64,000 nt of DNA from Hasllibacter sp. MH4015. GTDB taxonomy: Bacteria; Pseudomonadota; Alphaproteobacteria; Rhodobacterales; Rhodobacteraceae. Position 1 is the stretch's first letter. Every line of letters begins with the position of its first letter. The notes beneath the pieces were generated by a model. That model saw only the letters and a program-made list of their open reading frames with translations, made no database searches and was not told the origin of the DNA. This document shows positions 1 through 64,000 of this stretch, piece by piece. The stretch spans positions 1,733,875 to 1,797,874 of the forward strand of contig NZ_JAHTBK010000001.1 of the NCBI RefSeq assembly GCF_020177575.1, read 5' to 3'. The position numbers and the translations under genes are program-made.

Positions 1-57
1 CAGTACGGGCGCTCACGACTGGCGCTCGATCCCGTCCTCCGGCATCGCCATCCGTTC

Positions 58-1128
58 TCAGAACAGCGCCATCTGGTCCCCCTTTGCCAACGGCACTTCG
101 AACAGATCCGTGCGGAGCGGCGGCAGTTTTTGGTCCAGCCCCGCTGCTCGGGCGGCGCGCTTGAAGCGCTGCTGCAAAAGGTTCGCCCAAATTCCCTCCC
201 CCGTCATGCGTTTGCCCCAGGCCGCGTCGTAGGGCTTGCCGCCGTGCATGTCGCGCAGCTTCGACATCACCCGCTCCACCCGGTCGGGATAATGCTCCGC
301 CAACCAGCTTTGCCACAGCTCCGACACTTCCAGCGGCAGGCGCAGGGGGATCATGGTGGCGGCCGCGGCCCCGGCATCGCGCGCCGCCGCGACGATGGCC
401 TCGATCTCGTGATCGCTCAGCCCTGGCACGATGGGCGAGATCATCACCCGCACCGGCACACCCGCCGCCGCAAGCCGCTCCACCGCCCGCAACCGGCGGA
501 GCGGGGTGGGCACCCTCGGCTCCATCTTGCGCGACAGATCCGCGTCAAGCGTCGTGACGGAGATCCCCACCGCCGCAAGCCCATCCCCGGCCATATCCCC
601 CAGAATGTCGATGTCCCGCCCCACCAGCACACCCTTGGTGGCGATGCCCACCGGGTGGCGGAACGCCTGCAAAACCTCGAGGATACCGCGCATGATGCGA
701 CGCTCGGCCTCGATCGGCTGATAGGCGTCCGTGTTGGTGCCGATGGCGATGGTCGCACATCGGTAGGACGGGCGGCGCAATTCACGCTCCAACACCGTCG
801 CCGCATCGGGGCGCGCAATCAGCCGGGTCTCGAAATCCAGGCCCGGCGACAGGCCCAGATAGGCATGGGTCGGCCGCGCAAAGCAGTAGATGCAGCCATG
901 CTCACACCCGCGATAGGGGTTGATCGAACGGTCGAAGGGCACATCGGGGGACGTGTTGCGCGTGATGATGCTGCGCGGCACCTCCTCCGTCACTTCGGTG
1001 CGCAAGGGCGGCAATTCTTCTGCAAGATCCCAGCCGTCATCCACCGCTTCCCGCGCCACGGCCTCGAACCGGCCCGTCGCATTGGACAAAGCCGCGCGTC
1101 CTTTCGCTTTATGATGCCTGTTATCCAT
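58..1128 (-). CDS. PA0069 family (SPL-like) radical SAM protein
   Basis: A 356-residue radical SAM protein. The SAM-cluster motif CEHGCIYC is visible near residue 75, followed by PTHAYLGLSPGLDFE, a pattern of the PA0069 and spore-photoproduct-lyase-like group. These enzymes bind a [4Fe-4S] cluster through the three cysteines and cleave S-adenosylmethionine; the substrate of the PA0069 branch is not firmly established. The frame is open for another 49 codons upstream, but conservation-like sequence begins at MDNRHHKAKG, so I chose that ATG at 1128. A LexA-type box lies 13 bases upstream of it, which suggests SOS control and fits a DNA-repair role. The divergent neighbour is the corrinoid protein. 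Family call is firm, function is inferred. Confidence 0.87.
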   Translation of the reverse strand: MDNRHHKAKGRAALSNATGRFEAVAREAVDDGWDLAEELPPLRTEVTEEVPRSIITRNTSPDVPFDRSINPYRGCEHGCIYCFARPTHAYLGLSPGLDFETRLIARPDAATVLERELRRPSYRCATIAIGTNTDAYQPIEAERRIMRGILEVLQAFRHPVGIATKGVLVGRDIDILGDMAGDGLAAVGISVTTLDADLSRKMEPRVPTPLRRLRAVERLAAAGVPVRVMISPIVPGLSDHEIEAIVAAARDAGAAAATMIPLRLPLEVSELWQSWLAEHYPDRVERVMSKLRDMHGGKPYDAAWGKRMTGEGIWANLLQQRFKRAARAAGLDQKLPPLRTDLFEVPLAKGDQMALF

Positions 1129-1140
1129 TGCACCAGAATG

Positions 1141-1155
1141 GAACAAAAACGGAAC
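1141..1155 (-). promoter_or_regulatory. LexA (SOS) box, GTTC-N7-GTTC
   Basis: On the minus strand the sequence reads GTTCCGTTTTTGTTC, an exact match to the alphaproteobacterial LexA direct-repeat operator GTTC-N7-GTTC. It sits 13 bases upstream of the radical SAM start codon and about 120 bases from the corrinoid gene start. The match is read directly; regulation of the radical SAM gene is inference. Confidence 0.7.
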
Positions 1156-1277
1156 ATCCGCAACCGAAGTCGCGCGCCCGCCGCCCCATGTCGCAAATCG
1201 CCAATCCGCCCGCGGGCAATTGCCTAGATAGTCTGAAAAAGCCCGGCGTCCCCGCCGGTTAGCAGGAGCATCCATCC

Positions 1278-1985
1278 ATGTCCGACCAAGAAGACGACAT
1301 CATCCTGTCCGAGCTGAGCGACGAGGACCTTGTCGCGCAGATGTTCGACGACCTCTACGATGGCCTCAAGGAGGAAATCGAGGAAGGCGTGAACATCTTG
1401 CTCGAACGCGGGTGGGAGCCCTACCGCATCCTGACCGAAGCGCTGGTGGGCGGCATGACCATCGTGGGCCACGATTTCCGCGACGGAATCCTCTTTGTGC
1501 CCGAGGTCCTGATGGCCGCCAACGCAATGAAGGGCGGCATGGCGATCCTAAAGCCGCTCCTGATCGAAACAGGCGCGCCGCGCGTGGGCAAGATGGTGAT
1601 CGGCACCGTGAAGGGCGACATTCACGACATCGGCAAGAACCTCGTGTCGATGATGATGGAAGGCGCGGGCTTCGAGGTTGTGGACCTCGGCATCAACAAC
1701 GCCGTGGAAAGCTATCTGGAGGCGCTGGAATCGGAAAAACCCGACATCCTTGGCATGTCCGCCCTTCTGACCACGACCATGCCTTACATGAAGGTCGTCA
1801 TCGACACGATGAATGAGAAGGGCATCCGCGACGATTACATCGTGCTGGTGGGTGGCGCGCCGCTGAACGAGGAATTCGGCAAGGCCATCGGCGCTGACGC
1901 CTATTGCCGGGACGCCGCCGTGGCGGTGGAAACCGCCAAGGAATGGGTCGCGCGCAAGCACAACCAGATGGCCGCTGGCGCCTGA
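1278..1985 (+). CDS. Corrinoid (B12-binding) methyl-carrier protein
   Basis: A 235-residue two-domain protein of the MtbC/MetH-module type. The N-terminal helical cap (about 1-95) precedes a cobalamin-binding Rossmann domain with GDIHDIGKN, whose His116 is the expected lower axial ligand to cobalt; GMSALLTTT and VGGAPLNEEFG complete the B12 signature. Such proteins carry a methyl group between a substrate-specific methyltransferase and tetrahydrofolate. AGGAG lies about ten bases before the ATG. No methyltransferase partner or reductive activase is next to it, but a DUF1638 protein, often found with corrinoid proteins in roseobacters, is 2.4 kb downstream. A strong terminator follows. Confidence 0.9.
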   Translation: MSDQEDDIILSELSDEDLVAQMFDDLYDGLKEEIEEGVNILLERGWEPYRILTEALVGGMTIVGHDFRDGILFVPEVLMAANAMKGGMAILKPLLIETGAPRVGKMVIGTVKGDIHDIGKNLVSMMMEGAGFEVVDLGINNAVESYLEALESEKPDILGMSALLTTTMPYMKVVIDTMNEKGIRDDYIVLVGGAPLNEEFGKAIGADAYCRDAAVAVETAKEWVARKHNQMAAGA

Positions 1986-2007
1986 ACCCCCGCGCCGCTC
2001 GGATTTC

Positions 2008-2041
2008 GCCCGCCCCCGCACCGTCGGGGCGCGGGCTTTTT
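2008..2041 (+). terminator. Rho-independent terminator after the corrinoid gene
   Basis: GCCCGC-CCCCG pairs with CGGGG-C-GCGGGC, with one bulged base and a short loop, followed by TTTTT. It begins 23 bases after the corrinoid stop codon. Confidence 0.75.
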
Positions 2042-2054
2042 CCCGGGCAATTCC

Positions 2055-2470
2055 ATGCAGATCATCCTTACCACGGCGCGAGACGCGGGCCTCTTCGACC
2101 GCGTCCATAACGATGTGTGTGACGCATCACAAATGCCGGTCTGCTGACCAGCTTCCTGTCCGACCCGCGCCTTCACATGGTTGTGGCCACCGTCGAGGGA
2201 CAGGTGATCGGCATGGTCACGGGCGTTCATTTTCACCACCCCGACAAGCCGCCGCAAATGTGGATCAACGAGCTTGGAATGGCCGGGCCGTTCGGACGCC
2301 AGGGCATCGCAACTGCGCTTGTCGACGCCCCGTCCGAGCACGCCCGCGATCTGGCCTGTACGGAGATCTGGGTCATCGCCGATCCCACCGACATGGCAGA
2401 GGCGTTCTACACGAGTCTTGGGTGGGCGCGGACCGATCAGCGGCTGGCCATGTTCACGCACGCCCTGTGA
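2055..2470 (+). pseudogene. GNAT family N-acetyltransferase, frameshifted
   Basis: Two frames together make one GNAT protein. The first starts at ATG 2055 (MQIILTTARDAGLFDRVHND) and hits a stop at 2145-2147. The second, open from about 2123 and free of stops to 2470, continues as GLLTSFLSDPR, then the acetyl-CoA-binding region with FGRQGIATALV and the C-terminal WVIADPTDMAEAFYTSLGW. The frames differ, so an indel lies around 2115-2135. Joined, the product would be about 138 residues, normal for the family. The gene is either a recent pseudogene or carries a sequencing error. An internal ATG at 2177 could give only the C-terminal 97 residues, lacking the first strand and helices. Confidence 0.75.
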
Positions 2471-2549
2471 TCCACCGCTCACCCCATTGCGCATCTGCGG
2501 ATATGCGGCCCATGCTGCGCCCCATGGACCGACCGATCTGCCCTGCCCC

Positions 2550-3413
2550 ATGATGCCGAACCGCGATCTGCTGCTGGTCTTTCTGGTGGTCCTGGCCTGG
2601 GGGTCCAACTTCACCGCCATGAAGCTAGTGCTGGAGGAGCTTCCGCCGCTCCTGTTCGTGGGCCTGCGCTTCGCGATCCTGATCCCTCTGATCGCGGTCT
2701 TCCCCCGGCCCGCCTCCTGGCGCGCGATCCTTGCCATCGGTGTGCTGGTCAATATGGGGCAATTCGCCTTCCTGTTCTCGGCCATGCGCGCGGATGTCAC
2801 GGCGGGGCTGGCCTCCCTCATCTTGCAGAGCCAGGCGCCGCTGACGATCGTGCTGGCGGCGATTTTCTTTGGCGAGCGGGTCTCTGCAATCCAAATCGCA
2901 GGGGTCGCTCTGGCCTGCCTCGGGCTGGCGGGGTTCGGCGTGGCGGGCGGCGGCAATGTCACGCTGGTCGGGCTGGCGCTGGTCCTGTGCGGGGCGCTGT
3001 CCTGGGCGCTTGGCAACCTCGTCTTCCGACGCCTGCCCGGCGTGAACATGCCCGCGCTCTTCATCTGGGCCAGCCTCGTGCCGCCCTTGCCGATGCTTGG
3101 CCTGTCGCTGAGGTTCGAGGGGGCCGCGCCGTGGGCAACCATTGCGGATCTCAGCGTCACGGGTTGGATCGGAGTCATCTACGTTGCCGTGATCTCCACA
3201 ATCATCGGCTACTCGATCTGGGGCGCGCTCTTGTCCCGACACCCGGCGGCGCTGGTCACGCCCTTCGCGCTCCTCATCCCAGTGGTGGGCATCGCCACGG
3301 CGGGCCTTGTCCTGGGTGAAGAGGTCAGCACCGCAGAAGCCCTTTCGGGCGGGATCATCTTGGCGGGCATCGCGCTCGCCGTCCTCGGCCCGCGTCTGCT
3401 GCGTCCGCGTTGA
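2550..3413 (+). CDS. EamA/DMT family transporter
   Basis: A 287-residue integral membrane protein with about ten predicted helices in two EamA repeats. The first repeat contains AWGSNFTAMKL and RFAILIPLIAV, and the second starts near residue 145 (LALVLCGALSWALGNLVFRR). Proteins of this superfamily export or import small metabolites in the inner membrane; the substrate cannot be read from sequence. The frame is open for about 92 codons upstream, but the hydrophobic start MMPNRDLLLVFLVVLAW marks the true N terminus. Another EamA protein, at 52.9 kb, is a separate paralogue. It lies downstream of the broken acetyltransferase on the same strand. Confidence 0.88.
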   Translation: MMPNRDLLLVFLVVLAWGSNFTAMKLVLEELPPLLFVGLRFAILIPLIAVFPRPASWRAILAIGVLVNMGQFAFLFSAMRADVTAGLASLILQSQAPLTIVLAAIFFGERVSAIQIAGVALACLGLAGFGVAGGGNVTLVGLALVLCGALSWALGNLVFRRLPGVNMPALFIWASLVPPLPMLGLSLRFEGAAPWATIADLSVTGWIGVIYVAVISTIIGYSIWGALLSRHPAALVTPFALLIPVVGIATAGLVLGEEVSTAEALSGGIILAGIALAVLGPRLLRPR

Positions 3414-3478
3414 TCCGCCGCGCTTGGCACGGGCGCATTCCGCACCACCTGTGTCAGTGACAGAGAACCGGAGCGGAC

Positions 3479-3652
3479 ATGATCGACCTCCGTGCAAAAA
3501 TCCTGTTGGGCATCTTCGCCTTCGTCATCGTGGCCTCCGCGCTTACGATCTGGGTGGTTCTCGCGCTTGGCGGCGGGACGATCCCGGTCCTCGTGCCGCT
3601 GGTGCTGGCGGCGCTTCTGCTGCTCGTCACGCGCCGGATGACGCGCAGATAG
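3479..3652 (+). CDS. Small two-helix membrane protein, 57 residues
   Basis: ATG 3479 follows a good ribosome-binding site (GGAG seven bases upstream). The product has a short charged N terminus (MIDLRAKILL), a helix IFAFVIVASALTIWVVLAL, a short GGG turn, a second helix ending LLLV, and a basic tail TRRMTRR. It stops just before a hairpin terminator, which supports a real gene. I recognise no family. Confidence 0.55.
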   Translation: MIDLRAKILLGIFAFVIVASALTIWVVLALGGGTIPVLVPLVLAALLLLVTRRMTRR

Positions 3653-3657
3653 CAAAC

Positions 3658-3690
3658 GGGCCGCCCGGGATCGGACGGCCCTTCGTCTTT
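3658..3690 (+). terminator. Probable rho-independent terminator
   Basis: GGGCCG at 3658-3663 pairs with CGGCCC at 3676-3681, followed by TTCGTCTTT. It sits six bases after the 57-residue ORF and faces the convergent membrane gene, so it may serve both strands. Confidence 0.55.
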
Positions 3691-3701
3691 CGCGCGCCGG
3701 A

Positions 3702-4211
3702 TCAGGCCGCCCGGCGTTCCAGGTGAACGATCGTCGCGGCGGCCACGACGCCGTAGATCACGTGGCCGGCCAGTGCGACCCAGGTAATCCGTGTGAAACC
3801 CAGGAAGGCCGGGTTGCCCGCCACCCAAGCGATGAAACCGATGGCGAAGACCCACAGGCCCACGCCGTAAAGCGCCGATGCGATACTCCAGTGCAGGCCG
3901 GGCATGACTTTCGCAAGGATCGGCCGCGCGATGAACAACCAGCCTACCGGGTAGGCGATGGCGCCCACGAGGAACAGGTGCATGACATTGCCCCATGCGC
4001 CCGAATTCGGCAGGCCGAGCGCGCCGAGAAAGCCGCGGGCAAGTCCGACCGGCGCCAGCCCGCCTAGGCCCAGAAGCGGCGCGATGGCCTTGCCCCAGAG
4101 ATCGAAGGCCAGCGTCCCGGCCGCCCCGGCGATCAGAACCATGAGAACGGTGTTGACGGACAGGCCCGGAAGGGCTGCGGTGGAGGTGGAATTGGTGGAT
4201 GCGATTGCCAT
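3702..4211 (-). CDS. Conserved multi-pass membrane protein
   Basis: A 169-residue protein. After a short polar N terminus (MAIASTNSTSTAALPG) it has four to five hydrophobic segments, including VLMVLIAGAAGTLAFDLWG, NVMHLFLVGAIAYPVGWLF and VALAGHVIYGVVAAATIVH. A longer frame upstream would add 57 low-quality residues, so I used the ATG at 4211. I do not recognise a characterised family. It is divergent from the DUF1638 gene. Confidence 0.7.
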   Translation of the reverse strand: MAIASTNSTSTAALPGLSVNTVLMVLIAGAAGTLAFDLWGKAIAPLLGLGGLAPVGLARGFLGALGLPNSGAWGNVMHLFLVGAIAYPVGWLFIARPILAKVMPGLHWSIASALYGVGLWVFAIGFIAWVAGNPAFLGFTRITWVALAGHVIYGVVAAATIVHLERRAA

Positions 4212-4304
4212 TGTGTCGGGTCCCTTGTCTATGATGTCGGCGGCGGAGGTGCCGTTCGTCCTTGATGGCCCGACACTCGGCGGTGGCACCGCTCCGCTCA
4301 AGTG

Positions 4305-4332
4305 ACGGCCCCGTGAGCGCACGGCCCCGTGA
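4305..4332. repeat. 12-base tandem direct repeat
   Basis: ACGGCCCCGTGA occurs at 4305-4316 and again at 4321-4332, four bases apart. It lies in the divergent promoter region, ending 12 bases before the DUF1638 start, and could be a regulator site. Confidence 0.4.
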
Positions 4333-4344
4333 AAAGGTGTTTCA

Positions 4345-4971
4345 ATGCACGTTGACGATGAAAACCTAGTCGAACGCGGCATGGATGCACGAAAATCCGG
4401 CGATATCCTGCTGCTGGCCTGCGGGGCACTGGCCCATGAAGTCCTTGCTTTAAAACGGATTAATGGCTGGGATCACCTTGATCTGCACTGCCTGCCCGCA
4501 AAACTCCACAACACGCCCGACGCGATCCCCGACGCGGTTGAGGCCGCCATTCGCGCACGTCGTGGTGCATATGCGCAGGTCTACGTCCTTTACGCCGATT
4601 GCGGCACCGGCGGTTTGTTACAGGCCCGCTGCGCGGAGCTTGGGGTGGAGATGCTCGAAGGCCCCCATTGTTACAGTTTTTTCGAGGGGAATCAGGCGTT
4701 CGCGGCACACGAAGAGATGACGGCCTTCTACCTCACCGACTTTCTGGTGAAGCAATTCGACGCCTTCGTGACCAAACCCCTCGGCCTCGACCGCTTTCCG
4801 GAATTGCGCGACATTTATTTCGGCAATTACGAAAAGCTCGTCTACCAGGCCCAGGTCGACGACCCCGCCCTGACCGAAAAAGCCCGCGCTCATGCCGAGG
4901 CGCTGGGGCTGGCCTTCGAGCGGCGATTCACGGGCTACGGCGATCTGGAGGTGGCGCTCAGGACCCTGTGA
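4345..4971 (+). CDS. DUF1638 domain-containing protein
   Basis: A 208-residue soluble protein matching DUF1638. Features are LLLACGALAHEVL near the N terminus, YVLYADCGTGG with a conserved Cys, and GPHCYSFFEGN with a second Cys-containing motif. The function is unknown, but in roseobacters these proteins are often encoded with corrinoid methyl-carrier proteins and one-carbon methyltransferases. Here the corrinoid gene is about 2.4 kb upstream, separated by unrelated genes. The start at 4345 gives 12 residues before a second possible ATG at 4381. Confidence 0.82.
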   Translation: MHVDDENLVERGMDARKSGDILLLACGALAHEVLALKRINGWDHLDLHCLPAKLHNTPDAIPDAVEAAIRARRGAYAQVYVLYADCGTGGLLQARCAELGVEMLEGPHCYSFFEGNQAFAAHEEMTAFYLTDFLVKQFDAFVTKPLGLDRFPELRDIYFGNYEKLVYQAQVDDPALTEKARAHAEALGLAFERRFTGYGDLEVALRTL

Positions 4972-5049
4972 GGGGCCGGGCCGAATTGCACAGCGGATGG
5001 CGGCCTGGCGGAACGAAGCTGCCATCCGGAACTGCGGCAGTAAGGCGGG

Positions 5050-5475
5050 TCATTGCTCCTTGAGAACACCGGAGCGAATGACGGGAACAAGAAACGCAAC
5101 AAGATAGAGCGTGTTCGGGATGAGGTTCAGCGCAAATCCGGTAACCACTGAAAGAATGCTGTCGATTACCATCCACGCCAGCACACCCGCCGTGATCCAT
5201 AGCCACGTTTTCGCCGCTATCGGTTTGGGGAGGTGCCGCGTCGCTTCGGTTGCTCCGATCAGTGTCAGCGCCCACCCCATCGTCACCGGACCCATAACAG
5301 CCAGGGCAAATCTCAGATGCGGTGTCATCTCAACCATGATGCCACCGCTGAGCATCTCGAGAAGGAGAATAGTCGGCGCGCTAGTTGCTTCGATTGCCCC
5401 AAGCGTGATGATCAAGCCGAACCCACCGACCGAGATGCACCACAAAATCATCCAAACGCGCCAGATACCGTTCAT
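5050..5475 (-). CDS. Hypothetical integral membrane protein
   Basis: A 141-residue protein with about four helices (WMILWCISVGGFGLIITLGA; FALAVMGPVTMGWALTLIG; TWLWITAGVLAWMVIDSIL; TLYLVAFLVPVI). I chose ATG 5475 because GAGG lies ten bases upstream. It begins 26 bases after the SRPBCC gene on the same strand, so the two are probably co-transcribed and controlled by the divergent MarR protein. No family recognised. Confidence 0.65.
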   Translation of the reverse strand: MNGIWRVWMILWCISVGGFGLIITLGAIEATSAPTILLLEMLSGGIMVEMTPHLRFALAVMGPVTMGWALTLIGATEATRHLPKPIAAKTWLWITAGVLAWMVIDSILSVVTGFALNLIPNTLYLVAFLVPVIRSGVLKEQ

Positions 5476-5501
5476 TGCCTCAATCCTCGAAATTCTTGCC
5501 C

Positions 5502-6101
5502 TCAAGCGGCTTGCTGACCGTGTTCATACGGATTCGCGCCCGTCGGTGGTCGGCCAACAATGGTCCCGTCTATGTCGCGGTGCGGCGGTTCGGAAAAGGC
5601 TTTGAGGCCCGCTAGATCCTTTCGGTGCATCTCTCGCGTCCATTTCGTGAGGCCCGCGAACTTCCAGATCGCGTTGAACGGACGTGGCAGCTCATTGACG
5701 AAATGGGCCATCACCCGGGTGCGCGCGTCGCCTTCCGGGCAAAGTTCAAATGTCAGTTTCGGCCTATGCGGGGGACCGGGGCCCACAAGCGTCAGGACGA
5801 TTTCCTCATTCTCCTTGAGATGCACGACTTCCTGATGCCCCACCCGTTTGCCTTTGGTGAAGAACAGTGTTTTGGCCCCAACCTCTCCATCGGGGCCCTC
5901 GACGGAGCAACTGGATTTCGTCTGCTTCGGCCAAGCCGACCACCGCATCAGGTGCTCTTGCAGGCGAATGTCATCATAGACGTCCTCAACCGGTGCATCG
6001 ACCGATATCTCCTCGGTATACGCCACCCGCGTCGGCGCAAGCGCAGACAAAAGGGCCACCAGGGCGGCCAGCCCCAGCACGATGTAAAACGCGATTTCCA
6101 T
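5502..6101 (-). CDS. Membrane-anchored SRPBCC family protein
   Basis: About 199 residues. One N-terminal helix (YIVLGLAALVALLSAL) is followed by a polyketide-cyclase/START-like SRPBCC fold from about residue 30 (ISVDAPVEDVYDDIRLQEHLMRW) to about 175. SRPBCC domains make a hydrophobic ligand pocket; the ligand here is unknown. ATG 6101 is preferred over an in-frame GTG at 6113, which would overlap its own ribosome-binding site. It lies head-to-head with the MarR gene across an 89-base gap holding two overlapping palindromes. Confidence 0.75.
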   Translation of the reverse strand: MEIAFYIVLGLAALVALLSALAPTRVAYTEEISVDAPVEDVYDDIRLQEHLMRWSAWPKQTKSSCSVEGPDGEVGAKTLFFTKGKRVGHQEVVHLKENEEIVLTLVGPGPPHRPKLTFELCPEGDARTRVMAHFVNELPRPFNAIWKFAGLTKWTREMHRKDLAGLKAFSEPPHRDIDGTIVGRPPTGANPYEHGQQAA

Positions 6102-6151
6102 TTGGACCTGCACCTTCCTTGCATTCGAATTTCCCTCGGGCGATGATCTAT

Positions 6152-6173
6152 ATCAAGTAACTTGATTGTCAAG
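6152..6173. promoter_or_regulatory. Overlapping palindromes, probable MarR operator
   Basis: ATCAAGT-A-ACTTGAT (6152-6166) overlaps CTTGA-TTG-TCAAG (6161-6173). Both are near-perfect inverted repeats in the gap between the SRPBCC and MarR genes, 18 bases before the MarR start. This is the usual place for an autoregulatory MarR operator; binding is inferred. Confidence 0.6.
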
Positions 6174-6190
6174 CTAAATGGAAGACGACC

Positions 6191-6646
6191 ATGTCACCTC
6201 CCGATCCAACCACGCCACAAGACCTCGTTCTCGCGTGCCGCAGGCTGTACGCGAGCATCGACAGGCTCGACACGAAGGCGGCCACATCTGTCGGGGTCAG
6301 CCGGAACGATCTGCGCTGTCTGAACATGCTGGCGGACGCGCCCGTCAGACCAAGCAAGATCGCGGCGGAGCTTGGCTTGACCACCGGATCTGTCACGACC
6401 TTGCTGGACCGTCTGGAAAAGGCGAACCTCGCCCGGCGCGCGCGCGATCCGGATGACAGACGTGGGATCATCGTTCACCCGACACCCTACCTGTTCGAGA
6501 CGCTCGGGCCGATCTACGCGAGTGTTGCAAAAGAAATTGCGCGGATCGCGGCGGGATATTCGGCTGAAGAACGACGATTGGCGGTCGCGCACCTCAACGA
6601 TGCGTCGTCTGCATACGAACTCGCTGCATCCGGGGACGGTTCCTGA
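6191..6646 (+). CDS. MarR family transcriptional regulator
   Basis: A 151-residue winged-helix protein. The recognition region is visible as RPSKIAAELGLTTGSVTTLLDRLE (split: scaffold helix then recognition helix), followed by the wing RRARDPDDRRGIIV, which contains the conserved D-R-R. The N- and C-terminal helices should form the dimer interface. It is divergent from the SRPBCC and membrane-protein pair and likely represses both them and itself through the palindromes in the gap. The effector is unknown. Confidence 0.88.
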   Translation: MSPPDPTTPQDLVLACRRLYASIDRLDTKAATSVGVSRNDLRCLNMLADAPVRPSKIAAELGLTTGSVTTLLDRLEKANLARRARDPDDRRGIIVHPTPYLFETLGPIYASVAKEIARIAAGYSAEERRLAVAHLNDASSAYELAASGDGS

Positions 6647-6898
6647 CAGCTACGCACCCCGCGTATCGCATTCCGTAGAGCCCGTGCATTCACCCGATGT
6701 CGCGGCCGTAACGCGCGCCAAATCACGAAACACATTGCCGAGCGCCCGACCGCCTGCCCGTTTCGCCCGAAAACCCCGGTTTGCGTGCCACTGGCCGAAG
6801 GAGCAGCACCACTATCGCCGGGTTAACAAAACCTCAAAACAATTGCCTTTGTCGAGCGATTACAGCGCTATAACCCACGGTAGCAGGCGCGCTACCCC

Positions 6899-8668
6899 TC
6901 AATGATTGTCCCGCGGCAGGTCCTTTGCGATCCGCTGATAAGCCGTCGCCAGTTCCAGGCAGCCGCCATCGGCCAACTGCCCCACGTGACGCCGGTAAAG
7001 TTCCTGCCACGGCGTCTGGTGATGCAGCTCCGGCGGGCTCCAGGCCGCTTTCCGCGCCTCCCATACCGCCTCGTCGACCAGGGCGTTCAGCGTCCCCTCG
7101 TTCAGGTCCAGCCGCACCCGGTCCCCGGTTTGCAGATAGGCCAGCCCGCCGCCCACCACCGCCTCGGGGGAGGCGTTCAGGATCGACGGGCTTTCCGACG
7201 TACCCGATTGCCGTCCGTCCCCCACCGTCGGCAGGTGCTTGATCCCGTCGCGGATCAGCGCATCGGGCGGCTGCATGTTCACCACCTCCGCCGAGCCGGG
7301 ATAGCCCACGCAGCCCACGCCCCGGATGAACAGAATGCATTCCTCATCCACAGCGAGGTCCGGATCGTTTACCCTGTCGTGATAATCCTCCGGCCCCTCG
7401 AACACGATCGCGCGCCCCTCGAACCTGTTGTCCTTCAGGAACCGCGCGCGGAAATCCTCGGAAATGACCGAGGTTTTCATCAACGCGCTGTCGAATAGGT
7501 TGCCGGACAGCACCGCAAACCCCGCCTCCTCCCGCATCGGATCGGCCACCGGCCGGATCACGTCCCGGTCGGCCGACCGTGTCGTGCCAAGCGCCTCGGA
7601 CAATGGCTTGCCCGACGCCGTCAAGACAGACCCGTCCAGCAGCCCCTCCGCCATCAGCTCTCCCATCACGGCAGGCACACCGCCCGCCCGGAAGAAGCTC
7701 TCGCCCAGGTACTCGCCCGCCGGCTGCATGTTCACCAGAAGCGGCAGGGCATGCCCGATCTTCTCCCAATCGGTGACGTGCAGTTCCACACCCGCATGGC
7801 GCGCCAATGCCTGCAAATGCGGCGGCGCGTTCGTCGAGCCGCCAATGGCCGTATTGACCTTGATCGCATTCTCAAACGCCGCCCGCGTCAGGATGTCGGA
7901 CGGCTTGAGGTCCTCTTCCACCATCTCTACCGCGCGGCGCCCCGTCAGATACGCCATCTCCATCCGTTCCCGAAACGGCGCCGGGATCGCGGCCGCACCG
8001 GGCAGGGTCATCCCCAGAGCCTCCGCCAAAGCGTTCATGGTCGAGGCTGTGCCCATCGTGTTGCAATGGCCAAGCGACGGCGAGGAGGCGCAGGCCAATT
8101 CCATGAACTCCGCGTAGTCGATCTCGCCCTTCGCCAAAAGCCGCCGCCCTTCCCAGATGCTCGTCCCCGACCCCGCGCGCTTGCCCCGGAACCAGCCGTC
8201 CAGCATCGGTCCGCCATTCAAGGCAATCGCGGGCAGGTCCACCGTCGCGGCTCCCATCAGCATCGCGGGCGTGGTCTTGTCGCAGCCCGTGGTCAGCACG
8301 ACCCCGTCAATCGGGTAGCCGTGCAAAACCTCCACCAGCGACAGATATTGCAGGTTCCGATCCAGCGCCGCCGTGGGACGTTTGCCGGTCTCCTGGATCG
8401 GATGGACCGGGAACTCCAACGGGATGCCGCCCGCATCGCGGATGCCAGCCTTGATCCGGTCCATCAGAAACACGTGGATCTTGTTGCAGGGCACCAGATC
8501 ACTGCCGGTCTGCGCGATCCCGATGATCGGCTTCTCCGCCTGCAACTCGCCCTTCGTGAAGGCCTGATTCTGATACCGCTCCAGATACAGCGCCGTCATG
8601 CCGGGATTGTTTGGATTATCGAACCATTCCTGGCTGCGATAGCGGCGATTGGCGCGTGTGTTGGACAT
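6899..8668 (-). CDS. xylD: IlvD/Edd family dehydratase, probable xylonate dehydratase
   Basis: A 589-residue dehydratase closely resembling, from memory, Caulobacter XylD along its whole length: RSQEWFDNPNNPGMTALYLER at the N terminus, LTTGCDKTTPA, GHCNTMGTASTMNA, GGSTNAPPH, GDGRQSGTS and a C-terminal LPRDNH. Cys in GCDKTT and GHCNTMG and a further Cys near residue 60 (VPCNKIH) are the expected iron-sulfur ligands. It would convert D-xylonate to 2-keto-3-deoxy-xylonate; related enzymes act on other sugar acids, so the exact substrate is inferred. No other xylose-pathway gene is adjacent. A pair of direct repeats lies directly upstream of the start. Confidence 0.88.
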   Translation of the reverse strand: MSNTRANRRYRSQEWFDNPNNPGMTALYLERYQNQAFTKGELQAEKPIIGIAQTGSDLVPCNKIHVFLMDRIKAGIRDAGGIPLEFPVHPIQETGKRPTAALDRNLQYLSLVEVLHGYPIDGVVLTTGCDKTTPAMLMGAATVDLPAIALNGGPMLDGWFRGKRAGSGTSIWEGRRLLAKGEIDYAEFMELACASSPSLGHCNTMGTASTMNALAEALGMTLPGAAAIPAPFRERMEMAYLTGRRAVEMVEEDLKPSDILTRAAFENAIKVNTAIGGSTNAPPHLQALARHAGVELHVTDWEKIGHALPLLVNMQPAGEYLGESFFRAGGVPAVMGELMAEGLLDGSVLTASGKPLSEALGTTRSADRDVIRPVADPMREEAGFAVLSGNLFDSALMKTSVISEDFRARFLKDNRFEGRAIVFEGPEDYHDRVNDPDLAVDEECILFIRGVGCVGYPGSAEVVNMQPPDALIRDGIKHLPTVGDGRQSGTSESPSILNASPEAVVGGGLAYLQTGDRVRLDLNEGTLNALVDEAVWEARKAAWSPPELHHQTPWQELYRRHVGQLADGGCLELATAYQRIAKDLPRDNH

Positions 8669-8677
8669 GGGCTGGTT

Positions 8678-8711
8678 CCGAATATTGAAACTTGCGGCCG
8701 AATATTGAAAC
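8678..8711. promoter_or_regulatory. Direct repeats upstream of xylD
   Basis: CCGAATATTGAAAC occurs at 8678-8691 and 8698-8711, a 20-base period (two helical turns), beginning ten bases upstream of the xylD start codon. Each half contains the palindrome AATATT. It may be a regulator site in the leader, but no regulator gene is adjacent. Confidence 0.5.
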
Positions 8712-8750
8712 CTGTCTACCGCAGCGCCCGATCCGCCTCAAGCGCCCCCC

Positions 8751-8787
8751 GTCTTCCATGTGCCTCAAATATCCCCGCCGGAGGCAT
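8751..8787 (-). repeat. Dispersed intergenic repeat, copy A
   Basis: Read on the minus strand this has GCCTCCGGCGGGGATATTTG followed by AGGCACATGGAAGAC. The same core (CTTCCATGTGCC, then an A/T-rich stretch, then ATCCC) recurs at 12.87 kb and 59.67 kb, and a diverged form occurs at 49.52 kb. Together with the following GC-rich stretch to 8942, which holds hairpins such as GGAGGC-TCC-GCCTCC, it fills the gap after fdsD. Confidence 0.65.
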
Positions 8788-8942
8788 CCGACATCCGCCC
8801 CCGTCGACACCGTCGAGGCCCAAGCGCTGCCCGCGCCGACGCGGCCCTTGGGCCGCCCGGCGCGCCACGCCCAAAGGGCGACCGGAGGCTCCGCCTCCGC
8901 GTCGTCCGCGGGAGGACCCGGCAGGCGGACCGGGCCGACCAA

Positions 8943-9146
8943 TCAGATCAGGGGGATCGCGTCCCGAACCAGCGGTGACAGATCGCTGTCGTCTTGCGCC
9001 GCCTGGGCCTTCAGCGCATCCCGCATCTCGGGCCCCCAGAAATCATTGAGATGCGCGGCCACCCGCTCCACCTGCCCGCCGCCCGGTTGGGTGGCGAAGA
9101 AGCTGGCGATCTGGTTGGCCATGCGGGTGAGTTTCTCAGGCTGCAT
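8943..9146 (-). CDS. fdsD: Formate dehydrogenase delta subunit
   Basis: A 67-residue protein (MQPEKLTRMANQIASFF...) matching FdsD, the small accessory subunit of NAD-dependent molybdenum formate dehydrogenase, needed for assembly or cofactor maturation in related systems. The typical pattern of an N-terminal helix, VAAHLNDFWGPEMR and a short tail is present. Its start overlaps the 3' end of fdhD by 11 bases, so translation is coupled. It is the last gene of the fds operon. Confidence 0.88.
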   Translation of the reverse strand: MQPEKLTRMANQIASFFATQPGGGQVERVAAHLNDFWGPEMRDALKAQAAQDDSDLSPLVRDAIPLI

Positions 9147-9945
9147 CGGTCTGGCTCCGGTCGATACGGGTCGGGTGAGTGAAGGTCTCAAGCCGTCCGT
9201 CGCGGGCGAAGGCGGCAATGGTGAGGTTCGCGGCATCGGCCAGGCGCACGGCGTGGGCGGTCGGCGCGGAGACGGCGATCAGGATAGGACACTTGGCGAG
9301 GACGGTTTTCTGGACCATCTCGACCGAGATGCGGGAGGTGAGGATGACAGCGCCGCGGGACATGTCGCGGCCCATGCGCAGGCAGGTGCCGATCAGCTTG
9401 TCGAGCGCGTTGTGGCGACCCACGTCTTCGCGGGCGGCCACGATGCCCTGCCCCGGGATCAGGAAACCCGCGGCGTGGACCGCGTGGGTGAGGTCGTGGA
9501 GCGGTTGGTGCGCGCGAAGGGCGTCGGGGGCATTTGCCGCTTCGACCAGACCGACAGAGCCACCCTGCCCCAGCACCGGCAGATCGCGCAGCGCCTGTTC
9601 CAGCGAGTCGATGCCGCAGAGGCCGCAGCCGACCGGGCCCATCATCGCGCGGCGTCGGTCGCCCAGGGCGTCGGCGATGGCGTCCGGTACCCAGAGGCGC
9701 GCTTCGATACCGGCCTCGGTTTCGATGATCTCGACGGACTCTATCTGGCCAAATGTCGCGAAGCCTTCGGTAAAGGCGAAGCCCACGGCGAAGTCCTCAA
9801 GGTCGGCGGGCGAGCACATCATGACCGCCTGCGACGTGCCATTGACCGTGACGGCCACGGGCACCTCTTCGGGCAATGACCGCGCCACATCGCGCGCGCC
9901 ATCGGCCCCAAGGGCCGAGGCGGATATGGAGCGGGTCGGTTTCAC
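9136..9945 (-). CDS. fdhD: FdhD sulfurtransferase for formate dehydrogenase
   Basis: A 269-residue FdhD protein. The sulfur-relay cysteines are C107 and C110 in GCGLCG. Other family features are NG near residue 35, FAVGFAFTEG, and the C-terminal AREDVGRHNALDKLIG and LTSRISVEMVQK. FdhD passes sulfur from a cysteine desulfurase to the bis-MGD cofactor of the formate dehydrogenase. I chose GTG 9945, which overlaps the fdsA stop codon in GTGA; the open frame upstream of it has no family similarity. Confidence 0.93.
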   Translation of the reverse strand: MKPTRSISASALGADGARDVARSLPEEVPVAVTVNGTSQAVMMCSPADLEDFAVGFAFTEGFATFGQIESVEIIETEAGIEARLWVPDAIADALGDRRRAMMGPVGCGLCGIDSLEQALRDLPVLGQGGSVGLVEAANAPDALRAHQPLHDLTHAVHAAGFLIPGQGIVAAREDVGRHNALDKLIGTCLRMGRDMSRGAVILTSRISVEMVQKTVLAKCPILIAVSAPTAHAVRLADAANLTIAAFARDGRLETFTHPTRIDRSQTDAA

Positions 9946-12851
9946 TCCGCCGCCGTCTGGATACGTCGCGCCATCGCGGCCTGCTGGTTGTATTCCCGCT
10001 GCCATTCGGTCGGCCCGTTCGAGAGGCCCACCTGCACCGCCGTCACCTTGTATTCCGGGCAATTCGTGGCCCAGTCGGAGAAGTCGGTGGTGATGACATT
10101 GGCCTGCGTGTCGGGGTGATGGAACGTCGTGTAGACGACCCCGGGAACCACCTTGTCGGTCAGCGTGGCGCGCAGGCTCGTCTCACCGGATCGGGAGGCC
10201 AGCTTGACCCAATCGCCTTCCTTCACGCCGCGCACTTCGGCGTCGTGGGGGTGGATTTCCAGCACATCCTCATCGTGCCAGATCGAGTTTTCCGTCCGCC
10301 GGGTCTGCGCGCCGACGTTGTATTGCGACAGGATGCGGCCCGTGGTCAGCAGAAGCGGGAAGCGTGGACCGGTGCGCTCGTCGGTGGGAATATATTCCGT
10401 CACGATGAAGCGCCCCTTGCCGCGCACGAAGCCATCGACATGCATGATGGGCGAGCCATCGGGGGCGGCGTCGTTACAGGGCCATTGGACGGAGCCGCGC
10501 TCCTCCAGCATCGCGTAATCGACATTGGCAAAGCCGGGCGTGGTCTCGGCGATCTCGTCCATGATTTGGCTGGGATGCGTGTAGTGCCAATCGGCCCCCA
10601 TCGCCTTGGCGAGAAGCTGCGTCACTTCCCAATCAGCGTAACCATTCTTGGGCTTCATCACCTCCCGCACGCGATTGATGCGGCGTTCGGCATTGGTAAA
10701 CGTCCCGTCCTTTTCCAGAAACGTCGATCCCGGCAGGAAGACATGGGCATAATTCGCCGTCTCGTTCAGGAACAGGTCATGCACAATGACGCATTCCATC
10801 GCCGCGAGGCCCGCGGCCACGTGGTGGGTATCGGGGTCGGATTGAAGAATGTCTTCGCCCTGGCAGTAGAGGCCCTTGAACGTGCCACCCACCGCCGCGT
10901 CGAGCATGTTCGGTATGCGCAGGCCCGGCTCCGGGTCGATCTCCACGCCCCACTTGCTTTCGAACAGCGCGCGCACCTCGTCGCCCTTCACGTGGCGGTA
11001 GCCCGGCAGTTCGTGCGGGAAGGAGCCCATGTCGCACGACCCCTGCACGTTGTTCTGACCGCGCAGCGGGTTCACCCCGACGCCCTCGCGCCCGATATTG
11101 CCGGTCATCATGGCAAGGTTGGCGATGCCCATGACGGTGGTGGAGCCTTGGGAATGCTCGGTCACGCCAAGGCCGTAGTAGATGGCCCCGTTGCCACCGG
11201 TCGCGTAAAGCCGCGCCGCCTTGCGCAGTTCCCCCGCCGGAACGCCCGTCAGCATCTCCGTCATCTCGGGCGAATGGCGCACGTCGCGGACGAATTCCAT
11301 GTATTCTTCGAACTCGTCCCAATCACACCGGTCCCGGATGAATTGCTCATCGTAGAGCTTTTCGTCCACGATCACGTGGGCCAAAGCCGTCACAACGGCC
11401 ACGTTGGTGCCCGGACGCAGCGGCAGGTGATGCGCAGCTTCGATATGGGCGGAGCGGACCACGTCCGTCTTGCGCGGGTCGATCACGATCAGCTTGGCGC
11501 CTGCGCGCACACGCTTCTTCAGGCGGCTGCCGAAGACCGGGTGCGCATCGGTGGGGTTGGCCCCGATGATGACGGCCACATCCACCTTCTCGACGCTATC
11601 GAAGTTCTGCGTCCCGGCGCTGGTGCCGAAGGTCTGCCCCAACCCATAGCCAGTGGGCGAATGACACACCCGCGCGCAGGTGTCGGTGTTGTTGTTCATG
11701 AAGACGCCCCGGGCAAGCTTTTGCACCAGGTAGGTTTCCTCGTTGGTGCAGCGGCTCGAGGTAATCACCCCGATGGACTTGCGCCCGTATTTTTCCTGCA
11801 AACCCCGCATACGATCGGCGGCGAAGCCGATGGCCTCCTCCCAGCTTACCTCTTTCCACGGCTCGTCGATGGAGTCGCGGATCATCGGGTTCAGGATACG
11901 GTCGGCATGGTTCGCGTAGCCGTAGGCAAATCGCCCCTTCACGCAGGAATGGCCGCGGTTCGCCTCACCATGCTTGTAGGGCGTCATGCGGACGAGTTCA
12001 TCGCCGCTAAGCTCGGCCTTGAACGAACATCCCACGCCGCAATAGGCGCAGGTGGTCACGACGGAGCGTTCCGGGGTGCCCAATTCGATCACCGATTTTT
12101 CCTGGAGCGTCGCCGTCGGACAGGCCTGCACACAGGCACCGCAGGACACGCAATCGGAGGTCAGGAAATCGTTTGCGGGACCACCGGCGGACACACGGCT
12201 GTCAAAGCCCCGGCCTTCGATGGTCAGCGCGAAGGTGCCTTGGACCTCCTCGCAGGCACGGACGCAGCGGTTGCAGACGATGCATTTGGAGGGGTCGTAG
12301 GTGAAATAGGGATTGGAATCGTCCTTGGCGATCCATTCGGGGTTGGGCTGGTCGCCCTGGCGTTGTTCGAAATGATTGATGAGGCCCGCGCCGTCGGGGG
12401 CTTCAAAGCGCACATCCCGCAGTCCCACAGCGCCCGCCATGTCCTGCAATTCGCAATCCCCGTTGGCCGCACAGGTCAGACAGTCAAGCGGGTGGTCGGA
12501 GATATAAAGCTCCATCACACCCTTGCGGATCTTCTTCACCTTCTGGCTCTGCGTGCGCACAACCATGCCCTCGGCCACCGGTGTGGTGCAGGAGGCGGGC
12601 GTGCCGCGACGGCCTTCGATTTCCACCACACATAGGCGGCAGGAGCCGAACGCTTCGAGGTTGTCGGACGCACAGAGCTTGGGGATCTGCATGCCGATCT
12701 CGGCCGCCGCGCGCATGACGGAGGTGCCTTCGGGCACGGTCACTTCGAAGCCATCAACCGTCAGCGTGACAGGCGCGCCTTCGACGGCAGGGGTGCCCAT
12801 GTCGCGGTCATCGAACATCTTGCGATCATTGGGGATGGTGAAATCCTTCAT
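9942..12851 (-). CDS. fdsA: NAD-dependent formate dehydrogenase, molybdenum alpha subunit
   Basis: A 969-residue catalytic subunit. In order: [2Fe-2S] ferredoxin domain (cysteines near residues 60-90), a His/Cys [4Fe-4S] site in DHPLDCLTCAANGDC, two ferredoxin clusters in CIVCNRCVRAC and CVSCGACVQAC, then a [4Fe-4S] site CAYCGVGC opening the bis-MGD molybdopterin domain. The catalytic cysteine is in ARVCHSPTGY, so the enzyme uses Cys rather than selenocysteine. The C-terminal MopB domain spans about 840-960. With FdsB and FdsG it oxidises formate to CO2 and reduces NAD+ in the cytoplasm. It lies 112 bases after fdsB, a gap filled by an intergenic repeat. Confidence 0.95.
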   Translation of the reverse strand: MKDFTIPNDRKMFDDRDMGTPAVEGAPVTLTVDGFEVTVPEGTSVMRAAAEIGMQIPKLCASDNLEAFGSCRLCVVEIEGRRGTPASCTTPVAEGMVVRTQSQKVKKIRKGVMELYISDHPLDCLTCAANGDCELQDMAGAVGLRDVRFEAPDGAGLINHFEQRQGDQPNPEWIAKDDSNPYFTYDPSKCIVCNRCVRACEEVQGTFALTIEGRGFDSRVSAGGPANDFLTSDCVSCGACVQACPTATLQEKSVIELGTPERSVVTTCAYCGVGCSFKAELSGDELVRMTPYKHGEANRGHSCVKGRFAYGYANHADRILNPMIRDSIDEPWKEVSWEEAIGFAADRMRGLQEKYGRKSIGVITSSRCTNEETYLVQKLARGVFMNNNTDTCARVCHSPTGYGLGQTFGTSAGTQNFDSVEKVDVAVIIGANPTDAHPVFGSRLKKRVRAGAKLIVIDPRKTDVVRSAHIEAAHHLPLRPGTNVAVVTALAHVIVDEKLYDEQFIRDRCDWDEFEEYMEFVRDVRHSPEMTEMLTGVPAGELRKAARLYATGGNGAIYYGLGVTEHSQGSTTVMGIANLAMMTGNIGREGVGVNPLRGQNNVQGSCDMGSFPHELPGYRHVKGDEVRALFESKWGVEIDPEPGLRIPNMLDAAVGGTFKGLYCQGEDILQSDPDTHHVAAGLAAMECVIVHDLFLNETANYAHVFLPGSTFLEKDGTFTNAERRINRVREVMKPKNGYADWEVTQLLAKAMGADWHYTHPSQIMDEIAETTPGFANVDYAMLEERGSVQWPCNDAAPDGSPIMHVDGFVRGKGRFIVTEYIPTDERTGPRFPLLLTTGRILSQYNVGAQTRRTENSIWHDEDVLEIHPHDAEVRGVKEGDWVKLASRSGETSLRATLTDKVVPGVVYTTFHHPDTQANVITTDFSDWATNCPEYKVTAVQVGLSNGPTEWQREYNQQAAMARRIQTAAE

Positions 12852-12868
12852 TGGGGCAGCGCTCCCTG

Positions 12869-12918
12869 TCTTCCATGTGCCAAAAATATCCCGGGGGGTG
12901 CGGGGGGCTGGCCCCCCG
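12869..12918. repeat. Dispersed intergenic repeat, copy B
   Basis: TCTTCCATGTGCC, AAAAATATCCC and then a perfect hairpin GGGGGG-CTGG-CCCCCC at 12902-12917. It sits inside the fds operon between fdsB and fdsA, where it could weaken or tune read-through or mRNA stability. Confidence 0.7.
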
Positions 12919-12963
12919 CTTTGGTCGACGACGCAGTCGGCGAAACACCGGTGTGATCTCCGC

Positions 12964-14484
12964 TCATTCCGCTGCCTCCCGCGTGACGGCGAATTCCTCG
13001 GGGAACTGCTCCAGCGCGCTCATCACCGGGTACGGCGTGAAGCCGCCCAAAGCGCAGAGCGAGCCGTCTTTCATCGTCTCGCACAGGTCCACCAACAACG
13101 GGATCGCCGTGGCGTCGCCCTGCCCGATCCGGTCGATGGTCTCGACCCCGCGCACGGCACCGATGCGGCAGGGCGTGCACTTCCCGCAGCTCTCGATCGC
13201 GCAGAACTCCATGGCGAAGCGGGCCATTCCAAGCATGTCGGCGGTGTCGTCGAAAATCACAACGCCCGCATGGCCGATCAGCCCACCTGCCCCGTCGAAC
13301 GGCTCATAGGCGAAGGGCGTGTCGAATTTCTCGGGCGCGAAATAGGCCCCGAGCGGGCCACCGACCTGCACGGCCTTGACCGGGCGGCCGCTGGCGGTGC
13401 CGCCCGCGATGTCGTGGACGAGATCGCCGAGGGGCATGCCGAAAGCCGTCTCGAACAATCCGCCATGTTTGGCGTTGCCCGCGATCTGGATCGGCATCGT
13501 GCCCTTGGAGCGGCCAAGGCCGAAGCTGGCATAATGCGCCGCGCCCTTCTCGAAAATCACCGGGACGGTGGCGAGCGAGATGACGTTGTTGACCACGGTC
13601 GGGCGGCCCAGGAAGCCTTCGAGGGCCGGAAGCGGCGGCTTGGCCCGGACCACACCGCGCTTACCTTCCAGCGAGTTCAAAAGCGAGGTCTCCTCACCGC
13701 AGACATAGGCACCCGCGCCGACGCGGACCTCCATGTCAAACTCATGTGATGAATTAAGAACGCGCCCGAGAACGTTGTTTTGTCGTGCAATTTCGATGGC
13801 GGCGTTCATCACCTCGATGGCATCGGGATATTCCGAGCGCAGGTAGACATAGCCCTTCGTTGCGCCGACCCCGAGGCCTGCAATGACCATACCTTCGATC
13901 AGGCAGAACGGATCGCCCTCCATGATCATGCGGTCGGCGAAGGTGCCGCTGTCGCCCTCATCCGCATTGCAGACGATGTATTTTTGCGGGCCGTCCGCCT
14001 TGCGCACCGTTTCCCACTTGATGCCGGTGGGGAAGCCAGCGCCGCCGCGCCCGCGCAGGCCGGATTCGGTGACTTCGGCCACGATGTCGGCATCCAACAT
14101 CTCGACGGCCCGGCGCAGGCCCGCGAGGCCGCCATGGGCCTCGTAATCCGCCAGTGAAAGCGGGTCGATCACGCCGCAGCGTTGAAAGGTCAGACGGTTT
14201 TGCCTGGCGTAAAACGGGATCTGCTCGACCGGACCAAGGCTCTCGGCGCTCCCATCAAGGATCGCGCCCACCATGCTTGGGTCTGTCGGGCCATAGCCAA
14301 TCCGCACGCCATCGCGCTCCACCTCCACCAGGGGCTCCAGCCAGATCATGCCCCGGGAACCATTGCGGACAACCTCCGCCCCCGCCGCCTCGAACGCGGC
14401 CGCAACCGCATCTGCTCCCATCGCCTTTGCGGCCGCATCGCGGGGGACCCAGACCTTCATGACACCGTCCATGCGCCCTTTCAT
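12964..14484 (-). CDS. fdsB: Formate dehydrogenase beta subunit (NuoF-like)
   Basis: A 506-residue flavoprotein subunit. After an N-terminal thioredoxin-like or linker region (about 1-100), the NuoF core shows the FMN/NADH site GLRGRGGAGFPTGIKWE near residue 150, NADEGDSGTFADR, and the [4Fe-4S] ligands SCGKCTPCRIGAVRG near residue 415. It passes electrons from the iron-sulfur chain of FdsA to NAD+. The start codon overlaps the fdsG stop (ATGA), which decides the start against a longer frame upstream. Confidence 0.94.
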   Translation of the reverse strand: MKGRMDGVMKVWVPRDAAAKAMGADAVAAAFEAAGAEVVRNGSRGMIWLEPLVEVERDGVRIGYGPTDPSMVGAILDGSAESLGPVEQIPFYARQNRLTFQRCGVIDPLSLADYEAHGGLAGLRRAVEMLDADIVAEVTESGLRGRGGAGFPTGIKWETVRKADGPQKYIVCNADEGDSGTFADRMIMEGDPFCLIEGMVIAGLGVGATKGYVYLRSEYPDAIEVMNAAIEIARQNNVLGRVLNSSHEFDMEVRVGAGAYVCGEETSLLNSLEGKRGVVRAKPPLPALEGFLGRPTVVNNVISLATVPVIFEKGAAHYASFGLGRSKGTMPIQIAGNAKHGGLFETAFGMPLGDLVHDIAGGTASGRPVKAVQVGGPLGAYFAPEKFDTPFAYEPFDGAGGLIGHAGVVIFDDTADMLGMARFAMEFCAIESCGKCTPCRIGAVRGVETIDRIGQGDATAIPLLVDLCETMKDGSLCALGGFTPYPVMSALEQFPEEFAVTREAAE

Positions 14485-14948
14485 GGCGACACCTCCGCCA
14501 CCAAAGCATCGGCCGTGACGCGACCGCGCACCTGGTCGTTGACCATCGCCGCAGGGCCGCAGGCACACAGACCCAGGCAATAGACCGGCTCCACCGTCAC
14601 CCGCCCATCGGCGGAGGTTTCGTGCCAATCGAGGCCGAGCTTGCCCAGAACATCCTCGCCCACCACGTTTCCGCCGACCGCCTGGCACGCTTCCGCCCGG
14701 CAGATCTTCAGCACATGGCGGCCCGCCGGTTCGCGCCGGAAGTCGTGGTAGAACGAGATCACGCCATGCAACTCCGCCTCCGTGATGTTGAGGGCGTCGG
14801 CGATCGGCGCGCGCGCGGCATCGGGGATGTAGCCAAACGCCGCCTGCATCCCGTGCAGGATCGGCAGAAGCGGGCCTTCGCGGTGCACGTGAGACTGAAT
14901 GATCGCGCTGATTTCCGCGGGATCATGCGGGGCGGCTGTGGTCGACAT
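14481..14948 (-). CDS. fdsG: Formate dehydrogenase gamma subunit (NuoE-like)
   Basis: A 155-residue thioredoxin-like [2Fe-2S] protein of the NuoE family. Ligands are Cys in CRAEACQAVGG and the later CLGLCACGPAAMV. It is the first gene of the operon fdsG-fdsB-fdsA-fdhD-fdsD, whose genes mostly overlap. A LysR gene lies upstream on the same strand across a 149-base gap carrying ATTCAA and TTGAAT half-sites. Confidence 0.94.
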   Translation of the reverse strand: MSTTAAPHDPAEISAIIQSHVHREGPLLPILHGMQAAFGYIPDAARAPIADALNITEAELHGVISFYHDFRREPAGRHVLKICRAEACQAVGGNVVGEDVLGKLGLDWHETSADGRVTVEPVYCLGLCACGPAAMVNDQVRGRVTADALVAEVSP

Positions 14949-14996
14949 GGCTGGCTCCGGAACGTTCGTGCCGAAACTGCACCGGGATCATTCGAA

Positions 14997-15037
14997 ATTC
15001 AATATCGCAATACCGTTGGTCGATTGAGATCTTGAAT
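14997..15037. promoter_or_regulatory. Candidate LysR operator of the fds operon
   Basis: ATTCAA (14997-15002) and TTGAAT (15032-15037) form an inverted pair 35 bases apart, centred about 70 bases upstream of the fdsG start. A similar sequence (TCAATCG twice within about 15 bases) lies upstream of the LysR gene near 16022-16041. The assignment is inference. Confidence 0.35.
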
Positions 15038-15097
15038 GAAAGGAATGCGACATCGCGCCGCCCGAACGCGACGCAATGCCTTGTAATTGCAGCAGGT

Positions 15098-15991
15098 TCA
15101 CGCGTGGTCCTGCGCCATGAACCGGGTCTGCGCCATCAGCGCGGTCAGGACGGGCGTGTGCGGTTCGCGGTACGGCGCGACGAGGCCTACGATATGGTCC
15201 GTCCCGCCACCCGCGATTTCCCGTATGACGAGGTCCGGTTTGCCACCGCACAGGAAGTGCGCGATGTCGTGGGGCAAAACGGTGATCCAATCGCCCGTCT
15301 CCACATGGGCGGCAAGCACCAGGGTGGAGTTGCTTTCCACCTGCGCGTCGGGCGTCACGCCCGCCTCCATGAAATTCTCGTTGATGATGCGGCGGTTCTG
15401 CATGTTGGCCGTCAGAAGGCACAAACGCTCCCCGGCCAAATCCCCCCAATCCACCTTTTCTTGCAAGGCCAGTGGATGGTCCTTGTGAACCACGAGCGTA
15501 TAGCGTTCGCGATACAACGGCTCGGTCGTGACACGCCCAAGCGGCTCATTGTCGAGGTAGGAAAGGCCGGCATCGGCCTCCAGATTTTCCAGCATCGACA
15601 GGATCTCCGTCGACGTGCGGCTGAGAATGGAGAAGCGGACATTGGGATGGGCTCGGGTGAAGCGCGCCGACAAATGCGCGGCCCAGGTGAGCGCCGTGGG
15701 GATCACCGCCAGCCGCACGATCCCGCTGAGCCCGTGGCGCGCGGTGCGCATTTCCTGCCGGAATGCGCGCGTGTCGCTGACCAGTTGCCGGGCCCAGACG
15801 AGGGCGCGCTGCCCTTCCGGCGTCAATCCCCCGAAGCGGGAGCCGCGGAAGATCAGCTGGACGCCCAACATCTCCTCCAACTGCTTGATCCCGGTGGACA
15901 ATGTTGGCTGCGTCAGGCCAAGACTTTCGGCGGCCCGGCCGAAATGACCCTCCCGCGCGACGGCGATGAACATTTCCAGTTTGTTGATCAT
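15098..15991 (-). CDS. LysR family regulator, probable fds activator
   Basis: A 297-residue LysR protein. The N-terminal winged helix is clear (MFIAVAREGHFGRAAESLGL, then TQPTLSTGIKQLEEMLGVQL), followed by a substrate-binding domain from about residue 90 (GIVRLAVIPTALTWAA). It sits directly upstream of fdsG on the same strand, the usual place for the formate dehydrogenase regulator (fdsR-like). The ATG at 15991 gives a standard LysR N terminus; one at 16021 would add ten residues. Confidence 0.85.
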   Translation of the reverse strand: MINKLEMFIAVAREGHFGRAAESLGLTQPTLSTGIKQLEEMLGVQLIFRGSRFGGLTPEGQRALVWARQLVSDTRAFRQEMRTARHGLSGIVRLAVIPTALTWAAHLSARFTRAHPNVRFSILSRTSTEILSMLENLEADAGLSYLDNEPLGRVTTEPLYRERYTLVVHKDHPLALQEKVDWGDLAGERLCLLTANMQNRRIINENFMEAGVTPDAQVESNSTLVLAAHVETGDWITVLPHDIAHFLCGGKPDLVIREIAGGGTDHIVGLVAPYREPHTPVLTALMAQTRFMAQDHA

Positions 15992-16196
15992 GGACCGGGT
16001 GTGCCGATGAAGCGGATGCATATCAATCGAAATTTTCAATCGTGCGGTGCCGCGGCACCCACAGCGATCCCGAAGCCATGCCCCATCGTAAGGGCGCATT
16101 CGTGCTATTTTATTCGTCTCTTCATCCTCCCATGCTATCTGCCCCCCACCGGCCACGGGTCAGAGCCCGCCGGATGATGCAGAAAGACGGGCAGGC

Positions 16197-18263
16197 ATGA
16201 CGCAGGCAGATATGGACCGCGCACGGGGCGGGATCGGACGATGGGCCATGGCCGTCCTCGCGCTTCTGGTGACGCTTCTGGCAGGCTACGGCGCACGCGA
16301 TCTGCATGTGGATGCCGATGTCGTGGGCGCATTGGCGGGCAATTCCGAAGGATATCTGGCCTATGAGGCGTTTCAGGAGCGTTTTGCCCTGGGCCGCGCG
16401 GACGAGGCGGTGCTGATCCGCGCCGATGACCTGGCCGATCCCGCCGCGTTCGAGGCGTTGGAAAACCTGATCCTCGATTTGCAATTCGCACCGCCCGTGG
16501 CGGAGGTGGTGAGCCTGTTCACGCTGCCCGCAGAGGGCAGCACGACGCCGATGATCCTCGCCAACCCCGATGCGCCGCTGGTGGAGCGGTTCGCCGCGCT
16601 GCAACAGGCAGGGCCGGCGGCGGGTGCCTTGGTGTCGGAAGATCGGACGGCGGCCCTCCTCCACGTGATCGCGCGCAATGATGCGGCACCGGGCGACATT
16701 TATACAGAGTTGGAAGCGTTGAACGATCCGTCCTCCCCGATCTCCGCCATGGCCGTGGGTCAGGCGGCGGTGGAGCGGCAGATTTCCTTCGCGCTGATCC
16801 GCGATCAGGTTGTGGTGACACCGCTTGCCATCCTGATCTGCATGCTTGTGGGTGCATTGATCCTGCGCTCGATCCCCGCCGTGCTGGTCTGCGCCATCCC
16901 GTCGATCTGCGGCGTCGTGTGGTTCATGGGGATCCTGGGATGGAGCGGACAGGCGCTTGACCCATGGCTGGCCACCCTGCCGACGCTCGTGATGGTACTG
17001 GCCTTCGCCGACACGCTGCACCTTTTCTATGCCAGTCGCGACGCCGGCGGCGTACGGGCCGCGATACGGGAGGTTCTGCCCGCCGCCGCGATGACCACGT
17101 TGACCTCCGCGCTGGCGCTGGCGAGCTTTGCCATCGGCGGGACGGACGCGCTGATGGGGCTCGCGATCTGGGGGCCGGTATCCATGGTCTGTGCCTTCGC
17201 GGCAGTGGCGATCCTGTTCCCGCTTCTGGCTCGCCTGCTGATCCGGGAACGGACAACGCGGCCCGCGCAATTCACCGCGCTGCTTGGCCCCGCCCACGGC
17301 GCGCTGCGCCGGTATCGCCTTGTGGCGACGCTTGCCGCAATCAGCCTTGTCGCGCTCTTGCCCACGATCAACCAGGCGGAGCCGTCATTTTCGCTCTCCG
17401 AGCATATCCGCGACACCAGCCCCCTGGGTCAGGACATGGCGTTCATGGAAGCGGAGGGACTTGGCAGCGCCAGTCTGTTCGTGGAGATCGCCGATGCCGA
17501 CGCCGAGCCGGGGTTGAGCGAAGCAGACGGCGCGCGGATCAACGCCGTGGCCGATGTCGTGTTGAGCGGAACCGGCAACGCAGGCACCGATGGGCCACCG
17601 CAGATCCCCGACCGGTTCCGCGCCGCCGATGGCCTGTCGATCGCCCTGCCCGTCCTGCTGCCGCTGGGGGCCGCGCCGGAGCAATTCGGGGCGGAGATCG
17701 ACCGGCTGCGCGCCGAGCTTGACGCCGCCGACCTGACGGAGGTGACGCGCCTGTCGGGCCAATCCCTGCTGGCCCACGAGGTCGTGCCGGAAACCGTCGC
17801 GGCCATGCGGGCCTCCTTCTACCTCGCGCTGATCGCCATCGCGATCGTCGTGGCGATCTCCCAGCGTTCCGCGCTGCTGGCCGCACTCGCCACATTGATA
17901 AGCGCGATGCCGATGCTGGCGATCGAGGCCGTGCTGGTCCTGACGGGGCAAGGCATGACAATGACCGCCGCCTTCGCCCTGACCGTGGCGTTCGGGATCG
18001 CTGTGGACGACACAATCCACTACCTCAACCGCTGGCGACACAGCGACGGGGACGCGGCCACGCGATTGAACGCGGCCCTGGTGCAGGCCGGGCCGCCGAT
18101 GATCGCCTCGACCCTCATCATGACGCTTGGTTTCGGGGCGACGATCTTCTCGGCCACGGCGAGCCTGCCGATCTTTGGCGCATTCGTGATCCTCGCCCTC
18201 TGGATGGCATTGCTGGCCGACCTAGGTTTCCTGCCATCCCTGATCCGCATGGTGACACGATGA
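16197..18263 (+). CDS. RND superfamily (MMPL/HAE3-type) exporter
   Basis: A 688-residue membrane protein with two repeats, each of one helix, a large periplasmic loop and a block of about five helices. The first helix is MAVLALLVTLLAGYGARDL. The first helix block (about 205-355) contains VMVLAFADTLHLFYASRD, and the second (about 540-685) contains AFGIAVDDTIHYLNRWR, the typical RND helix-4-type acidic motifs. Such pumps move lipids, sterols or other hydrophobic compounds by the proton gradient. It lacks an adjacent adaptor or outer-membrane channel, but overlaps a small periplasmic protein gene (ATGA), which may be its partner. Confidence 0.85.
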   Translation: MTQADMDRARGGIGRWAMAVLALLVTLLAGYGARDLHVDADVVGALAGNSEGYLAYEAFQERFALGRADEAVLIRADDLADPAAFEALENLILDLQFAPPVAEVVSLFTLPAEGSTTPMILANPDAPLVERFAALQQAGPAAGALVSEDRTAALLHVIARNDAAPGDIYTELEALNDPSSPISAMAVGQAAVERQISFALIRDQVVVTPLAILICMLVGALILRSIPAVLVCAIPSICGVVWFMGILGWSGQALDPWLATLPTLVMVLAFADTLHLFYASRDAGGVRAAIREVLPAAAMTTLTSALALASFAIGGTDALMGLAIWGPVSMVCAFAAVAILFPLLARLLIRERTTRPAQFTALLGPAHGALRRYRLVATLAAISLVALLPTINQAEPSFSLSEHIRDTSPLGQDMAFMEAEGLGSASLFVEIADADAEPGLSEADGARINAVADVVLSGTGNAGTDGPPQIPDRFRAADGLSIALPVLLPLGAAPEQFGAEIDRLRAELDAADLTEVTRLSGQSLLAHEVVPETVAAMRASFYLALIAIAIVVAISQRSALLAALATLISAMPMLAIEAVLVLTGQGMTMTAAFALTVAFGIAVDDTIHYLNRWRHSDGDAATRLNAALVQAGPPMIASTLIMTLGFGATIFSATASLPIFGAFVILALWMALLADLGFLPSLIRMVTR

Positions 18264-18718
18264 CCCGACCCACAATTCTTGCACTTGCCGCAATCCTTGC
18301 CTCGGCCCTGCCCGCGTCGGCGGATGTTCCGGATTGGCTTTCGGGGGAGTGGCGCACCGCCGCGCGCCTGACGGCACCGGACGGCGCGCGAATCCGCATC
18401 CGCTGCACCCTGGATGCTGCGTCGGCAAGCAGCGATTGGTCCGGCACCTTGGGATGCGCCACGGTACAGGGCCGGTTCGAGGGGCGCTGGCAGATCGCGA
18501 CATCGGGGCCGTCCGCCACCGGGCGCGTGGTCTTTTCCGGGACCGAGGCGGCGGATTTGAGCGTTTCCGGCAGTGTCGGCGCTGACGCCATGTCCCTGCA
18601 ATCGCCCGACGGTCAGGGCGTGAGCTTCCGTCCCGGCGCGGATGGCGCCCTTATCGTGGAGATGGACCGCCTTGGCCCGCAACGGCTGACCGGTGCGCTC
18701 ACGTTCGAGACGCGCTAG
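18260..18718 (+). CDS. Secreted hypothetical protein paired with the exporter
   Basis: A 152-residue protein with a signal peptide (MTRPTILALAAILASALPASA, cleavage likely after ASA) and a mature beta-rich domain with two cysteines (RCTLDAASA and GTLGCATV) that could form a disulfide. Translation is coupled to the RND gene through ATGA. The function is not recognisable; a periplasmic role with the exporter is inferred. Confidence 0.7.
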   Translation: MTRPTILALAAILASALPASADVPDWLSGEWRTAARLTAPDGARIRIRCTLDAASASSDWSGTLGCATVQGRFEGRWQIATSGPSATGRVVFSGTEAADLSVSGSVGADAMSLQSPDGQGVSFRPGADGALIVEMDRLGPQRLTGALTFETR

Positions 18719-18865
18719 CCCCGGTTTGCACGCCCGTGAACCGGCGCGTTAACCTTTGATTTCTTGCACCAATCCCCCCGGGGCATTACCGTCCGCGCCA
18801 TCGGACCGCGCGTGGCAGGACCAATGCCGACGCGCCGCTCCACTGACCCGTGCGAGGGGATGATT

Positions 18866-21800
18866 ATGGAAGATATACCGGCCCAGGACGGGACCGAAAC
18901 GCTGTTCTTCGTGGGGATCGGCGCCTCCGCCGGCGGACTGGAGGCCGCGTCCTCCCTTGTCCAGAACCTGCCGACCGACGCCAATGCCGTCAATATCCTC
19001 GCGCAGCACATGTCGCCCACCCACAAGAGCCTTCTGACCTCCCTGATTGCGCGGGAAACGCCGCTTCCGGTGGAAGAACTGACGGACAAGACGAAACCGG
19101 TCCGCAACACGATCTTCATCACACCCCCCAATTCCGACGTCATCCTGGAGGATGGATTGCTGCGGCTGGTGGAGCCATCGGGCCATCCCGCCACACCCAA
19201 ACCGTCCGCCGACCGGCTGTTCAAATCCTTGGCCGCGGAACAGGGGGAATATTGCGTGGGGATCGTGCTGTCGGGGACCGGCAGCGACGGAAGCTACGGC
19301 GTCCAAGCGATCCGCGAGGCCGGGGGGATCACCATCGCGGAGGATGCGGCGACGGCAAAATACGACGGTATGCCGGCCTCCGCCGCGGAGACGGGGTGCA
19401 TCGACCTCACGCTTTCGCCCGAGCAGATCGGGCAACACCTGGAAAAGATCCTCGCGCGACCGCGGGATTTCGGCCAGCTGCGCCACCTGAACGAAAAGCC
19501 GACCAAACTGTCGAACCTGTTTCAGATCATCCTGGCGCGCACCGGGGTCGATTTCCGAGATTACAAGGACAACACCGTGACGCGGCGTATCAACCGCCGG
19601 ATGGCCGCGCTCGATATCGAGGATTACGACGATTACGTCACCCATTGCCGGTCCTCCGCCGACGAGGTGGACGCGCTGTTTCGCGACCTGCTGATCTCCG
19701 TCACGCGCTTCTTCCGCGATCGCAACCAGTTCGAACAGCTGCGCCTGCAATTCGACCGCATGGTCAAGGGGCGCGATACCAACCAAATGCGCCTTTGGGT
19801 GGCGGGATGCGCGACGGGGGAGGAGGTCTATTCCGTCGCGATCCTGCTGGCAGAGGCGATGGGCGGGCTTGACCAGCTCAGCAAGTCGCGGGTGCAAATT
19901 TTCGCCACCGATATCGACGACCGCGCCATGGAAGTCGCGCGGCGCGGCACCTATCCGATCACGGCGGCCTCCGACATCCCATCGGCCTATCTGGACAAGT
20001 ATTTCACCGTCCGCGGCGATCACATCGCCGTCGCCCCGGAATTGCGGGCCGTGACGCTCTTTTCGGTCCACAACATGTTCCAGGACCCGCCGTTCCTGAA
20101 CCTCGACTTCGTTTCGCTGCGCAATGTCCTGATTTATTTCAACACGGCGCTGCAAAACCGGGTGCTGCACCGCATCCACTACGCGCTCAACCCCAACGGA
20201 CTTCTGTTCATCGGCACGTCGGAATCCGTCGGAAACATGGAAAGCCTGTTTGAAAGCCGGTCAGGCACCGACAAGATATATGCCAAGCGCCGCATGGGCA
20301 TGTCCAACGTGATCCGCCCCCAGATCACGACCCACGGGTCCGGGCGCTGGGGCGGGCACGGCAATCCGCGCCGTGCGGAAGAGGTGCAGACGCCGTCGGC
20401 CGAACGGGTGGACGATCTGCAATTTTCCGCGCTGGCCCGTGCGGTCGCCCCCAACGGCTTCATCCTGACCCGGGGCGGAGAGATCGTGCGTGTCTTCGGC
20501 GACATCTCCTCCTTCACGCAACTGACCGAGAACGCGCCACTCTGGGTGAGCATCCCCAACCTGCGCTCACCGCTGCGCGACGAGATCACGGGGCTTTTCA
20601 CGACCGCGCTCAAGACGAAGAAGCGCCGCACGGGACGGTGGCATGACATGACGGGGCCGGACTTCGATCAGGCCCGTTCCGTCTGCTATCCGGTGGCCGC
20701 GCCCGACAAGGGCGAAGATCACGTGCTCGTCGCGCTGGAGACCCGGGTGAAGGAGAAGCCGACCGAGGCGTTGGAAACCATGAGCGAGGGGGATCGCAAC
20801 GCCTATATCCGCCAGATGGAGCTTGAGGTTGCCCAGACGCGGGAAGCTCTGCAACAGACGGTGGAGGAGCTTCAGACCTCCAACGAGGAGCTGCAATCCA
20901 TCAACGAAGAGATGCAGTCGACGAATGAGGAACTTCAGGCCACGAATGAGGAGCTGGAGACCTCGAACGAGGAACTGCAATCGACGAATGAGGAACTGAT
21001 AACCGTCAACGAGGAATTGCAGGTCAATTCCATGGAACTTCAGCGGGTATCGGCGGAATTGTCGGCGACGCTCGATTCCGTACCCTTCCCGGTTCTCGTC
21101 ATCGACCCGTCCCTGACCGTGCGCCGCGCGTCCAATGCCGCCCTTTCGGCCTTCCGGATCGGCGATCTGCCCGGCGCGGGCCTGCACCTGTCGGCCTGCA
21201 AGCTGCCCGAACGGATCGCCTCTCTTCCGCAATTGTGCAACGAGGTTTTCCGCTTTCGCGATGTCCGCACGATGACGGTCAGTGTCGGCGACAAGATCCA
21301 CCGCCTGTCCGTCGCGCCCTTCCAGAACCAGGTCCACGATGTCACCGGCGTTGTCGTCACGATGGTGGAGGATTTCTCCTCCTCCGAAGCGATGGATTTC
21401 CTGCAACGGTTCGGCAATGTGGGCCATTGGCAGATCGACCTGAACACGGAGAAACTGTTCTGGTCCGACGAGGTTTTCCGCATCCATGGCATCGACCCCT
21501 CCGTCGGGGCGCCCGACATGGAGGGCGGGGTCGAATTCTACCACCCCGACGACCGACCCAAGGTTATCGAGGCGGTCCAGAAATGTGTTGATACCGGCGA
21601 GCCGTTCCGCTTCACCCTGAGGCTCGACCGCGCCGACGGCCGCCGGATCATGGTGGAGGCCGTGGGCAAGCGCATCGCCGATGAGGATGGCACGCCCCAG
21701 CGCGTGGTCGGCGTGTTCCGAAACGTGACGGACCTGATGACCACGCAATTGATCCTGCGCCAGATGGAGGAGTTGCAGGACGACCTTGGCCTCGCCTTCT

Positions 21801-22108
21801 ACTCCATCGACATAAAGAACAACCTCCCCTACTGGAGCCCGAGCCTGTTCCGTCTGCTTGGCTATGACCCGCGTCTGAACGTGCCGTCCGTGCAGAACGC
21901 CATCGATATGTTTCACCACGACGATCAGCAGCGCGTGCAGGACATCCTTGACGGGGCGATGGGCTCCGGCGAGGCCTTCACGTTCGAAGCCCGCCTCGTG
22001 CGCCGGGACCGCACCATCGTCCATTGTCGCAGCAAGGGCCAGACAGCGCGCGATGACAACGGCGAAGCGACACATATTTTCGGGAGTTTCCAATTGCTTG
22101 ACGATTGA
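18866..22108 (+). CDS. CheB-CheR-PAS chemotaxis-like fusion protein
   Basis: A protein of about 1080 residues. A CheB methylesterase domain (GIGASAGGLEA with catalytic Ser, HMSPTHKS, LSGTGSDGS) spans about 10-190. A CheR methyltransferase domain (FRDYKDNTVTRRINRR; WVAGCATGEEVYS for SAM binding; SLRNVLIYF) spans about 200-460. A long coiled coil with seven-residue repeats of the EELQSTN type lies near 640-715, then three PAS-like domains to the end. There is no CheB receiver domain and no C-terminal histidine kinase, unlike many relatives. GAGGGG seven bases before ATG 18866 sets the start. It probably modifies or senses a signalling complex; no other chemotaxis gene is nearby. Confidence 0.9.
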   Translation: MEDIPAQDGTETLFFVGIGASAGGLEAASSLVQNLPTDANAVNILAQHMSPTHKSLLTSLIARETPLPVEELTDKTKPVRNTIFITPPNSDVILEDGLLRLVEPSGHPATPKPSADRLFKSLAAEQGEYCVGIVLSGTGSDGSYGVQAIREAGGITIAEDAATAKYDGMPASAAETGCIDLTLSPEQIGQHLEKILARPRDFGQLRHLNEKPTKLSNLFQIILARTGVDFRDYKDNTVTRRINRRMAALDIEDYDDYVTHCRSSADEVDALFRDLLISVTRFFRDRNQFEQLRLQFDRMVKGRDTNQMRLWVAGCATGEEVYSVAILLAEAMGGLDQLSKSRVQIFATDIDDRAMEVARRGTYPITAASDIPSAYLDKYFTVRGDHIAVAPELRAVTLFSVHNMFQDPPFLNLDFVSLRNVLIYFNTALQNRVLHRIHYALNPNGLLFIGTSESVGNMESLFESRSGTDKIYAKRRMGMSNVIRPQITTHGSGRWGGHGNPRRAEEVQTPSAERVDDLQFSALARAVAPNGFILTRGGEIVRVFGDISSFTQLTENAPLWVSIPNLRSPLRDEITGLFTTALKTKKRRTGRWHDMTGPDFDQARSVCYPVAAPDKGEDHVLVALETRVKEKPTEALETMSEGDRNAYIRQMELEVAQTREALQQTVEELQTSNEELQSINEEMQSTNEELQATNEELETSNEELQSTNEELITVNEELQVNSMELQRVSAELSATLDSVPFPVLVIDPSLTVRRASNAALSAFRIGDLPGAGLHLSACKLPERIASLPQLCNEVFRFRDVRTMTVSVGDKIHRLSVAPFQNQVHDVTGVVVTMVEDFSSSEAMDFLQRFGNVGHWQIDLNTEKLFWSDEVFRIHGIDPSVGAPDMEGGVEFYHPDDRPKVIEAVQKCVDTGEPFRFTLRLDRADGRRIMVEAVGKRIADEDGTPQRVVGVFRNVTDLMTTQLILRQMEELQDDLGLAFYSIDIKNNLPYWSPSLFRLLGYDPRLNVPSVQNAIDMFHHDDQQRVQDILDGAMGSGEAFTFEARLVRRDRTIVHCRSKGQTARDDNGEATHIFGSFQLLDD

Positions 22109-22191
22109 TCCTCAACTTTCGCGCCGCCATTAACCTCTTCTTAACGTCGGCGCGGATAAATTGAGACAAATCGACCACAGGAGTTTTGCTA

Positions 22192-22911
22192 ATGGTGCCC
22201 CAGGCGCAGCAGAACCACGGGCTTTCGATCACCCTTGCAAAGACGGATGAAGATGGGCCCTGGGTGCCGCTGTCGGTCGCGATCGTCAGCCGGGATCTCC
22301 GTCATCGCATCACGTTTCGCCACGGACGCCCGATGGAAGAGGTGTTTCGCCCGGAATTGATCGACATGCTGGTGCCGGTCCTGTCGCGCTTCGACACGGA
22401 CGCGGCCGTGTTCGCCAATCCCGAGGCGCAGATCCTGCTCCCCGGTCTGCGTCTGGAGCAATTGCGCGTCATCCACACGCCTGCGGAGGAGGGGCCGGCC
22501 CAGGCGCAGGTGCGTTTCGCGCGCGTCGCCGGCAATCCGCACCGCGCGCTCCGGATCGACGATGGCTGCGGCTATCCGGTCGATGGTATGGCGGCCCATG
22601 TCTATCAGGACGCTCTGAACTGGGTGCTGATGCCCGCCCTGAACCTCGCGACCCTTGCCGACGGACATGTCAGAACGGAAGATCAGAGGATCGCGGCGGA
22701 GGATAGCCTGGCGCGGCTGCGCGCATCGCGCGATCAGCTTCTGTTCCAGATCGAATTGGTCAAACGGGAATTGGGGCGGCTGGAACGGCGGGACTATGCC
22801 AACCTGCACAACGCCGCCTACGTGCAATCCGGCCAAACGCGGCCCCTTCTTGCGGCGGAGCCACCGCAGGAGAATTTTGCCACCACAAGGGTTCTGCGCG
22901 CATTGGAATGA
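22192..22911 (+). CDS. Hypothetical protein downstream of CheB-CheR-PAS
   Basis: A 239-residue soluble protein (MVPQAQQNHGLSITLA...). A mixed alpha/beta N-terminal part of about 165 residues precedes a helical, probably coiled segment (AEDSLARLRASRDQLLFQIE and onwards). CAGGAG about nine bases upstream supports ATG 22192. No family recognised. It follows the CheB-CheR-PAS gene by 83 bases, a gap with AT-rich promoter-like sequence, so it may have its own promoter. Confidence 0.65.
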   Translation: MVPQAQQNHGLSITLAKTDEDGPWVPLSVAIVSRDLRHRITFRHGRPMEEVFRPELIDMLVPVLSRFDTDAAVFANPEAQILLPGLRLEQLRVIHTPAEEGPAQAQVRFARVAGNPHRALRIDDGCGYPVDGMAAHVYQDALNWVLMPALNLATLADGHVRTEDQRIAAEDSLARLRASRDQLLFQIELVKRELGRLERRDYANLHNAAYVQSGQTRPLLAAEPPQENFATTRVLRALE

Positions 22912-22929
22912 CGATCTTTCGGTCCGATC

Positions 22930-23829
22930 TCAGCCCGCGTCGTTCAGCAAGGCGCCGTGGTGCTGGATCACCTCCTCCGCCAGTTGGCTGGCGGCGGCCA
23001 CGGCCTCAGCCGGGCTGTGGCCAGAAATCAGATGTCCGAGGAAGCCCGCATTGAAACTGTCGCCCGCGGCGGTGGTGTCGATGATCTGCGCCACCGTTCC
23101 GGGCTGGTGGGTTCCGGCGGTATCCGACACCGAGTAATGGATTGGACCGGCACCATTCTTCACCACGACGCTCTGGGCACCCGCCGACAGGTACCGCGCC
23201 ATGGTGGCCTTCGGCTCCGCATCCCCGAACAGGCGCGCTTCCTCCGCGAAACTCGGCAAGATGATGTCGGAGCTGAGCGCGGCCTCCATGATCGCGCCGC
23301 GCATCTCGTCCGTGTCGGACCACAGCGCCTCGCGGATATTGGGGTCGAAGGCGACGATCGCACCCTCCGCCTGCACCTCTCCCATCACGTCGAACAGCAA
23401 TTCGCGGTGGTCTTCGGGCAAGATCGCCAGGGTGATGCCGCTGAAATAGACGATATCGGCCCCGCGTAACCCGTCGAGCAGGCGCGCCTCGTCACTGGCC
23501 AACATGCGCGCGGCGGACGTTTCGCGCGCATATTCAAACGACCGCTCCCCATCCGTGACCTCGATCACGTATTGGCCCATTTCGCGGGACGGGTGGCGGG
23601 CGATGTGCCCCGTTCCGATCCCTGACGCCAGCGCGAAATCAAGAAAGGCGTCCGATGTCGCGTCCTCGCCCACTTGCGTGAGGTAGTCGATCTGCCAGTC
23701 GGGTTGTGCGCGGGCCAGGTACCAGGCCGTGTTGAACGTATCGCCGGAGAAACGGATGGCGGCGTCCGGCCCGTCGCCGCCCGGCCCACGCTCCACCATC
23801 GCTTCTCCGATGGATACAAGCCGCGTCAT
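22930..23829 (-). CDS. kdgK: PfkB family kinase, probable 2-keto-3-deoxygluconokinase
   Basis: A 299-residue ribokinase-fold sugar kinase. The N-terminal sugar-binding motif GGDGPDAAIRFSGDTFNTA and the C-terminal anion-hole and catalytic motif DTTAAGDSFNAGF, with the catalytic Asp of AAGD, are present. FSGDTFNTAWYLAR is typical of KDG kinases, which make 2-keto-3-deoxy-6-phosphogluconate. With xylD 14 kb away it suggests sugar-acid use, but the genes are not linked. Substrate is inferred from family features. Confidence 0.8.
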   Translation of the reverse strand: MTRLVSIGEAMVERGPGGDGPDAAIRFSGDTFNTAWYLARAQPDWQIDYLTQVGEDATSDAFLDFALASGIGTGHIARHPSREMGQYVIEVTDGERSFEYARETSAARMLASDEARLLDGLRGADIVYFSGITLAILPEDHRELLFDVMGEVQAEGAIVAFDPNIREALWSDTDEMRGAIMEAALSSDIILPSFAEEARLFGDAEPKATMARYLSAGAQSVVVKNGAGPIHYSVSDTAGTHQPGTVAQIIDTTAAGDSFNAGFLGHLISGHSPAEAVAAASQLAEEVIQHHGALLNDAG

Positions 23830-23974
23830 CGGGCGGGGCCCTGCCCTGGATCGCGGACCTTGGCCTCCGGATCATGCCGCATCTTCAACCGCCCCCCTGC
23901 AATCGTTGCGAAATCGCCTTTGGACGAAACTCGCCAAGATCACGCCGGACCGCAAGCCCACAAATCCCGATCGC

Positions 23975-25951
23975 TCAGACCAGCTCCGCGTCGGTCATGA
24001 TTTCCACAAGCGCGGGGCCATCTACTGCCAGCGCCTCCGCTAGGGCGTGGTCCAGATCTGCGCTTTCGGTGACCTTGGTGCCATGCGCCCCGCACAGCCG
24101 GGCGAAGGCGGCGAAGGATGGATTGACGAGGGACGTTTCCCACACCGGCCATTCCCCCGCGCGCTGCTCCTTCGAGATCTTGCCAAGCTCATGGTTGTGC
24201 AGAAGAATATGGGTGATATCCATTCCGTACTTCACCGCCGTCGTCATCTCCATCGCGTATTGGCCGAAGCCGCCGTCGCCGGAGATGGAGATCACCTTGC
24301 GCCCGGCGAATTCCGCGAAATCCTGCGTCGCCGACCACGCGCCAAGGGCGGCGGGCAGGGAAAACCCAATGGAGCCGAGATAGCCCGACATCATCACGCG
24401 CTGCCCCTTCGTTTCGAAATAGCGGCCGAAGGAATAGGTGTTGTTGCCCACGTCCACACAGATCAGCGCATCTTCCGGGGCCAGCCGGGACAGGGCATCG
24501 AAGATGGCGACGGAATGGATACCGTTCGCGCCTTCCTCCCTCAGGCGGTTGGCCTTTTCCGTGCGCCACATGCTCCATCGCTCCGCTAAATCCGTGATCT
24601 GGTCCTCGGCATCCTCGGGGCGCGCGAGGTTGGGCGCAACGGCTTCGCAGAACGCCCCGATCTCGCCCCAGACGGGCAGCGTGACGGGGTGGAATTTCCC
24701 AAGCTGCATCCGTTCGAAATCCACCTGGATCGTGGGTTTTCCCCGGTCGATCCCGGTGTGGTTGGAGAACGACGCACCCAGCACGATCTGCAGATCGCAT
24801 TCATTCATGAACCAACTGGCAATCGGCGTTCCGGACCGGCCCAGGACCCCCGCCGCGTTGGGATGGCTGTCGGGGATCAGGCCCTTGCCCTTGAAGGTCG
24901 TAACGACCGGCGCGCCAAGCGCCTCTGCCAAGGCGATGATCTGATCGCGCGCATCCCACGCACCGTGACCCATGATGATCATGGGCCGCTTTGCGCCCGC
25001 TATCAGGTCGAGCGCCGCGGCCACATCCGCGTCTGCGGGCTTGACCACCGGCCCGCCCATCCGGCCATCGGGTCCTCCGGCGGGTGCATCGCTTGGCATG
25101 GTCTGCACATCGTCCGGGAAGATCAGGTTCGCCACGTCCCGTTCGATCAGGGCGGTCTTCATGGCCAGCGAGACCAATTCGCTATGGTTGGACGTGGGCA
25201 GAACCGGCTGCGAAAAGCGGCTGACGGCCTGGAACGCGGATTTGAGGTCGATGTCCTGAAATGCGCCCGGCCCGAAAACCTGCGTCTGGACTTGTCCGGT
25301 CAGCGCCAGCACCGGGGCGCGGTCCACCTTGGCGTCCCACATGCCTGTCAGAAGGTTCGTGGCCCCCGGCCCCGCGATGGCAAGACACGCCGCCGGCTTA
25401 CCCGTCAGCTTGCCATAGGCCGACGCCGCGAAGGCCGCCGCCCCTTCGTGCCGTATCCCGATATAGGACATCTCGCCGTCCGCCATGCGCCGCCGGATCG
25501 CGTCGGCAAGGCCGAGGTTGGAATGCCCCACCATCCCGAAGACGCGCTTGATGCCCCAATTGACCATCGTCTCCGCTATGGCGTCGGTGACGGTACGGGT
25601 GTGCTCGGGTTCCGGCTCCAGCCCAACGAAGACCTCTCCATCGCGGACCTCCACGGGATAGGTCTTCTGTCCCGTATCCTCGTGCCCGCCCGGGGGCGCG
25701 CCGGTCAGCGGGTCGAAATCCCAGCCATGCCACGGGCAGCGAATCCAGCATTTGTCATCGACGCCCCGCTCGATCGTACCTTCCCCAAGGGGACCGCCCT
25801 GGTGCGGGCAATGGTTGTCCATGGCGGCGAATTGGCCATCGAAATGCGACAGGCAAAGGTACGTCGTCCGCGCGGTGACGGTCTTCACCCGCCCCTCCGG
25901 CAAGTCGGCGACCTGACCCACGGAAATCCAGTCGAGCGTTTCGTCAGTCAT
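23975..25951 (-). CDS. Rieske-TPP enzyme fusion (pyruvate-oxidase/acetolactate-synthase-like)
   Basis: About 658 residues. An N-terminal Rieske domain (about 1-105) has both ligand pairs, CPHQGGPLGEG and CPWHGWDF. It is fused to a full TPP-dependent enzyme: the activating Glu in IGIRHEGAAAFAASA, central FAD-type domain, and the TPP/Mg motif opening GDGGFGQYAMEM and ending in LLHNHELG, where one Asn of the usual NN is His. The core most resembles PoxB-type oxidative decarboxylases and acetolactate synthases. The Rieske cluster could take electrons from the thiamine intermediate. It is the last gene of the Rieske operon; three ATGs (25960, 25957, 25951) compete, and AGG nine bases upstream favours 25951. 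Substrate unknown. Confidence 0.85.
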   Translation of the reverse strand: MTDETLDWISVGQVADLPEGRVKTVTARTTYLCLSHFDGQFAAMDNHCPHQGGPLGEGTIERGVDDKCWIRCPWHGWDFDPLTGAPPGGHEDTGQKTYPVEVRDGEVFVGLEPEPEHTRTVTDAIAETMVNWGIKRVFGMVGHSNLGLADAIRRRMADGEMSYIGIRHEGAAAFAASAYGKLTGKPAACLAIAGPGATNLLTGMWDAKVDRAPVLALTGQVQTQVFGPGAFQDIDLKSAFQAVSRFSQPVLPTSNHSELVSLAMKTALIERDVANLIFPDDVQTMPSDAPAGGPDGRMGGPVVKPADADVAAALDLIAGAKRPMIIMGHGAWDARDQIIALAEALGAPVVTTFKGKGLIPDSHPNAAGVLGRSGTPIASWFMNECDLQIVLGASFSNHTGIDRGKPTIQVDFERMQLGKFHPVTLPVWGEIGAFCEAVAPNLARPEDAEDQITDLAERWSMWRTEKANRLREEGANGIHSVAIFDALSRLAPEDALICVDVGNNTYSFGRYFETKGQRVMMSGYLGSIGFSLPAALGAWSATQDFAEFAGRKVISISGDGGFGQYAMEMTTAVKYGMDITHILLHNHELGKISKEQRAGEWPVWETSLVNPSFAAFARLCGAHGTKVTESADLDHALAEALAVDGPALVEIMTDAELV

Positions 25952-26225
25952 GGTCATCATCCTTGGGTTGAGGGGTGAGGAGGTCGAAGATCTTCTGCAA
26001 GAGGGTCAGGCTCAGAAACAGGGCGACGACCCAGATTAGAAGCTCGAACGGGGCCGCATCGGTGCCCCTGAGCCAGCGGGCCAGAAGACCGCCCTGCGGT
26101 CGCAAAGCCTCGATCCCGAACAGCCCGTCACGGTCCCACCATCGGAAATTCCAGAAGCGCGAGATGTAGAAGAATACCAGCGCGACAAGGGCGGTCAGTG
26201 CAAGGAACAGAACCCGCCGGATCAT
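25944..26225 (-). CDS. Small two-helix membrane protein of the Rieske operon
   Basis: A 93-residue protein: helix VLFLALTALVALVFFYISRF, a polar loop with paired tryptophans (RFWNFRWWDRDG), helix FELLIWVVALFLSLTLLQ and a charged tail PQPKDDDHD. Its ATG overlaps the previous gene's stop (ATGA) and its stop overlaps the start region of the TPP fusion, so it is tightly coupled. No family recognised; it may anchor the TPP protein to the membrane. Confidence 0.7.
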   Translation of the reverse strand: MIRRVLFLALTALVALVFFYISRFWNFRWWDRDGLFGIEALRPQGGLLARWLRGTDAAPFELLIWVVALFLSLTLLQKIFDLLTPQPKDDDHD

Positions 26226-26986
26226 TGGGCCAGAACCACATTTTCGGTGTCCACCGTGAAGACCAGGATGTCCCCGTGGCGTGCGACCTCGCCCTCCAAC
26301 GTTACGTACAGACCGACATAATCCAGAAGCGCGGGGGGCAGCGTGTCGTCCCCTTCCCCGGCGATCAGGAGAAAGTCCTCCCCCTCCACCGGTTGCGTGG
26401 TCACGAAGACGGGCGGTACGCCGCCCAGAAGACAAAGGTTCGCGCAGGCCCGGTGGGCGATGCCACGCCCGGGATTCATCGCGCCAGCCTCACACTTTCC
26501 GTCACAGATTTCGCCCGTGATCTGCCACCGACCCAGCGGTTCCGGCGTGGGGATGTCGGGGATCACGCTCTGGTCGTCCGCGGCCCGGAAATTGTTTCCG
26601 CCATTGAGTTGCATCATGTCCAGATCGCCCCGTTCGATCAGGATACCGGTGGCCTGCACCAACTGCCCCTCCAACGCCGCGGCGCGGTCCACCGCCCCGT
26701 TCTTGCCCTGCCCCGACAGCATCAGCGTGTGGCCCACCGGGATCGCATCGGTGCCTTGGGTGACGTGCAGGATGGGCGACGGCGTCAGCTCCAGAACGCC
26801 CTGAACGGTCTGGGGGCCGTAGTCGAACCGGAACCGCCCGTCACCGGGATCATCCTGGGTCGACGCGATGGCAAAGCTAAGGAAGGCCGCCCCCGCGATC
26901 AGGATCAAGCAGGCCGCAAGAAAGAACATCCGCAAGCCCGGCGGCACCGGCAGATATCCCACGAAGAACGGATCACGGTCGCTCAT
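26222..26986 (-). CDS. Membrane-anchored Cys-rich protein of the Rieske operon
   Basis: A 254-residue protein with one N-terminal helix (MFFLAACLILIAGAAFLSFA) and a periplasmic beta-rich domain. A segment GEICDGKCEAGAMNPG followed by HRACANLCLLGG gives a Cys-x3-Cys and His-x2-Cys-x3-Cys arrangement that could bind a metal or form disulfides; the tail (VARHGDILVF) is beta-rich. ATGA overlaps at both ends link it to its neighbours. I cannot name the family. Being next to two Rieske proteins, a redox or assembly role is likely but inferred. Confidence 0.7.
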   Translation of the reverse strand: MSDRDPFFVGYLPVPPGLRMFFLAACLILIAGAAFLSFAIASTQDDPGDGRFRFDYGPQTVQGVLELTPSPILHVTQGTDAIPVGHTLMLSGQGKNGAVDRAAALEGQLVQATGILIERGDLDMMQLNGGNNFRAADDQSVIPDIPTPEPLGRWQITGEICDGKCEAGAMNPGRGIAHRACANLCLLGGVPPVFVTTQPVEGEDFLLIAGEGDDTLPPALLDYVGLYVTLEGEVARHGDILVFTVDTENVVLAQ

Positions 26987-28041
26987 GGCATCGCCTCCTG
27001 CTGCGGGACCGGGACGGGATCGGCGGGCGTTCCGGGCGGATTGGCGCGGGGATCGACAAGGACACGTCCGCCATCGACGCGCAGGTTGTAGGTCGGCACC
27101 TTTTCGGTGAACGGCGCGGGGGATCGGCCCGTGCGCACATCGTACTGGAACCCATGCCACGGACAGGTCACGAGGCAATCGAGGATCCGCCCCTCCCCCA
27201 AGGGTCCGTTCTGGTGGGCGCAAGCGTTGGAAATCGCGCTCAATTGTCCTTCGTGCCGGAACACGGCCACCCTGTCGCCCGATGGCAGGATCGCGATCCG
27301 CGCGCGCCCCTCCGCAATCTCGGACGCGGCGCAGACCGCCACCCAATCCACGCCATCGGCTACCGGGTCGCGCCCGCGCTCCTTCATGGCAGCGGCAAGG
27401 TGCAGGGCAACGACCACCAAGGCACCGGCGCTGAATATCAGCGCCATTGTGTCATTGTCCCGCGATTGGAACGCACCCAGCGCGACGTGGCCTACAACCG
27501 CCGCATAGGCCGGGTAGATCAGGAAATGCACCGCCTTCCACACCGGCGCGGTGAGGAATTTCAGCCAGAAATCATGGCTTGTCGCCGCAAGGATCAAGAG
27601 GCAGATCAGGGCGAATATCCCCAACGCCTCGAACGGGAAGCCAAGGATCTGGGCATAACTCGTGTTGGCGAACAGCACCGTTTCCCACCGGCTTGCGCCC
27701 TGGAAGAACGCAAAATACCAACCCAGGACGAAATAGGCGTGGGTCAGCGCCACCGCCGCCGTCATCACGCCAAAATGGCGCCGATTGTAGAGCAGGCCGA
27801 GGAAGCGTGCGTCCAGCCGTGCGAGCGGACCGATGCACAAGATGATGGTCAGCATCACGAAGGCGCAGGCCCCGAAGGCGCGGGCGTTGCGGATCGGCGG
27901 ATTGATCGGGCGTTCGTGGTTCAGCGCGTCCGGCGCGACGTAGAGGAAGATCCACAGGAACACGACAATGCCCACCATGAGCGCCGCGTCATATCCCCAT
28001 TTCGCACGGTTCCATTGGACGGGGACGTATTTGACGCTCAC
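26983..28041 (-). CDS. Ferric-reductase-like membrane protein with C-terminal Rieske domain
   Basis: A 352-residue protein. About six helices span residues 15-220, with histidines suited to haem b (LTHAYFVLGW, KAVHFLIYPAY, VVGHVALG), as in ferric-reductase-like or YedZ-type domains. A Rieske domain follows at about 240-335 with CAHQNGPLGEG and CPWHGFQYD, both ligand pairs intact. It could link quinones or haem to the soluble partners of the operon. ATGA overlaps join it to genes on both sides. The membrane orientation of the Rieske domain is probably cytoplasmic, judging from the missing signal sequence. Confidence 0.8.
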   Translation of the reverse strand: MSVKYVPVQWNRAKWGYDAALMVGIVVFLWIFLYVAPDALNHERPINPPIRNARAFGACAFVMLTIILCIGPLARLDARFLGLLYNRRHFGVMTAAVALTHAYFVLGWYFAFFQGASRWETVLFANTSYAQILGFPFEALGIFALICLLILAATSHDFWLKFLTAPVWKAVHFLIYPAYAAVVGHVALGAFQSRDNDTMALIFSAGALVVVALHLAAAMKERGRDPVADGVDWVAVCAASEIAEGRARIAILPSGDRVAVFRHEGQLSAISNACAHQNGPLGEGRILDCLVTCPWHGFQYDVRTGRSPAPFTEKVPTYNLRVDGGRVLVDPRANPPGTPADPVPVPQQEAMP

Positions 28042-28415
28042 GGCTCAGCCCCCTGCGGCGCGTCAAGGCGCACGGGCACTGCGTCTGCGGGCCAAGTCTG
28101 GCGGATGGTGAAGCTGACGGCCAGGGTCAGCGCAATTACCAGACCCAACAACAGGGCCGCAACGCCGTGGGCGCGGCGCGGTGGGCTGTGCCGCGCTTCC
28201 GCATGGGCCATCCCCGTCTCCTCCCGCCACCAGCGCCACAGGACCAGCGGCCAGATCAGAAGGATCGCGGGGATCAGCAGGGGGCGAAAGGCGTATGCGC
28301 CGCGTGCGTCCTCATCAATCCGGTCCATGCCGATTGTGAGGAACAGCGCGGCCACAATTCCGCCGATCATGGCATAGGCCTGCACCAGCCAGATCAGCGT
28401 CGCCGCCACGCTCAT
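28038..28415 (-). CDS. Three-helix membrane protein of the Rieske operon
   Basis: A 125-residue protein with helices AATLIWLVQAYAMIGGIVAA (reaching FLTIGMDRID), LLIPAILLIWPLVLWRWW and AALLLGLVIALTLAVSFTI. The motif FLTIGMDRID followed by AYAFRPLLIP recurs, from memory, in small subunits beside Rieske and dehydrogenase proteins, but I cannot assign a family with certainty. Overlaps of ATGA at both ends show strict translational coupling. Confidence 0.7.
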   Translation of the reverse strand: MSVAATLIWLVQAYAMIGGIVAALFLTIGMDRIDEDARGAYAFRPLLIPAILLIWPLVLWRWWREETGMAHAEARHSPPRRAHGVAALLLGLVIALTLAVSFTIRQTWPADAVPVRLDAPQGAEP

Positions 28416-30022
28416 GCTGCGCCGCCATAGGCGACACCGGACAGGTCGGCCATCTCGCGCTTCCACGTGGTCAGATCGCCCGCGTTGAATCCGCTCAGAT
28501 GGTCATGGCCGCAGGCCCGCGCCATCACCTGCATCAGGGAAACGGAGGCGTCGAAGAAATTCGCCAGACGGTCCGCCGATTTCTCCACCACGATGCGACT
28601 GGCAAGGCTCGGGCGCTGGGTCGCGATGCCCACGGGGCAATTGTTGGTGTGGCAGGCGCGCATGGCGATGCAACCGATCGCCTGCATGGCGGAATTCGAT
28701 ACCGCGACCGCGTCCGCCCCCAATGCCATCGCCTTGATAAAATCCGCCGGCTTGCGCAGGCCCCCGGTGATGACGAGGCTGACATCGCGCCGCCCCAGCG
28801 TGTCGAGGTGCCGCCGCGCCCTGGCCAGGGCCGGGATCGTCGGGACGGAGATGTTGTCGCGAAACAGGACCGGCGCCGCACCCGTGCCGCCCCCGCGCCC
28901 GTCGAGGATGATGTAATCCACCCCGACCTCCAGGGCTGCGTCGATATCCTTCTCGATATGTTGCGCGCTCAGCTTGTAGCCGATGGGTATGCCGCCGGTC
29001 CGGTCGCGCACCTCCTCGGCGAAGGTCCGGATCTGCGCCGGTTCGGTCCATTCCGGAAAGCGCGCGGGCGAGATTGCGTCGTGCCCGGCCTCGATCCCGC
29101 GCACCTCGGCGATCTTGTCCTTGTTCTTCGCGCCCGGCAAATGGCCGCCGGTGCCGGTCTTGGCCCCTTGCCCGCCCTTGAAATGGAAGGCCTGCACGTC
29201 CGACAACTTGTCCCAATCAAACCCGAAGCGGGCGGAGGCGAGTTCATAGAAATAGCGCGAATTCGCGGCCTGCTCCTCCGGCAACATGCCGCCTTCGCCC
29301 GAACAGATGCCCGTCCCCGCCCGTTCGGCCCCCAGCGCCAGCGCGATCTTCGCGGGCTCCGACAGCGCCCCGAACGACATGTCGGAGACGAATAGCGGGA
29401 TCTTCAGGCGCAGCGGTTTTCGGGCATTCGGCCCGATCACCACCTCCGTACCAACCGGATGGTTGTCCAGAAGGGGCGGCCTGTGCAATTGCGCCGTCAG
29501 GATCTGGATGTCATCCCATGTCGGCAGATCGTCGCGCGGCACACCCATGGAATCGAGCACGCCGTGATGGCCGACTTGCGACAGGCCCTCTCTCGCGTAT
29601 CGCTGGATCAGGCCGTTATGGGGCTCTTCCGGCGTTCCGTGGGACGTGTCGGCGTAAAGGCCCAGATAGGCATCGCGGTCGAAGGGTTGCGGATTGTCCC
29701 GGGCCCAGGCCGCGATTTGGTCCTCATCAACCAGCACCTCATCGCCGTCGGTCCATGCGCCGAATTTCGGAAGTTTCTCCTCGTTGGCGTATTCCGACAC
29801 CCCGGTATCAAGGCGGTAATCCCAATCATGCACCCCGCAGATCAGGTTCTTGCCGCGCACGAAACCGTCGGACATCAGCGCGCCGCGGTGCAGGCACCGT
29901 CCATAGAAGACGGAGATTTCGTCGTCGAAGCGCACCACAACCAGATCGACATCCGCGACAAGCGCGTATTGCGGCGTCCGGTCCGGCAAAGTGCTGAGCG
30001 TCGCCACCTTTATGGGTGTCAT
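28412..30022 (-). CDS. Rieske-FMN glutamate-synthase-like fusion
   Basis: A 536-residue protein and the first gene of the operon. The N-terminal Rieske domain (about 1-105) has CLHRGALMSDG and CGVHDWDYRLD, which supply the two Cys-His pairs. The rest is an FMN-binding glutamate-synthase central-type TIM barrel: MSFGALSEPAKIALALGAE, GICSGEGGMLPEEQ, KGGQGAKTGTGGHLPG, DGRGGGTGAAP, and the [3Fe-4S]-type cysteines in ACHTNNCPVGIATQ. There is no glutaminase domain, so it is not a complete glutamate synthase. It may use another amino-donor or 2-oxo substrate. The ATG at 30022 is followed directly by Rieske-like sequence. Confidence 0.85.
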   Translation of the reverse strand: MTPIKVATLSTLPDRTPQYALVADVDLVVVRFDDEISVFYGRCLHRGALMSDGFVRGKNLICGVHDWDYRLDTGVSEYANEEKLPKFGAWTDGDEVLVDEDQIAAWARDNPQPFDRDAYLGLYADTSHGTPEEPHNGLIQRYAREGLSQVGHHGVLDSMGVPRDDLPTWDDIQILTAQLHRPPLLDNHPVGTEVVIGPNARKPLRLKIPLFVSDMSFGALSEPAKIALALGAERAGTGICSGEGGMLPEEQAANSRYFYELASARFGFDWDKLSDVQAFHFKGGQGAKTGTGGHLPGAKNKDKIAEVRGIEAGHDAISPARFPEWTEPAQIRTFAEEVRDRTGGIPIGYKLSAQHIEKDIDAALEVGVDYIILDGRGGGTGAAPVLFRDNISVPTIPALARARRHLDTLGRRDVSLVITGGLRKPADFIKAMALGADAVAVSNSAMQAIGCIAMRACHTNNCPVGIATQRPSLASRIVVEKSADRLANFFDASVSLMQVMARACGHDHLSGFNAGDLTTWKREMADLSGVAYGGAA

Positions 30023-30225
30023 GGTCCTGTCCCTCCCTTGCACCTGCCCTGGATCGGCGGGCGCTGGAGCTTCATGGTGCACAACCCTGACGTGCAGGTC
30101 CACGCTTATCCGGGATCGGGCCTATCACCTTTTTGTCGGCGGCTGTGAGGATGCGGCATCGGATTGGCACGCCCGCCGGGATCCGGACGGCCACCGGGCG
30201 TGGTTGCCGCGTTGGCGCAAGCCAC

Positions 30226-30918
30226 CTACCAGTCGATCCGCGCGCCGTCGCGGAAGAACCCGCCGGTTGGTCCATCATCGGGCAATGTCGCGGCCCAGAC
30301 GACCCCGCGCGCGCCCTCGGGGATCGGTCGACCGCCGCCGCCCATATCCGTGGCGACCCAACCGGGGCAAACCGCGTTGACCAATACTTCGTCAGAGGCC
30401 AATTCAGCGGCAAGTTTCAGGGTCAACGCGTTAAGCGCCGCCTTCGACGTGCCGTACCCGGCAATTCCGCCATCCATGCCCGACAGCGCCCCCGCGCCGG
30501 AAGAGACATTGACGATCCGGCCCGAGGGGCTGGCCCGCAGAAGCGGGATCGCGTGCAGTGCGACGTCCCATGCCCCGAAGAAGTTGGTGTCAAAGGCCCG
30601 CCGTACCCTGGACAGGTCGGCGCGGCTGGCGGGCTGGTCGGTGTCGTAATCGACGCCCGCATTGTTCACCAGCACATCCAGTCCACCGCCCTGATCGCCG
30701 ATCTCCGCCAGTGCGGCGCGGACGGAAGTGGGGTCCGACACGTCAAGCTGCACGGCACGCACCTGCCCCGCGATCCGGTCGGCGGCGGCACGCCCCGCAC
30801 CCACATCGCGCGCGCCGAGCCAGATTTTCATGCCGTGATCTTCGGCCAGTTGCCGCGCCACCTCGGACCCGATGCCGCGATTGGCACCGGTCACGAGGGC
30901 TGTGGCGTTCTGTTTCAT
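30226..30918 (-). CDS. SDR family NAD(P)-dependent oxidoreductase
   Basis: A 230-residue short-chain dehydrogenase. The cofactor motif TGANRGIG lies near the N terminus, NNAG near residue 80, and the catalytic residues are Ser in NVSSGAGAL and YGTSKAAL (Tyr-x3-Lys). VCPGWVATDMGG is the usual C-terminal cofactor loop. The substrate is unknown. It is the last chromosomal gene before the integrated elements and is separated from the Rieske operon by 203 bases; both are on the minus strand. Confidence 0.9.
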   Translation of the reverse strand: MKQNATALVTGANRGIGSEVARQLAEDHGMKIWLGARDVGAGRAAADRIAGQVRAVQLDVSDPTSVRAALAEIGDQGGGLDVLVNNAGVDYDTDQPASRADLSRVRRAFDTNFFGAWDVALHAIPLLRASPSGRIVNVSSGAGALSGMDGGIAGYGTSKAALNALTLKLAAELASDEVLVNAVCPGWVATDMGGGGRPIPEGARGVVWAATLPDDGPTGGFFRDGARIDW

Positions 30919-31329
30919 CTTCGCTCTCCCACTTCGCTTTTCAGGCGGCCTCGGCCGCATCATTCAGCATCACACTGCGCAAGGATGGCCCATTTCGCCA
31001 TCTTCGCAAGGAGCGGCTGGTTACGGTCGCGGTCCGTCCGCCAAATATGTCCGCGACGAAATTAGGCGCGCCGCCCAAAATTGCCCATTCTCCCCGGTCG
31101 CAGTGAGTTCAAACCTCCGCACCGACGCGCCGCATCTGCGCGCCAACCGCCCGGGCAACGTGACACCATGCCCGGCGGAACTGATGCGGTCGCCATGGAA
31201 GCGCCGCAACCATGGCCTCTGGCAGCCTAAAGGCCGCTAATTCACGGGAAAACGGTACTGGCGAGCGTAGACAGAGCACCCGCACCATCGCGTTCAAGTA
31301 GCCCGAAGGGCGGTAGGCCAAACAAAAAA

Positions 31330-31345
31330 TGGTGCCCCCACACGG
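31330..31345. repeat. Left attachment-site copy (att1)
   Basis: TGGTGCCCCCACACGG is identical to the last 16 bases of the tRNA-Thr gene including its CCA (plus-strand view), and five A residues before it are shared as well. It is the shortest of the three copies. Confidence 0.75.
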
Positions 31346-31483
31346 CACCATACTATGGGTAAGGAAATCATCCCATCTAGTCTCAAACGATATCAGATAT
31401 TCAACAAATATTGACCCTTTGTTGGTGTGGATCATTCCAATGAGTAGCACCTCATTGCACTTGGGTTCAGCCCATCGCATAAG

Positions 31484-31515
31484 ATTTGGTAACCAAATGG
31501 CCGCATTGGTCACCA
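31484..31515. promoter_or_regulatory. Paired TTGGTnACCA palindromes before integrase 1
   Basis: ATTTGGT-A-ACCAAAT (31484-31498) is a perfect palindrome and TTGGT-C-ACCA (31506-31515) a second site 22 bases on. They end 15 bases before the integrase start. A matching pair occurs at the other end of the element (39342-39365). They may be integrase arm sites, AlpA sites or an autoregulatory operator. Confidence 0.55.
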
Positions 31516-31530
31516 TAGGAGACTACTTCA

Positions 31531-32727
31531 ATGTCCAAGCTGACGCATGCCAGACTGAAGGCACTCGGAGAAGGTAAGCATGCTGACGGGAACGGGCTCT
31601 ACTTTCGCCGTAGAACTGGCGCTCAAGACACTTGGTTGCTGCGCTATACCGATCCAGAAAAGGGTCGTCGCGCAGAGTTTGTGATCGGTCCAGCAGCGCA
31701 CTTCACCTTGGCAGCGGCCCGGGTGGAAGCCGTAAAATTGAAGAAGTTGATCGCCGATGGTGTATCGCCTCAAAGCGAACGCGCTTCAAAAAAGGCTGCT
31801 CTGCAACGGGGAGTGCCCACGTTATCCCAAATCGCACCACTGGCATTTGAAGCTCGCAAGGCACAATTGCACAAGGATGGCGTTGCAGGGCGCTGGTATT
31901 CCCCTGTGCGAGACCATGTTCTACCCCGGCTCGGTCATCTTCGGGTCGATCAGCTTCATCAAACTGATATCCGGGATGCAATAGCGCCGATCTGGTCCGC
32001 CATGCCGACAACGGCGCGCAAGGCCATCGGACGGCTAAAGATCATTTTGGAACACGCGGCAGCAGAGGGCTATGACGTAAATCTGAACGCCGTTCCACTA
32101 GCAAAAATACTGTTGGGAAAGCAGAACATCCGCCCGAAAAGCCACGCCTCGTTACCGTGGCAGGAAATGCCGATGCTGTATCAGAGTTATGACGACGGCG
32201 TGGTCGACACCGCATTCAAATTCCTGGTCGTGACCGTTGTGCGCGTCAGCAATGTTACTCAAGCGCGCTGGGACGAAATCCAAGGCGATTTATGGGTTAT
32301 CCCTGCGGAAAAAATGAAAGTGAAAGACAGGGGCGATCACATCGTGCCGCTTTCGCCAGAGGCTCAGGCTTTGCTGACACGCGCAAAGGATTTCGAGAAC
32401 GGGTCGGGCTTTATCTTTCCGTCACCCGCAAACAAGAAACGGCCATATCTCAGCGAGAACACATTCGGTGCGTCGCTGAGGCGTAGGGGATTAAGGGTTA
32501 CAGCACATGGGGCTCGCGCAACTTTTCGCGGCTGGGTCGTCGATAACGATGTTTGCTCAGAGCGGATTGCGGAAACGATTCTGCACCACAAAGTTGGGGA
32601 CACGGCATCGAACGCGTACGTTCGCGGTACCTTTGTCGACAAACGGCGAAGTGTCATGGACCGATGGAGTTCGTTTCTGTCTCAAGACACAGATGCGGAT
32701 GTCGTGCAGTTTGCGAGCAGGGCGTGA
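31531..32727 (+). CDS. int: Tyrosine recombinase/integrase (DUF4102, P4-like), element 1
   Basis: A 398-residue integrase. The N-terminal arm-binding domain (about 1-90) shows GLYFRRRTGAQDTWLLRY, typical of DUF4102 proteins. The catalytic domain has Arg in VVRVSNVTQARWDE, HGARATFRGW (His-x2-Arg), LHHKVGD and the nucleophile Tyr in NAYVRGTF. It would insert the element at the 3' end of tRNA-Thr, consistent with its place immediately inside att1. Its stop overlaps a GTG start of the following gene. Confidence 0.92.
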   Translation: MSKLTHARLKALGEGKHADGNGLYFRRRTGAQDTWLLRYTDPEKGRRAEFVIGPAAHFTLAAARVEAVKLKKLIADGVSPQSERASKKAALQRGVPTLSQIAPLAFEARKAQLHKDGVAGRWYSPVRDHVLPRLGHLRVDQLHQTDIRDAIAPIWSAMPTTARKAIGRLKIILEHAAAEGYDVNLNAVPLAKILLGKQNIRPKSHASLPWQEMPMLYQSYDDGVVDTAFKFLVVTVVRVSNVTQARWDEIQGDLWVIPAEKMKVKDRGDHIVPLSPEAQALLTRAKDFENGSGFIFPSPANKKRPYLSENTFGASLRRRGLRVTAHGARATFRGWVVDNDVCSERIAETILHHKVGDTASNAYVRGTFVDKRRSVMDRWSSFLSQDTDADVVQFASRA

Positions 32728-33377
32728 TCGATACCCAACGAAAAATCGGAACAATCATTGGCGATGCTTTGGTTCGCCAATGCGTTAGCGATGGGCACGA
32801 GAAGAAGGCGAAAAAGCTCAGTCGCCTTCTGGACGAAGCGCAAGTAGCCGCCCTAGGCGATTGGATACAGCGCTGCCATCGTCGTGAAGCAGACTTTGCA
32901 CTCGCGACCATGCAGCAGAAGGCCGAGCAACGCGTTAAGGCGCTGAAAGCGATTGACGCGATCCTCGCGGAGAACCCCGAGGTACTTGCCGACATCAATG
33001 AGCGGCACACTGAAAACCTAGCCGATACGATTGGAAGTGATCTGCGGGTGCAGGAGATGGTCGCATCGCACGCAAAGCTATTGCTGGACACGATGAAACC
33101 GTGGCGTCAGAACGCGCCAGCAATTGGGGTAGCAAACCAGATTGCACACCTATTTCGACAACTTGGCCTCAAGCCAAGCGCCGCGAAGCGCGGTCCAGAC
33201 CCTTCATCGATCTTCGGTCAGTGCGTCAGCGACGTCTTTCTCGCGCTAGGCGAAAAGGCAAACTGGCGCCGTGCTGCGGAAGCCGCCGTGGAAACGGGCG
33301 AACAACACATGCGCGACCTGGATGAACTGATGTCGGTGTTTGCTTTCCTAAAGGCGTATTCCGCTGAAAACCAATGA
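32724..33377 (+). CDS. Hypothetical protein coupled to integrase 1
   Basis: A 217-residue mostly helical protein (MIDTQRKIGTIIGDALV...). GTG 32724 overlaps the integrase stop in GTGA, so it should be made with the integrase. A helical, charged central part (READFALATMQQKAEQRVKA) and a C-terminal tail end near FLKAYSAENQ. No family recognised. The second element has a different gene in the same coupled place. Confidence 0.7.
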   Translation: MIDTQRKIGTIIGDALVRQCVSDGHEKKAKKLSRLLDEAQVAALGDWIQRCHRREADFALATMQQKAEQRVKALKAIDAILAENPEVLADINERHTENLADTIGSDLRVQEMVASHAKLLLDTMKPWRQNAPAIGVANQIAHLFRQLGLKPSAAKRGPDPSSIFGQCVSDVFLALGEKANWRRAAEAAVETGEQHMRDLDELMSVFAFLKAYSAENQ

Positions 33378-33474
33378 ACCCCAACTCGCTGCGGTCACTT
33401 TGATCGGGTTGGGGGTTAGATAGGCAAGCCGCTCCGCAATAGTTCTCAAACCGTCTCAAACGACGGAGGGAACA

Positions 33475-33666
33475 ATGGATATTCAGCTCATTACCATCAG
33501 CGAGCTTTCGCAGAAGCTGGGTGGCCGCAGCAAGGCAAGCATCTATCGCGATGTGAACACGGGCAACCTGCCCCGCCCTGTGAAGTTGTCTGGCAGCGTC
33601 TATTGGGACCAGTCCCAAGTCGATGCGCACCTGAAATCCCTCATGGAGGCGCAGGCCACCAAGTAG
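33475..33666 (+). CDS. AlpA-like helix-turn-helix protein, element 1
   Basis: A 63-residue MerR-type DNA-binding domain: LITISELSQKLGGRSKASIY, then RDVNTGNLPRPVKLSGSVYW and a C-terminal helix. This is the pattern of AlpA-type excisionase/regulators found with P4-like integrases, which steer excision or transcription. A good ribosome-binding site (GGAGGG) precedes the ATG. Confidence 0.82.
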   Translation: MDIQLITISELSQKLGGRSKASIYRDVNTGNLPRPVKLSGSVYWDQSQVDAHLKSLMEAQATK

Positions 33667-34132
33667 GCCAATCTGTGACCCCGCGCACTAACTGCACGCG
33701 GGGCCGCTCTGGTGGACGGTACTGACAAGACGGTGGCACCAGCAGCGGAAGGCGTACCACGGGGCGGAACCCCACGCCAAGGGCAGTCCGAAAGGCCGAA
33801 GCCCGGTTCCCGGCACGCGATCCAGTGTCGAAAGTAGCGGCCAACTCCGAAGCACGGATCGTGTGACTTCGGGGGCCCTGTAGCGGCATCCTGGCTCCAA
33901 CGAGCAAGTGCAAGATGAAAGGGCACGGGAACGACAGCCTAAGGCGCAAGCCAAGGGCTTGTCGTCCTATGCCTTCACAGCAAGCCTTCACCAAGGAGCA
34001 AACACTGGCACAACGTTAACCAAGTGCTCACAGGCACCACGTCAGCTACTTAGTACTAGGGATTGCCCTGCGCTTAAGTTGATCGCGCCCAGCGCCCATC
34101 CTATACCGAAAAAAAATTGGGACGATTTGCGC
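33667..34132. other. Gene-free structured stretch before hsdM
   Basis: 466 bases without a supported gene. A perfect hairpin CCCCGCG ... CGCGGGG (33679-33703) starts 13 bases after the AlpA stop; it lacks a T run. The next 250 bases are GC-rich with many short complementary segments and overlapping open frames on the minus strand that look non-coding. The last 100 bases turn AT-rich (GTTAACC, TTAGTACTAGG) and should hold the hsd promoter. Confidence 0.5.
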
Positions 34133-35584
34133 ATGTTTGAGAACGCCTTCAACAACATCGACAAGGAAATGCGCAACGAACAGGGTTTGGCGTCCGAACT
34201 CGACTACGCTGAACAGACATCGTGGATTTTGTTTCTGAAATACCTCGATGACCTCGAGCAAACCCGTCAGGACGAAGCGGAACTGGAAGGCCGTGATTAC
34301 ACGCCCATCCTTTCTGCAGATTATCGTTGGCAGGTATGGGCCGCGCCCAAAGACGCAAACGGCAAACCGGACCATGACAGCGCCCTGACTGGCGACGATT
34401 TGATCGAATACGTCAATGGAACCCTGTTCCCTTACCTCAAGGCGTTCAGGGCATCCGCGCCCAGCGCTGACACTCTCGAATACAAGATCGGTGAGATCTT
34501 CTCGGAGATCATCAACAAATTCCGTTCCGGCTACACGCTGCGCGATGTTCTGGAGATTGTGGACAGCCTGTCCTTCAACACCCAAGCGCAAAAGCACGAA
34601 TTGTCTGACCTCTATGAAAGCCGCATCAAGCGGATGGGCAATGCAGGGCGCAACGGCGGGGAATACTACACCCCTCGCCCGCTTATCCGCGCCATGATCA
34701 AAGTGGTCGGCCCCAAGATAGGAGAAACCATCTACGACGGCGCTGTGGGCTCTGCTGGCTTCCTGTGTGAAGCCTACGACTACCTGAACCACCCCGACAT
34801 CACCGCCGCCGATTTTCGCACCCTGCAGGAACGCACCTTCTACGGGCAGGAAAAGAAATCCCTCGCCTACATCATCGGTATCATGAACATGATCCTGCAC
34901 GGGATCGACACGCCCAACCTGATCCACGCCAACACGCTGAATGAGAACGTGATGGATATTCAGGAAAAGGACCGTCACGACGTGATCCTTGCTAACCCGC
35001 CCTTTGGCGGCGGCGAGCGCAAAGAGGTCCAGCAGAACTTCCCCATCAAGTCAGGGGAAACCGCCTATCTGTTCATGCAGCACTTCATCCGCAAGTTAAA
35101 GGCGGGTGGACGCGCGGCAGTGGTCATTAAGAACACGTTTCTGAGCAACACCGACAACGCGAGTGTTGAGCTGCGCCGTGAACTGATGGCGACCTGCAAA
35201 CTGCACACGATCCTTGATTGCCCGCAGGGGACCTTTCAGGGCGCGGGTGTGAAAACCGTTGTCCTATTCTTTGAGAAAGGCAGCGCCACGCGGAACATTT
35301 GGTACTACCAGCTTGATCCGGGCCGCAGCCTTGGCAAGACGAACCCGCTGATTGACGCGGACCTTGCGGATTTTCTGGGCCAACAGGCCAGCTTTGCCGA
35401 CAGCCTCCAAAGCTGGACCATTGCGCGGGACGATCTGGACGAGGACAACTGTGACCTCTCCGTCAAAAACCCCAACGCCCCAGAGGCCGCCCCCCTGCGC
35501 AGCCCGGAAGAGATCATCGCGGATATGCTGGAACGGGATTCGGAAACGGCGAAAATCTTGACGGATATTCGGGGGATGTTGTGA
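34133..35584 (+). CDS. hsdM: Type I restriction-modification methyltransferase subunit
   Basis: A 483-residue HsdM. The N-terminal helical domain (FENAFNNIDKEMRNEQGLAS) is followed by the N6-adenine methyltransferase: SAM-binding GAVGSAGFLCEAY near residue 205 and the catalytic NPPFGG near residue 288. With HsdS it methylates adenines in the recognition site. The true start is ATG 34133; the open frame extends 75 codons upstream but contains no family sequence. GTG of hsdS overlaps its stop. Confidence 0.94.
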   Translation: MFENAFNNIDKEMRNEQGLASELDYAEQTSWILFLKYLDDLEQTRQDEAELEGRDYTPILSADYRWQVWAAPKDANGKPDHDSALTGDDLIEYVNGTLFPYLKAFRASAPSADTLEYKIGEIFSEIINKFRSGYTLRDVLEIVDSLSFNTQAQKHELSDLYESRIKRMGNAGRNGGEYYTPRPLIRAMIKVVGPKIGETIYDGAVGSAGFLCEAYDYLNHPDITAADFRTLQERTFYGQEKKSLAYIIGIMNMILHGIDTPNLIHANTLNENVMDIQEKDRHDVILANPPFGGGERKEVQQNFPIKSGETAYLFMQHFIRKLKAGGRAAVVIKNTFLSNTDNASVELRRELMATCKLHTILDCPQGTFQGAGVKTVVLFFEKGSATRNIWYYQLDPGRSLGKTNPLIDADLADFLGQQASFADSLQSWTIARDDLDEDNCDLSVKNPNAPEAAPLRSPEEIIADMLERDSETAKILTDIRGML

Positions 35585-36798
35585 AGGACGCCAACGAGAA
35601 CCAATGGAACCTGGAAAAGCTAGGCAATGTTTGCGCGCTAATCAAAAGGGGAATTGCACCAAAATACCTGGAAAGCGGCGGCGTCCAGGTGATAAATCAG
35701 AAGTGTATCCGAAATCACCAAATCGACTACGGCTTGGCGCGAAGAAACGACCCCAAGATCAAGCGAGTACCGCCTGAAAGGCTTATCCAAGTGGGTGATG
35801 TTTTGGTCAACTCCACTGGAACAGGGACTCTCGGAAGGGTTGCCCAGGTTCGGGAACAACCACCGGAACCAACGACCGTGGACACGCACGTGACTATTGT
35901 TCGCCCAGCGCGCGGCAGGTTTTTTCCAGAGTTCTTTGGATACATGATGATCGCTATCGAGGATGAGTTGATCGCTGGCGGACACGGTACAAGCGGTCAA
36001 ACTGAACTCCCTCGCACGGACTTGGAGAGAAAGTACTCAGTCAGATTTCCGACGTCGCTCGAAGAACAACAGCGGATTGTTGCGGTTCTGGATGAGGCCT
36101 TGGAGGGTCTGGCCTGCGCCCGCGCCCACGCCGAAGCCAACCTCCAAAACGCACGGGAATTCTTCGATAACGCTCTGTTGGTTATGATGGCTGAGATCGA
36201 CCAAGAGTCACCGCGTCTATCCCTTTCAGATGCTGCAAGAGATTTCGGACGAGGTCGTTCCCGTCACCGTCCCCGCAACGCCCCTTTTCTTTACGGTGGG
36301 CCTTATCCGTTTATTCAAACCGGCGATATTCGAAACGCTTCGGGAAGGTTGACGGAGTTTTCGCAGACATATTCCGATGAAGGGTTGTCTCAGAGCAAAC
36401 TCTGGCCCGCAGGAACCGTTTGCATCACCATCGCAGCGAATATCGCGGAGACTGCTGTGATGAGTTTTGAAGGGTGTTTCCCTGATAGTGTCATAGGCAT
36501 GGTGCCCGACCATCAAGTGACTTTCCCCGAATACGTCGAATACATGCTCAGGTTTTTTGCCGCTGATCTGAAGGCACAAGGCAAAGGAAGCGCTCAGGAC
36601 AACATTAATCTTGCGACGTTCGAAAAGGCGACATTCCCTTTCCCGCCCATCGATCGACAGAGGAAGATAGTTTCAAAGCTCGATGGGCTGTGGTCTTCAA
36701 GTTCTGATCTCGTAACAGCATATTCGAACAAGATCGCCTATATCGACGACCTCCGCCAATCCCTGCTCCAAAAGGCCTTCGCAGGCGAACTCACCTAA
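35581..36798 (+). CDS. hsdS: Type I restriction-modification specificity subunit
   Basis: A 405-residue HsdS beginning at GTG 35581 inside the hsdM stop (GTGA). Two target-recognition domains are seen: the first (about 1-165) ends in the conserved region SLEEQQRIVAVLDEALEGL, the second (about 210-370) ends in PFPPIDRQRKIVSKLDGLW and the C-terminal QSLLQKAFAGELT. Each recognises one half of a bipartite DNA target and the helical spacers set the distance. The target sequence cannot be read from the protein. Confidence 0.93.
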   Translation: MKDANENQWNLEKLGNVCALIKRGIAPKYLESGGVQVINQKCIRNHQIDYGLARRNDPKIKRVPPERLIQVGDVLVNSTGTGTLGRVAQVREQPPEPTTVDTHVTIVRPARGRFFPEFFGYMMIAIEDELIAGGHGTSGQTELPRTDLERKYSVRFPTSLEEQQRIVAVLDEALEGLACARAHAEANLQNAREFFDNALLVMMAEIDQESPRLSLSDAARDFGRGRSRHRPRNAPFLYGGPYPFIQTGDIRNASGRLTEFSQTYSDEGLSQSKLWPAGTVCITIAANIAETAVMSFEGCFPDSVIGMVPDHQVTFPEYVEYMLRFFAADLKAQGKGSAQDNINLATFEKATFPFPPIDRQRKIVSKLDGLWSSSSDLVTAYSNKIAYIDDLRQSLLQKAFAGELT

Positions 36799-36837
36799 CC
36801 TCTTTACGCTTCAGGGAAATTCACTACCGTTGCGTAA

Positions 36838-39174
36838 ATGGGCATCGAAAACGAAACCGAAGAAGACACCCGCGCCAATCGGATTGATCCCGAATTGATG
36901 AAAGCGGGTTGGTATGGCCCCGACGCCATCCCCGGTGCCCGCATCAATCGCGAAGAAATGCTCTGGCCCGGTCGCATCAATGTCGGCCAAACCCGCTCTG
37001 CCCCCAAACCCGCCGATTACGTGCTGCGCATGAACGACCACGTCATGGCGGTGATCGAGGCCAAGAAAGCCGCCAAAGGCCCCACCAGCGGGCGCGGACA
37101 GGCCGTGGACTACGCCAAACGCATCGACGCCCCCCTCGCTTATTCCACCAACGGCATCGGTTGGCACGAAGTCGATATGCGCACCGGAACGGAACGAGAA
37201 ATCGAACCGTTCCCGACACCCCAAGACCTCTGGTCCCGCATCTTTCCCACCCAAAACCCGTGGCGCGAAACCTTCGGTCGCATCCCGTTCGAAACGGGTG
37301 GTGGCAAGTGGGAACCCCGCTACTACCAGGCTCGCGCCGTCAACGCCGCCCTCGACGCCATCGCCAATCGCCAGGACCGCATCCTGCTGACCCTTGCCAC
37401 AGGCACCGGTAAAACCTCCATCGCATTCCAGATCGCATGGAAGCTGTTCGAAGCCCGCTGGAACCTCTCTTACGAGCCCACACGCCGCCCCAGAGTGCTG
37501 TTCCTCGCCGACCGTAACATCCTTGCCGATCAGGCCTACAACTCGTTCTCAGCCTTCCCTGCGGACGCCCTGTCGCGCATCTCGCCTGACGAAATCCGCA
37601 AGAAAGGCAAGATGCCCAAGAACGCGAGCATCTTCTTCACGATTTTCCAAACCTTCATGACCGAAGGCAAAGACGGCAAGGGCGAAGCCAACTTCTACGA
37701 CTACGATCCCGATTTCTTCGACCTGATCATTGTCGATGAATGTCACAGAGGTGGTGCTAAGGACGAAAGCACATGGCGCGGCATATTGGAGTATTTCAAA
37801 CCCGCCGTGCAGCTTGGCCTAACAGCGACACCCAAACGCAAACAGAATGCCGACACCTACTCCTACTTCGGGGAACCCGTTTACAGCTATTCTCTCAAGA
37901 ACGGCATCGAGGACGGCTTCCTCACGCCGTTCAAGGTGCGCCAGATGGCAAGCACTCTCGATACCTACACCTACGACCGCACCGACGACGTGCTATCCGG
38001 CGAGATTGACGCCGAGAAGGAATACAAAGAAGGCGACTTCAACACGACGATCATCATCCCGGAACGCGAACGAAGCCGGATCGAAGAATTCATGGATCAA
38101 ATCGATCAGCGGCAGAAGACGCTCGTATTCTGCGCGACCCAGCCGCATGCCGCCTTCGTTCGGGATTACATCAACCAGATCAAAACGAGCGACGACCCGC
38201 ACTATTGCGAACGCGTAACCGCCGAAGATGGTGATTTGGGCGAACAACATCTACGTGAGTTTCAGGATAACGAGAAATCGGTCCCGACAATTCTGACCAC
38301 GTCACGAAAGCTATCAACTGGCGTGGATGCAAGAAACGTCCGCAACATCGTGCTGATGCGCCCAGTAAAGTCCATGATCGAGTTTAAGCAGATCGTAGGA
38401 CGCGGTACGCGCACCTTTGAAGGCAAAGACTTCTTCACGATCTATGATTTCGTGAAGGCCTACGAACACTTCAATGATCCAGAATGGGACGGTGATCCAA
38501 TCGCCCCGGAAGATCCAAGCAAGCCAAAGCCGCCGCCAGAAGCGGAGGATACGCCTCCCAGCGACGATGAACCCTCACCGAACAATCCTTCTCCGGAGAA
38601 GGTCGTCGTTCGGTTGGCCGACGGGAAAGAGCGGCAGATAGCCTACATCGGAACAACGACATACTGGTCTCACGATGGCAAACCGATTTCAGAACAAGAG
38701 TTCATGGAACAACTGTTTGGTGATCTGGAGGGTCTAGTCGCCGATGAAGATGAGCTCAGAGCTGTGTGGAGCGACCCCGATACGCGCACTCGGTTCATGG
38801 GCCAACTGCGGGATCAAGGCTATGACACAGAGAAGTTGGATGAAATGCGGAGGCTTATTGACGCGCCAAACAGCGATGTTTTTGACGTCCTCGCTTACGT
38901 TCGTTTCTCTCTTGCACCATTGACGCGGTTCGATCGGGCCGAGCATGCCAAGCAAGACGGCATGGCCGGCTACGAACCTGAAATGAGAGACTTCCTAGAA
39001 CATGTTTTAAGTTCATATGCGTCAAAGGGCGTTGAGGAACTGAACCTCAACAAAATCAGCGATTTCTTACGTTTGAAATATGGTGGAACGAGCGACGCCA
39101 AACAAATCCTAGGTACAGTGCCCGAAATTCGAGCAGCCTTTATTGGCATTCAAAGCCACCTCTATTCACAGTGA
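36838..39174 (+). CDS. hsdR: Type I restriction endonuclease, motor/nuclease subunit
   Basis: A 778-residue HsdR of the EcoEI type. A short N-terminal PD-(D/E)xK nuclease is suggested by MAVIEAKKAAKG near residue 75. The SF2 motor has Walker A LATGTGKTS (about 185-193) and the DECH box VDECHRGG (about 300), then helicase motifs TTSRKLSTGVDARNVR and IVGRGTRTFEG. An EcoEI-type C-terminal domain follows (about 580-778), after a low-complexity Pro/Glu-rich linker. It translocates and cuts unmodified DNA. The gene begins 39 bases after hsdS and completes the operon; no truncation is seen. Confidence 0.94.
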   Translation: MGIENETEEDTRANRIDPELMKAGWYGPDAIPGARINREEMLWPGRINVGQTRSAPKPADYVLRMNDHVMAVIEAKKAAKGPTSGRGQAVDYAKRIDAPLAYSTNGIGWHEVDMRTGTEREIEPFPTPQDLWSRIFPTQNPWRETFGRIPFETGGGKWEPRYYQARAVNAALDAIANRQDRILLTLATGTGKTSIAFQIAWKLFEARWNLSYEPTRRPRVLFLADRNILADQAYNSFSAFPADALSRISPDEIRKKGKMPKNASIFFTIFQTFMTEGKDGKGEANFYDYDPDFFDLIIVDECHRGGAKDESTWRGILEYFKPAVQLGLTATPKRKQNADTYSYFGEPVYSYSLKNGIEDGFLTPFKVRQMASTLDTYTYDRTDDVLSGEIDAEKEYKEGDFNTTIIIPERERSRIEEFMDQIDQRQKTLVFCATQPHAAFVRDYINQIKTSDDPHYCERVTAEDGDLGEQHLREFQDNEKSVPTILTTSRKLSTGVDARNVRNIVLMRPVKSMIEFKQIVGRGTRTFEGKDFFTIYDFVKAYEHFNDPEWDGDPIAPEDPSKPKPPPEAEDTPPSDDEPSPNNPSPEKVVVRLADGKERQIAYIGTTTYWSHDGKPISEQEFMEQLFGDLEGLVADEDELRAVWSDPDTRTRFMGQLRDQGYDTEKLDEMRRLIDAPNSDVFDVLAYVRFSLAPLTRFDRAEHAKQDGMAGYEPEMRDFLEHVLSSYASKGVEELNLNKISDFLRLKYGGTSDAKQILGTVPEIRAAFIGIQSHLYSQ

Positions 39175-39341
39175 CAGAACACCGCCCTGCGCAAATTTTC
39201 TTAATTTCGGAAGAATTCGCGTGTGAAGGTGCAACCGGTGTGTGCTGGGCAAACTTCGAAGATCGACCCACCCCCCCTTCGTACCGCGATGATCTAAGGT
39301 CGGCTCAGTCTTTCCGCGTATGGCAAGCGACGTAACACGTT

Positions 39342-39365
39342 TTTGGTGGCCAAATTGGTGACCAA
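39342..39365. promoter_or_regulatory. Paired TTGG/CCAA palindromes at the right end of element 1
   Basis: TTTGG-TGG-CCAAA (39342-39354) touches TTGGT-G-ACCAA (39355-39365), 55 bases before the middle att copy. The second is the same palindrome as the pair before integrase 1. Between hsdR and the second integrase (39175-39633) I see no gene other than these sites and att2. Confidence 0.5.
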
Positions 39366-39419
39366 AATTCACGAGGCCAACCCTAACCTATTGATTTTAA
39401 TTGATTTGCAGCGAAGAAA

Positions 39420-39464
39420 TGGTGCCCCCACACGGACTCGAACCGCCGACCTACTGATTACAAA
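39420..39464. repeat. Middle attachment-site copy (att2), tRNA-Thr 3' fragment
   Basis: 45 bases matching the 3' half of the tRNA-Thr gene at 44 of 45 positions (plus strand, from TGGTGCCCCC to GATTACAAA). Beyond it the match stops, so no complete tRNA can form. It marks the junction between the two elements. Confidence 0.85.
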
Positions 39465-39633
39465 CCGACCCCAGCCCGTTACGCCACCTTACCCCACGCT
39501 ACGCTAAATTACTGTATTTGCTGCGTTAATATTGACGCGCGCAACGCCACAGCCCTACCCCTTGCTCCACGATTTCCTATCGCTTGTGGCCACTATGCTT
39601 CCACACACAGGCGCACTCGGCGAGGTCTGGAGA

Positions 39634-40824
39634 ATGCCAAAACTCACGAAACGCACCATTGATGCCCTCAAACCTGATGCGTTTTCCTACTTCGTATGGG
39701 ACTCCGTTGTCGTCGGATTTGGCGTCCGTGTCATGCCATCCGGGACCAAGACGTTTCAGGTGCAATACAGAAAGGGACGGCGCACCCGGCGGTCTTCATT
39801 GGGACGGGTGGGCGTCGTCGCGTTGGACCAAGCCCGAGACCATGCACGCGAAATGCTCGGTCAAGTCGCGGGCGGTTACGATCCCGTTGAAGAGATCGCC
39901 CTGGCCCGCCTCGCCCCAACGGTTACCGACCTCTGCGACCGTTTCTTACAGGTGCATGTTGCAGTCCATGTGAAACCTTCCACCGCCCGCGATTACCGGT
40001 CCACCATTCGTCGAATGATCCGCCCGGCGATTGGTACATTTAAAGTGTCAGAGGTCATGCGCAAAGACATTGCCGATCTGCACTTCCGTCACCGGGCCAC
40101 GCCGATCCAAGCCAACCGGATGCTCTCGGTCTTATCAAAGATGTTCAACATGGCCGAGATGTGGGGCCTGCGCCCCGACGGCACGAACCCTTGCAGACAT
40201 GTGCCGAAGTACAAAGAGAACCGGCGCGAGAGGTTCCTGACCCAACAAGCACTTCAGACTCTTGGGGATGTGCTGACCCGTTGTGAACAAGAACAAATTG
40301 AAACGCCGCATGTCGTTGCAGCGTTCCGATTGCTTCTCTTGACCGGGTGCCGCTTGTCCGAAATACAGACCGCGCGTTGGGAGCATATCACCGACCGAGG
40401 CCTCGAGCTTCCCGACAGCAAAGTCGGTAAACGCTGCGTCCCCCTGCCCTACGCCGCCCGTGAGGTCTTAGCTTCCTTGCCCCGCACCAAAGGCCACCCA
40501 TTCATTGTCGAAGGCAAGTGCGCAAATGCCCATATCACCGACTTGCAACACCCTTGGCGGCGCATTTGGAAGCTGGCAGACTTCGATGGCGTCCGGATAC
40601 ACGATCTGCGCCATACCTATGCCTCAATAGCGGTTTCTGGTGGGATGCCGATCCAGATGGTCGGACGGTTGCTGGGACACACACAAATGCAAACGACACT
40701 TCGCTACGCCCATCTTGCTGATGATCCGGTTCGGGCAGCGGCAGAAGAAAATGGCGCGGCAATAATCGCAAGTCTCGGAACTGTCGGGCGCCCGAAGATC
40801 GGGCACCTGAGGGTAGTCAAATGA
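39634..40824 (+). CDS. int: Tyrosine recombinase/integrase, element 2
   Basis: A 396-residue integrase. The N-terminal arm-binding domain (LTKRTIDALKPDAFSYFVWD) has the DUF4102-like pattern FGVRVMPSGTKTFQVQYR. The catalytic residues are Arg in LTGCRLSEIQ, Lys in SKVGKR, HDLRHTYAS, LLGHTQMQTT and the nucleophile Tyr in LRYAHL. It resembles integrase 1 only in overall plan. ATG 39634 begins a standard N terminus; the open frame upstream crosses non-coding DNA next to att2. Its stop overlaps the next start (ATGA). Confidence 0.92.
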   Translation: MPKLTKRTIDALKPDAFSYFVWDSVVVGFGVRVMPSGTKTFQVQYRKGRRTRRSSLGRVGVVALDQARDHAREMLGQVAGGYDPVEEIALARLAPTVTDLCDRFLQVHVAVHVKPSTARDYRSTIRRMIRPAIGTFKVSEVMRKDIADLHFRHRATPIQANRMLSVLSKMFNMAEMWGLRPDGTNPCRHVPKYKENRRERFLTQQALQTLGDVLTRCEQEQIETPHVVAAFRLLLLTGCRLSEIQTARWEHITDRGLELPDSKVGKRCVPLPYAAREVLASLPRTKGHPFIVEGKCANAHITDLQHPWRRIWKLADFDGVRIHDLRHTYASIAVSGGMPIQMVGRLLGHTQMQTTLRYAHLADDPVRAAAEENGAAIIASLGTVGRPKIGHLRVVK

Positions 40825-41645
40825 TCCTTAAACAGGTCAGCGATAAGTCTGCGTTTCTCCAGCTAGTCGGAATCTTGGCAGAGAAGGGTGTTGATGCCGA
40901 GAAACCAATCTGCGCGGAAACGTTCGAGACAATCGCGGTGAGATATGGCTTTTCTGAAGAACATCTTGAGGAAGCAAGGCTGGCAATTAATGTGGCGATC
41001 GCGTTTGCGGAAGTTGATGTCCGTATAGCTGCAATCAGCCTTACAAGGACAAGGGCAAAATTCGAAGCGGTGTGCAAGCACTCCCAAGCTTTGCAAGAAG
41101 CTTTAGACGACCTCAACGAAGAAGACTTGTTCTTGGCCGACCACGCGGCAGATTGCCAGGTTCTAGCAGCGGACGAGGAAATTGCACATTTCGCCGATAG
41201 TGCCCCTCTAAAGCCGGTAACTGCGCTTTCTGATGGAGAAGAAGGCTTCGTGTTACTTCGACCTGACGGCCAATCTCTACCACTGGAAGAGTTGTCAGCC
41301 GGTCTCAAAGACCTCCGTCAAGCAATGGAGATTTCGCTGAAGGTCGCTGGAAAGGGACGCAGGGGACGTACGAGAGACGCGAGTCTCGAAGGCCCTCTTA
41401 TGGCAGCCTACCAGATTTACGTGAACCTCACAGACAAGCCATTTACCTTGCAGTGGCACTCTGACAACGCGCCCATTAGTGACGCTGCTTGCTTTTGCGT
41501 AGATATCGTGCGCGCGTTCGACACGTCGTCACCGGCAAGTAAGATTGTGTCTATGGCTGACGAAGTTCGGAAAAAGTCAATCAAAGTAAGCAACTCGCAA
41601 GAATTCGAAAAATTCCTAGCCCATTTTTCCAAGCGTTCTCGCTAG
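40821..41645 (+). CDS. Hypothetical protein coupled to integrase 2
   Basis: A 274-residue protein starting at ATG 40821 within the integrase stop. The N-terminal half is helical, and the C-terminal part has LMAAYQIYVNLTDKPFTLQW, then HSDNAPISDAACFCVDIVRA, a motif layout I recall from other integrase-linked unknown proteins in Rhodobacterales. It has no assigned function. Its place, coupled to an integrase and before an AlpA gene, matches element 1. Confidence 0.7.
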   Translation: MILKQVSDKSAFLQLVGILAEKGVDAEKPICAETFETIAVRYGFSEEHLEEARLAINVAIAFAEVDVRIAAISLTRTRAKFEAVCKHSQALQEALDDLNEEDLFLADHAADCQVLAADEEIAHFADSAPLKPVTALSDGEEGFVLLRPDGQSLPLEELSAGLKDLRQAMEISLKVAGKGRRGRTRDASLEGPLMAAYQIYVNLTDKPFTLQWHSDNAPISDAACFCVDIVRAFDTSSPASKIVSMADEVRKKSIKVSNSQEFEKFLAHFSKRSR

Positions 41646-41702
41646 GCCCAATTGCGAAAGGCGTCGTAGCCAATCCTCATCGGACGCACCGGAGAGGACA
41701 AG

Positions 41703-41933
41703 ATGGCGAAGATCGACACTACACAACCTGCCCCGCTTTTCCTGACTGAAGCTCAGGTTGCAGAACTAATCTGCCAATCAGTTCGCACGGTTCAGAAGTG
41801 GCGCGCCACGGGCCGTGGCCCCGACTTCTATAAGTTCGGCCAATCCGTGCGCTACAGCGTCGATGATGTCCGCGCTTGGATCGCAACGCAACGCGTCTCC
41901 AATCCAGAATCGCAACCCAACCGGCCTCGGTGA
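41703..41933 (+). CDS. AlpA-like/helix-turn-helix protein, element 2
   Basis: A 76-residue MerR-type domain (LTEAQVAELICQSVRTVQKW, then RATGRGPDFYKFGQSVRYSV). This matches the helix-turn-helix 17 or AlpA group of excisionase/regulators. It follows the coupled hypothetical gene by 57 bases and precedes the hairpin cluster and rep. Confidence 0.82.
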   Translation: MAKIDTTQPAPLFLTEAQVAELICQSVRTVQKWRATGRGPDFYKFGQSVRYSVDDVRAWIATQRVSNPESQPNRPR

Positions 41934-41951
41934 ACCAGCCCGGGGCCGCGC

Positions 41952-42035
41952 GCCCCGCCGCTGTCAAGTGGCGGGCGGGGCGTGTGGCACCGGGCGGGCG
42001 CAGCCCGCCGAGGGGGGTCACTGTAGCACCCCCCT
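41952..42035. other. Three adjacent hairpins upstream of rep, candidate replication origin
   Basis: Three inverted repeats within 84 bases: GCCCCGCC ... GGCGGGGC-type (41952-41981, one bulge), GGCGGGC-gca-GCCCGCC (41993-42009), and AGGGGGGT-N9-ACCCCCCT (42011-42035, perfect). They lie 23 bases before the replication gene. The number and closeness suggest a double-strand origin or a termination/attenuation region for rep. Confidence 0.5.
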
Positions 42036-42057
42036 CTAGAAATACATGGAGAAGAAA

Positions 42058-43230
42058 ATGAATAGAGTAGAAGACGAATTGATCGTCGTGCACGCAGGCT
42101 TTGATGGGTTGGACCTTGCGATAAGGACGAACACTCCCGAAAGCTTGGTCACCTTCCTCGAAGAGGGTAAAGCGGTGGCCCAGGAAATGCTGTCCGACAT
42201 CTGGAGCACCTTCAATGGACGGATGATCCAAGTCGGCCAATCCGGCAAACGCGGTGGCTACGCGTACACCTTTAAGGTTGATGGGTTTGGTGCCACCTGG
42301 TTCGCAAAACGTCCGAAGGCGACTGACCCATGGGGCCTTTTTGTTTCTTTGGGGTCACGCGAACTCGCATTGCATGGCCTCGTAAAGACGCAGGCTCGTT
42401 TAGAGGAGATCTGTGCGGAACTCGGCTTTCGATCCCACCCAGATGGGGTCAGCATCAACCGTGCCGATTTTGCGGTCGATATCCTCGCTCCATCCTTCGA
42501 ACCCAATCCCGACCACTTTGTTTTTCACTCCAGAATGAACCGAAAGGACCGAGCTCAATTTGAGGATCTAGAAACCAACGGGCATTCGGGTCGCATCACG
42601 TCGGTGACCATTGGCAAAATGCCAGGTCGTCAAGTGATACTGTACGACAAGCGCGAAGAGGTAATGAAGCGCCGTAAGAATGAATGGCCTGTGATCTGGA
42701 ACGCAGCACTACGGGCCCAAGGCCTATCGCCCATTTCCTTGGCTGATCGTGAAAGCTCACAGGTCTGGCGCGCAGAATTCCGCCTCGGGAAGGAAGGCCT
42801 TCGACGCCGGCGCAACATCAGAAATTGGTCAGCATTCTACATGCATCTTCAGGAGGAAATGGATCGTTTAGCAACCGACATCCAACTTACCCGACCAACA
42901 ACGGACTCGAATAGATCGAGGTGGCCCGCCCATGCATTTTGGGCAAGAGCGCAGCGAACACTGGCGAAGCAGCTGTTTGACCATGATGCAGAAGTACCGG
43001 CTCAGACGATTGCGGCGCTCGATCACGACCAGAAATGCACAGACCTTCTGAAAATGATCGCGGCGCTTTCAGTGACGCTGGCCTATCACGAGGGCAAATG
43101 CCCGGACACATTTCCACTCTTTTGTGCAGGTCTTACGCAGCGCATCCAAAGATTTATCGCGAACCACCCTCGCAGCTTAGTCAAACGGTTTGCGGAGGCC
43201 GCTAAGAAGCACGGAAGCCTGGCACACTAA
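42058..43230 (+). CDS. Replication initiation factor domain (Rep_trans-like) protein
   Basis: About 390 residues. The pattern INRADFAVDILAP, GRQVILYDKREEV and SQVWRAEFRLGKEGLR is that of the replication initiation factor (Rep_trans) group, rolling-circle initiators of plasmids and small integrative elements. The Tyr of VILYDKR could be the nicking residue, but I cannot confirm it. GGAG eight bases upstream favours ATG 42058 over ATG 42046. It suggests that element 2 replicates after excision. Family call is moderate. Confidence 0.7.
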   Translation: MNRVEDELIVVHAGFDGLDLAIRTNTPESLVTFLEEGKAVAQEMLSDIWSTFNGRMIQVGQSGKRGGYAYTFKVDGFGATWFAKRPKATDPWGLFVSLGSRELALHGLVKTQARLEEICAELGFRSHPDGVSINRADFAVDILAPSFEPNPDHFVFHSRMNRKDRAQFEDLETNGHSGRITSVTIGKMPGRQVILYDKREEVMKRRKNEWPVIWNAALRAQGLSPISLADRESSQVWRAEFRLGKEGLRRRRNIRNWSAFYMHLQEEMDRLATDIQLTRPTTDSNRSRWPAHAFWARAQRTLAKQLFDHDAEVPAQTIAALDHDQKCTDLLKMIAALSVTLAYHEGKCPDTFPLFCAGLTQRIQRFIANHPRSLVKRFAEAAKKHGSLAH

Positions 43231-43379
43231 TCACAAATCCAAAATGCTGAAATGGCAAGATGCACAAGCGCTGTATACTGTATGTTGTGATATCCGATTT
43301 CTCCAGCACAACCTCTATTGGATGTCTTCACTACCTCTGCTATCAAAGGACTTCCGCAGTACTTTCTTGAGAACCGGAC

Positions 43380-44894
43380 TTGAACCAAGACGACAGAAGA
43401 CAAAGGTTTCCGGGTTCTTGGAGGCTGCACACAGATGACGCTCGGTTTGTCCGTTCGATCAGAGTGCAAGCATCGTCAATCAGACGTAGGATCGCCAAAA
43501 AGCCAATCAAAAAATCCATTGGTCTCAAAGGAAGTCGGCGAAAGGCGCAGAATCAAAAGATATTTGATCGGCAATCTAGGCTGCGCCATGCGCGAAAAGT
43601 TGCGAGAGCATATCTCAAGAAAAAAAGAGGCAACCGGGTCTTAACTCGTGATGAGGAGTCCATCACTTTCGTTGCTAGATCGTCGACTATTCTTGATCAC
43701 CTGTCTCCTGGGAGGTCAGCAGCTTTCGAAACGTCAGCCATTCGGCGCAAGCGGAGGGTGGGCGACATTGCGGTCCAGCTCAAAGACATGTCGTTCACAC
43801 ACAATCCAAGAGAAACGATGAACCGCATCGGTCAACTTGTTGACAGGGAGCGTGACGCCTTTGGAATTTTCTTGGACTTCCACGACACTTATTGCTTGGA
43901 CGTCGGCCCATACCTGCTTCTATCGCTGGTCAAGAAAGCCATGCCTCCAATGTTCCTGGGCGGCGAAATCTCTCGATCAATGAGCAAGGTGCTCAATGCG
44001 CTCGAACTTGACCAGGAGTTAGGCATCGCTGTTCCTGTAGGTGAGGAAATGCACAAGGACGTGTTCCCGTTCCCGGTGCATAGGCGGCGTACAGCTGGTA
44101 CCTCAGATTCTGACACAAGGTATCTTGATGCTCAATCACATGAAAAAGTGGCACGAAACCTTCAAGCCGCCATCGATGAGTGGCTTGGCGTTACAGCTGG
44201 GCAGCAGTTGAATGCACGTGGGCGACGCAACGTCCTCAGACTGGTCACAGAGACGCTTGATAACGCCGAGAGGCACGGGGATCTCAGCGAGAATCCAGAT
44301 GATGGCGACTGGATCGTGGCGGGTTTCATGGCTCGTCGGCAAGAAGATGATGGTCCGGAATACTATCGTTGCCATCTTGCGTTTCTCAGCGCAGGTACAA
44401 CGATCAGCGAAACAATTAGCACAACTCCTGAGCCGACTCGGTCCAAGATGGCAGAGTATGTTCGCAAACACAGGCGAGCAGTTGGCAGCAAAAGTCTTTC
44501 AGCGGAGCACCTAAACACTGTGTTCGCACTTCAAGACGGAGTTACTCGTAGCGAGGTAGCTGCTCGGGAGAAACGCAACGGCACTGGTCTCCAGGACATC
44601 CTTGAGTTCTATAGCGATTTGGCCGCCGGGGGGGCAGAGCAAGCAGATGCGTCTTTGGCTATCGTCTCTGGCAGGACTTGCGTTCTGTGCAACAGCCCTT
44701 ATATGCACGGAGTTAGGCAGGGTGGAGATGACTCCGAGCGAGAGTTGTGGTTTAATCCAGATAATTCGCAGGAACTTCCGCCGAGCAATCGGAATGTGAT
44801 CGAGCTGGACCGATGCCTTAAGGGAACCTTAATCTCTATGGCGTTTACTCTTGACCTTGACTACCTGGAGAGGACTGTTGACCGTGCAAATTGA
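43380..44894 (+). CDS. GHKL-type ATPase with STAS-like N-terminal region
   Basis: About 504 residues from a TTG start; a GTG at 43464 is an alternative. A basic N terminus (KKPIKKSIGLKGSRRKAQ) precedes a STAS-like segment (FGIFLDFHDTYCLDVGPYLL). A GHKL ATPase fold follows: N-box LVTETLDNAERHG (about 288-300) and G-box RNGTGLQD (about 400). No histidine-kinase dimerisation helix with a phospho-acceptor H-box is obvious. It overlaps the DUF4325 gene by 11 bases, and both belong to a cassette with a small membrane protein. Function unknown; it resembles anti-sigma/partner-switching kinases. Confidence 0.7.
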   Translation: MNQDDRRQRFPGSWRLHTDDARFVRSIRVQASSIRRRIAKKPIKKSIGLKGSRRKAQNQKIFDRQSRLRHARKVARAYLKKKRGNRVLTRDEESITFVARSSTILDHLSPGRSAAFETSAIRRKRRVGDIAVQLKDMSFTHNPRETMNRIGQLVDRERDAFGIFLDFHDTYCLDVGPYLLLSLVKKAMPPMFLGGEISRSMSKVLNALELDQELGIAVPVGEEMHKDVFPFPVHRRRTAGTSDSDTRYLDAQSHEKVARNLQAAIDEWLGVTAGQQLNARGRRNVLRLVTETLDNAERHGDLSENPDDGDWIVAGFMARRQEDDGPEYYRCHLAFLSAGTTISETISTTPEPTRSKMAEYVRKHRRAVGSKSLSAEHLNTVFALQDGVTRSEVAAREKRNGTGLQDILEFYSDLAAGGAEQADASLAIVSGRTCVLCNSPYMHGVRQGGDDSERELWFNPDNSQELPPSNRNVIELDRCLKGTLISMAFTLDLDYLERTVDRAN

Positions 44895-45204
44895 TCTTTC
44901 CGAGATTGTCGGCAAAGGTGGCGTGGTGCTGGCCGGTATGGAGCGTGGCACCGCAGCCCGCGACCTTTTCACGTTGGACGCTCACGATGCGTCTGGCGAA
45001 GAAATTGTGGTGACCGCTCCAGAGAGCCTCGAGGCCATCTCTCCTTCCTTTGTTCAAGGATTCCTGGCTGGATCTCTTTCCAAGCTAGGAGAAGGTCGTC
45101 TACGCGAGAAGTACCGCTTCGAGTTAAACGAACTCCTTCAGGAGGATATTTCTGAAGGAATTCGGCGCCTGCTTATGAAACGAAAAATAGCCGGTCTAGA
45201 CTGA
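44884..45204 (+). CDS. STAS-like DUF4325 protein
   Basis: About 106 residues. GTG 44884, nine bases after GGAGAGG, gives the N terminus (M)QIDLSEIVGKGGVVLAG that begins the DUF4325 fold; the rest includes ESLEAISPSFVQGFLAGSLS and FELNELLQEDISEGIRRLL. DUF4325 is a STAS-like domain that often sits beside GHKL ATPases, suggesting a binding pair like SpoIIAA and SpoIIAB. It overlaps the ATPase gene, so the pair should be made together. Confidence 0.75.
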   Translation: MQIDLSEIVGKGGVVLAGMERGTAARDLFTLDAHDASGEEIVVTAPESLEAISPSFVQGFLAGSLSKLGEGRLREKYRFELNELLQEDISEGIRRLLMKRKIAGLD

Positions 45205-45206
45205 GG

Positions 45207-45704
45207 TTGGGCACAGCTGAGTCACCCAGCGTTTGGGCCGATCCCGCGCTATATGTGGCAGTGGCTGCTCTGCTTGTTTCCGGTATTCAAGCGTTCCGCT
45301 CGGCACGAAGTGACACAAAAAACCGGCGCTCGGTGCAATTCATTGAAGTGATCTCCGTTCAGTTTGCCGACTGCGAAGCGTCTTTGGACTTGTTGGAGGC
45401 GAAACTTCGCAAGTCATTGGTACATCCAGAGATTTCAAGTGCCGAGATTTTGGAGTTTGCACTTCCTGCTGGTCGGAAAGCAAGTCGTGCTATGCGTTCG
45501 GTTTCCGAGATGCCTGCAGTTCAGCTCGACCTAATCGCTCAAACGCGCGTGGATGAGCTTGATGCTATTTGGCAAATGGCATCGGAAGACGAATTCTCAG
45601 AATCTACCCGCGCGCTCGCAATAAAAACGGCACTAAACATCGTAACGCGTGTTTCGGCCAACCTTTCTTCAGCCAAGAGTACGATCTTAGCGAAACATCT
45701 TTAG
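45207..45704 (+). CDS. One-helix membrane protein of the cassette
   Basis: A 165-residue protein from a TTG start (MGTAESPSVW), two bases after the previous stop. One N-terminal helix (ALYVAVAALLVSGIQAF) is followed by a cytoplasmic helical domain (KNRRSVQFIEVISVQFADCE to the C terminus). GAGG touches the start codon, so the true start is uncertain. No family recognised. Position suggests an effector or target for the ATPase-STAS pair. Confidence 0.6.
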   Translation: MGTAESPSVWADPALYVAVAALLVSGIQAFRSARSDTKNRRSVQFIEVISVQFADCEASLDLLEAKLRKSLVHPEISSAEILEFALPAGRKASRAMRSVSEMPAVQLDLIAQTRVDELDAIWQMASEDEFSESTRALAIKTALNIVTRVSANLSSAKSTILAKHL

Positions 45705-45853
45705 ATCCGCATAAACTGTCGGTTCGCAGCAGCCGTGACATACAAGCAACAAAAAGGACACGTGGTCGTGCTTCCAAACCGCTTCCACGAGTCTCCAATT
45801 CCATGGAAATAGCCAGCTGGGATTTACGCAAACTACTGTTTTCAAAAGAAAAA

Positions 45854-45929
45854 TGGTGCCCCCACACGGACTCGAACCGCGGACCTACTGATTACAAATC
45901 AGTTGCTCTACCAGCTGAGCTATAGGGGC
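45854..45929 (-). tRNA. tRNA-Thr (anticodon TGT)
   Basis: A 76-base gene with encoded CCA. Acceptor GCCCCTA pairs with TGGGGGC; D-arm GCTC/GAGC; anticodon stem ACTGA/TCAGT around loop TTTGTAA (anticodon TGT); T-loop GGTTCGAGTCC. Its 3' end (45854) faces the integrated elements and is the source of the att copies, so the elements inserted here without breaking the gene. Confidence 0.95.
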
Positions 45930-46097
45930 GTCCGGCGGCGCTATACCAAGGAAGGACCCGTCGGGGCAACGGGAAAGCGGCGCGGATTTCGCATTATCTG
46001 CGGCGGCTCTCTGCCGGGTGCCCCTGCGCGGGGTTTGCACCGGTGCAGCGGCGCGGTATACGTCGCGCTGAACGGGGCAATGGGCAGAAATCCGGAC

Positions 46098-46973
46098 ATG
46101 CAGGTTGTCTTTCATCTCGGCGCGCCCTGCACCGATGGGGATCAACTGATCCAGTCGCTTCTCAAGAACCGTCTGCGCCTGGCACAGGCCGGGATCGCCG
46201 TACCGCCACCGAGCCGCTACCGGGCCGTCATCCGCGACACCGCCCGCGCGCTCAAGGGTCGCCCGGCGACGGAAGAGGTTCAGGACGCGCTTCTCGATGC
46301 CATCTTGGACGATGAGGAGGCCGACCGCCTGATCCTGTCGGACCCGCGCTTTGTCTGCATCAATCGCCTCGTCGTGCAGGGCGCGCAGATCTGGCCGATG
46401 ATCGACCGCGCCACCACGCAATTGCGCGCCCTGTTCCCCGAGGCGGAGGTCGAATTCTGCATCGGCATGCGCGATCCCGCCTCGCTCATCCCCGCGCTTT
46501 TCAAGGCCTCCCGCTTCTCGGATTTCCGCGAATTCACCGACAACATGCAGCCCCATGCGGTGGCGTGGTCCGAGATGCTGCGCCGCCTGCAGGCCATTCA
46601 CCCCGACGCGCGGATCGTTGTCTGGTGCAACGAGGATACGCCGCTCTTGTGGGGTGAGGTGATGCGGGAACTGGCGGGCGTCGGGCCGCAGGCCACGCTC
46701 GACGGCATCGACGACCTGGTCGAAGGCATCATGGAGAAGGAGGGTTTTGCCCGGATGCGCGCCTGGTTGATCCAGCACCCTCCGGAAACCGAAGGCCAGC
46801 GCCGCCGCGTCCTGGCCGCATTCCTCGAACGCTACGCGCTGGATGCGGAGATCGAGGAAGTGCTGAACCTGCCCGGCTGGGACGAGGGCCTGATCGCGGA
46901 GATGTCGCAAAGCTACGATGAGGATATGGACGTCATCGCCCGCATCCCCGGCGTCACCCTCCTATCGCCCTGA
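46098..46973 (+). CDS. Conserved hypothetical protein (roseobacter)
   Basis: A 291-residue soluble protein (MQVVFHLGAPCTDGDQL...). FHLGAPCTD at the start resembles the phosphate-binding start of sulfotransferase-like P-loop proteins but lacks a clear Walker motif. A central RNPxx-like loop (GMRDPASLIPALF) and VVWCNEDTPLLW are characteristic of a conserved roseobacter family without known function. ATG 46080 would add six residues. The open frame upstream runs into the tRNA and is not coding. Confidence 0.75.
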   Translation: MQVVFHLGAPCTDGDQLIQSLLKNRLRLAQAGIAVPPPSRYRAVIRDTARALKGRPATEEVQDALLDAILDDEEADRLILSDPRFVCINRLVVQGAQIWPMIDRATTQLRALFPEAEVEFCIGMRDPASLIPALFKASRFSDFREFTDNMQPHAVAWSEMLRRLQAIHPDARIVVWCNEDTPLLWGEVMRELAGVGPQATLDGIDDLVEGIMEKEGFARMRAWLIQHPPETEGQRRRVLAAFLERYALDAEIEEVLNLPGWDEGLIAEMSQSYDEDMDVIARIPGVTLLSP

Positions 46974-46995
46974 CCCAAAACCGGGCCAGCCGCGC

Positions 46996-47262
46996 TCAAT
47001 GCATGCCGAGCGCTTCCTTGTACATCTCCAGCACGGCCTCTTCCTCGGCGATATCGTCGGGCTCGCGCTTGCGCAGGGCGATGACCTTGCGGATCACCTT
47101 GGTGTCGTAGCCGCGTGATTTCGCCTCCGCCATGACCTCCTTCTGCTGGTCGGCGAGGTCCTTCTTCTCCACCTCCAACCGCTCGAAACGCTCGATGAAT
47201 TGGCGCAGCTCGTCAGCGGTCACGCGATAGCTGTCGGGGCGGTCCTGGTTGTCGTCCATCAC
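46996..47262 (-). CDS. gapR: GapR-type DUF2312 protein
   Basis: An 88-residue protein that is a near-textbook DUF2312/GapR sequence: RVTADELRQFIERFERLEVE, then coiled-coil residues leading to YDTKVIRKVIALRK and a C-terminal acidic DIAEEEAVLEMY. In Caulobacter GapR is a nucleoid protein that binds over-twisted DNA ahead of replication forks and transcription. It is convergent with the preceding plus-strand gene. Confidence 0.92.
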   Translation of the reverse strand: MMDDNQDRPDSYRVTADELRQFIERFERLEVEKKDLADQQKEVMAEAKSRGYDTKVIRKVIALRKREPDDIAEEEAVLEMYKEALGMH

Positions 47263-47388
47263 TTGGGCCTCATGCTCGAAAAATCCGGGTCAATTGGCCC
47301 CTGCGATACCGGGGCCACGCGCGGCCTGCAAGCCTTGCGCCACGGCGCGCGCCCGCTATGGTCGCGGCGCAGGCAGATGGGGAACGCT

Positions 47389-47604
47389 ATGGGTTGGCTG
47401 GTTTGGACGGGGACGGCACTCGCGGGCATCGGGATCGCGATCCTGTGCTACTGCATCTACGCCGCGATGGCAGCGAAACGCGCGGGCCTCGACGATGCGG
47501 AGATCCGCGAGCGCCTGCAAAAGATCGTCGCGATCAACATGGGCGGACTTCTGGTGGCGGTGCTCGGCCTGATGTGCGTGATCCTTGGCGTGTTCCTCGG
47601 CTGA
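47389..47604 (+). CDS. Small two-helix membrane protein
   Basis: A 71-residue protein: MGWLVWTGTALAGIGIAILC begins helix 1, a cytoplasmic KRAGLDDAEIRERLQKI loop follows, and helix 2 (MGGLLVAVLGLMCVILGVFL) ends the protein. GGGGAA upstream favours ATG 47389. It fits a common small roseobacter membrane protein of unknown role. Confidence 0.7.
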   Translation: MGWLVWTGTALAGIGIAILCYCIYAAMAAKRAGLDDAEIRERLQKIVAINMGGLLVAVLGLMCVILGVFLG

Positions 47605-47703
47605 TCCCGGCTGATTTGCCGCCTGCCGCCAAGGCCCGCTTTACTTTGCGTCTCCGTCGGCCATCGTGATCGGGGTCTGCCCCTGATCGCCGGAGTTCTC
47701 CCC

Positions 47704-49506
47704 ATGCGCGCTGCCCTACCCCTTCTTCTTGCGGCCCTGTTCGTGCCGCTGCACGCCCTTGCCCAACAAACCGCGGATACCGTCGCGCCCGAAGCCGCAA
47801 CCGCGACCGGCACGCTCGTCCTGTCGGACCGCGCCCAAGCGGCGCTCGATGCGCGCAATGCGGGCGACCCCGTCGTCGCACAGGACTGGATGGTCGTCGC
47901 CGCAAATCCCTTGGCGGTGGAGGCTGGTGCAGATGTGCTGGCCGCCGGTGGCACCGCCGCGGACGCCATGGTCGCGGTCCAGGCCGTGCTGGGTCTGGTG
48001 GAGCCGCAAAGCTCGGGCCTGGGCGGTGGAGCCTTCCTCGTCTGGTTTGATGCCGAAACCGGCGCGCTCACCACGCTCGACGGCCGTGAAACCGCGCCTC
48101 TTGCCGTCACGCCGACCCTGTTCCAGAACGATAGCGGTGAACCGCTTGGCTTCTGGGATGCGGTGGTTGGTGGGCTCTCCGTCGGCACGCCCGGCACGCC
48201 ACGCCTGATGGAGGAGGCGCATCGCCGCTGGGGACAGGCCAATTGGGGCGATCTGCTGGATCCCGCCATCACGCTGGCCGAAGACGGCTTCAACGTCTCT
48301 CCCCGCCTTGCAGGGGCCATCGCCAACGACGCTGACCGGCTCGGCACCTTCCCGGCCACCGCCGCCTACTTCCTGCCCGACGGCGCGCCCCTGTCGGAAG
48401 GGGCGCTTTTGCAAAACGTGGCCTATGCCGAAACCCTGCGGGAGATGCAGCGCCGCGGCGCGGATGCCATCTACCATGGCCCCATCGCGGAAGGCATCGT
48501 CGCAACCGTGCGTGATGCGGAGGGCAATCCCGGCCTGCTCAGCCTGCGCGATCTCGCCGTCTACGAGGTGATCGAGCGTCCCGCCGTTTGCGCCGTCTAT
48601 CGCGGCATGGATGTCTGCGGCATGGGCCCGCCCTCTTCCGGCGCGCTCACCGTGGGCCAAATCCTGGGCATCGTGGACAATTTCGCCCTCGACGATCCGA
48701 CCAACGCCGATGAATGGCGCCTGATCGGCGATGCGTCCCGTCTCGCCTTCGCGGATCGTGGCCGCTATATGGCCGACAGCGATTACGTGCCCATGCCCAC
48801 CGAAGGTCTGGTCGACCCGTCCTACCTGGAAGAACGCGCACAGCTCATCGAAGGCGACCGCCTCGATCCCGGCATGGCCCTGCCCGAGGTCGCCCCCGGC
48901 AATCCCGCCTGGGACCACGCGCAGCTTTGGGGCGACGATCAAAGCCTCGAATTCCCTTCAACCTCCCACATCTCCATCGTCGACAGCTACGGCAACGTGC
49001 TGAGCATGACGACGACAATCGAAAACGGCTTCGGTTCGCGCCTGATGGCGCCGGGTGGTTTCCTGCTCAACAACGAGCTGACCGATTTCAGCTTCCGCAC
49101 CCATTCCGACGGCTTGCCCATCGCAAATAGGGTGGAGCCGGGCAAACGCCCCCGGTCGTCGATGTCGCCCACCATCGTGATGCAGGACGGCGCGCCGATC
49201 ATGGCCATCGGATCACCGGGCGGCAGCCGCATCATCGGCTACGTCGCCACAACGCTCATCGCCCATTACGATTGGGGCCTCGACATCCAAGATGCCATCG
49301 CCCTGCCCCATGCGGTCAACCGCTTCGGCACCTACGACCTGGAAGAAGGCACCGAGGCGGAGGCGCTGGCCCCCGAGCTGGAGGCGATGGGATACGAGGT
49401 CAATATCCGCGGCCTGAATTCCGGCCTGCACGCCATTGCGATCACGCCTGACGGGTTGATGGGGGGCGCCGATCCCCGCCGCGAAGGCATCGCGCTGGGG
49501 CAATAG
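47704..49506 (+). CDS. ggt: Gamma-glutamyltransferase
   Basis: A 600-residue periplasmic enzyme. The signal peptide is MRAALPLLLAALFVPLHALA. The proenzyme cleaves itself before the nucleophile Thr in STSHISIVD (about residue 420). The glutamyl-binding sites GLGGGAFLVW and DGRETAP are present in the large subunit, and SMSPTIV and GSPGGSRII in the small. It hydrolyses or transfers the gamma-glutamyl group of glutathione and other peptides. It is monocistronic by spacing and is followed by a dispersed repeat. Confidence 0.93.
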   Translation: MRAALPLLLAALFVPLHALAQQTADTVAPEAATATGTLVLSDRAQAALDARNAGDPVVAQDWMVVAANPLAVEAGADVLAAGGTAADAMVAVQAVLGLVEPQSSGLGGGAFLVWFDAETGALTTLDGRETAPLAVTPTLFQNDSGEPLGFWDAVVGGLSVGTPGTPRLMEEAHRRWGQANWGDLLDPAITLAEDGFNVSPRLAGAIANDADRLGTFPATAAYFLPDGAPLSEGALLQNVAYAETLREMQRRGADAIYHGPIAEGIVATVRDAEGNPGLLSLRDLAVYEVIERPAVCAVYRGMDVCGMGPPSSGALTVGQILGIVDNFALDDPTNADEWRLIGDASRLAFADRGRYMADSDYVPMPTEGLVDPSYLEERAQLIEGDRLDPGMALPEVAPGNPAWDHAQLWGDDQSLEFPSTSHISIVDSYGNVLSMTTTIENGFGSRLMAPGGFLLNNELTDFSFRTHSDGLPIANRVEPGKRPRSSMSPTIVMQDGAPIMAIGSPGGSRIIGYVATTLIAHYDWGLDIQDAIALPHAVNRFGTYDLEEGTEAEALAPELEAMGYEVNIRGLNSGLHAIAITPDGLMGGADPRREGIALGQ

Positions 49507-49520
49507 ATCCCGCCCTCTTT

Positions 49521-49590
49521 GCTTCGAAAATACCTCGGGGGGGCGTGTGGCCCCCTCGGGGGCCACATGCGGGGGCAGCGCCCCCCGAAA
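49521..49590. repeat. Dispersed intergenic repeat, copy C
   Basis: GCTTCGAAAATACCTC followed by nested GC-rich hairpins (GGGGGGGCGTGTGGCCCCC, CTCGGGGGCC, then GGGGGCAGCGCCCCC). It is the diverged member of the repeat family, lying between ggt and the SnoaL-like gene. Confidence 0.65.
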
Positions 49591-49626
49591 TACCAATGAG
49601 AATGCGGCGCAAGCTGCTCCGCTCGA

Positions 49627-50151
49627 TCAGGGCGCGGGTGGCGTCTTCGTGCCGTCGTCATAGGCTTCCCAGCCTTCGCCCGCGAACACGTCCACCCCCA
49701 GTTGCGCCAGCACGTCCGGGAAATCGACCATCACGTAATTGTCGACGATCTTACCATCCACGACCTTCCAGAAATCCATGTAGCGGATGGTCACCCGCTT
49801 GCCGGTGGGGGCCACGCCCATGAAGGCGCCGGAATGCGTCGCCTCCTGCCGCCCGAAGGCCGCCGCCCATTCGCCCATGTAAAGCCGCGCCTCGTCCACG
49901 CAGGTCTTGTCGGAAAACGCGGCCTGGAACGGCTTTTGCCAATTGTCCTGAAACGCCCGCAGCCCGTCCTTGGTGCCGCACCCGCGATTGCCCATCCAGC
50001 GGAACCCTTCGGCGAAGAACTCCCCGATATCCGCGATGCGGTGGTCGTTGAGGCCATCGACCATCCCCTCGATCACGGCGCGGGTGGCGTCGGTCTTGCT
50101 CATGTCGGTGTCGCGCGTCAGCACGGCCTGTTCGGGGCGGCTTCCCTTCAT
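49627..50151 (-). CDS. SnoaL-like/NTF2-fold protein (ester cyclase type), copy 1
   Basis: A 174-residue protein with an NTF2-like fold: AVIEGMVDGLNDHRIADIGE, then FFAEGFRWMGNRGCG, and later GVAPTGKRVTIRYMDFW. This is the SnoaL or polyketide-cyclase-like ester cyclase family, which binds or transforms small hydrophobic substrates. AGGAGAGG precedes ATG 50151. It is on the same strand as the ABC ATPase, 88 bases downstream of it, and a larger relative lies on the other side. Confidence 0.8.
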   Translation of the reverse strand: MKGSRPEQAVLTRDTDMSKTDATRAVIEGMVDGLNDHRIADIGEFFAEGFRWMGNRGCGTKDGLRAFQDNWQKPFQAAFSDKTCVDEARLYMGEWAAAFGRQEATHSGAFMGVAPTGKRVTIRYMDFWKVVDGKIVDNYVMVDFPDVLAQLGVDVFAGEGWEAYDDGTKTPPAP

Positions 50152-50238
50152 CGCGGCTCTCCTCTCCTGTTTGGGTTCACGAAAAAGGACGCGCCCCGGT
50201 CAAGGTGACGCGCCCGTTTGGATGTCCTTCGACCCGGA

Positions 50239-51288
50239 TCAGGCGATCCGCTGGCCCGTTTCGGCATCGAACAGATGGGTGATCCCGTCCGGCAGCGCGA
50301 TGCCCACCGGCTCACCGATCTTGGCGCGGTAATCCTTGGGGGCCTTCACGGCCACCAGCGCACCACCGGCGCGCAGCGTGACCATGGTTGCGTCGCCCAG
50401 AAGTTCCATCGAATAGACCGGCGCGTTGATCGCACCCTGCCCGGCCCCCGTGACGGATGCATCCTCCGCCCGGAAGCCCAGTGTCACCTTACCCGCCGCC
50501 GCCGACAGGCCGCTCACCTCGACATTGTCGCCGCGGAACGTGCCGTCGGTCACTTCGCCTTCCATCAGGTTCATCGCGGGGGAACCGATGAAGCCCGCCA
50601 CGAACGTATTTGCGGGATTGTCGTAGATATCCGTGGGGGTGCCCACCTGCTGCACGATGCCCGCCTTCATCACGACGACGCGGTCGGCCAGGGTCATCGC
50701 CTCGATCTGGTCGTGGGTCACGTAGATCGTCGTGACCTTCAACTCATGGCTGAGGTTCTTGATCTGCGCCCGGGTGCTGACCCGCAGCTTCGCATCAAGA
50801 TTGGACAGCGGCTCGTCCATCAGGAACACCTGCGGCTCCCGCACAATCGCGCGGGCCAGTGCCACGCGCTGGCGTTGACCGCCCGACAGGGCAGCGGGCT
50901 TGCGGTGCATGAAGTCTTCCAACTCCACCATCGCGGCCGCACGGGCCACCCGCTCCTCGTGTTCGCTCTCGGGGACTTTGCGCACTTTGAGGGGGAAGCG
51001 GATGTTCTCCCATACCGTCATGTTCGGGTAGAGGCCGTAGCTCTGGAACACCATCGCCACGTCGCGGTCCTTGGGGTCAAGCGTCGTGACCTCCCGGTCG
51101 CCGATCCAGATTTCCCCGTCGGTGGGATCTTCCAGCCCCGCGATCATCCGCATGGTCGTGGTCTTGCCGCAGCCCGAAGGCCCAAGCAGCACCAAGAATT
51201 CCTGATCCGCGATATCGAGGTGGAAATCATCCACGCCGATGAAATTTCCCCAGCGCTTCGTGACGTGGTTCAACTTGATCTGTGCCAT
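50239..51288 (-). CDS. ABC transporter ATPase, UgpC/MalK sugar type
   Basis: A 349-residue ATPase. Walker A GPSGCGKTT, ABC signature LSGGQRQRVA, Walker B VFLMDEPLSN and the switch TIYVTHDQIEA are intact. A C-terminal TOBE regulatory domain (about 235-349) is typical of the glycerol-3-phosphate/maltose-type family. No permease or binding-protein gene is present nearby, so it may serve several importers, as such ATPases can. A GTG-rich frame upstream is not coding. Confidence 0.88.
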   Translation of the reverse strand: MAQIKLNHVTKRWGNFIGVDDFHLDIADQEFLVLLGPSGCGKTTTMRMIAGLEDPTDGEIWIGDREVTTLDPKDRDVAMVFQSYGLYPNMTVWENIRFPLKVRKVPESEHEERVARAAAMVELEDFMHRKPAALSGGQRQRVALARAIVREPQVFLMDEPLSNLDAKLRVSTRAQIKNLSHELKVTTIYVTHDQIEAMTLADRVVVMKAGIVQQVGTPTDIYDNPANTFVAGFIGSPAMNLMEGEVTDGTFRGDNVEVSGLSAAAGKVTLGFRAEDASVTGAGQGAINAPVYSMELLGDATMVTLRAGGALVAVKAPKDYRAKIGEPVGIALPDGITHLFDAETGQRIA

Positions 51289-51397
51289 GGCGCGCGCCCC
51301 TTCCCCCGTGAGTGTCCTTGCGCCATCTAGACAGCCGCCCCGTCTTGACGCAAGGGTTTTGCATAGGATTGCAAAAATACCGGAAGACGGAGGTCCC

Positions 51398-52369
51398 ATG
51401 CGGGATTTGCAGCAAGACGGCGCGATGGTGCGGGCGCACCTGGATGCGCTGGCCAAGGGTGCCCCGGTCGCGGATGCCTTCGCCCCGGACGCACAGGCGT
51501 GGTTGCCGCATCCCTGGCACGGGGCGCGCGGCCACGCGGCGTTGAGCGCCTTTTACGCCGCCCTGACCGACGCCCTGCCCGATGCCGAATGGCGGCCCGA
51601 GATCGTGCTCGCGGGCGAAAACCATCCCGATGCACGCACGCAAGAGACGCGCTACTCCCCCCTCGTGGGTGCGCTCGGCCATTGGCAGGGCACGTTCACC
51701 CGCCCGCTTCTGGGCATTCCGCCCACCGGCGGGGTCGTCCATCTTCGGATATGCGAGGTGCATCACCTCAACTCTGACGGGTGTATCGCGCACAGCTGGA
51801 TTCTGCCCGACCTCATCGACCTGATGGACCAGGCCGGCTGCTATCCCCTGCCGCCCATGAAGGGGGCGCGCGGCATGTGGCCGGGCCCCAGGGGCGGGGG
51901 CGGCATCCGCAGCGGGCCCGTCGATGCGGCGGGCGGCGCGCGCGCCATGGCGCAGGTCCTCGACATGCACCAGGCGCTGGGGATCGGCGCCGACATCTCG
52001 AACGTCCCCATGCACCATTGGCATCCCGATTTCATGTATTACGCGGCCGCCGGTATCGGCATGTGCCGGGGCGTGGAAGGGTTTCGCCGCAACCATCAGG
52101 CGCCGTTCCGCTCCGCCCTGCCCGACCGCCGCTCCCGCGGGCATTTCGTACGCATCGCCGACGGGGATTTCGCCCTGACCGGCGGGCTGCTCTATGCGAC
52201 CCATACCGGCGAATACCTGGGCATTCCCGCCACCGGGCGGGCCGTGTCGTTCATGGTGATGGATTTCTACCATTTCGACAGCGACGGCCTCATCGCGGAG
52301 AATTGGTTGCCCTTCGACATCCTCGGCCTCGCCCACCAATTGGGGGTCGACCTGTTGCCCGGCCCGTAA
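51398..52369 (+). CDS. Double SnoaL-like/NTF2-fold protein, copy 2
   Basis: A 323-residue protein with two NTF2-fold units (about 1-150 and 175-323), the first with MRDLQQDGAMVRAHLDALA, the second with HHWHPDFMYYAAAGIG and FHFDSDG-type ends. It resembles ester cyclases and the SnoaL family and is diverged from the smaller copy. GGAGG six bases before the ATG is a good ribosome-binding site. It is divergent from the ABC ATPase. Confidence 0.75.
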   Translation: MRDLQQDGAMVRAHLDALAKGAPVADAFAPDAQAWLPHPWHGARGHAALSAFYAALTDALPDAEWRPEIVLAGENHPDARTQETRYSPLVGALGHWQGTFTRPLLGIPPTGGVVHLRICEVHHLNSDGCIAHSWILPDLIDLMDQAGCYPLPPMKGARGMWPGPRGGGGIRSGPVDAAGGARAMAQVLDMHQALGIGADISNVPMHHWHPDFMYYAAAGIGMCRGVEGFRRNHQAPFRSALPDRRSRGHFVRIADGDFALTGGLLYATHTGEYLGIPATGRAVSFMVMDFYHFDSDGLIAENWLPFDILGLAHQLGVDLLPGP

Positions 52370-52444
52370 CGCGCCCTTCCCCTCCGCCCGCGTTTGGGGC
52401 AGTTTGCCGCCAGTCCCGTCCCGCCAATCCGGAGCCCTCGCCCC

Positions 52445-52879
52445 ATGGACCTTCGCCAGATCACCGACACCTATTCCGTCACCCCGCAAATCGCGCCCTC
52501 CGACGTGGCCGCGCTTGCCGCGATGGGTGTGAAGACCCTGATCTGCAACCGGCCCGACATGGAAAACCCGCCCGAATTGCAGGCCGCCGCGATCCAGGCC
52601 CAGGCGGAGGCCCATGGCATCGCGTATGTCTACAACCCGTTCCAGGGCCACACGATGACCCAGGACCACGTGGACGAACAGGCCGATGCAATCGAAGGCT
52701 CCGAAGGGCCGGTGGTGGCCTATTGCGCGTCGGGCAACCGGTCCACCGTGGTCTGGGGCTTCGGAGTCGCGGGCCAGGTCCCGGTGGACGAGATCGTGGC
52801 CATCGGCACCTCCCACGGCTATCCGTTCGATCAGCTGCGCCCGGCGCTGGAAGCCGCCGCCGCGCGCAACACCGCGTGA
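52445..52879 (+). CDS. TIGR01244 family phosphatase/sulfurtransferase-like protein
   Basis: A 144-residue dual-specificity-phosphatase-like protein of the Blh/TIGR01244 group. The catalytic loop is YCASGNRS (Cys-x5-Arg). ICNRPDME and the N-terminal VTPQIAPSDVAALAAMGV are typical of the family. The role is unclear; in related genomes it is fused to or beside beta-lactamase-like persulfide enzymes. The gene overlaps no neighbour and lies 28 bases before the EamA gene. Confidence 0.85.
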   Translation: MDLRQITDTYSVTPQIAPSDVAALAAMGVKTLICNRPDMENPPELQAAAIQAQAEAHGIAYVYNPFQGHTMTQDHVDEQADAIEGSEGPVVAYCASGNRSTVVWGFGVAGQVPVDEIVAIGTSHGYPFDQLRPALEAAAARNTA

Positions 52880-52907
52880 CCGCAACATACCCGCGACACC
52901 CGCTCCG

Positions 52908-53789
52908 ATGACGCGGTTTTCCCCGACCATGCAGGGCATCGTCCTGATGATCACCGCGATCTTCCTGTTCTCGGCGATGGATGCGATTGCCAAGGCCCTC
53001 ATGGCGCGGTTCGACGTGATCCAGGTCGTCTGGGCGCGCTATGCGGGGCAGATGGTCGTGGTGGCGATCCTGCTTCTGCCACGCCTGCCCACCCTGATCC
53101 GGACGCGGCATATCGGGTTGCAGCTTCTGCGCTCGGCCTTCCTGTTCTCGGCCACGTGGTGCTTTTTCACGTCGCTTTCGTTCATCGACCTCGCGGCAGC
53201 CACGGCGGTGATGAATATCCACCCGGTGATCCTCACCCTCGGTGCGGCGCTGATCCTGCGCGAACGCCTTGGCCCGCGCCGCATCATCGCGATCCTCGTG
53301 GCGCTCCTCGGGGCGCTGATCATCATCCGCCCCGGGGCCGACGTGGTGTCTTGGTCGTCCCTCCTGCCGCTTCTGGCGGGGTTCTTTTATGCGTCCTACA
53401 GCCTGACCACCCGGTTCTTGGGGCGGGACGAGCCGATCCTGACCTCGTTCCTCTATACCGCCCTGATCGGCACCTGCGCGGCGACATTCCTGACCCTGCC
53501 CGCCTGGCAGGCCCCCGCCGCATCCGATTGGGCGGTCTTCCTTGGCCTCGGCATCGTGGGGGCGGCGGGGCAGTTCTGCCTGATCCGCGCGCTGACCGTG
53601 GCGGAGGCGGGCGCAGTGGCGCCCTTCGGTTATTCCGGGGTGATCTTTTCCACCTTCTGGGGACTGGTCGCATTCGGCGAGGTTCCCGATGCCACCATGC
53701 TGCTCGGCGCGCTTGTGATCGTGGGGGCCGGTGTCTATGTCTGGCACCGCGAAACCCGCCTCGACCCGTCCCCTGCCAGCGGAGCCTGA
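52908..53789 (+). CDS. EamA/DMT family transporter
   Basis: A 293-residue membrane protein of about ten helices in two EamA repeats (MTRFSPTMQGIVLMITAIF; ALGALLGALIIIRPGA region). FFTSLSFIDLAAATAVMNIH is a well-conserved stretch of the repeat. Substrate unknown. It overlaps nothing but ends three bases before the acyltransferase, so the two are co-transcribed with the phosphatase-like gene. Confidence 0.9.
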   Translation: MTRFSPTMQGIVLMITAIFLFSAMDAIAKALMARFDVIQVVWARYAGQMVVVAILLLPRLPTLIRTRHIGLQLLRSAFLFSATWCFFTSLSFIDLAAATAVMNIHPVILTLGAALILRERLGPRRIIAILVALLGALIIIRPGADVVSWSSLLPLLAGFFYASYSLTTRFLGRDEPILTSFLYTALIGTCAATFLTLPAWQAPAASDWAVFLGLGIVGAAGQFCLIRALTVAEAGAVAPFGYSGVIFSTFWGLVAFGEVPDATMLLGALVIVGAGVYVWHRETRLDPSPASGA

Positions 53790-53792
53790 GCC

Positions 53793-54716
53793 ATGTCACA
53801 GAACGGCAGACGCCCTTCCGACTGGATGGTGGACCGTCTGTGGCGCGCCCTGATCTGGCTGGCCCTGCGCCTGCCGCATCGGACCCGCGTTCGGGCCATG
53901 GGTTGGGTTTTCGCCCGTATCGTCGGCCCGCTTTCCGGTCGCAAGGCACAGGCATTGCAGAACCTCGCACTGGTCTGGCCCGACATGCCGCAGGCGGAAA
54001 TGCAACGCATCACCGTGGCCGTCCTCGACAATGTGGGGCGCGTCGTGATGGAGAATTACGCGACCGAGGACCAGATGGCGCGCGCCGCCGATTGGACGCC
54101 GAGTGGCCCCGGTTGGGCGGCGGCGGAAGAAGCGCGCGCGGCCGGGCGCCCCGTCCTCTTCATTTCGGGCCATTACGGGAATTACCAGGCCGGGCGCGCG
54201 GCACTCAATACCCGCGGCTACCGGATGGGCGGCCTCTATCGTCCGCTCAACAACGACTATCTCAACGACCATTACATCGCCACGATCGAGAATGTGGGCG
54301 GCGGGGCCTTTACCAAGGACCGGCGCGGCATGTCGGGCTTCGTCCGGCACCTGAAATCAGGCGCGCAGGGCGCGATCCTGATCGACCAATACGTGTTCGA
54401 GGGGACGTTGATGGAGTTTCTCGGCCACCCCGCGCCAACCTCGCTGGCGGCGGCGGAAATGGCCCTGAAATTCGATGCGCTCCTGATCCCGATCTATTCC
54501 ACGCGACTTGAAAACGGCCTTGATTTCGCGGTGGAGTTGGAGGAGCCGATCCCCCACACCGATGCCCGGACCATGACGCAGGCCCTTAACGACAGCCTTG
54601 CCGCGCGGATCCGCGCAAAGCCCGAGCAATGGTTCTGGGTCCACAACCGGTGGAAACCGGAGCAGGCGGCGTATTTCGCGCATCTGGCCGAGGGCACCGA
54701 CCGCGCGACGCTCTGA
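53793..54716 (+). CDS. LpxL/HtrB-like lysophospholipid acyltransferase
   Basis: A 307-residue inner-membrane protein of the lipid A acyltransferase family. The expected active-site motif H-x4-D/E is present but reads HYGNYQ, so the acidic residue is Gln. RAGR, GGLYRPLNNDYLNDHY and QYVFEGTLMEFLG match later conserved blocks. The normal reaction adds a secondary acyl chain to lipid A or a lysolipid. With the changed residue, activity is uncertain; ornithine-lipid or other acyl acceptors are possible. Confidence 0.82.
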   Translation: MSQNGRRPSDWMVDRLWRALIWLALRLPHRTRVRAMGWVFARIVGPLSGRKAQALQNLALVWPDMPQAEMQRITVAVLDNVGRVVMENYATEDQMARAADWTPSGPGWAAAEEARAAGRPVLFISGHYGNYQAGRAALNTRGYRMGGLYRPLNNDYLNDHYIATIENVGGGAFTKDRRGMSGFVRHLKSGAQGAILIDQYVFEGTLMEFLGHPAPTSLAAAEMALKFDALLIPIYSTRLENGLDFAVELEEPIPHTDARTMTQALNDSLAARIRAKPEQWFWVHNRWKPEQAAYFAHLAEGTDRATL

Positions 54717-54719
54717 TCG

Positions 54720-55424
54720 TCAGTCGAGCCTTGCCGCGCCCAGGATCGCGCCGTGGCCATCGGCCTGCACGATCACCACGTGGGGCATGTCGCCGGTGGG
54801 CATCACCTGCGCCTCGAAGGGGGTGGCCCCGGACCAATCCGACACGACCTGCCAACTGCGCACGATATTGTGGTAATCGACCGTCAGCCCCGCATTCTCG
54901 CCGCGCGTGATCTCCACCACCTCGTGGGGTGAATAGGTGACGACCTGCACGACCATCTGTGGCGCGGTGCCGTCGCCGACCCAGACCGCCTGCACCTGCC
55001 ACCCGTCGCCGGTGGGGGTCGCGTCGACGTCAACCGGGTCGGGCTGCGCCATATGGGCGGCGATCAGGTCCGCCACCTCCATCGCGCGCGTGCCGATCAC
55101 GTGGTCGACGCCACCAATGACCATCTGTGGGGTGTAGACGACCGTCGATCCGGCCGCGTGGCCGTAATAATGCTGCCGCTCGGTCAGTTGCGGGGTGGCA
55201 AACGTGTCTTCCCAGCCGATGTAGTCCCAGTAATTCACGTGCAGCGCCAGGGCGATCACGTCCTCCCGTTCGGCCAACTGCCCCAGCAGATCATCGGCGG
55301 GCGGGCAGGACGAACAGCCCTGCGACGTGAACAGCTCCAACACCACCGGACCATCGGCCAGGGCCGGCGCGCCCACCCCAAGGCCCGCCCCGAAAGCGGC
55401 GATCAAAGCCAGTCTATTGCGCAT
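54720..55424 (-). CDS. DUF1223 domain-containing secreted protein
   Basis: A 234-residue protein with a signal peptide (MRNRLALIAAFGAGLGVGAP...) and a thioredoxin-like domain: ELFTSQGCSSCPPADDLL carries the Cys-x2-Cys typical of DUF1223. HVNYWDYIGWEDTFATPQ and TPQMVIGG continue the family pattern. The start at 55424 fits the signal peptide; one at 55442 adds six residues. Convergent with the acyltransferase gene, three bases apart. Confidence 0.88.
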   Translation of the reverse strand: MRNRLALIAAFGAGLGVGAPALADGPVVLELFTSQGCSSCPPADDLLGQLAEREDVIALALHVNYWDYIGWEDTFATPQLTERQHYYGHAAGSTVVYTPQMVIGGVDHVIGTRAMEVADLIAAHMAQPDPVDVDATPTGDGWQVQAVWVGDGTAPQMVVQVVTYSPHEVVEITRGENAGLTVDYHNIVRSWQVVSDWSGATPFEAQVMPTGDMPHVVIVQADGHGAILGAARLD

Positions 55425-55548
55425 GTGCCATCGTCCAAACATGTGTCCCTCGGGTGCCAGACCTAGTGCATCGTGCGGGCCAAGGCCAATCAAGCGTTTG
55501 CGAGGGGATGTGACAAGCCGACGGCATCGGCACGGGCAAATCCCCCCC

Positions 55549-55998
55549 TCACAACCAGCGGCGCGTCTCGGCCAGGTATCTCTGCGCCTCCGCCCCAAAG
55601 GCCGCGCGCAGGGCCGCTTCCTCGGGGCGCGCGAAGCGCCGCGTCAGGATCAACAGGAGCGCCGGCGGCAACAGGATCGGGCTCAACGCGCCCATCCACA
55701 GGACCTGCCCCGTCAGGATAAACACCATGCCAAGGTAGATCGGATTGCGGCTGACGGTGTAGGGGCCTTCCACGATCAGGGTGCCCGGGGTGTGATGGGG
55801 CTCGATCGTGGTCTTCTTCTTCCAGAACCAATAGGCGGCCCAGAAAATCAGGACGACACCCACCACGCCCATCGCCATACCCAGAACACTGACCAGCGCA
55901 TCGCGCGCCTCGTAGAGCGGTACGAACCGGGCAAGGACCCAGGCCAACGCCATGAAGCCCACAAGCCATATCGGCGGAAGATCCGGAAACCCCTTCAT
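55549..55998 (-). CDS. Isoprenylcysteine carboxyl methyltransferase family membrane protein
   Basis: A 149-residue protein with about four helices and the ICMT-like C-terminal half: TPGTLIVEGPYTVSRNPIYL, then helix and EEAALRAAFGAEAQRYLAET. Bacterial members methylate small or lipid substrates with S-adenosylmethionine; the substrate is unknown. ATG 55998 begins MKGFPDLPPIWLVG; the frame upstream is not family-like. Confidence 0.85.
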   Translation of the reverse strand: MKGFPDLPPIWLVGFMALAWVLARFVPLYEARDALVSVLGMAMGVVGVVLIFWAAYWFWKKKTTIEPHHTPGTLIVEGPYTVSRNPIYLGMVFILTGQVLWMGALSPILLPPALLLILTRRFARPEEAALRAAFGAEAQRYLAETRRWL

Positions 55999-56077
55999 CG
56001 CCCGCACTCTGGCCACAGGGGCCGCCTGCGCGCAACCCCGCTGGACGGACCAACGTGCCGCGTGATACCGCCCGGCC

Positions 56078-56671
56078 ATGATCGCCCTGCCCCCCTTCTC
56101 CGCCGCGAAAACCTTGCGCCATTACTGGCTGGCCGATCACGGATTGCTGCGCACGGTCTGGACCAATTTCCACAAGCTCGATGACGACGTCTGGCGCCAC
56201 AACCATCCCAGCCCCGCGCGGCTTGCGCAGTTACAGGCAATGGGCGCGCGATCCGTTCTGTCGCTGCGCGGCCACCATTCCCTGCCCGCCAAGATTGAGG
56301 CTGCCGCCTGCGCCGAGTTGGGGCTTGAGCTGCGCAGTGTGGAGATGCAGGCGACGCGCTTGTCCATCCCTTCGGTGTTCCTCGACATGCTCGACGCAAT
56401 GCGCGAGCTGCCCAGACCCATGGTGATCCATTGCAAATCTGGGTCCGACCGGACGGGGCTGGCCTCTGCCATATACCTGCACGTCTTCCGTGACGTGCCG
56501 ATGGATCAGGCCCGCGCACAACTGGCCCCGCGCTATGCCCACAATCCCTTTGGCCGGGCGCGCATCCTTTACCGCCTGCTCGATGCCTATAGCGCGGCCC
56601 ATGACGCGACCGGGATCGGCTTCGAGGAATGGGTGCGCACGCAATACGACCCCGCCGCCCTCTCCGCCTGA
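56078..56671 (+). CDS. Dual-specificity/tyrosine phosphatase family protein
   Basis: A 197-residue protein with the cysteine phosphatase signature HCKSGSDRTGLA (Cys-x5-Arg) and an upstream general-acid region. The N-terminal YWLADHGLLRTVWTNFHK is common to a small roseobacter family. It may act on protein or inositol phosphates, but the substrate is unknown. It converges on acnA with a shared terminator in between. Confidence 0.85.
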   Translation: MIALPPFSAAKTLRHYWLADHGLLRTVWTNFHKLDDDVWRHNHPSPARLAQLQAMGARSVLSLRGHHSLPAKIEAAACAELGLELRSVEMQATRLSIPSVFLDMLDAMRELPRPMVIHCKSGSDRTGLASAIYLHVFRDVPMDQARAQLAPRYAHNPFGRARILYRLLDAYSAAHDATGIGFEEWVRTQYDPAALSA

Positions 56672-56679
56672 ACGAAAAC

Positions 56680-56699
56680 GGGGCGCCCGAAGGCGCCCC
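56680..56699. terminator. Terminator with UUCG loop between phosphatase and acnA
   Basis: GGGGCGCC-CGAA-GGCGCCCC is perfect. On the minus strand the loop is TTCG and the arm is followed by GTTTTCGTT, so it mainly ends acnA, and on the plus strand it ends the phosphatase gene. Confidence 0.8.
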
Positions 56700-56719
56700 G
56701 CGTCAGCGCATAAGTCCGA

Positions 56720-59506
56720 TTATTCCGCCGCGATCGGCTGGTCTTCCCGGGCAAGATTGCGCAACACATAATGGAGCACGCCGCCGTTCTCGATATATTC
56801 GATCTCAACGCCCGTATCGATCCGGCATTTCAGCGTGATCTCCTTGGTGGAGCCGTCGCCCATCGTGATCGTGCAAGGTACTTCGGCCAAGGGCGTCACG
56901 CTGTCGAGCCCGTGGATCGACACCGTCTCATCCCCCTTCAGACCCAACGTCTTGCGTGTATCGCCATTGGTGAACTCGAAGGGGATCACGCCCATACCCA
57001 CAAGGTTGCTCCGGTGAATGCGCTCGAAGCTCTCGGCGATCACCGCCTTCACGCCCAGAAGGTTCGTGCCCTTTGCCGCCCAGTCGCGGCTGGAGCCTGC
57101 GCCATACTGCTCGCCCCCGAAAATCACGAGCGGCGTGCCGTTTTCCATATGGGCCATGGCCGCGTCGAAGATCGACGTCTGCTCGCCGTCCGGTCCGAGC
57201 GTGTAGCCGCCCTCGGCCCCGTCCAGCATCTCGTTCTTGATGCGGATATTGGCGAAAGTCCCGCGCATCATCACCTCGTGGTTGCCCCGGCGGGAGCCGT
57301 AGGAGTTGAACTCCCGCACCGGCACCTGACGCTCCACCAGATACTGCCCGGCGGGATGCGATTCCTTGAACGATCCGGCCGGCGAGATGTGGTCGGTGGT
57401 AATCATGTCCCCCAGCAGGGCCAGCACCTTGGCCCCTTCGATATTCTCGATCTGCTTGGTGTCCATCGTCATGCCCTGGAAATAGGGCGGGTTCTGGATG
57501 TAGGTCGAGGTTGCGGGCCAGTCATAGGTCTCCTGCTGCGGTACCTCCACGCCCTGCCACTTCTCGTCGCCCTCGAAGACGGAGGCGTATTTCTCCTGGA
57601 AACTCTCGCGCGTGACCGTCTCTTCCACCAATTCCGCGATTTCCTGCGTGGTGGGCCAGATATCCTTCAGGAAGACGTCGTTGCCGTCCTTGTCCTGCCC
57701 CAGCGGATCTTTCGTGATATCGATATTCATGTCACCGGCCAGCGCATAGGCCACGACAAGCGGCGGCGAGGCGAGGTAGTTGGCGCGCACGTCGGGCGAA
57801 ATGCGCCCCTCGAAGTTGCGGTTGCCCGACAGGACGGAGGTGGCGATGATGTCGCCTTTGTTGATCGCCTCTGACAGTTCCTTCTGGATCGGGCCGGAAT
57901 TGCCGATGCAGGTCGTGCAGCCATAACCCACAAGGTTGAAGCCGATGGCGTCCAGATCGTCCTGCAACTCGGCGGCTTCCAGATAGGCCGACACCACCTG
58001 GGACCCCGGTGCCAGCGACGTCTTGACCCAGGGCTTCCGGGTCAGGCCCAGCGCGCGGGCTTTGCGGGCCACAAGACCCGCGCCGATCATCACGTAGGGG
58101 TTGGACGTATTGGTGCACGATGTGATCGAGGCGATGACGATCGTGCCGTCGTGGATCGTGTAATCCTCCCCCTCGACCTTCGCACGCTTGTGCTTGCCGA
58201 TATCGCCGGGGATGTCGCGCGGGGCCTGGGCGCCGCCTTCCCCGTACCACTCGGCCTTCTCCTCCTGATCCGCCGACCATTCGGGACGCTGGCCGGAGAT
58301 GTATTCACCGAACACCTTGGCCGCATCGGTCAGCGCCACGTAATCCTGTGGCCGCTTGGGGCCGGAGATTGCGGGCACGATGGTCCCCATGTCCAGGTGC
58401 AGCGTGTCGGTATAAACGGGCGCGTAGTCCGCGTCGCGCCAGAAGCCGTTTTCCTTGGCGTAGGCCTCGACCAGCGCGATGCGGTCCTCGTCGCGGCCCG
58501 TGGTGCGCAGGTAGCGAAGGGTCTCGCCATCGATGGGGAAGAAACCACAGGTCGCGCCGTATTCCGGCGCCATGTTGGCGATGGTCGCGCGGTCGGCCAG
58601 CGGCAGCGTGTCGAGGCCCTTGCCGTAGAATTCCACGAATTTGCCCACCACGCCACGCTCGCGCAGCATCTCCACGACCTTCAGCACAAGGTCCGTACCG
58701 GTCGTTCCTTCCATCATCTGGCCCGTCAGCTCGAAGCCGACGACTTCCGGGATCAGCATGGAGATCGGCTGGCCCAGCATCGCGGCCTCGGCCTCGATAC
58801 CGCCCACGCCCCAGCCAAGAACCGCCGCGCCGTTGACCATCGTCGTGTGGCTGTCCGTGCCCACAAGCGTGTCGGGATACGCCACGTCTTCGCCATTCTG
58901 GTCCGTATCGGTCCAGACGGTCTGCGCCAGGTATTCCAGGTTCACCTGGTGGCAGATGCCGGTGCCGGGGGGGACGACGCGGAAATTGTTGAACGCGGTC
59001 TGGCCCCATTTCAGGAACGTGTACCGCTCCATGTTCCGCTCATATTCGCGGTCCACGTTCATCTGGAACGCGCGCGGGTTGCCGAACTCGTCGATCATGA
59101 CGGAATGGTCGATGACCAGATCCACCGGGTTCAGCGGGTTGATCTTCTGCGGGTCGCCCCCCAGAGCCTTGATCCCGTCGCGCATCGCGGCGAGGTCCAC
59201 CACCGCCGGTACGCCGGTGAAATCCTGCATCAGCACACGCGCCGGGCGATAGGCGATCTCGCGCGGGTTCTTGCCGCCCTGGGTCGCCCATTCGCTGAAC
59301 GCCTTGATGTCATCCACCGAAACGGTCTTGCCGTCTTCGAACCGCAGCATGTTCTCCAGCACAACCTTCAGTGCCGCGGGCAGTTTGGAGAAATCCCCCA
59401 ACCCCGCCTCTTCTGCGGCGGCAATGGAATAATAGGCGACCGACTGGTCCCCCACTTTCAGGGTCTTGCGGGTTTTCGAGGAATCGTGGCCAACGGTGAT
59501 GGGCAT
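56720..59506 (-). CDS. acnA: Aconitate hydratase A
   Basis: A 928-residue AcnA. The start [18 protein letters not shown] at 59506 is standard, and the 40-codon extension upstream is not. The [4Fe-4S] cysteines are in TSCTNTSNP and [10 protein letters not shown], and [11 protein letters not shown]-like and the C-terminal swivel domain (about 690-928) are intact. It converts citrate to isocitrate through cis-aconitate in the cytoplasm. It stands alone between the terminator and the ccm operon and has a palindrome in its promoter region. Confidence 0.96.
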
Positions 59507-59612
59507 GAAATGCGCCTCCTGCTCCGGGTCTAGCTGCGGAATGGGTCTGTCCGTATCTGACGTGCCATCCAATCGGCGGCCCATCAATGGAACAAAACGT
59601 CTCGCGGCTTCT

Positions 59613-59628
59613 GTATGCCATTGCATAC
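59613..59628. promoter_or_regulatory. Inverted repeat upstream of acnA
   Basis: GTATGC-CATT-GCATAC is perfect. It lies 107-122 bases upstream of the acnA start. A regulator of central metabolism could bind here, but none is adjacent. This gap (59507-59834, 328 bases) otherwise holds the acnA promoter and a dispersed repeat. Confidence 0.45.
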
Positions 59629-59666
59629 CGATTTGGCAAGCCCTCCCCGTATCCCCGCGCCCGCCC

Positions 59667-59731
59667 CTTCCATGTGCCGAAAATATCCCGGGGGGCGTCG
59701 CCCTAGGGCGACGGGGGGCAGCGCCCCCTGC
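59667..59731. repeat. Dispersed intergenic repeat, copy D
   Basis: CTTCCATGTGCCG, AAAATATCCCGGGGGGCG and hairpins built of GTCGCCC-TA-GGGCGAC and GGGGGCAGCGCCCCC. It closely matches copy B and lies between acnA and ccmA. Confidence 0.7.
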
Positions 59732-59834
59732 CCGGCCTGCGCCCGGTGCACGTTCGCCGGACGGTCACACGCGACGCGGGTCGCGCCATGCCGCCCCTTC
59801 CCCAACCAGGCCAAACCCGCTACCGCTTTGTGCC

Positions 59835-60455
59835 ATGGCGCTCCGTGTCACTGATCTCGCCTGCGCGCGCGGGCCTGCGCAAGTCCTTGCGAATGTGTCC
59901 TTTTCCGTCGCGCCGGGGGAGGCTTTGATCCTGCGCGGCCCCAACGGTGCGGGCAAGACCACGCTCCTGCGCACGCTGGCGGGCCTGACCCCGCCGCTGT
60001 CGGGCAGCATCGAGCTTGCCGACAACGCCATCGCCTACGCCGCCCATGCGGACGGGTTGAAGGCGCAGTTGAGCGTGGTGGAGAACCTGCGCTTCTGGGC
60101 CGGTGTCTTCGGAACACGCGATATCGCCCCTGCCCTCACCGCCTTCGCCCTTGCCCCCCTCTCCGACCGGCCTGCGGGCGAGCTTTCGGCGGGGCAGAAG
60201 CGCCGGTTGTCGCTCGCGCGGCTCCTCGTCACCGGCCGCCCGATCTGGGCCCTGGATGAGCCGACCGTGTCGCTCGACGCCGAGAACACCGCCCGTTTCG
60301 CGCGCGCGGTCGACGCGCATCTCTCGGGCGGCGGCTCGGCCATCATCGCCACCCATATCGACCTCGGCCTGTCCGCGTCGCGCAGCCTCGACATCTCGCC
60401 CTTCGTGGCCAAGGGTCTCCCCGCCTCCGACCCGTTCGGGGAGGCGCTGTCGTGA
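59835..60455 (+). CDS. ccmA: Cytochrome c maturation ABC ATPase
   Basis: A 206-residue ATPase with Walker [10 protein letters not shown], signature [13 protein letters not shown], Walker [11 protein letters not shown] and switch His in IIATHIDL. It is the first gene of ccmA-B-C-D-G; with CcmB and others it drives release of haem-loaded CcmE. The open frame extends far upstream, but the ATG at 59835 gives the family start [13 protein letters not shown]. The next gene begins at GTG within its stop. Confidence 0.93.
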
Positions 60456-61108
60456 TCGGCCTCCTCAAACGCGACCTGGCGCTCGCCTTCCGCGCGGGCG
60501 GCGGGTTCGGCCTGTCGCTCGCCTTCTTCCTGATCTTCGCGGCGCTCGTCCCCTTCGGGATCGGCCCGGAAACGGGGCGCCTGGCGGAGATCGCGGCGGG
60601 CATCCTGTGGCTCGGCGCGCTGCTCGCGTGCCTTCTGTCGCTCGACCGGATCTTCCAGCTCGACTGGGAGGACGGCACCCTCGACCTGCTGGCGACATCC
60701 CCGTTGCCCTTGGAAGGCGTGGCCGCGCTCAAGGCCGCCGCCCATTGGATCACGACCGGTTTACCGCTGGTGGTCGCGGCACCCGCGCTCGGGCTTTTGC
60801 TCAACCTGCCTGCGCCCGCCTATCCCTGGCTCATCGCGTCCCTCCTTCTCGGCACGCCCGCGCTCAGCGCCATCGGGACGTTCGGCGCGGCCCTGACGGT
60901 GGGGGTGAAACGTGGCGGATTGCTGCTTTCCCTATTGGTTCTGCCCCTTTACGTCCCGACGCTCATCCTCGGCGCGCTGGCCGCCACGCGTGGGGCGCAG
61001 GGGCTCGATGCCTGGGCGCCGCTCCTGCTCGGTGCGGGGATCACGCTGGCCTGCATCGCGCTTCTGCCCTTTGCCGCCGCCGCCGCGCTCCGCGTCAATC
61101 TGCGCTAG
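60452..61108 (+). CDS. ccmB: Haem exporter membrane protein CcmB
   Basis: A 218-residue protein with six helices (GTG start in GTGATC, overlapping ccmA). [19 protein letters not shown] and [20 protein letters not shown] are conserved CcmB features. It forms the membrane part of the CcmAB complex. Confidence 0.94.
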
Positions 61109-61164
61109 CTTTGCGCCAGATCGTCCCATTGTGAGCCCCAATTTCCATGCCTAAGGTCCGCGCC

Positions 61165-61911
61165 ATGTCGTCCTTCTGGGAATACGCGAACCCGCGCCGG
61201 TTCATGGCCACGTCCGCCGCGCTTCTGCCGTGGATCGCGGGCGTGGCCGCCCTGTGCCTGTCGGTCGGACTGATCTGGGGCTTTTTCTTCACCCCCAACG
61301 ATTTCCGCCAGGGCTCTACCGTCAAGATCATCTATATCCACGTCCCCGCCGCCATCATGGCGATCAATGCGTGGCTGATGATGCTGGTGGCCTCGCTTAT
61401 CTGGGTCATCCGCCGCCACCATGTCTCGGCCCTCGCGGCGAAAGCGGCGGCACCGGTGGGCATGGTGTTCACGCTGATCGCGCTTTTCACCGGGGCGGTC
61501 TGGGGGCAGCCGATGTGGGGCACGTGGTGGGAATGGGATCCGCGCCTGACATCGTTCCTGATCCTGTTCCTGTTCTACCTCGGCTATATGGCGCTGTGGG
61601 AGGCGATCGAAAATCCCGACCAGGCCGCCGACCTGACCTCCGTTCTTTGCCTCGTGGGGTCGGTCTTCGCCATCCTGTCCCGCTACGCGCTGTTGTTCTG
61701 GAACCAGGGCCTACACCAGGGCACGACGGTCAGCACCGTGGGCATCGGGGTGGAGGCGCAGGAAGGCGTGGCGGATGTCTTCGCCTACCCGCTTTTGGTG
61801 TCGCTGACGGGGTTCGGGTTCCTTTTCCTCGCGCTCGTCCTCTACCGCACCCGGACGGAGATCCGGGCGCGGCGGGTCAAGGCGCTGATCGCGCAGGAGC
61901 GGATGGCATGA
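61165..61911 (+). CDS. ccmC: Haem-handling protein CcmC
   Basis: A 248-residue membrane protein. The tryptophan-rich motif GTWWEWDPRLT and conserved histidines in IYIHVPAA and LHQGTT-type loops present haem to CcmE. I chose ATG 61165 (MSSFWEYANPRRF) since AAGG lies about eight bases before it. Its stop overlaps ccmD (ATGA). Confidence 0.95.
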   Translation: MSSFWEYANPRRFMATSAALLPWIAGVAALCLSVGLIWGFFFTPNDFRQGSTVKIIYIHVPAAIMAINAWLMMLVASLIWVIRRHHVSALAAKAAAPVGMVFTLIALFTGAVWGQPMWGTWWEWDPRLTSFLILFLFYLGYMALWEAIENPDQAADLTSVLCLVGSVFAILSRYALLFWNQGLHQGTTVSTVGIGVEAQEGVADVFAYPLLVSLTGFGFLFLALVLYRTRTEIRARRVKALIAQERMA

Positions 61912-62129
61912 ACGTCGATCTGGGCCAATACGCGGCTGAAGTCCTGTCGGCCTATGCCGGTACGCTGGCACTTCTGGCACTCCTGCTGATCGGGTCGATC
62001 TGGAAAGCGCGCCGCGTCGCCAGACACCTGGCCGACGTGGAAGCACGCCGCGAACGCCCCGTCGTGGGTGCCGAGGATGCCCCGCGCAGCGCCGATCTGG
62101 CCATCGATGGCGGAGGGCGCAATCCATGA
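61908..62129 (+). CDS. ccmD: Haem exporter protein CcmD
   Basis: A 73-residue protein: one helix (VLSAYAGTLALLALLLIGS) after GQYAAE, and a basic KARRVARHL segment, as in CcmD, which stabilises CcmC-CcmE contacts. It is longer than the usual 45-60 residues because of an acidic/polar tail. It overlaps ccmC and ccmG, each through ATGA. Confidence 0.85.
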   Translation: MNVDLGQYAAEVLSAYAGTLALLALLLIGSIWKARRVARHLADVEARRERPVVGAEDAPRSADLAIDGGGRNP

Positions 62130-62725
62130 AGATCAATTGGCTCATGGTCCTGCCGCTGGCGATCACCGCGGGGTTCTTCGGGCTTGCCGGGTGGCAATTG
62201 TCGCTCAACCAGGACGGGCTGAGCACGGGCGTCGACACGCAATCCCTGCCCTCGGCCCAGCAGGGCAGCCCGGCCCCGCCCCTCGACCTGGCCCAGTTGC
62301 CCGGCACCCCGCTCCTCACCCGAGAGGCGCTGGAGGGCCAGGATCTCGTGATCCTAAATTTCTTCGCGTCGTGGTGCCCGCCTTGCAGGGCTGAACACCC
62401 GACTTTGACCGCCTTGGCGGAGGCCGGCGTGCCGCTTTACGGCGTGAATTACCGCGATCAGGAGGGGCAGGCCCTGTCCTTCCTTGAAGAGCTTGGCAAT
62501 CCCTATGACCTGATCGGCACAGATGTCGCCGCCCGCAATGGCCGCGACTGGGGCGTCGTCGCCATGCCCGAAACCTTCTTCATCGACGGCGACGGCGTGG
62601 TGGTCTTGCATTTCCGCGGACCCATCGTGCGCCGATCCCTCGAAAATCAGGTTCGCCCGGCTCTGGAAGAAGCGGGCTATGCGCTTCCCGATCTGCCACC
62701 GTTGGACGCTGTGGAAACCAACTGA
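62126..62725 (+). CDS. ccmG: Thiol:disulfide interchange protein CcmG/DsbE
   Basis: A 199-residue periplasmic thioredoxin-like protein with an N-terminal anchor helix (WLMVLPLAITAGFFGLAGW). The redox motif is WCPPC (C84 and C87), and the cis-Pro loop is VVAMPETFFID. It reduces apocytochrome c or CcmH so haem can attach. A decayed partial copy of its 3' end follows directly. Confidence 0.95.
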   Translation: MKINWLMVLPLAITAGFFGLAGWQLSLNQDGLSTGVDTQSLPSAQQGSPAPPLDLAQLPGTPLLTREALEGQDLVILNFFASWCPPCRAEHPTLTALAEAGVPLYGVNYRDQEGQALSFLEELGNPYDLIGTDVAARNGRDWGVVAMPETFFIDGDGVVVLHFRGPIVRRSLENQVRPALEEAGYALPDLPPLDAVETN

Positions 62726-62734
62726 GCCGTCTTG

Positions 62735-62920
62735 GGCCGGTCGGTGTCGTTGCAACGCCCGAGACGTACGTTACCAATGTAGAAGGCATGGTAGTCCTGC
62801 ACGTCCGCAGCCCCATCCTGCGCCGATCCCTCGACAATCAGGTTCGCCCGGCGATGGAGGCGGCAAACTATGCGCGTCCCGACCTTCCGCAATTGGATGC
62901 CTTGGAAATAAACCGAGCCC
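62735..62920 (+). pseudogene. Decayed partial copy of ccmG 3' end
   Basis: Starting ten bases after the ccmG stop, the frame GVVATPETYVTNVEGMVVLH, then RSPILRRSLDNQVRPAMEAA, continues to PDLPQLDALEIN. It aligns without gaps to ccmG residues of about 137 to 198 (VVAMPETFFIDGDGVVVLHF and onwards). The catalytic CPPC half is missing and no start lies in place, so it is a remnant of tandem duplication. The reading frame runs on past the end with no stop, supporting decay. Confidence 0.75.
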
Positions 62921-63236
62921 ACTGGCTCCTGCCCCGATGGCCGCAGACCTGTCCGCAAATGGCGCAATACGACCCAACGCAGAACGATAACCCGAACAGC
63001 CGAATGCCCCGCCCTTATCCATCAAGTATCTTGGAGGAAGCTGTCAGCTCTTGGCCGCCGCCCTGAGCAAGCCATCCAATTGGTTCAGCCGTCCGGGTCC
63101 ACGCCCGTCCCGCCATGGGGAAGCTGCATCCTTAACCGGTCTCACCACGCCACGCACCCGCCGCGTCTTGTTGCGTGTCAGGCCCAGCCAGGTCCGCGTT
63201 TCGTCGGCCCAAGTGCCGCGCCTCACGCCTTCCGCC
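62921..63236. other. Intergenic stretch after the ccmG remnant
   Basis: About 316 bases with no convincing gene. Short frames on both strands (for example 63044-63226, minus) show no family pattern. I see no promoter, terminator or repeat that I can support. Confidence 0.5.
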
Positions 63237-63734
63237 TCAGTAGATATATCTGATCTGATCCGACCAGAACCGTTCGATCCGCTTCAGGGAATGGTTCAGG
63301 CGGTCCATGCCATCCGCGTTCAACACGCCCTGTTTCTCCAGCCCGTCCGCGTGGCGCTCGAACAGCTTTTCGACCGTATCGCGCACATCACGTCCCTTCT
63401 CCGTCAGGCGAACCCGGACGGAGCGGCGGTCGATCTCGCAGCGTTGGTGGTGCATGTAGCCCATGTCGACCAGCTTCTTGAGGTTGTAGCTGACATTGGA
63501 GCCTTGGTAGTAGCCGCGGGATTTCAGCTCCCCCGCCGTCACCTCGTTGTCGCCGATATTGAACAGGAGCAGCGCCTGGACCGCGTTGATATCCAGCACC
63601 CCCAGCCGTTCGAATTCGTCCTTGATGACATCCAGAAGCAGCCGATGCAGGCGCTCCACCATGGCAAGGGAATCGAGGTAACTCGCCTGGAACCCTGTCA
63701 GGGTGGTCGAGGCAAGGGGCGCATGCATACTCAT
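63237..63734 (-). CDS. MarR family winged-helix regulator
   Basis: A 165-residue regulator of the LdtR-like group. VLDINAVQALLLFNIGDNEV precedes the DNA-binding TAGELKSRGYYQGSNVSYNL; RSVRVRLTEKGRDV is the wing. Members with this N-terminal arrangement respond to small aromatic or lipid effectors and control stress or cell-wall genes in alphaproteobacteria. The ATG at 63734 or the next Met (63728) is possible. It heads toward the ccmG remnant and probably stands alone. Confidence 0.85.
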   Translation of the reverse strand: MSMHAPLASTTLTGFQASYLDSLAMVERLHRLLLDVIKDEFERLGVLDINAVQALLLFNIGDNEVTAGELKSRGYYQGSNVSYNLKKLVDMGYMHHQRCEIDRRSVRVRLTEKGRDVRDTVEKLFERHADGLEKQGVLNADGMDRLNHSLKRIERFWSDQIRYIY

Positions 63735-63819
63735 GATTTAAGGCTCCGCAATCACTGCTTTGGGCAGAGATTCGGAGAAAAAGGGAAAAATTCCGTTAAA
63801 CCCGGACTGGCCAGTGAAA

Positions 63820-64000
63820 TCAGGCGCCGCGCCCCAGGGTGGGCGTCATGTCGGCGGCGATGCGCTCGATCATGGGGGCGAGGTTTTCGGGGGCCTGCCC
63901 CTGCCCGGACACCCATTGGTAAAGGTCGTGATCGGCCTCCGCCAGAACCGCCTCGAACGCGTCCAGGGTGGCATCGTCCGCCGCGTCCATGTTGCGGTCG
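63820..64000 (-). CDS. sdhE: SdhE family FAD assembly factor, 3' end only
   Basis: The last 59 residues of a protein whose 5' end lies beyond the window. LDAFEAVLAEADHDLYQWVS and the tail GRGA are typical of SdhE (DUF339), the succinate dehydrogenase flavinylation factor; the characteristic RGxxE segment would lie before the window edge. The assignment rests on the C-terminal pattern. Confidence 0.65.
   Translation of the reverse strand, partial: DRNMDAADDATLDAFEAVLAEADHDLYQWVSGQGQAPENLAPMIERIAADMTPTLGRGA

Follow-up and report, generated by a model that had tools for sequence, protein, structure and literature searches.

A six-gene operon of Hasllibacter sp. MH4015 encodes three Rieske-domain proteins of a putative membrane-linked redox system

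The window analysed is a 64,000-nucleotide stretch of the genome of Hasllibacter sp. MH4015. Between its positions 23975 and 30022 lie six minus-strand genes, referred to as P1 to P6, whose reading frames overlap at all five junctions, by four bases at four of them and by eight bases at one (Table 1). Read directly from the junction sequences, the overlap is ATGA for P1/P2, P3/P4 and P4/P5 and GTGA for P2/P3, while P5/P6 overlap by eight bases when ATG 25951 is taken as the start of P6. The preliminary description of a six-gene operon with nearly all junctions in ATGA is thus true in substance. ATG 25951, which lines up with the script-chosen starts of four orthologues, is the likelier start of P6 in comparison with ATG 25957. 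By helix prediction, the three small proteins P2, P4 and P5 lie in the membrane or are anchored to it. Within the window, 1.5 kb upstream of P1, is a gene that by eye looks like an integrase.

Table 1. Genes of the operon and their Rieske domains, with positions in the window
Feature	Position	Strand	Description
P1	28412..30022	minus	536 aa; Rieske + glutamate-synthase-type FMN/[3Fe-4S] domain
P2	28038..28415	minus	125 aa; three predicted hydrophobic membrane helices
P3	26983..28041	minus	352 aa; six-helix YedZ/MsrQ-type ferric-reductase membrane domain + C-terminal Rieske
P4	26222..26986	minus	254 aa; one N-terminal membrane helix + predicted periplasmic beta-rich part
P5	25944..26225	minus	93 aa; two predicted membrane helices
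P6	23975..25951 (or 25957)	minus	658 (or 660) aa; Rieske + TPP enzyme
Rieske domain of P1	29771..30013	minus	Rieske family + Pfam match
Rieske domain of P3	27088..27348	minus	Rieske family + Pfam match
Rieske domain of P6	25688..25930	minus	Rieske family + Pfam match

A Rieske family search of the whole genome returned nine matches, three of which are in the operon, where the Pfam Rieske domain (PF00355) is matched by P1 (E 2.8e-11), P3 (E 2e-16) and P6 (E 4.4e-16). The ligands are C43/H45/C62/H65 in P1, C274/H276/C293/H296 in P3 and C50/H52/C74/H77 in P6. Among relatives, whose alignment rows were drawn from 103 loci (three of these present twice under two identifiers), the Cys-His pairs are kept in 89 of 89 rows of P6, 60 of 60 rows of P3 and 63 of 69 rows of P1; of the six deviating rows of P1, five are CDGSH-motif proteins and the sixth is a fragment. 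The earlier observation that all three Rieske domains retain both Cys-His pairs therefore holds for the operon and also for the relatives, in which non-functional Rieske ligands were not found. A Rieske oxygenase pathway was ruled out, as none of the six proteins contains the catalytic domain of a non-haem iron oxygenase.

In addition to its Rieske domain, P6 matches three TPP-enzyme domains in Pfam and belongs to the pyruvate-oxidase/acetolactate-synthase superfamily, in which the pyruvate oxidases are nearest. Its best sequence match in the PDB is E. coli PoxB and the pyruvate oxidases (E 1.1e-65; family profile E 3.9e-77), and it scores 375 with the NCBIfam pyruvate oxidase model, the cut-off of which is 742. 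The catalytic Glu171 is found in 89 of 89 rows, and GDG 560-562 and N588 are kept in all but four of the 87 rows extending that far (83 rows), the four exceptions being haloarchaeal rows that read SDG and D. P6 therefore has the three TPP-enzyme domains, the catalytic Glu and the GDG...N motif in common with PoxB, the E. coli pyruvate:ubiquinone oxidoreductase, but it possesses an N-terminal Rieske domain and lacks the C-terminal extension. The alignment of the two proteins runs to residue 528 of the 572 residues of PoxB, and P6 stops within five residues of that point, such that the C-terminal tail by which PoxB binds the membrane has no counterpart in P6. With this partner domain missing, P6 was ruled out as an ordinary pyruvate oxidase. 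Because the pyruvate oxidases are its nearest relatives, it would be natural to read P6 as an enzyme that oxidatively decarboxylates a 2-oxo acid, most likely pyruvate or a relative of it.

P1 matches the Glu_synthase domain of Pfam (PF01645, E 1.7e-88), and the [3Fe-4S] cysteines at positions 451, 457 and 462 are found in 69 of 69 rows. Lys282 and Arg308 are also kept and align with Lys966 and Arg992 of the Synechocystis enzyme, which we take to be 2-oxoglutarate-binding. Although the FMN-[3Fe-4S] synthase domain is shared with the ferredoxin- or NADPH-dependent glutamate synthases, P1 is shorter after the SGEGG motif, carries a fused Rieske domain and contains no glutaminase domain in the Pfam scan; without this partner domain, P1 as an ordinary glutamate synthase was also ruled out. 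Another close counterpart is the type 5 CDGSH protein, which consists of a tandem CDGSH and a C-terminal glutamate synthase FMN domain (PMC3174974). Its FMN domain is close to that of P1, and it likewise has a His-ligated 2Fe-2S domain in front, but a single Rieske domain of P1 stands in the position of the tandem CDGSH motifs, which are absent from P1. A CDGSH-type protein encoded on a Vibrio plasmid matches P1 at 69% across residues 130-534, in ten genomes of the family the match to P1 does not begin until about residue 126, and the type 5 CDGSH protein adjoins P6 in three loci (L054, L055 and L105).

The membrane-embedded part of P3 matches the ferric reductase domain (FRD) of Pfam (Ferric_reduct PF01794, E 1.9e-9) and, across residues 24-178, the NCBIfam MsrQ model, at E 5.6e-9 and 35.8 bits where the cut-off is 130. 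His101, which is preceded by invariant arginines, His172 and His185 are all present in 60 of 60 rows. P3 thus shares the FRD membrane domain and three kept histidines with MsrQ/YedZ of the MsrPQ system, and its H172 and H185 are spaced 13 apart, as are His-209 and His-222 in PMC3591440. By analogy, P3 would likely mediate transmembrane electron flow. That paper lists M4, a bacterial FRD architecture in which a Rieske domain and an FMN domain are present, and names YedZ as the sole characterised bacterial FRD member as of 2013 (PMC3591440). P3 differs from MsrQ in its fused Rieske domain, which is predicted from hydropathy and charge counts to be on the cytoplasmic side and whose predicted structure matches 25 dioxygenase ferredoxin chains at E <= 0.001; STEAP1 and NOX5 are among the matches of the P3 model at E 0.01 only. 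The operon also differs from MsrPQ in the additional P2, P4 and P5, and no molybdopterin domain of the MsrP type is found in its six proteins with Pfam or NCBIfam. P2 has just a sub-threshold Pfam match, and P5 has none.

P4 keeps a set of Cys, His and Met residues (C161, C165, M170, H178, C181 and C185) and is without matches in Pfam or NCBIfam. Its best sequence match in the PDB (E 0.035) and best fold match (E 0.015, mainly OB folds) are not significant, and a single-protein query found no copy in viral contigs. This residue set and the resemblance of P3 to MsrQ, which is below the model cut-off, are what an oxidant-defence system similar to MsrPQ might look like, in which the cytosolic enzymes would reduce P3 and P3 would reduce P4, which would in turn reduce oxidised periplasmic targets instead of MsrP. 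We regard such a role as rather improbable, given that P4 is without a solved sequence relative or significant fold match and that the neighbouring genes described below add little to it.

The three kinds of protein occur jointly far more often than expected by chance. Among 149 genomes of the family, one per genus, the Rieske-containing P1 is found in 15, P6 in nine and the membrane module, with P4 as its marker, in 15. With genera treated as independent, P6 is accompanied by P1 in nine of nine genomes (expected 0.9, hypergeometric p 6e-11) and by the membrane module in eight of nine (p 1e-8), while 10 of the 15 genomes with P1 also have the module (p 7e-9). Within the genus, P6 and P3 are found in the identical eight of 13 genomes. 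At the class and phylum levels, where scoring was limited to the few top first-look candidates of each genome, P6 is found in 15 and the Rieske-containing P1 in 10 of 385 genomes of the class, with eight having both (p 3e-11, against an expectation of 0.4; seven shared among 14 and nine, p 5e-10, when the truncated G885 is left out) and seven of the 15 having P6 without P1, and P4 is found in seven of 398 genomes of the phylum. This patchy distribution, the plasmid copies and the integrase-like gene upstream of P1 would also fit modules that merely travel together on mobile DNA and do not act jointly. That explanation is very unlikely in our view, as the co-occurrence holds even where the modules are apart, by about 1.2 Mb on one contig in G125 and on different contigs in G001, G029 and G017; moreover, the set recurs under shuffled order, and its reading frames overlap in the window.

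In 80 named P6 loci, which are the best 80 of 546 relatives and hence the closest, the order of genes is shuffled while the set recurs, with P1 in 60 loci, P3 in 43 and the full six-gene set in 19. Gene calling relied on a simple script, and the use of score cut-offs in counting P2 and P5 means that diverged copies are missed, among them a P5-like protein in the Roseibium group. Haloarchaeal plasmids carry both P1 and P6. P3 is not a universal partner, since it is absent from 10 of the 20 P6 genomes in which the search went beyond the locus, several of them incomplete metagenome bins. Where the locus itself has no P1, a Rieske-containing P1 is also missing from the rest of the genome in seven of 10 cases. 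Conversely, the membrane module appears to have a role of its own, because five of the 15 module genomes of the family are without this P1 and Rhizobium plasmids carry the module with neither P1 nor P6 in the stretch shown. The genes are therefore partly scattered in other genomes, yet their co-occurrence remains above chance. Together with the kept ligands, it supports the membrane-linked redox unit of the preliminary description, to which all operon genes would belong, but not its single fixed six-gene pathway; the locus looks instead like two cooperating modules.

We tentatively propose that electrons are exchanged between a soluble, Rieske-linked pair of P6 and P1 and a membrane module of the Rieske-MsrQ type. 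In the soluble module, P6 would oxidise a 2-oxo acid and P1 would act as a glutamate-synthase-type FMN/[3Fe-4S] enzyme, with FAD, FMN and the clusters presumably bound and the fused Rieske cluster serving as electron outlet or inlet of each. The Rieske domain of P6 would replace the membrane-binding tail of PoxB, and that of P1 the NADPH or ferredoxin partner. The membrane module would consist of P3, with haem b and the cytoplasmic Rieske domain, P4, with its predicted periplasmic Cys/His/Met site, and the helical P2 and P5. Cytosolic electrons would then pass from Rieske to Rieske onto P3, the haem of which may hand them to P4, the quinone pool or both. Where a genome lacks P3, P6 and P1 would presumably form a soluble couple. 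That P1 and P6, both soluble, share the Rieske plug with the membrane protein P3, and that the genes tend to be found jointly in many alphaproteobacteria, points to an electron-transfer system. As had been suggested earlier, no pathway of this composition was found in the literature searched, which included PMC10715153, PMC5676040, PMC3591440, PMC8238504, PMC3174974 and PMC5859297 and was mostly judged from titles and the beginnings of abstracts. If correct, the proposal would provide a new Rieske-dependent route from a TPP enzyme to the membrane, as well as a testable partner set for Rieske-fused ferric-reductase-domain proteins and CDGSH/glutamate-synthase fusions, and Rieske and CDGSH clusters would be interchangeable on one enzyme type.

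The neighbouring genes bear on what the two modules may do. In the 80 loci, 452 proteins are encoded no further than 2.5 kb from the block. The nearest 148 were taken and 139 scanned, after seven near-identical P5-like proteins and two P6 fragments had been dropped; for comparison, 139 were drawn at random from the 359 proteins at distances above 5 kb. The Na+/H+ exchanger family (PF00999) alone stands out, with 26 of 139 nearest proteins versus at most two of 139 distal ones, and in all but one of the 26 loci holding both (25 loci) the exchanger gene directly adjoins P1 and has the same orientation. On a Halorarius plasmid the order is P6, a sodium:proton antiporter, a potassium channel, two small genes and P1, and on a Mycobacteroides plasmid a cation:proton antiporter is about 3 kb from P6. 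Combined with the glutamate-synthase residues kept in P1, this association could reflect a response to ion or osmotic stress, in which P6 would oxidise a 2-oxo acid and pass the electrons to P1 for the conversion of 2-oxoglutarate and free ammonia into glutamate, the counter-ion of K+, with the antiporter cooperating and the membrane module bleeding surplus electrons. We consider this unlikely, for it leaves P3 and P4 unexplained and an ammonia source is not encoded; furthermore, no exchanger is among the nearest genes in 53 of the 80 loci or beside the operon in the window, the copy elsewhere in the genome being 79% identical to that of L049. The links to oxidant defence are scattered: six loci have an ECF sigma factor, which Pfam confirms in one of them, catalase-peroxidase and MsrA were seen by eye in two loci each, and chlorite dismutase, peroxiredoxins, pirin or DsbD are annotated on Rhizobium and haloarchaeal plasmids. 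None of these links is above background, since no family other than the exchanger exceeds four of 139 nearest proteins, while random distal genes reach five of 139. Returning to the exchange of electrons between the P6-P1 pair and the membrane module, a broader version of it, which we put forward as speculative, is that otherwise unrelated oxidoreductases, here a TPP 2-oxo-acid oxidase, a glutamate-synthase-type FMN enzyme and an MsrQ-type cytochrome, trade electrons via 2Fe-2S plugs with His ligands, of the Rieske type or, among relatives of P1, the CDGSH type, that can replace one another. Oxidation of 2-oxo acids would in this way be coupled to cation antiport, a transmembrane path through haem and the chemistry of amino nitrogen, and metabolism would be connected with the membrane in a manner so far undescribed.

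None of the 139 nearest proteins names a substrate. ABC-transporter ATPases, seen by eye among the nearest genes in six of the 80 loci, were set aside as a substrate clue, being too few and mixed. In L033 and L035, the nearest gene beside the module resembles an AEC-type permease.

Six genes follow one another on the minus strand of the window, from 30022 to 23975, and encode P1 to P6 in transcription order. By Pfam, P1 consists of a Rieske and a Glu_synthase domain, P3 of a Ferric_reduct and a Rieske domain and P6 of a Rieske and three TPP-enzyme domains; no Pfam family was found for P4, an anchored and predicted periplasmic protein, or for P5, and P2 had a sub-threshold Pfam match only (P2 and P5 are small membrane proteins). 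Consecutive genes overlap by ATGA, GTGA, ATGA, ATGA and then 8 bases. Thus coordinates, Pfam domains and junctions as read bear out the overlapping six-gene operon with three Rieske domains of the preliminary description. This two-module redox gene set is real, recurrent and built from known domain types; its function is inferred. Named by eye, an SDR-like gene lies immediately upstream of P1, followed farther upstream by an integrase-like gene (31531-32727) and a type I restriction HsdM-like gene (33908-35584), the last two possibly marking an island edge. A single tRNA was detected in the window (45854-45929), which also encodes, by eye, a large fused CheB/CheR/PAS-like protein (18764-22108).

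Relatives were aligned from 103 loci, including three duplicates; both Rieske Cys-His pairs are kept in 89 of 89 P6 rows and 60 of 60 P3 rows, while all four P1 Rieske ligands are found in 63 of 69 rows, the other six being five tandem-CDGSH proteins and one fragment. Every P1 row (69/69) has the three [3Fe-4S] cysteines. Also invariant are His101, His172, His185 and Arg87/Arg88 of P3 (60/60 rows), a set that fits the YedZ/STEAP signature in PMC3591440, with a putative residue-by-residue correspondence. P4 keeps C165, M170, H178, C181 and C185 in 60/60 rows and C161 in 59/60. At locus L110, a protein adjoining P6 (12063-12593), for which no Pfam family was found, carries a P4-type motif (C, then H-x2-C-x3-C and GGIP) without a C161 counterpart. 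In the TPP/Mg motif of haloarchaeal P6 (L130-L133), S replaces the leading G of GDG and D replaces the N farther on.

A scan of genome contigs gave 546 P6 relatives, and gene order was compared at the best 80. All six genes are together at 19 of these loci, 18 in the window's order and one as 6-1-2-3-4-5. The order 1-6 is found at 23, plus one further locus in fragments, with P1 and P6 separated by 6.6 kb at one of this group (L098); the others are 1-6-2-3-4 (10), 2-3-4-5-6 (5), 4-3-2-1 divergent from 6 (4), 2-3-4-1-6 (3), 2-3-4-6 (1), 4-3 divergent from 6 (1) and 6 alone (13). Some contigs stop near P6; of 56 loci whose contigs extend 5 kb or more ahead of P6 and 4 kb or more beyond it, 46 have P1, 35 have P3 and 30 have both. 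Rieske-type P1 is encoded elsewhere in 3 genomes of the ten loci without P1, and P3 elsewhere in 10 of the 20 genomes searched for the 21 loci without P3. The first 14 family neighbourhoods, retrieved via P4, all have the P2-P3-P4 core, with P5 in 9, P1 in 6 and P6 in 4.

Across 149 family genomes, one per genus, strong matches to P6 occur in 9, to Rieske-type P1 in 15 and to P4 in 15, the last count excluding weak matches in two more genomes and at one second place; ten more genomes match P1 from about residue 126 onward only, as the CDGSH type does. P1 is found in 9/9 P6 genomes (p 6e-11; 6e-10 with the source genome omitted), and the P2-P3-P4(-P5) module, marked by P4, in 8/9 P6 genomes (p 1e-8; 1e-7) and 10/15 P1 genomes (p 7e-9; 5e-8). 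Among family genomes without P6 the link between P1 and the module is weak (2 common to 6 and 7, p 0.03). Within the genus of the source genome, the same 8 of 13 genomes hold P6 and P3. At the class level (385 genomes), P6 is in 15 and Rieske-type P1 in 10, and 8 genomes hold both (p 3e-11, or 8e-8 when counted by genus); omitting G885, a Rieske-type P1 genome in which both genes are truncated, gives p 5e-10. This link is strong, but not obligate, because seven P6 genomes, with P6 at 54-65% identity, have no P1. P4 was detected in 7 of 398 phylum-level genomes, in one of them partially.

Four of the 60 P1 matches at the best 80 of the 546 P6 loci (L054, L055, L098 and L105) are of the CDGSH type. 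Tandem CDGSH fusions to glutamate synthase are described as type 5 CDGSH proteins (PMC3174974; also PMC5859297). A tree of 66 P1 FMN domains has three well supported groups, one haloarchaeal, one of CDGSH type and one of bacterial Rieske type; its midpoint root is a drawing aid and does not orient the cluster swap.

P1 relatives whose N-terminus carries two CDGSH motifs instead of a Rieske domain
Locus and coordinates	Position
L054:2999-4585	directly before P6
L055:197-1744	directly before P6
L105:8424-10001	directly before P6
L098:1226-2815	
L134:7689-9239	

Haloarchaeal plasmid records encode P6 (four; 57.8-59.5% identity over 97-99% of the query) and P1 (three; 61.8-63.0% over 99%), with P1 and P6 1.4, 4.0 and 16.8 kb apart on three plasmids, and a Mycobacteroides plasmid encodes P6 at 53% identity. 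All five plasmid records with P3 coverage of 80% or more come from Rhizobium; in the stretches of the three inspected, the P3-P4 module is present and P1 and P6 are absent, and a protein of about 543 residues, annotated as TPP-binding, is encoded nearby on the opposite strand. In these three (L128, L135 and L136) an SDR gene precedes the module, and genes annotated as OpgC and CoA transferase accompany the TPP-binding protein gene opposite it.

P6 is closest in sequence to pyruvate oxidases, but it stops short of the C-terminal tail of PoxB, by which PoxB meets the membrane, and has an added Rieske domain. Similarly, P1 shares the active domain of glutamate synthase, but has a Rieske domain and no glutaminase. 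The membrane domain of P3 is of the ferric-reductase type (Pfam), its predicted model (pLDDT 80) matches STEAP1 and NOX5 weakly, and hydropathy and charge counts place its Rieske domain on the predicted inner side. As an economical reading, we propose that the Rieske domains are gateways at which electrons would enter or exit, and would thereby connect P6 and P1 with each other and, where present, with P3 and P4. Redox potentials would permit flow from a 2-oxo acid via Rieske clusters to quinone. Among bacterial ferric-reductase-domain architectures, PMC3591440 lists one that includes a Rieske domain, giving no function, and PMC8238504 describes MsrQ-like gene clusters with flavinylated partners. 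No description of the Rieske-TPP protein or of the six-gene set was found in the literature searched, largely titles and abstracts with few subscription journals.

A Na+/H+ exchanger, Pfam-confirmed in one representative, is among the nearest genes at 27 of the best 80 of 546 P6 loci; of the 26 loci having both it and P1, 25 have the two side by side on one strand. In a matched count at these loci, PF00999 accounts for 26/139 nearest and at most 2/139 distal proteins, and no other family stands out. The exchanger copy of the source genome is located away from the operon. A protein of ~280 residues follows P6 in 9 of the 80 loci (e.g., L057:11971-12810); the one member scanned has a weak, below-cut-off likeness to DUF5996 (E 1e-4). 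A K+ channel-like membrane protein with a TrkA-C-type tail (by eye) recurs near P6 at L058:3411-4097, where it has no Pfam match, at six other loci and at L132:15223-16695, and in Halorarius an annotated potassium channel lies between P6 and P1.
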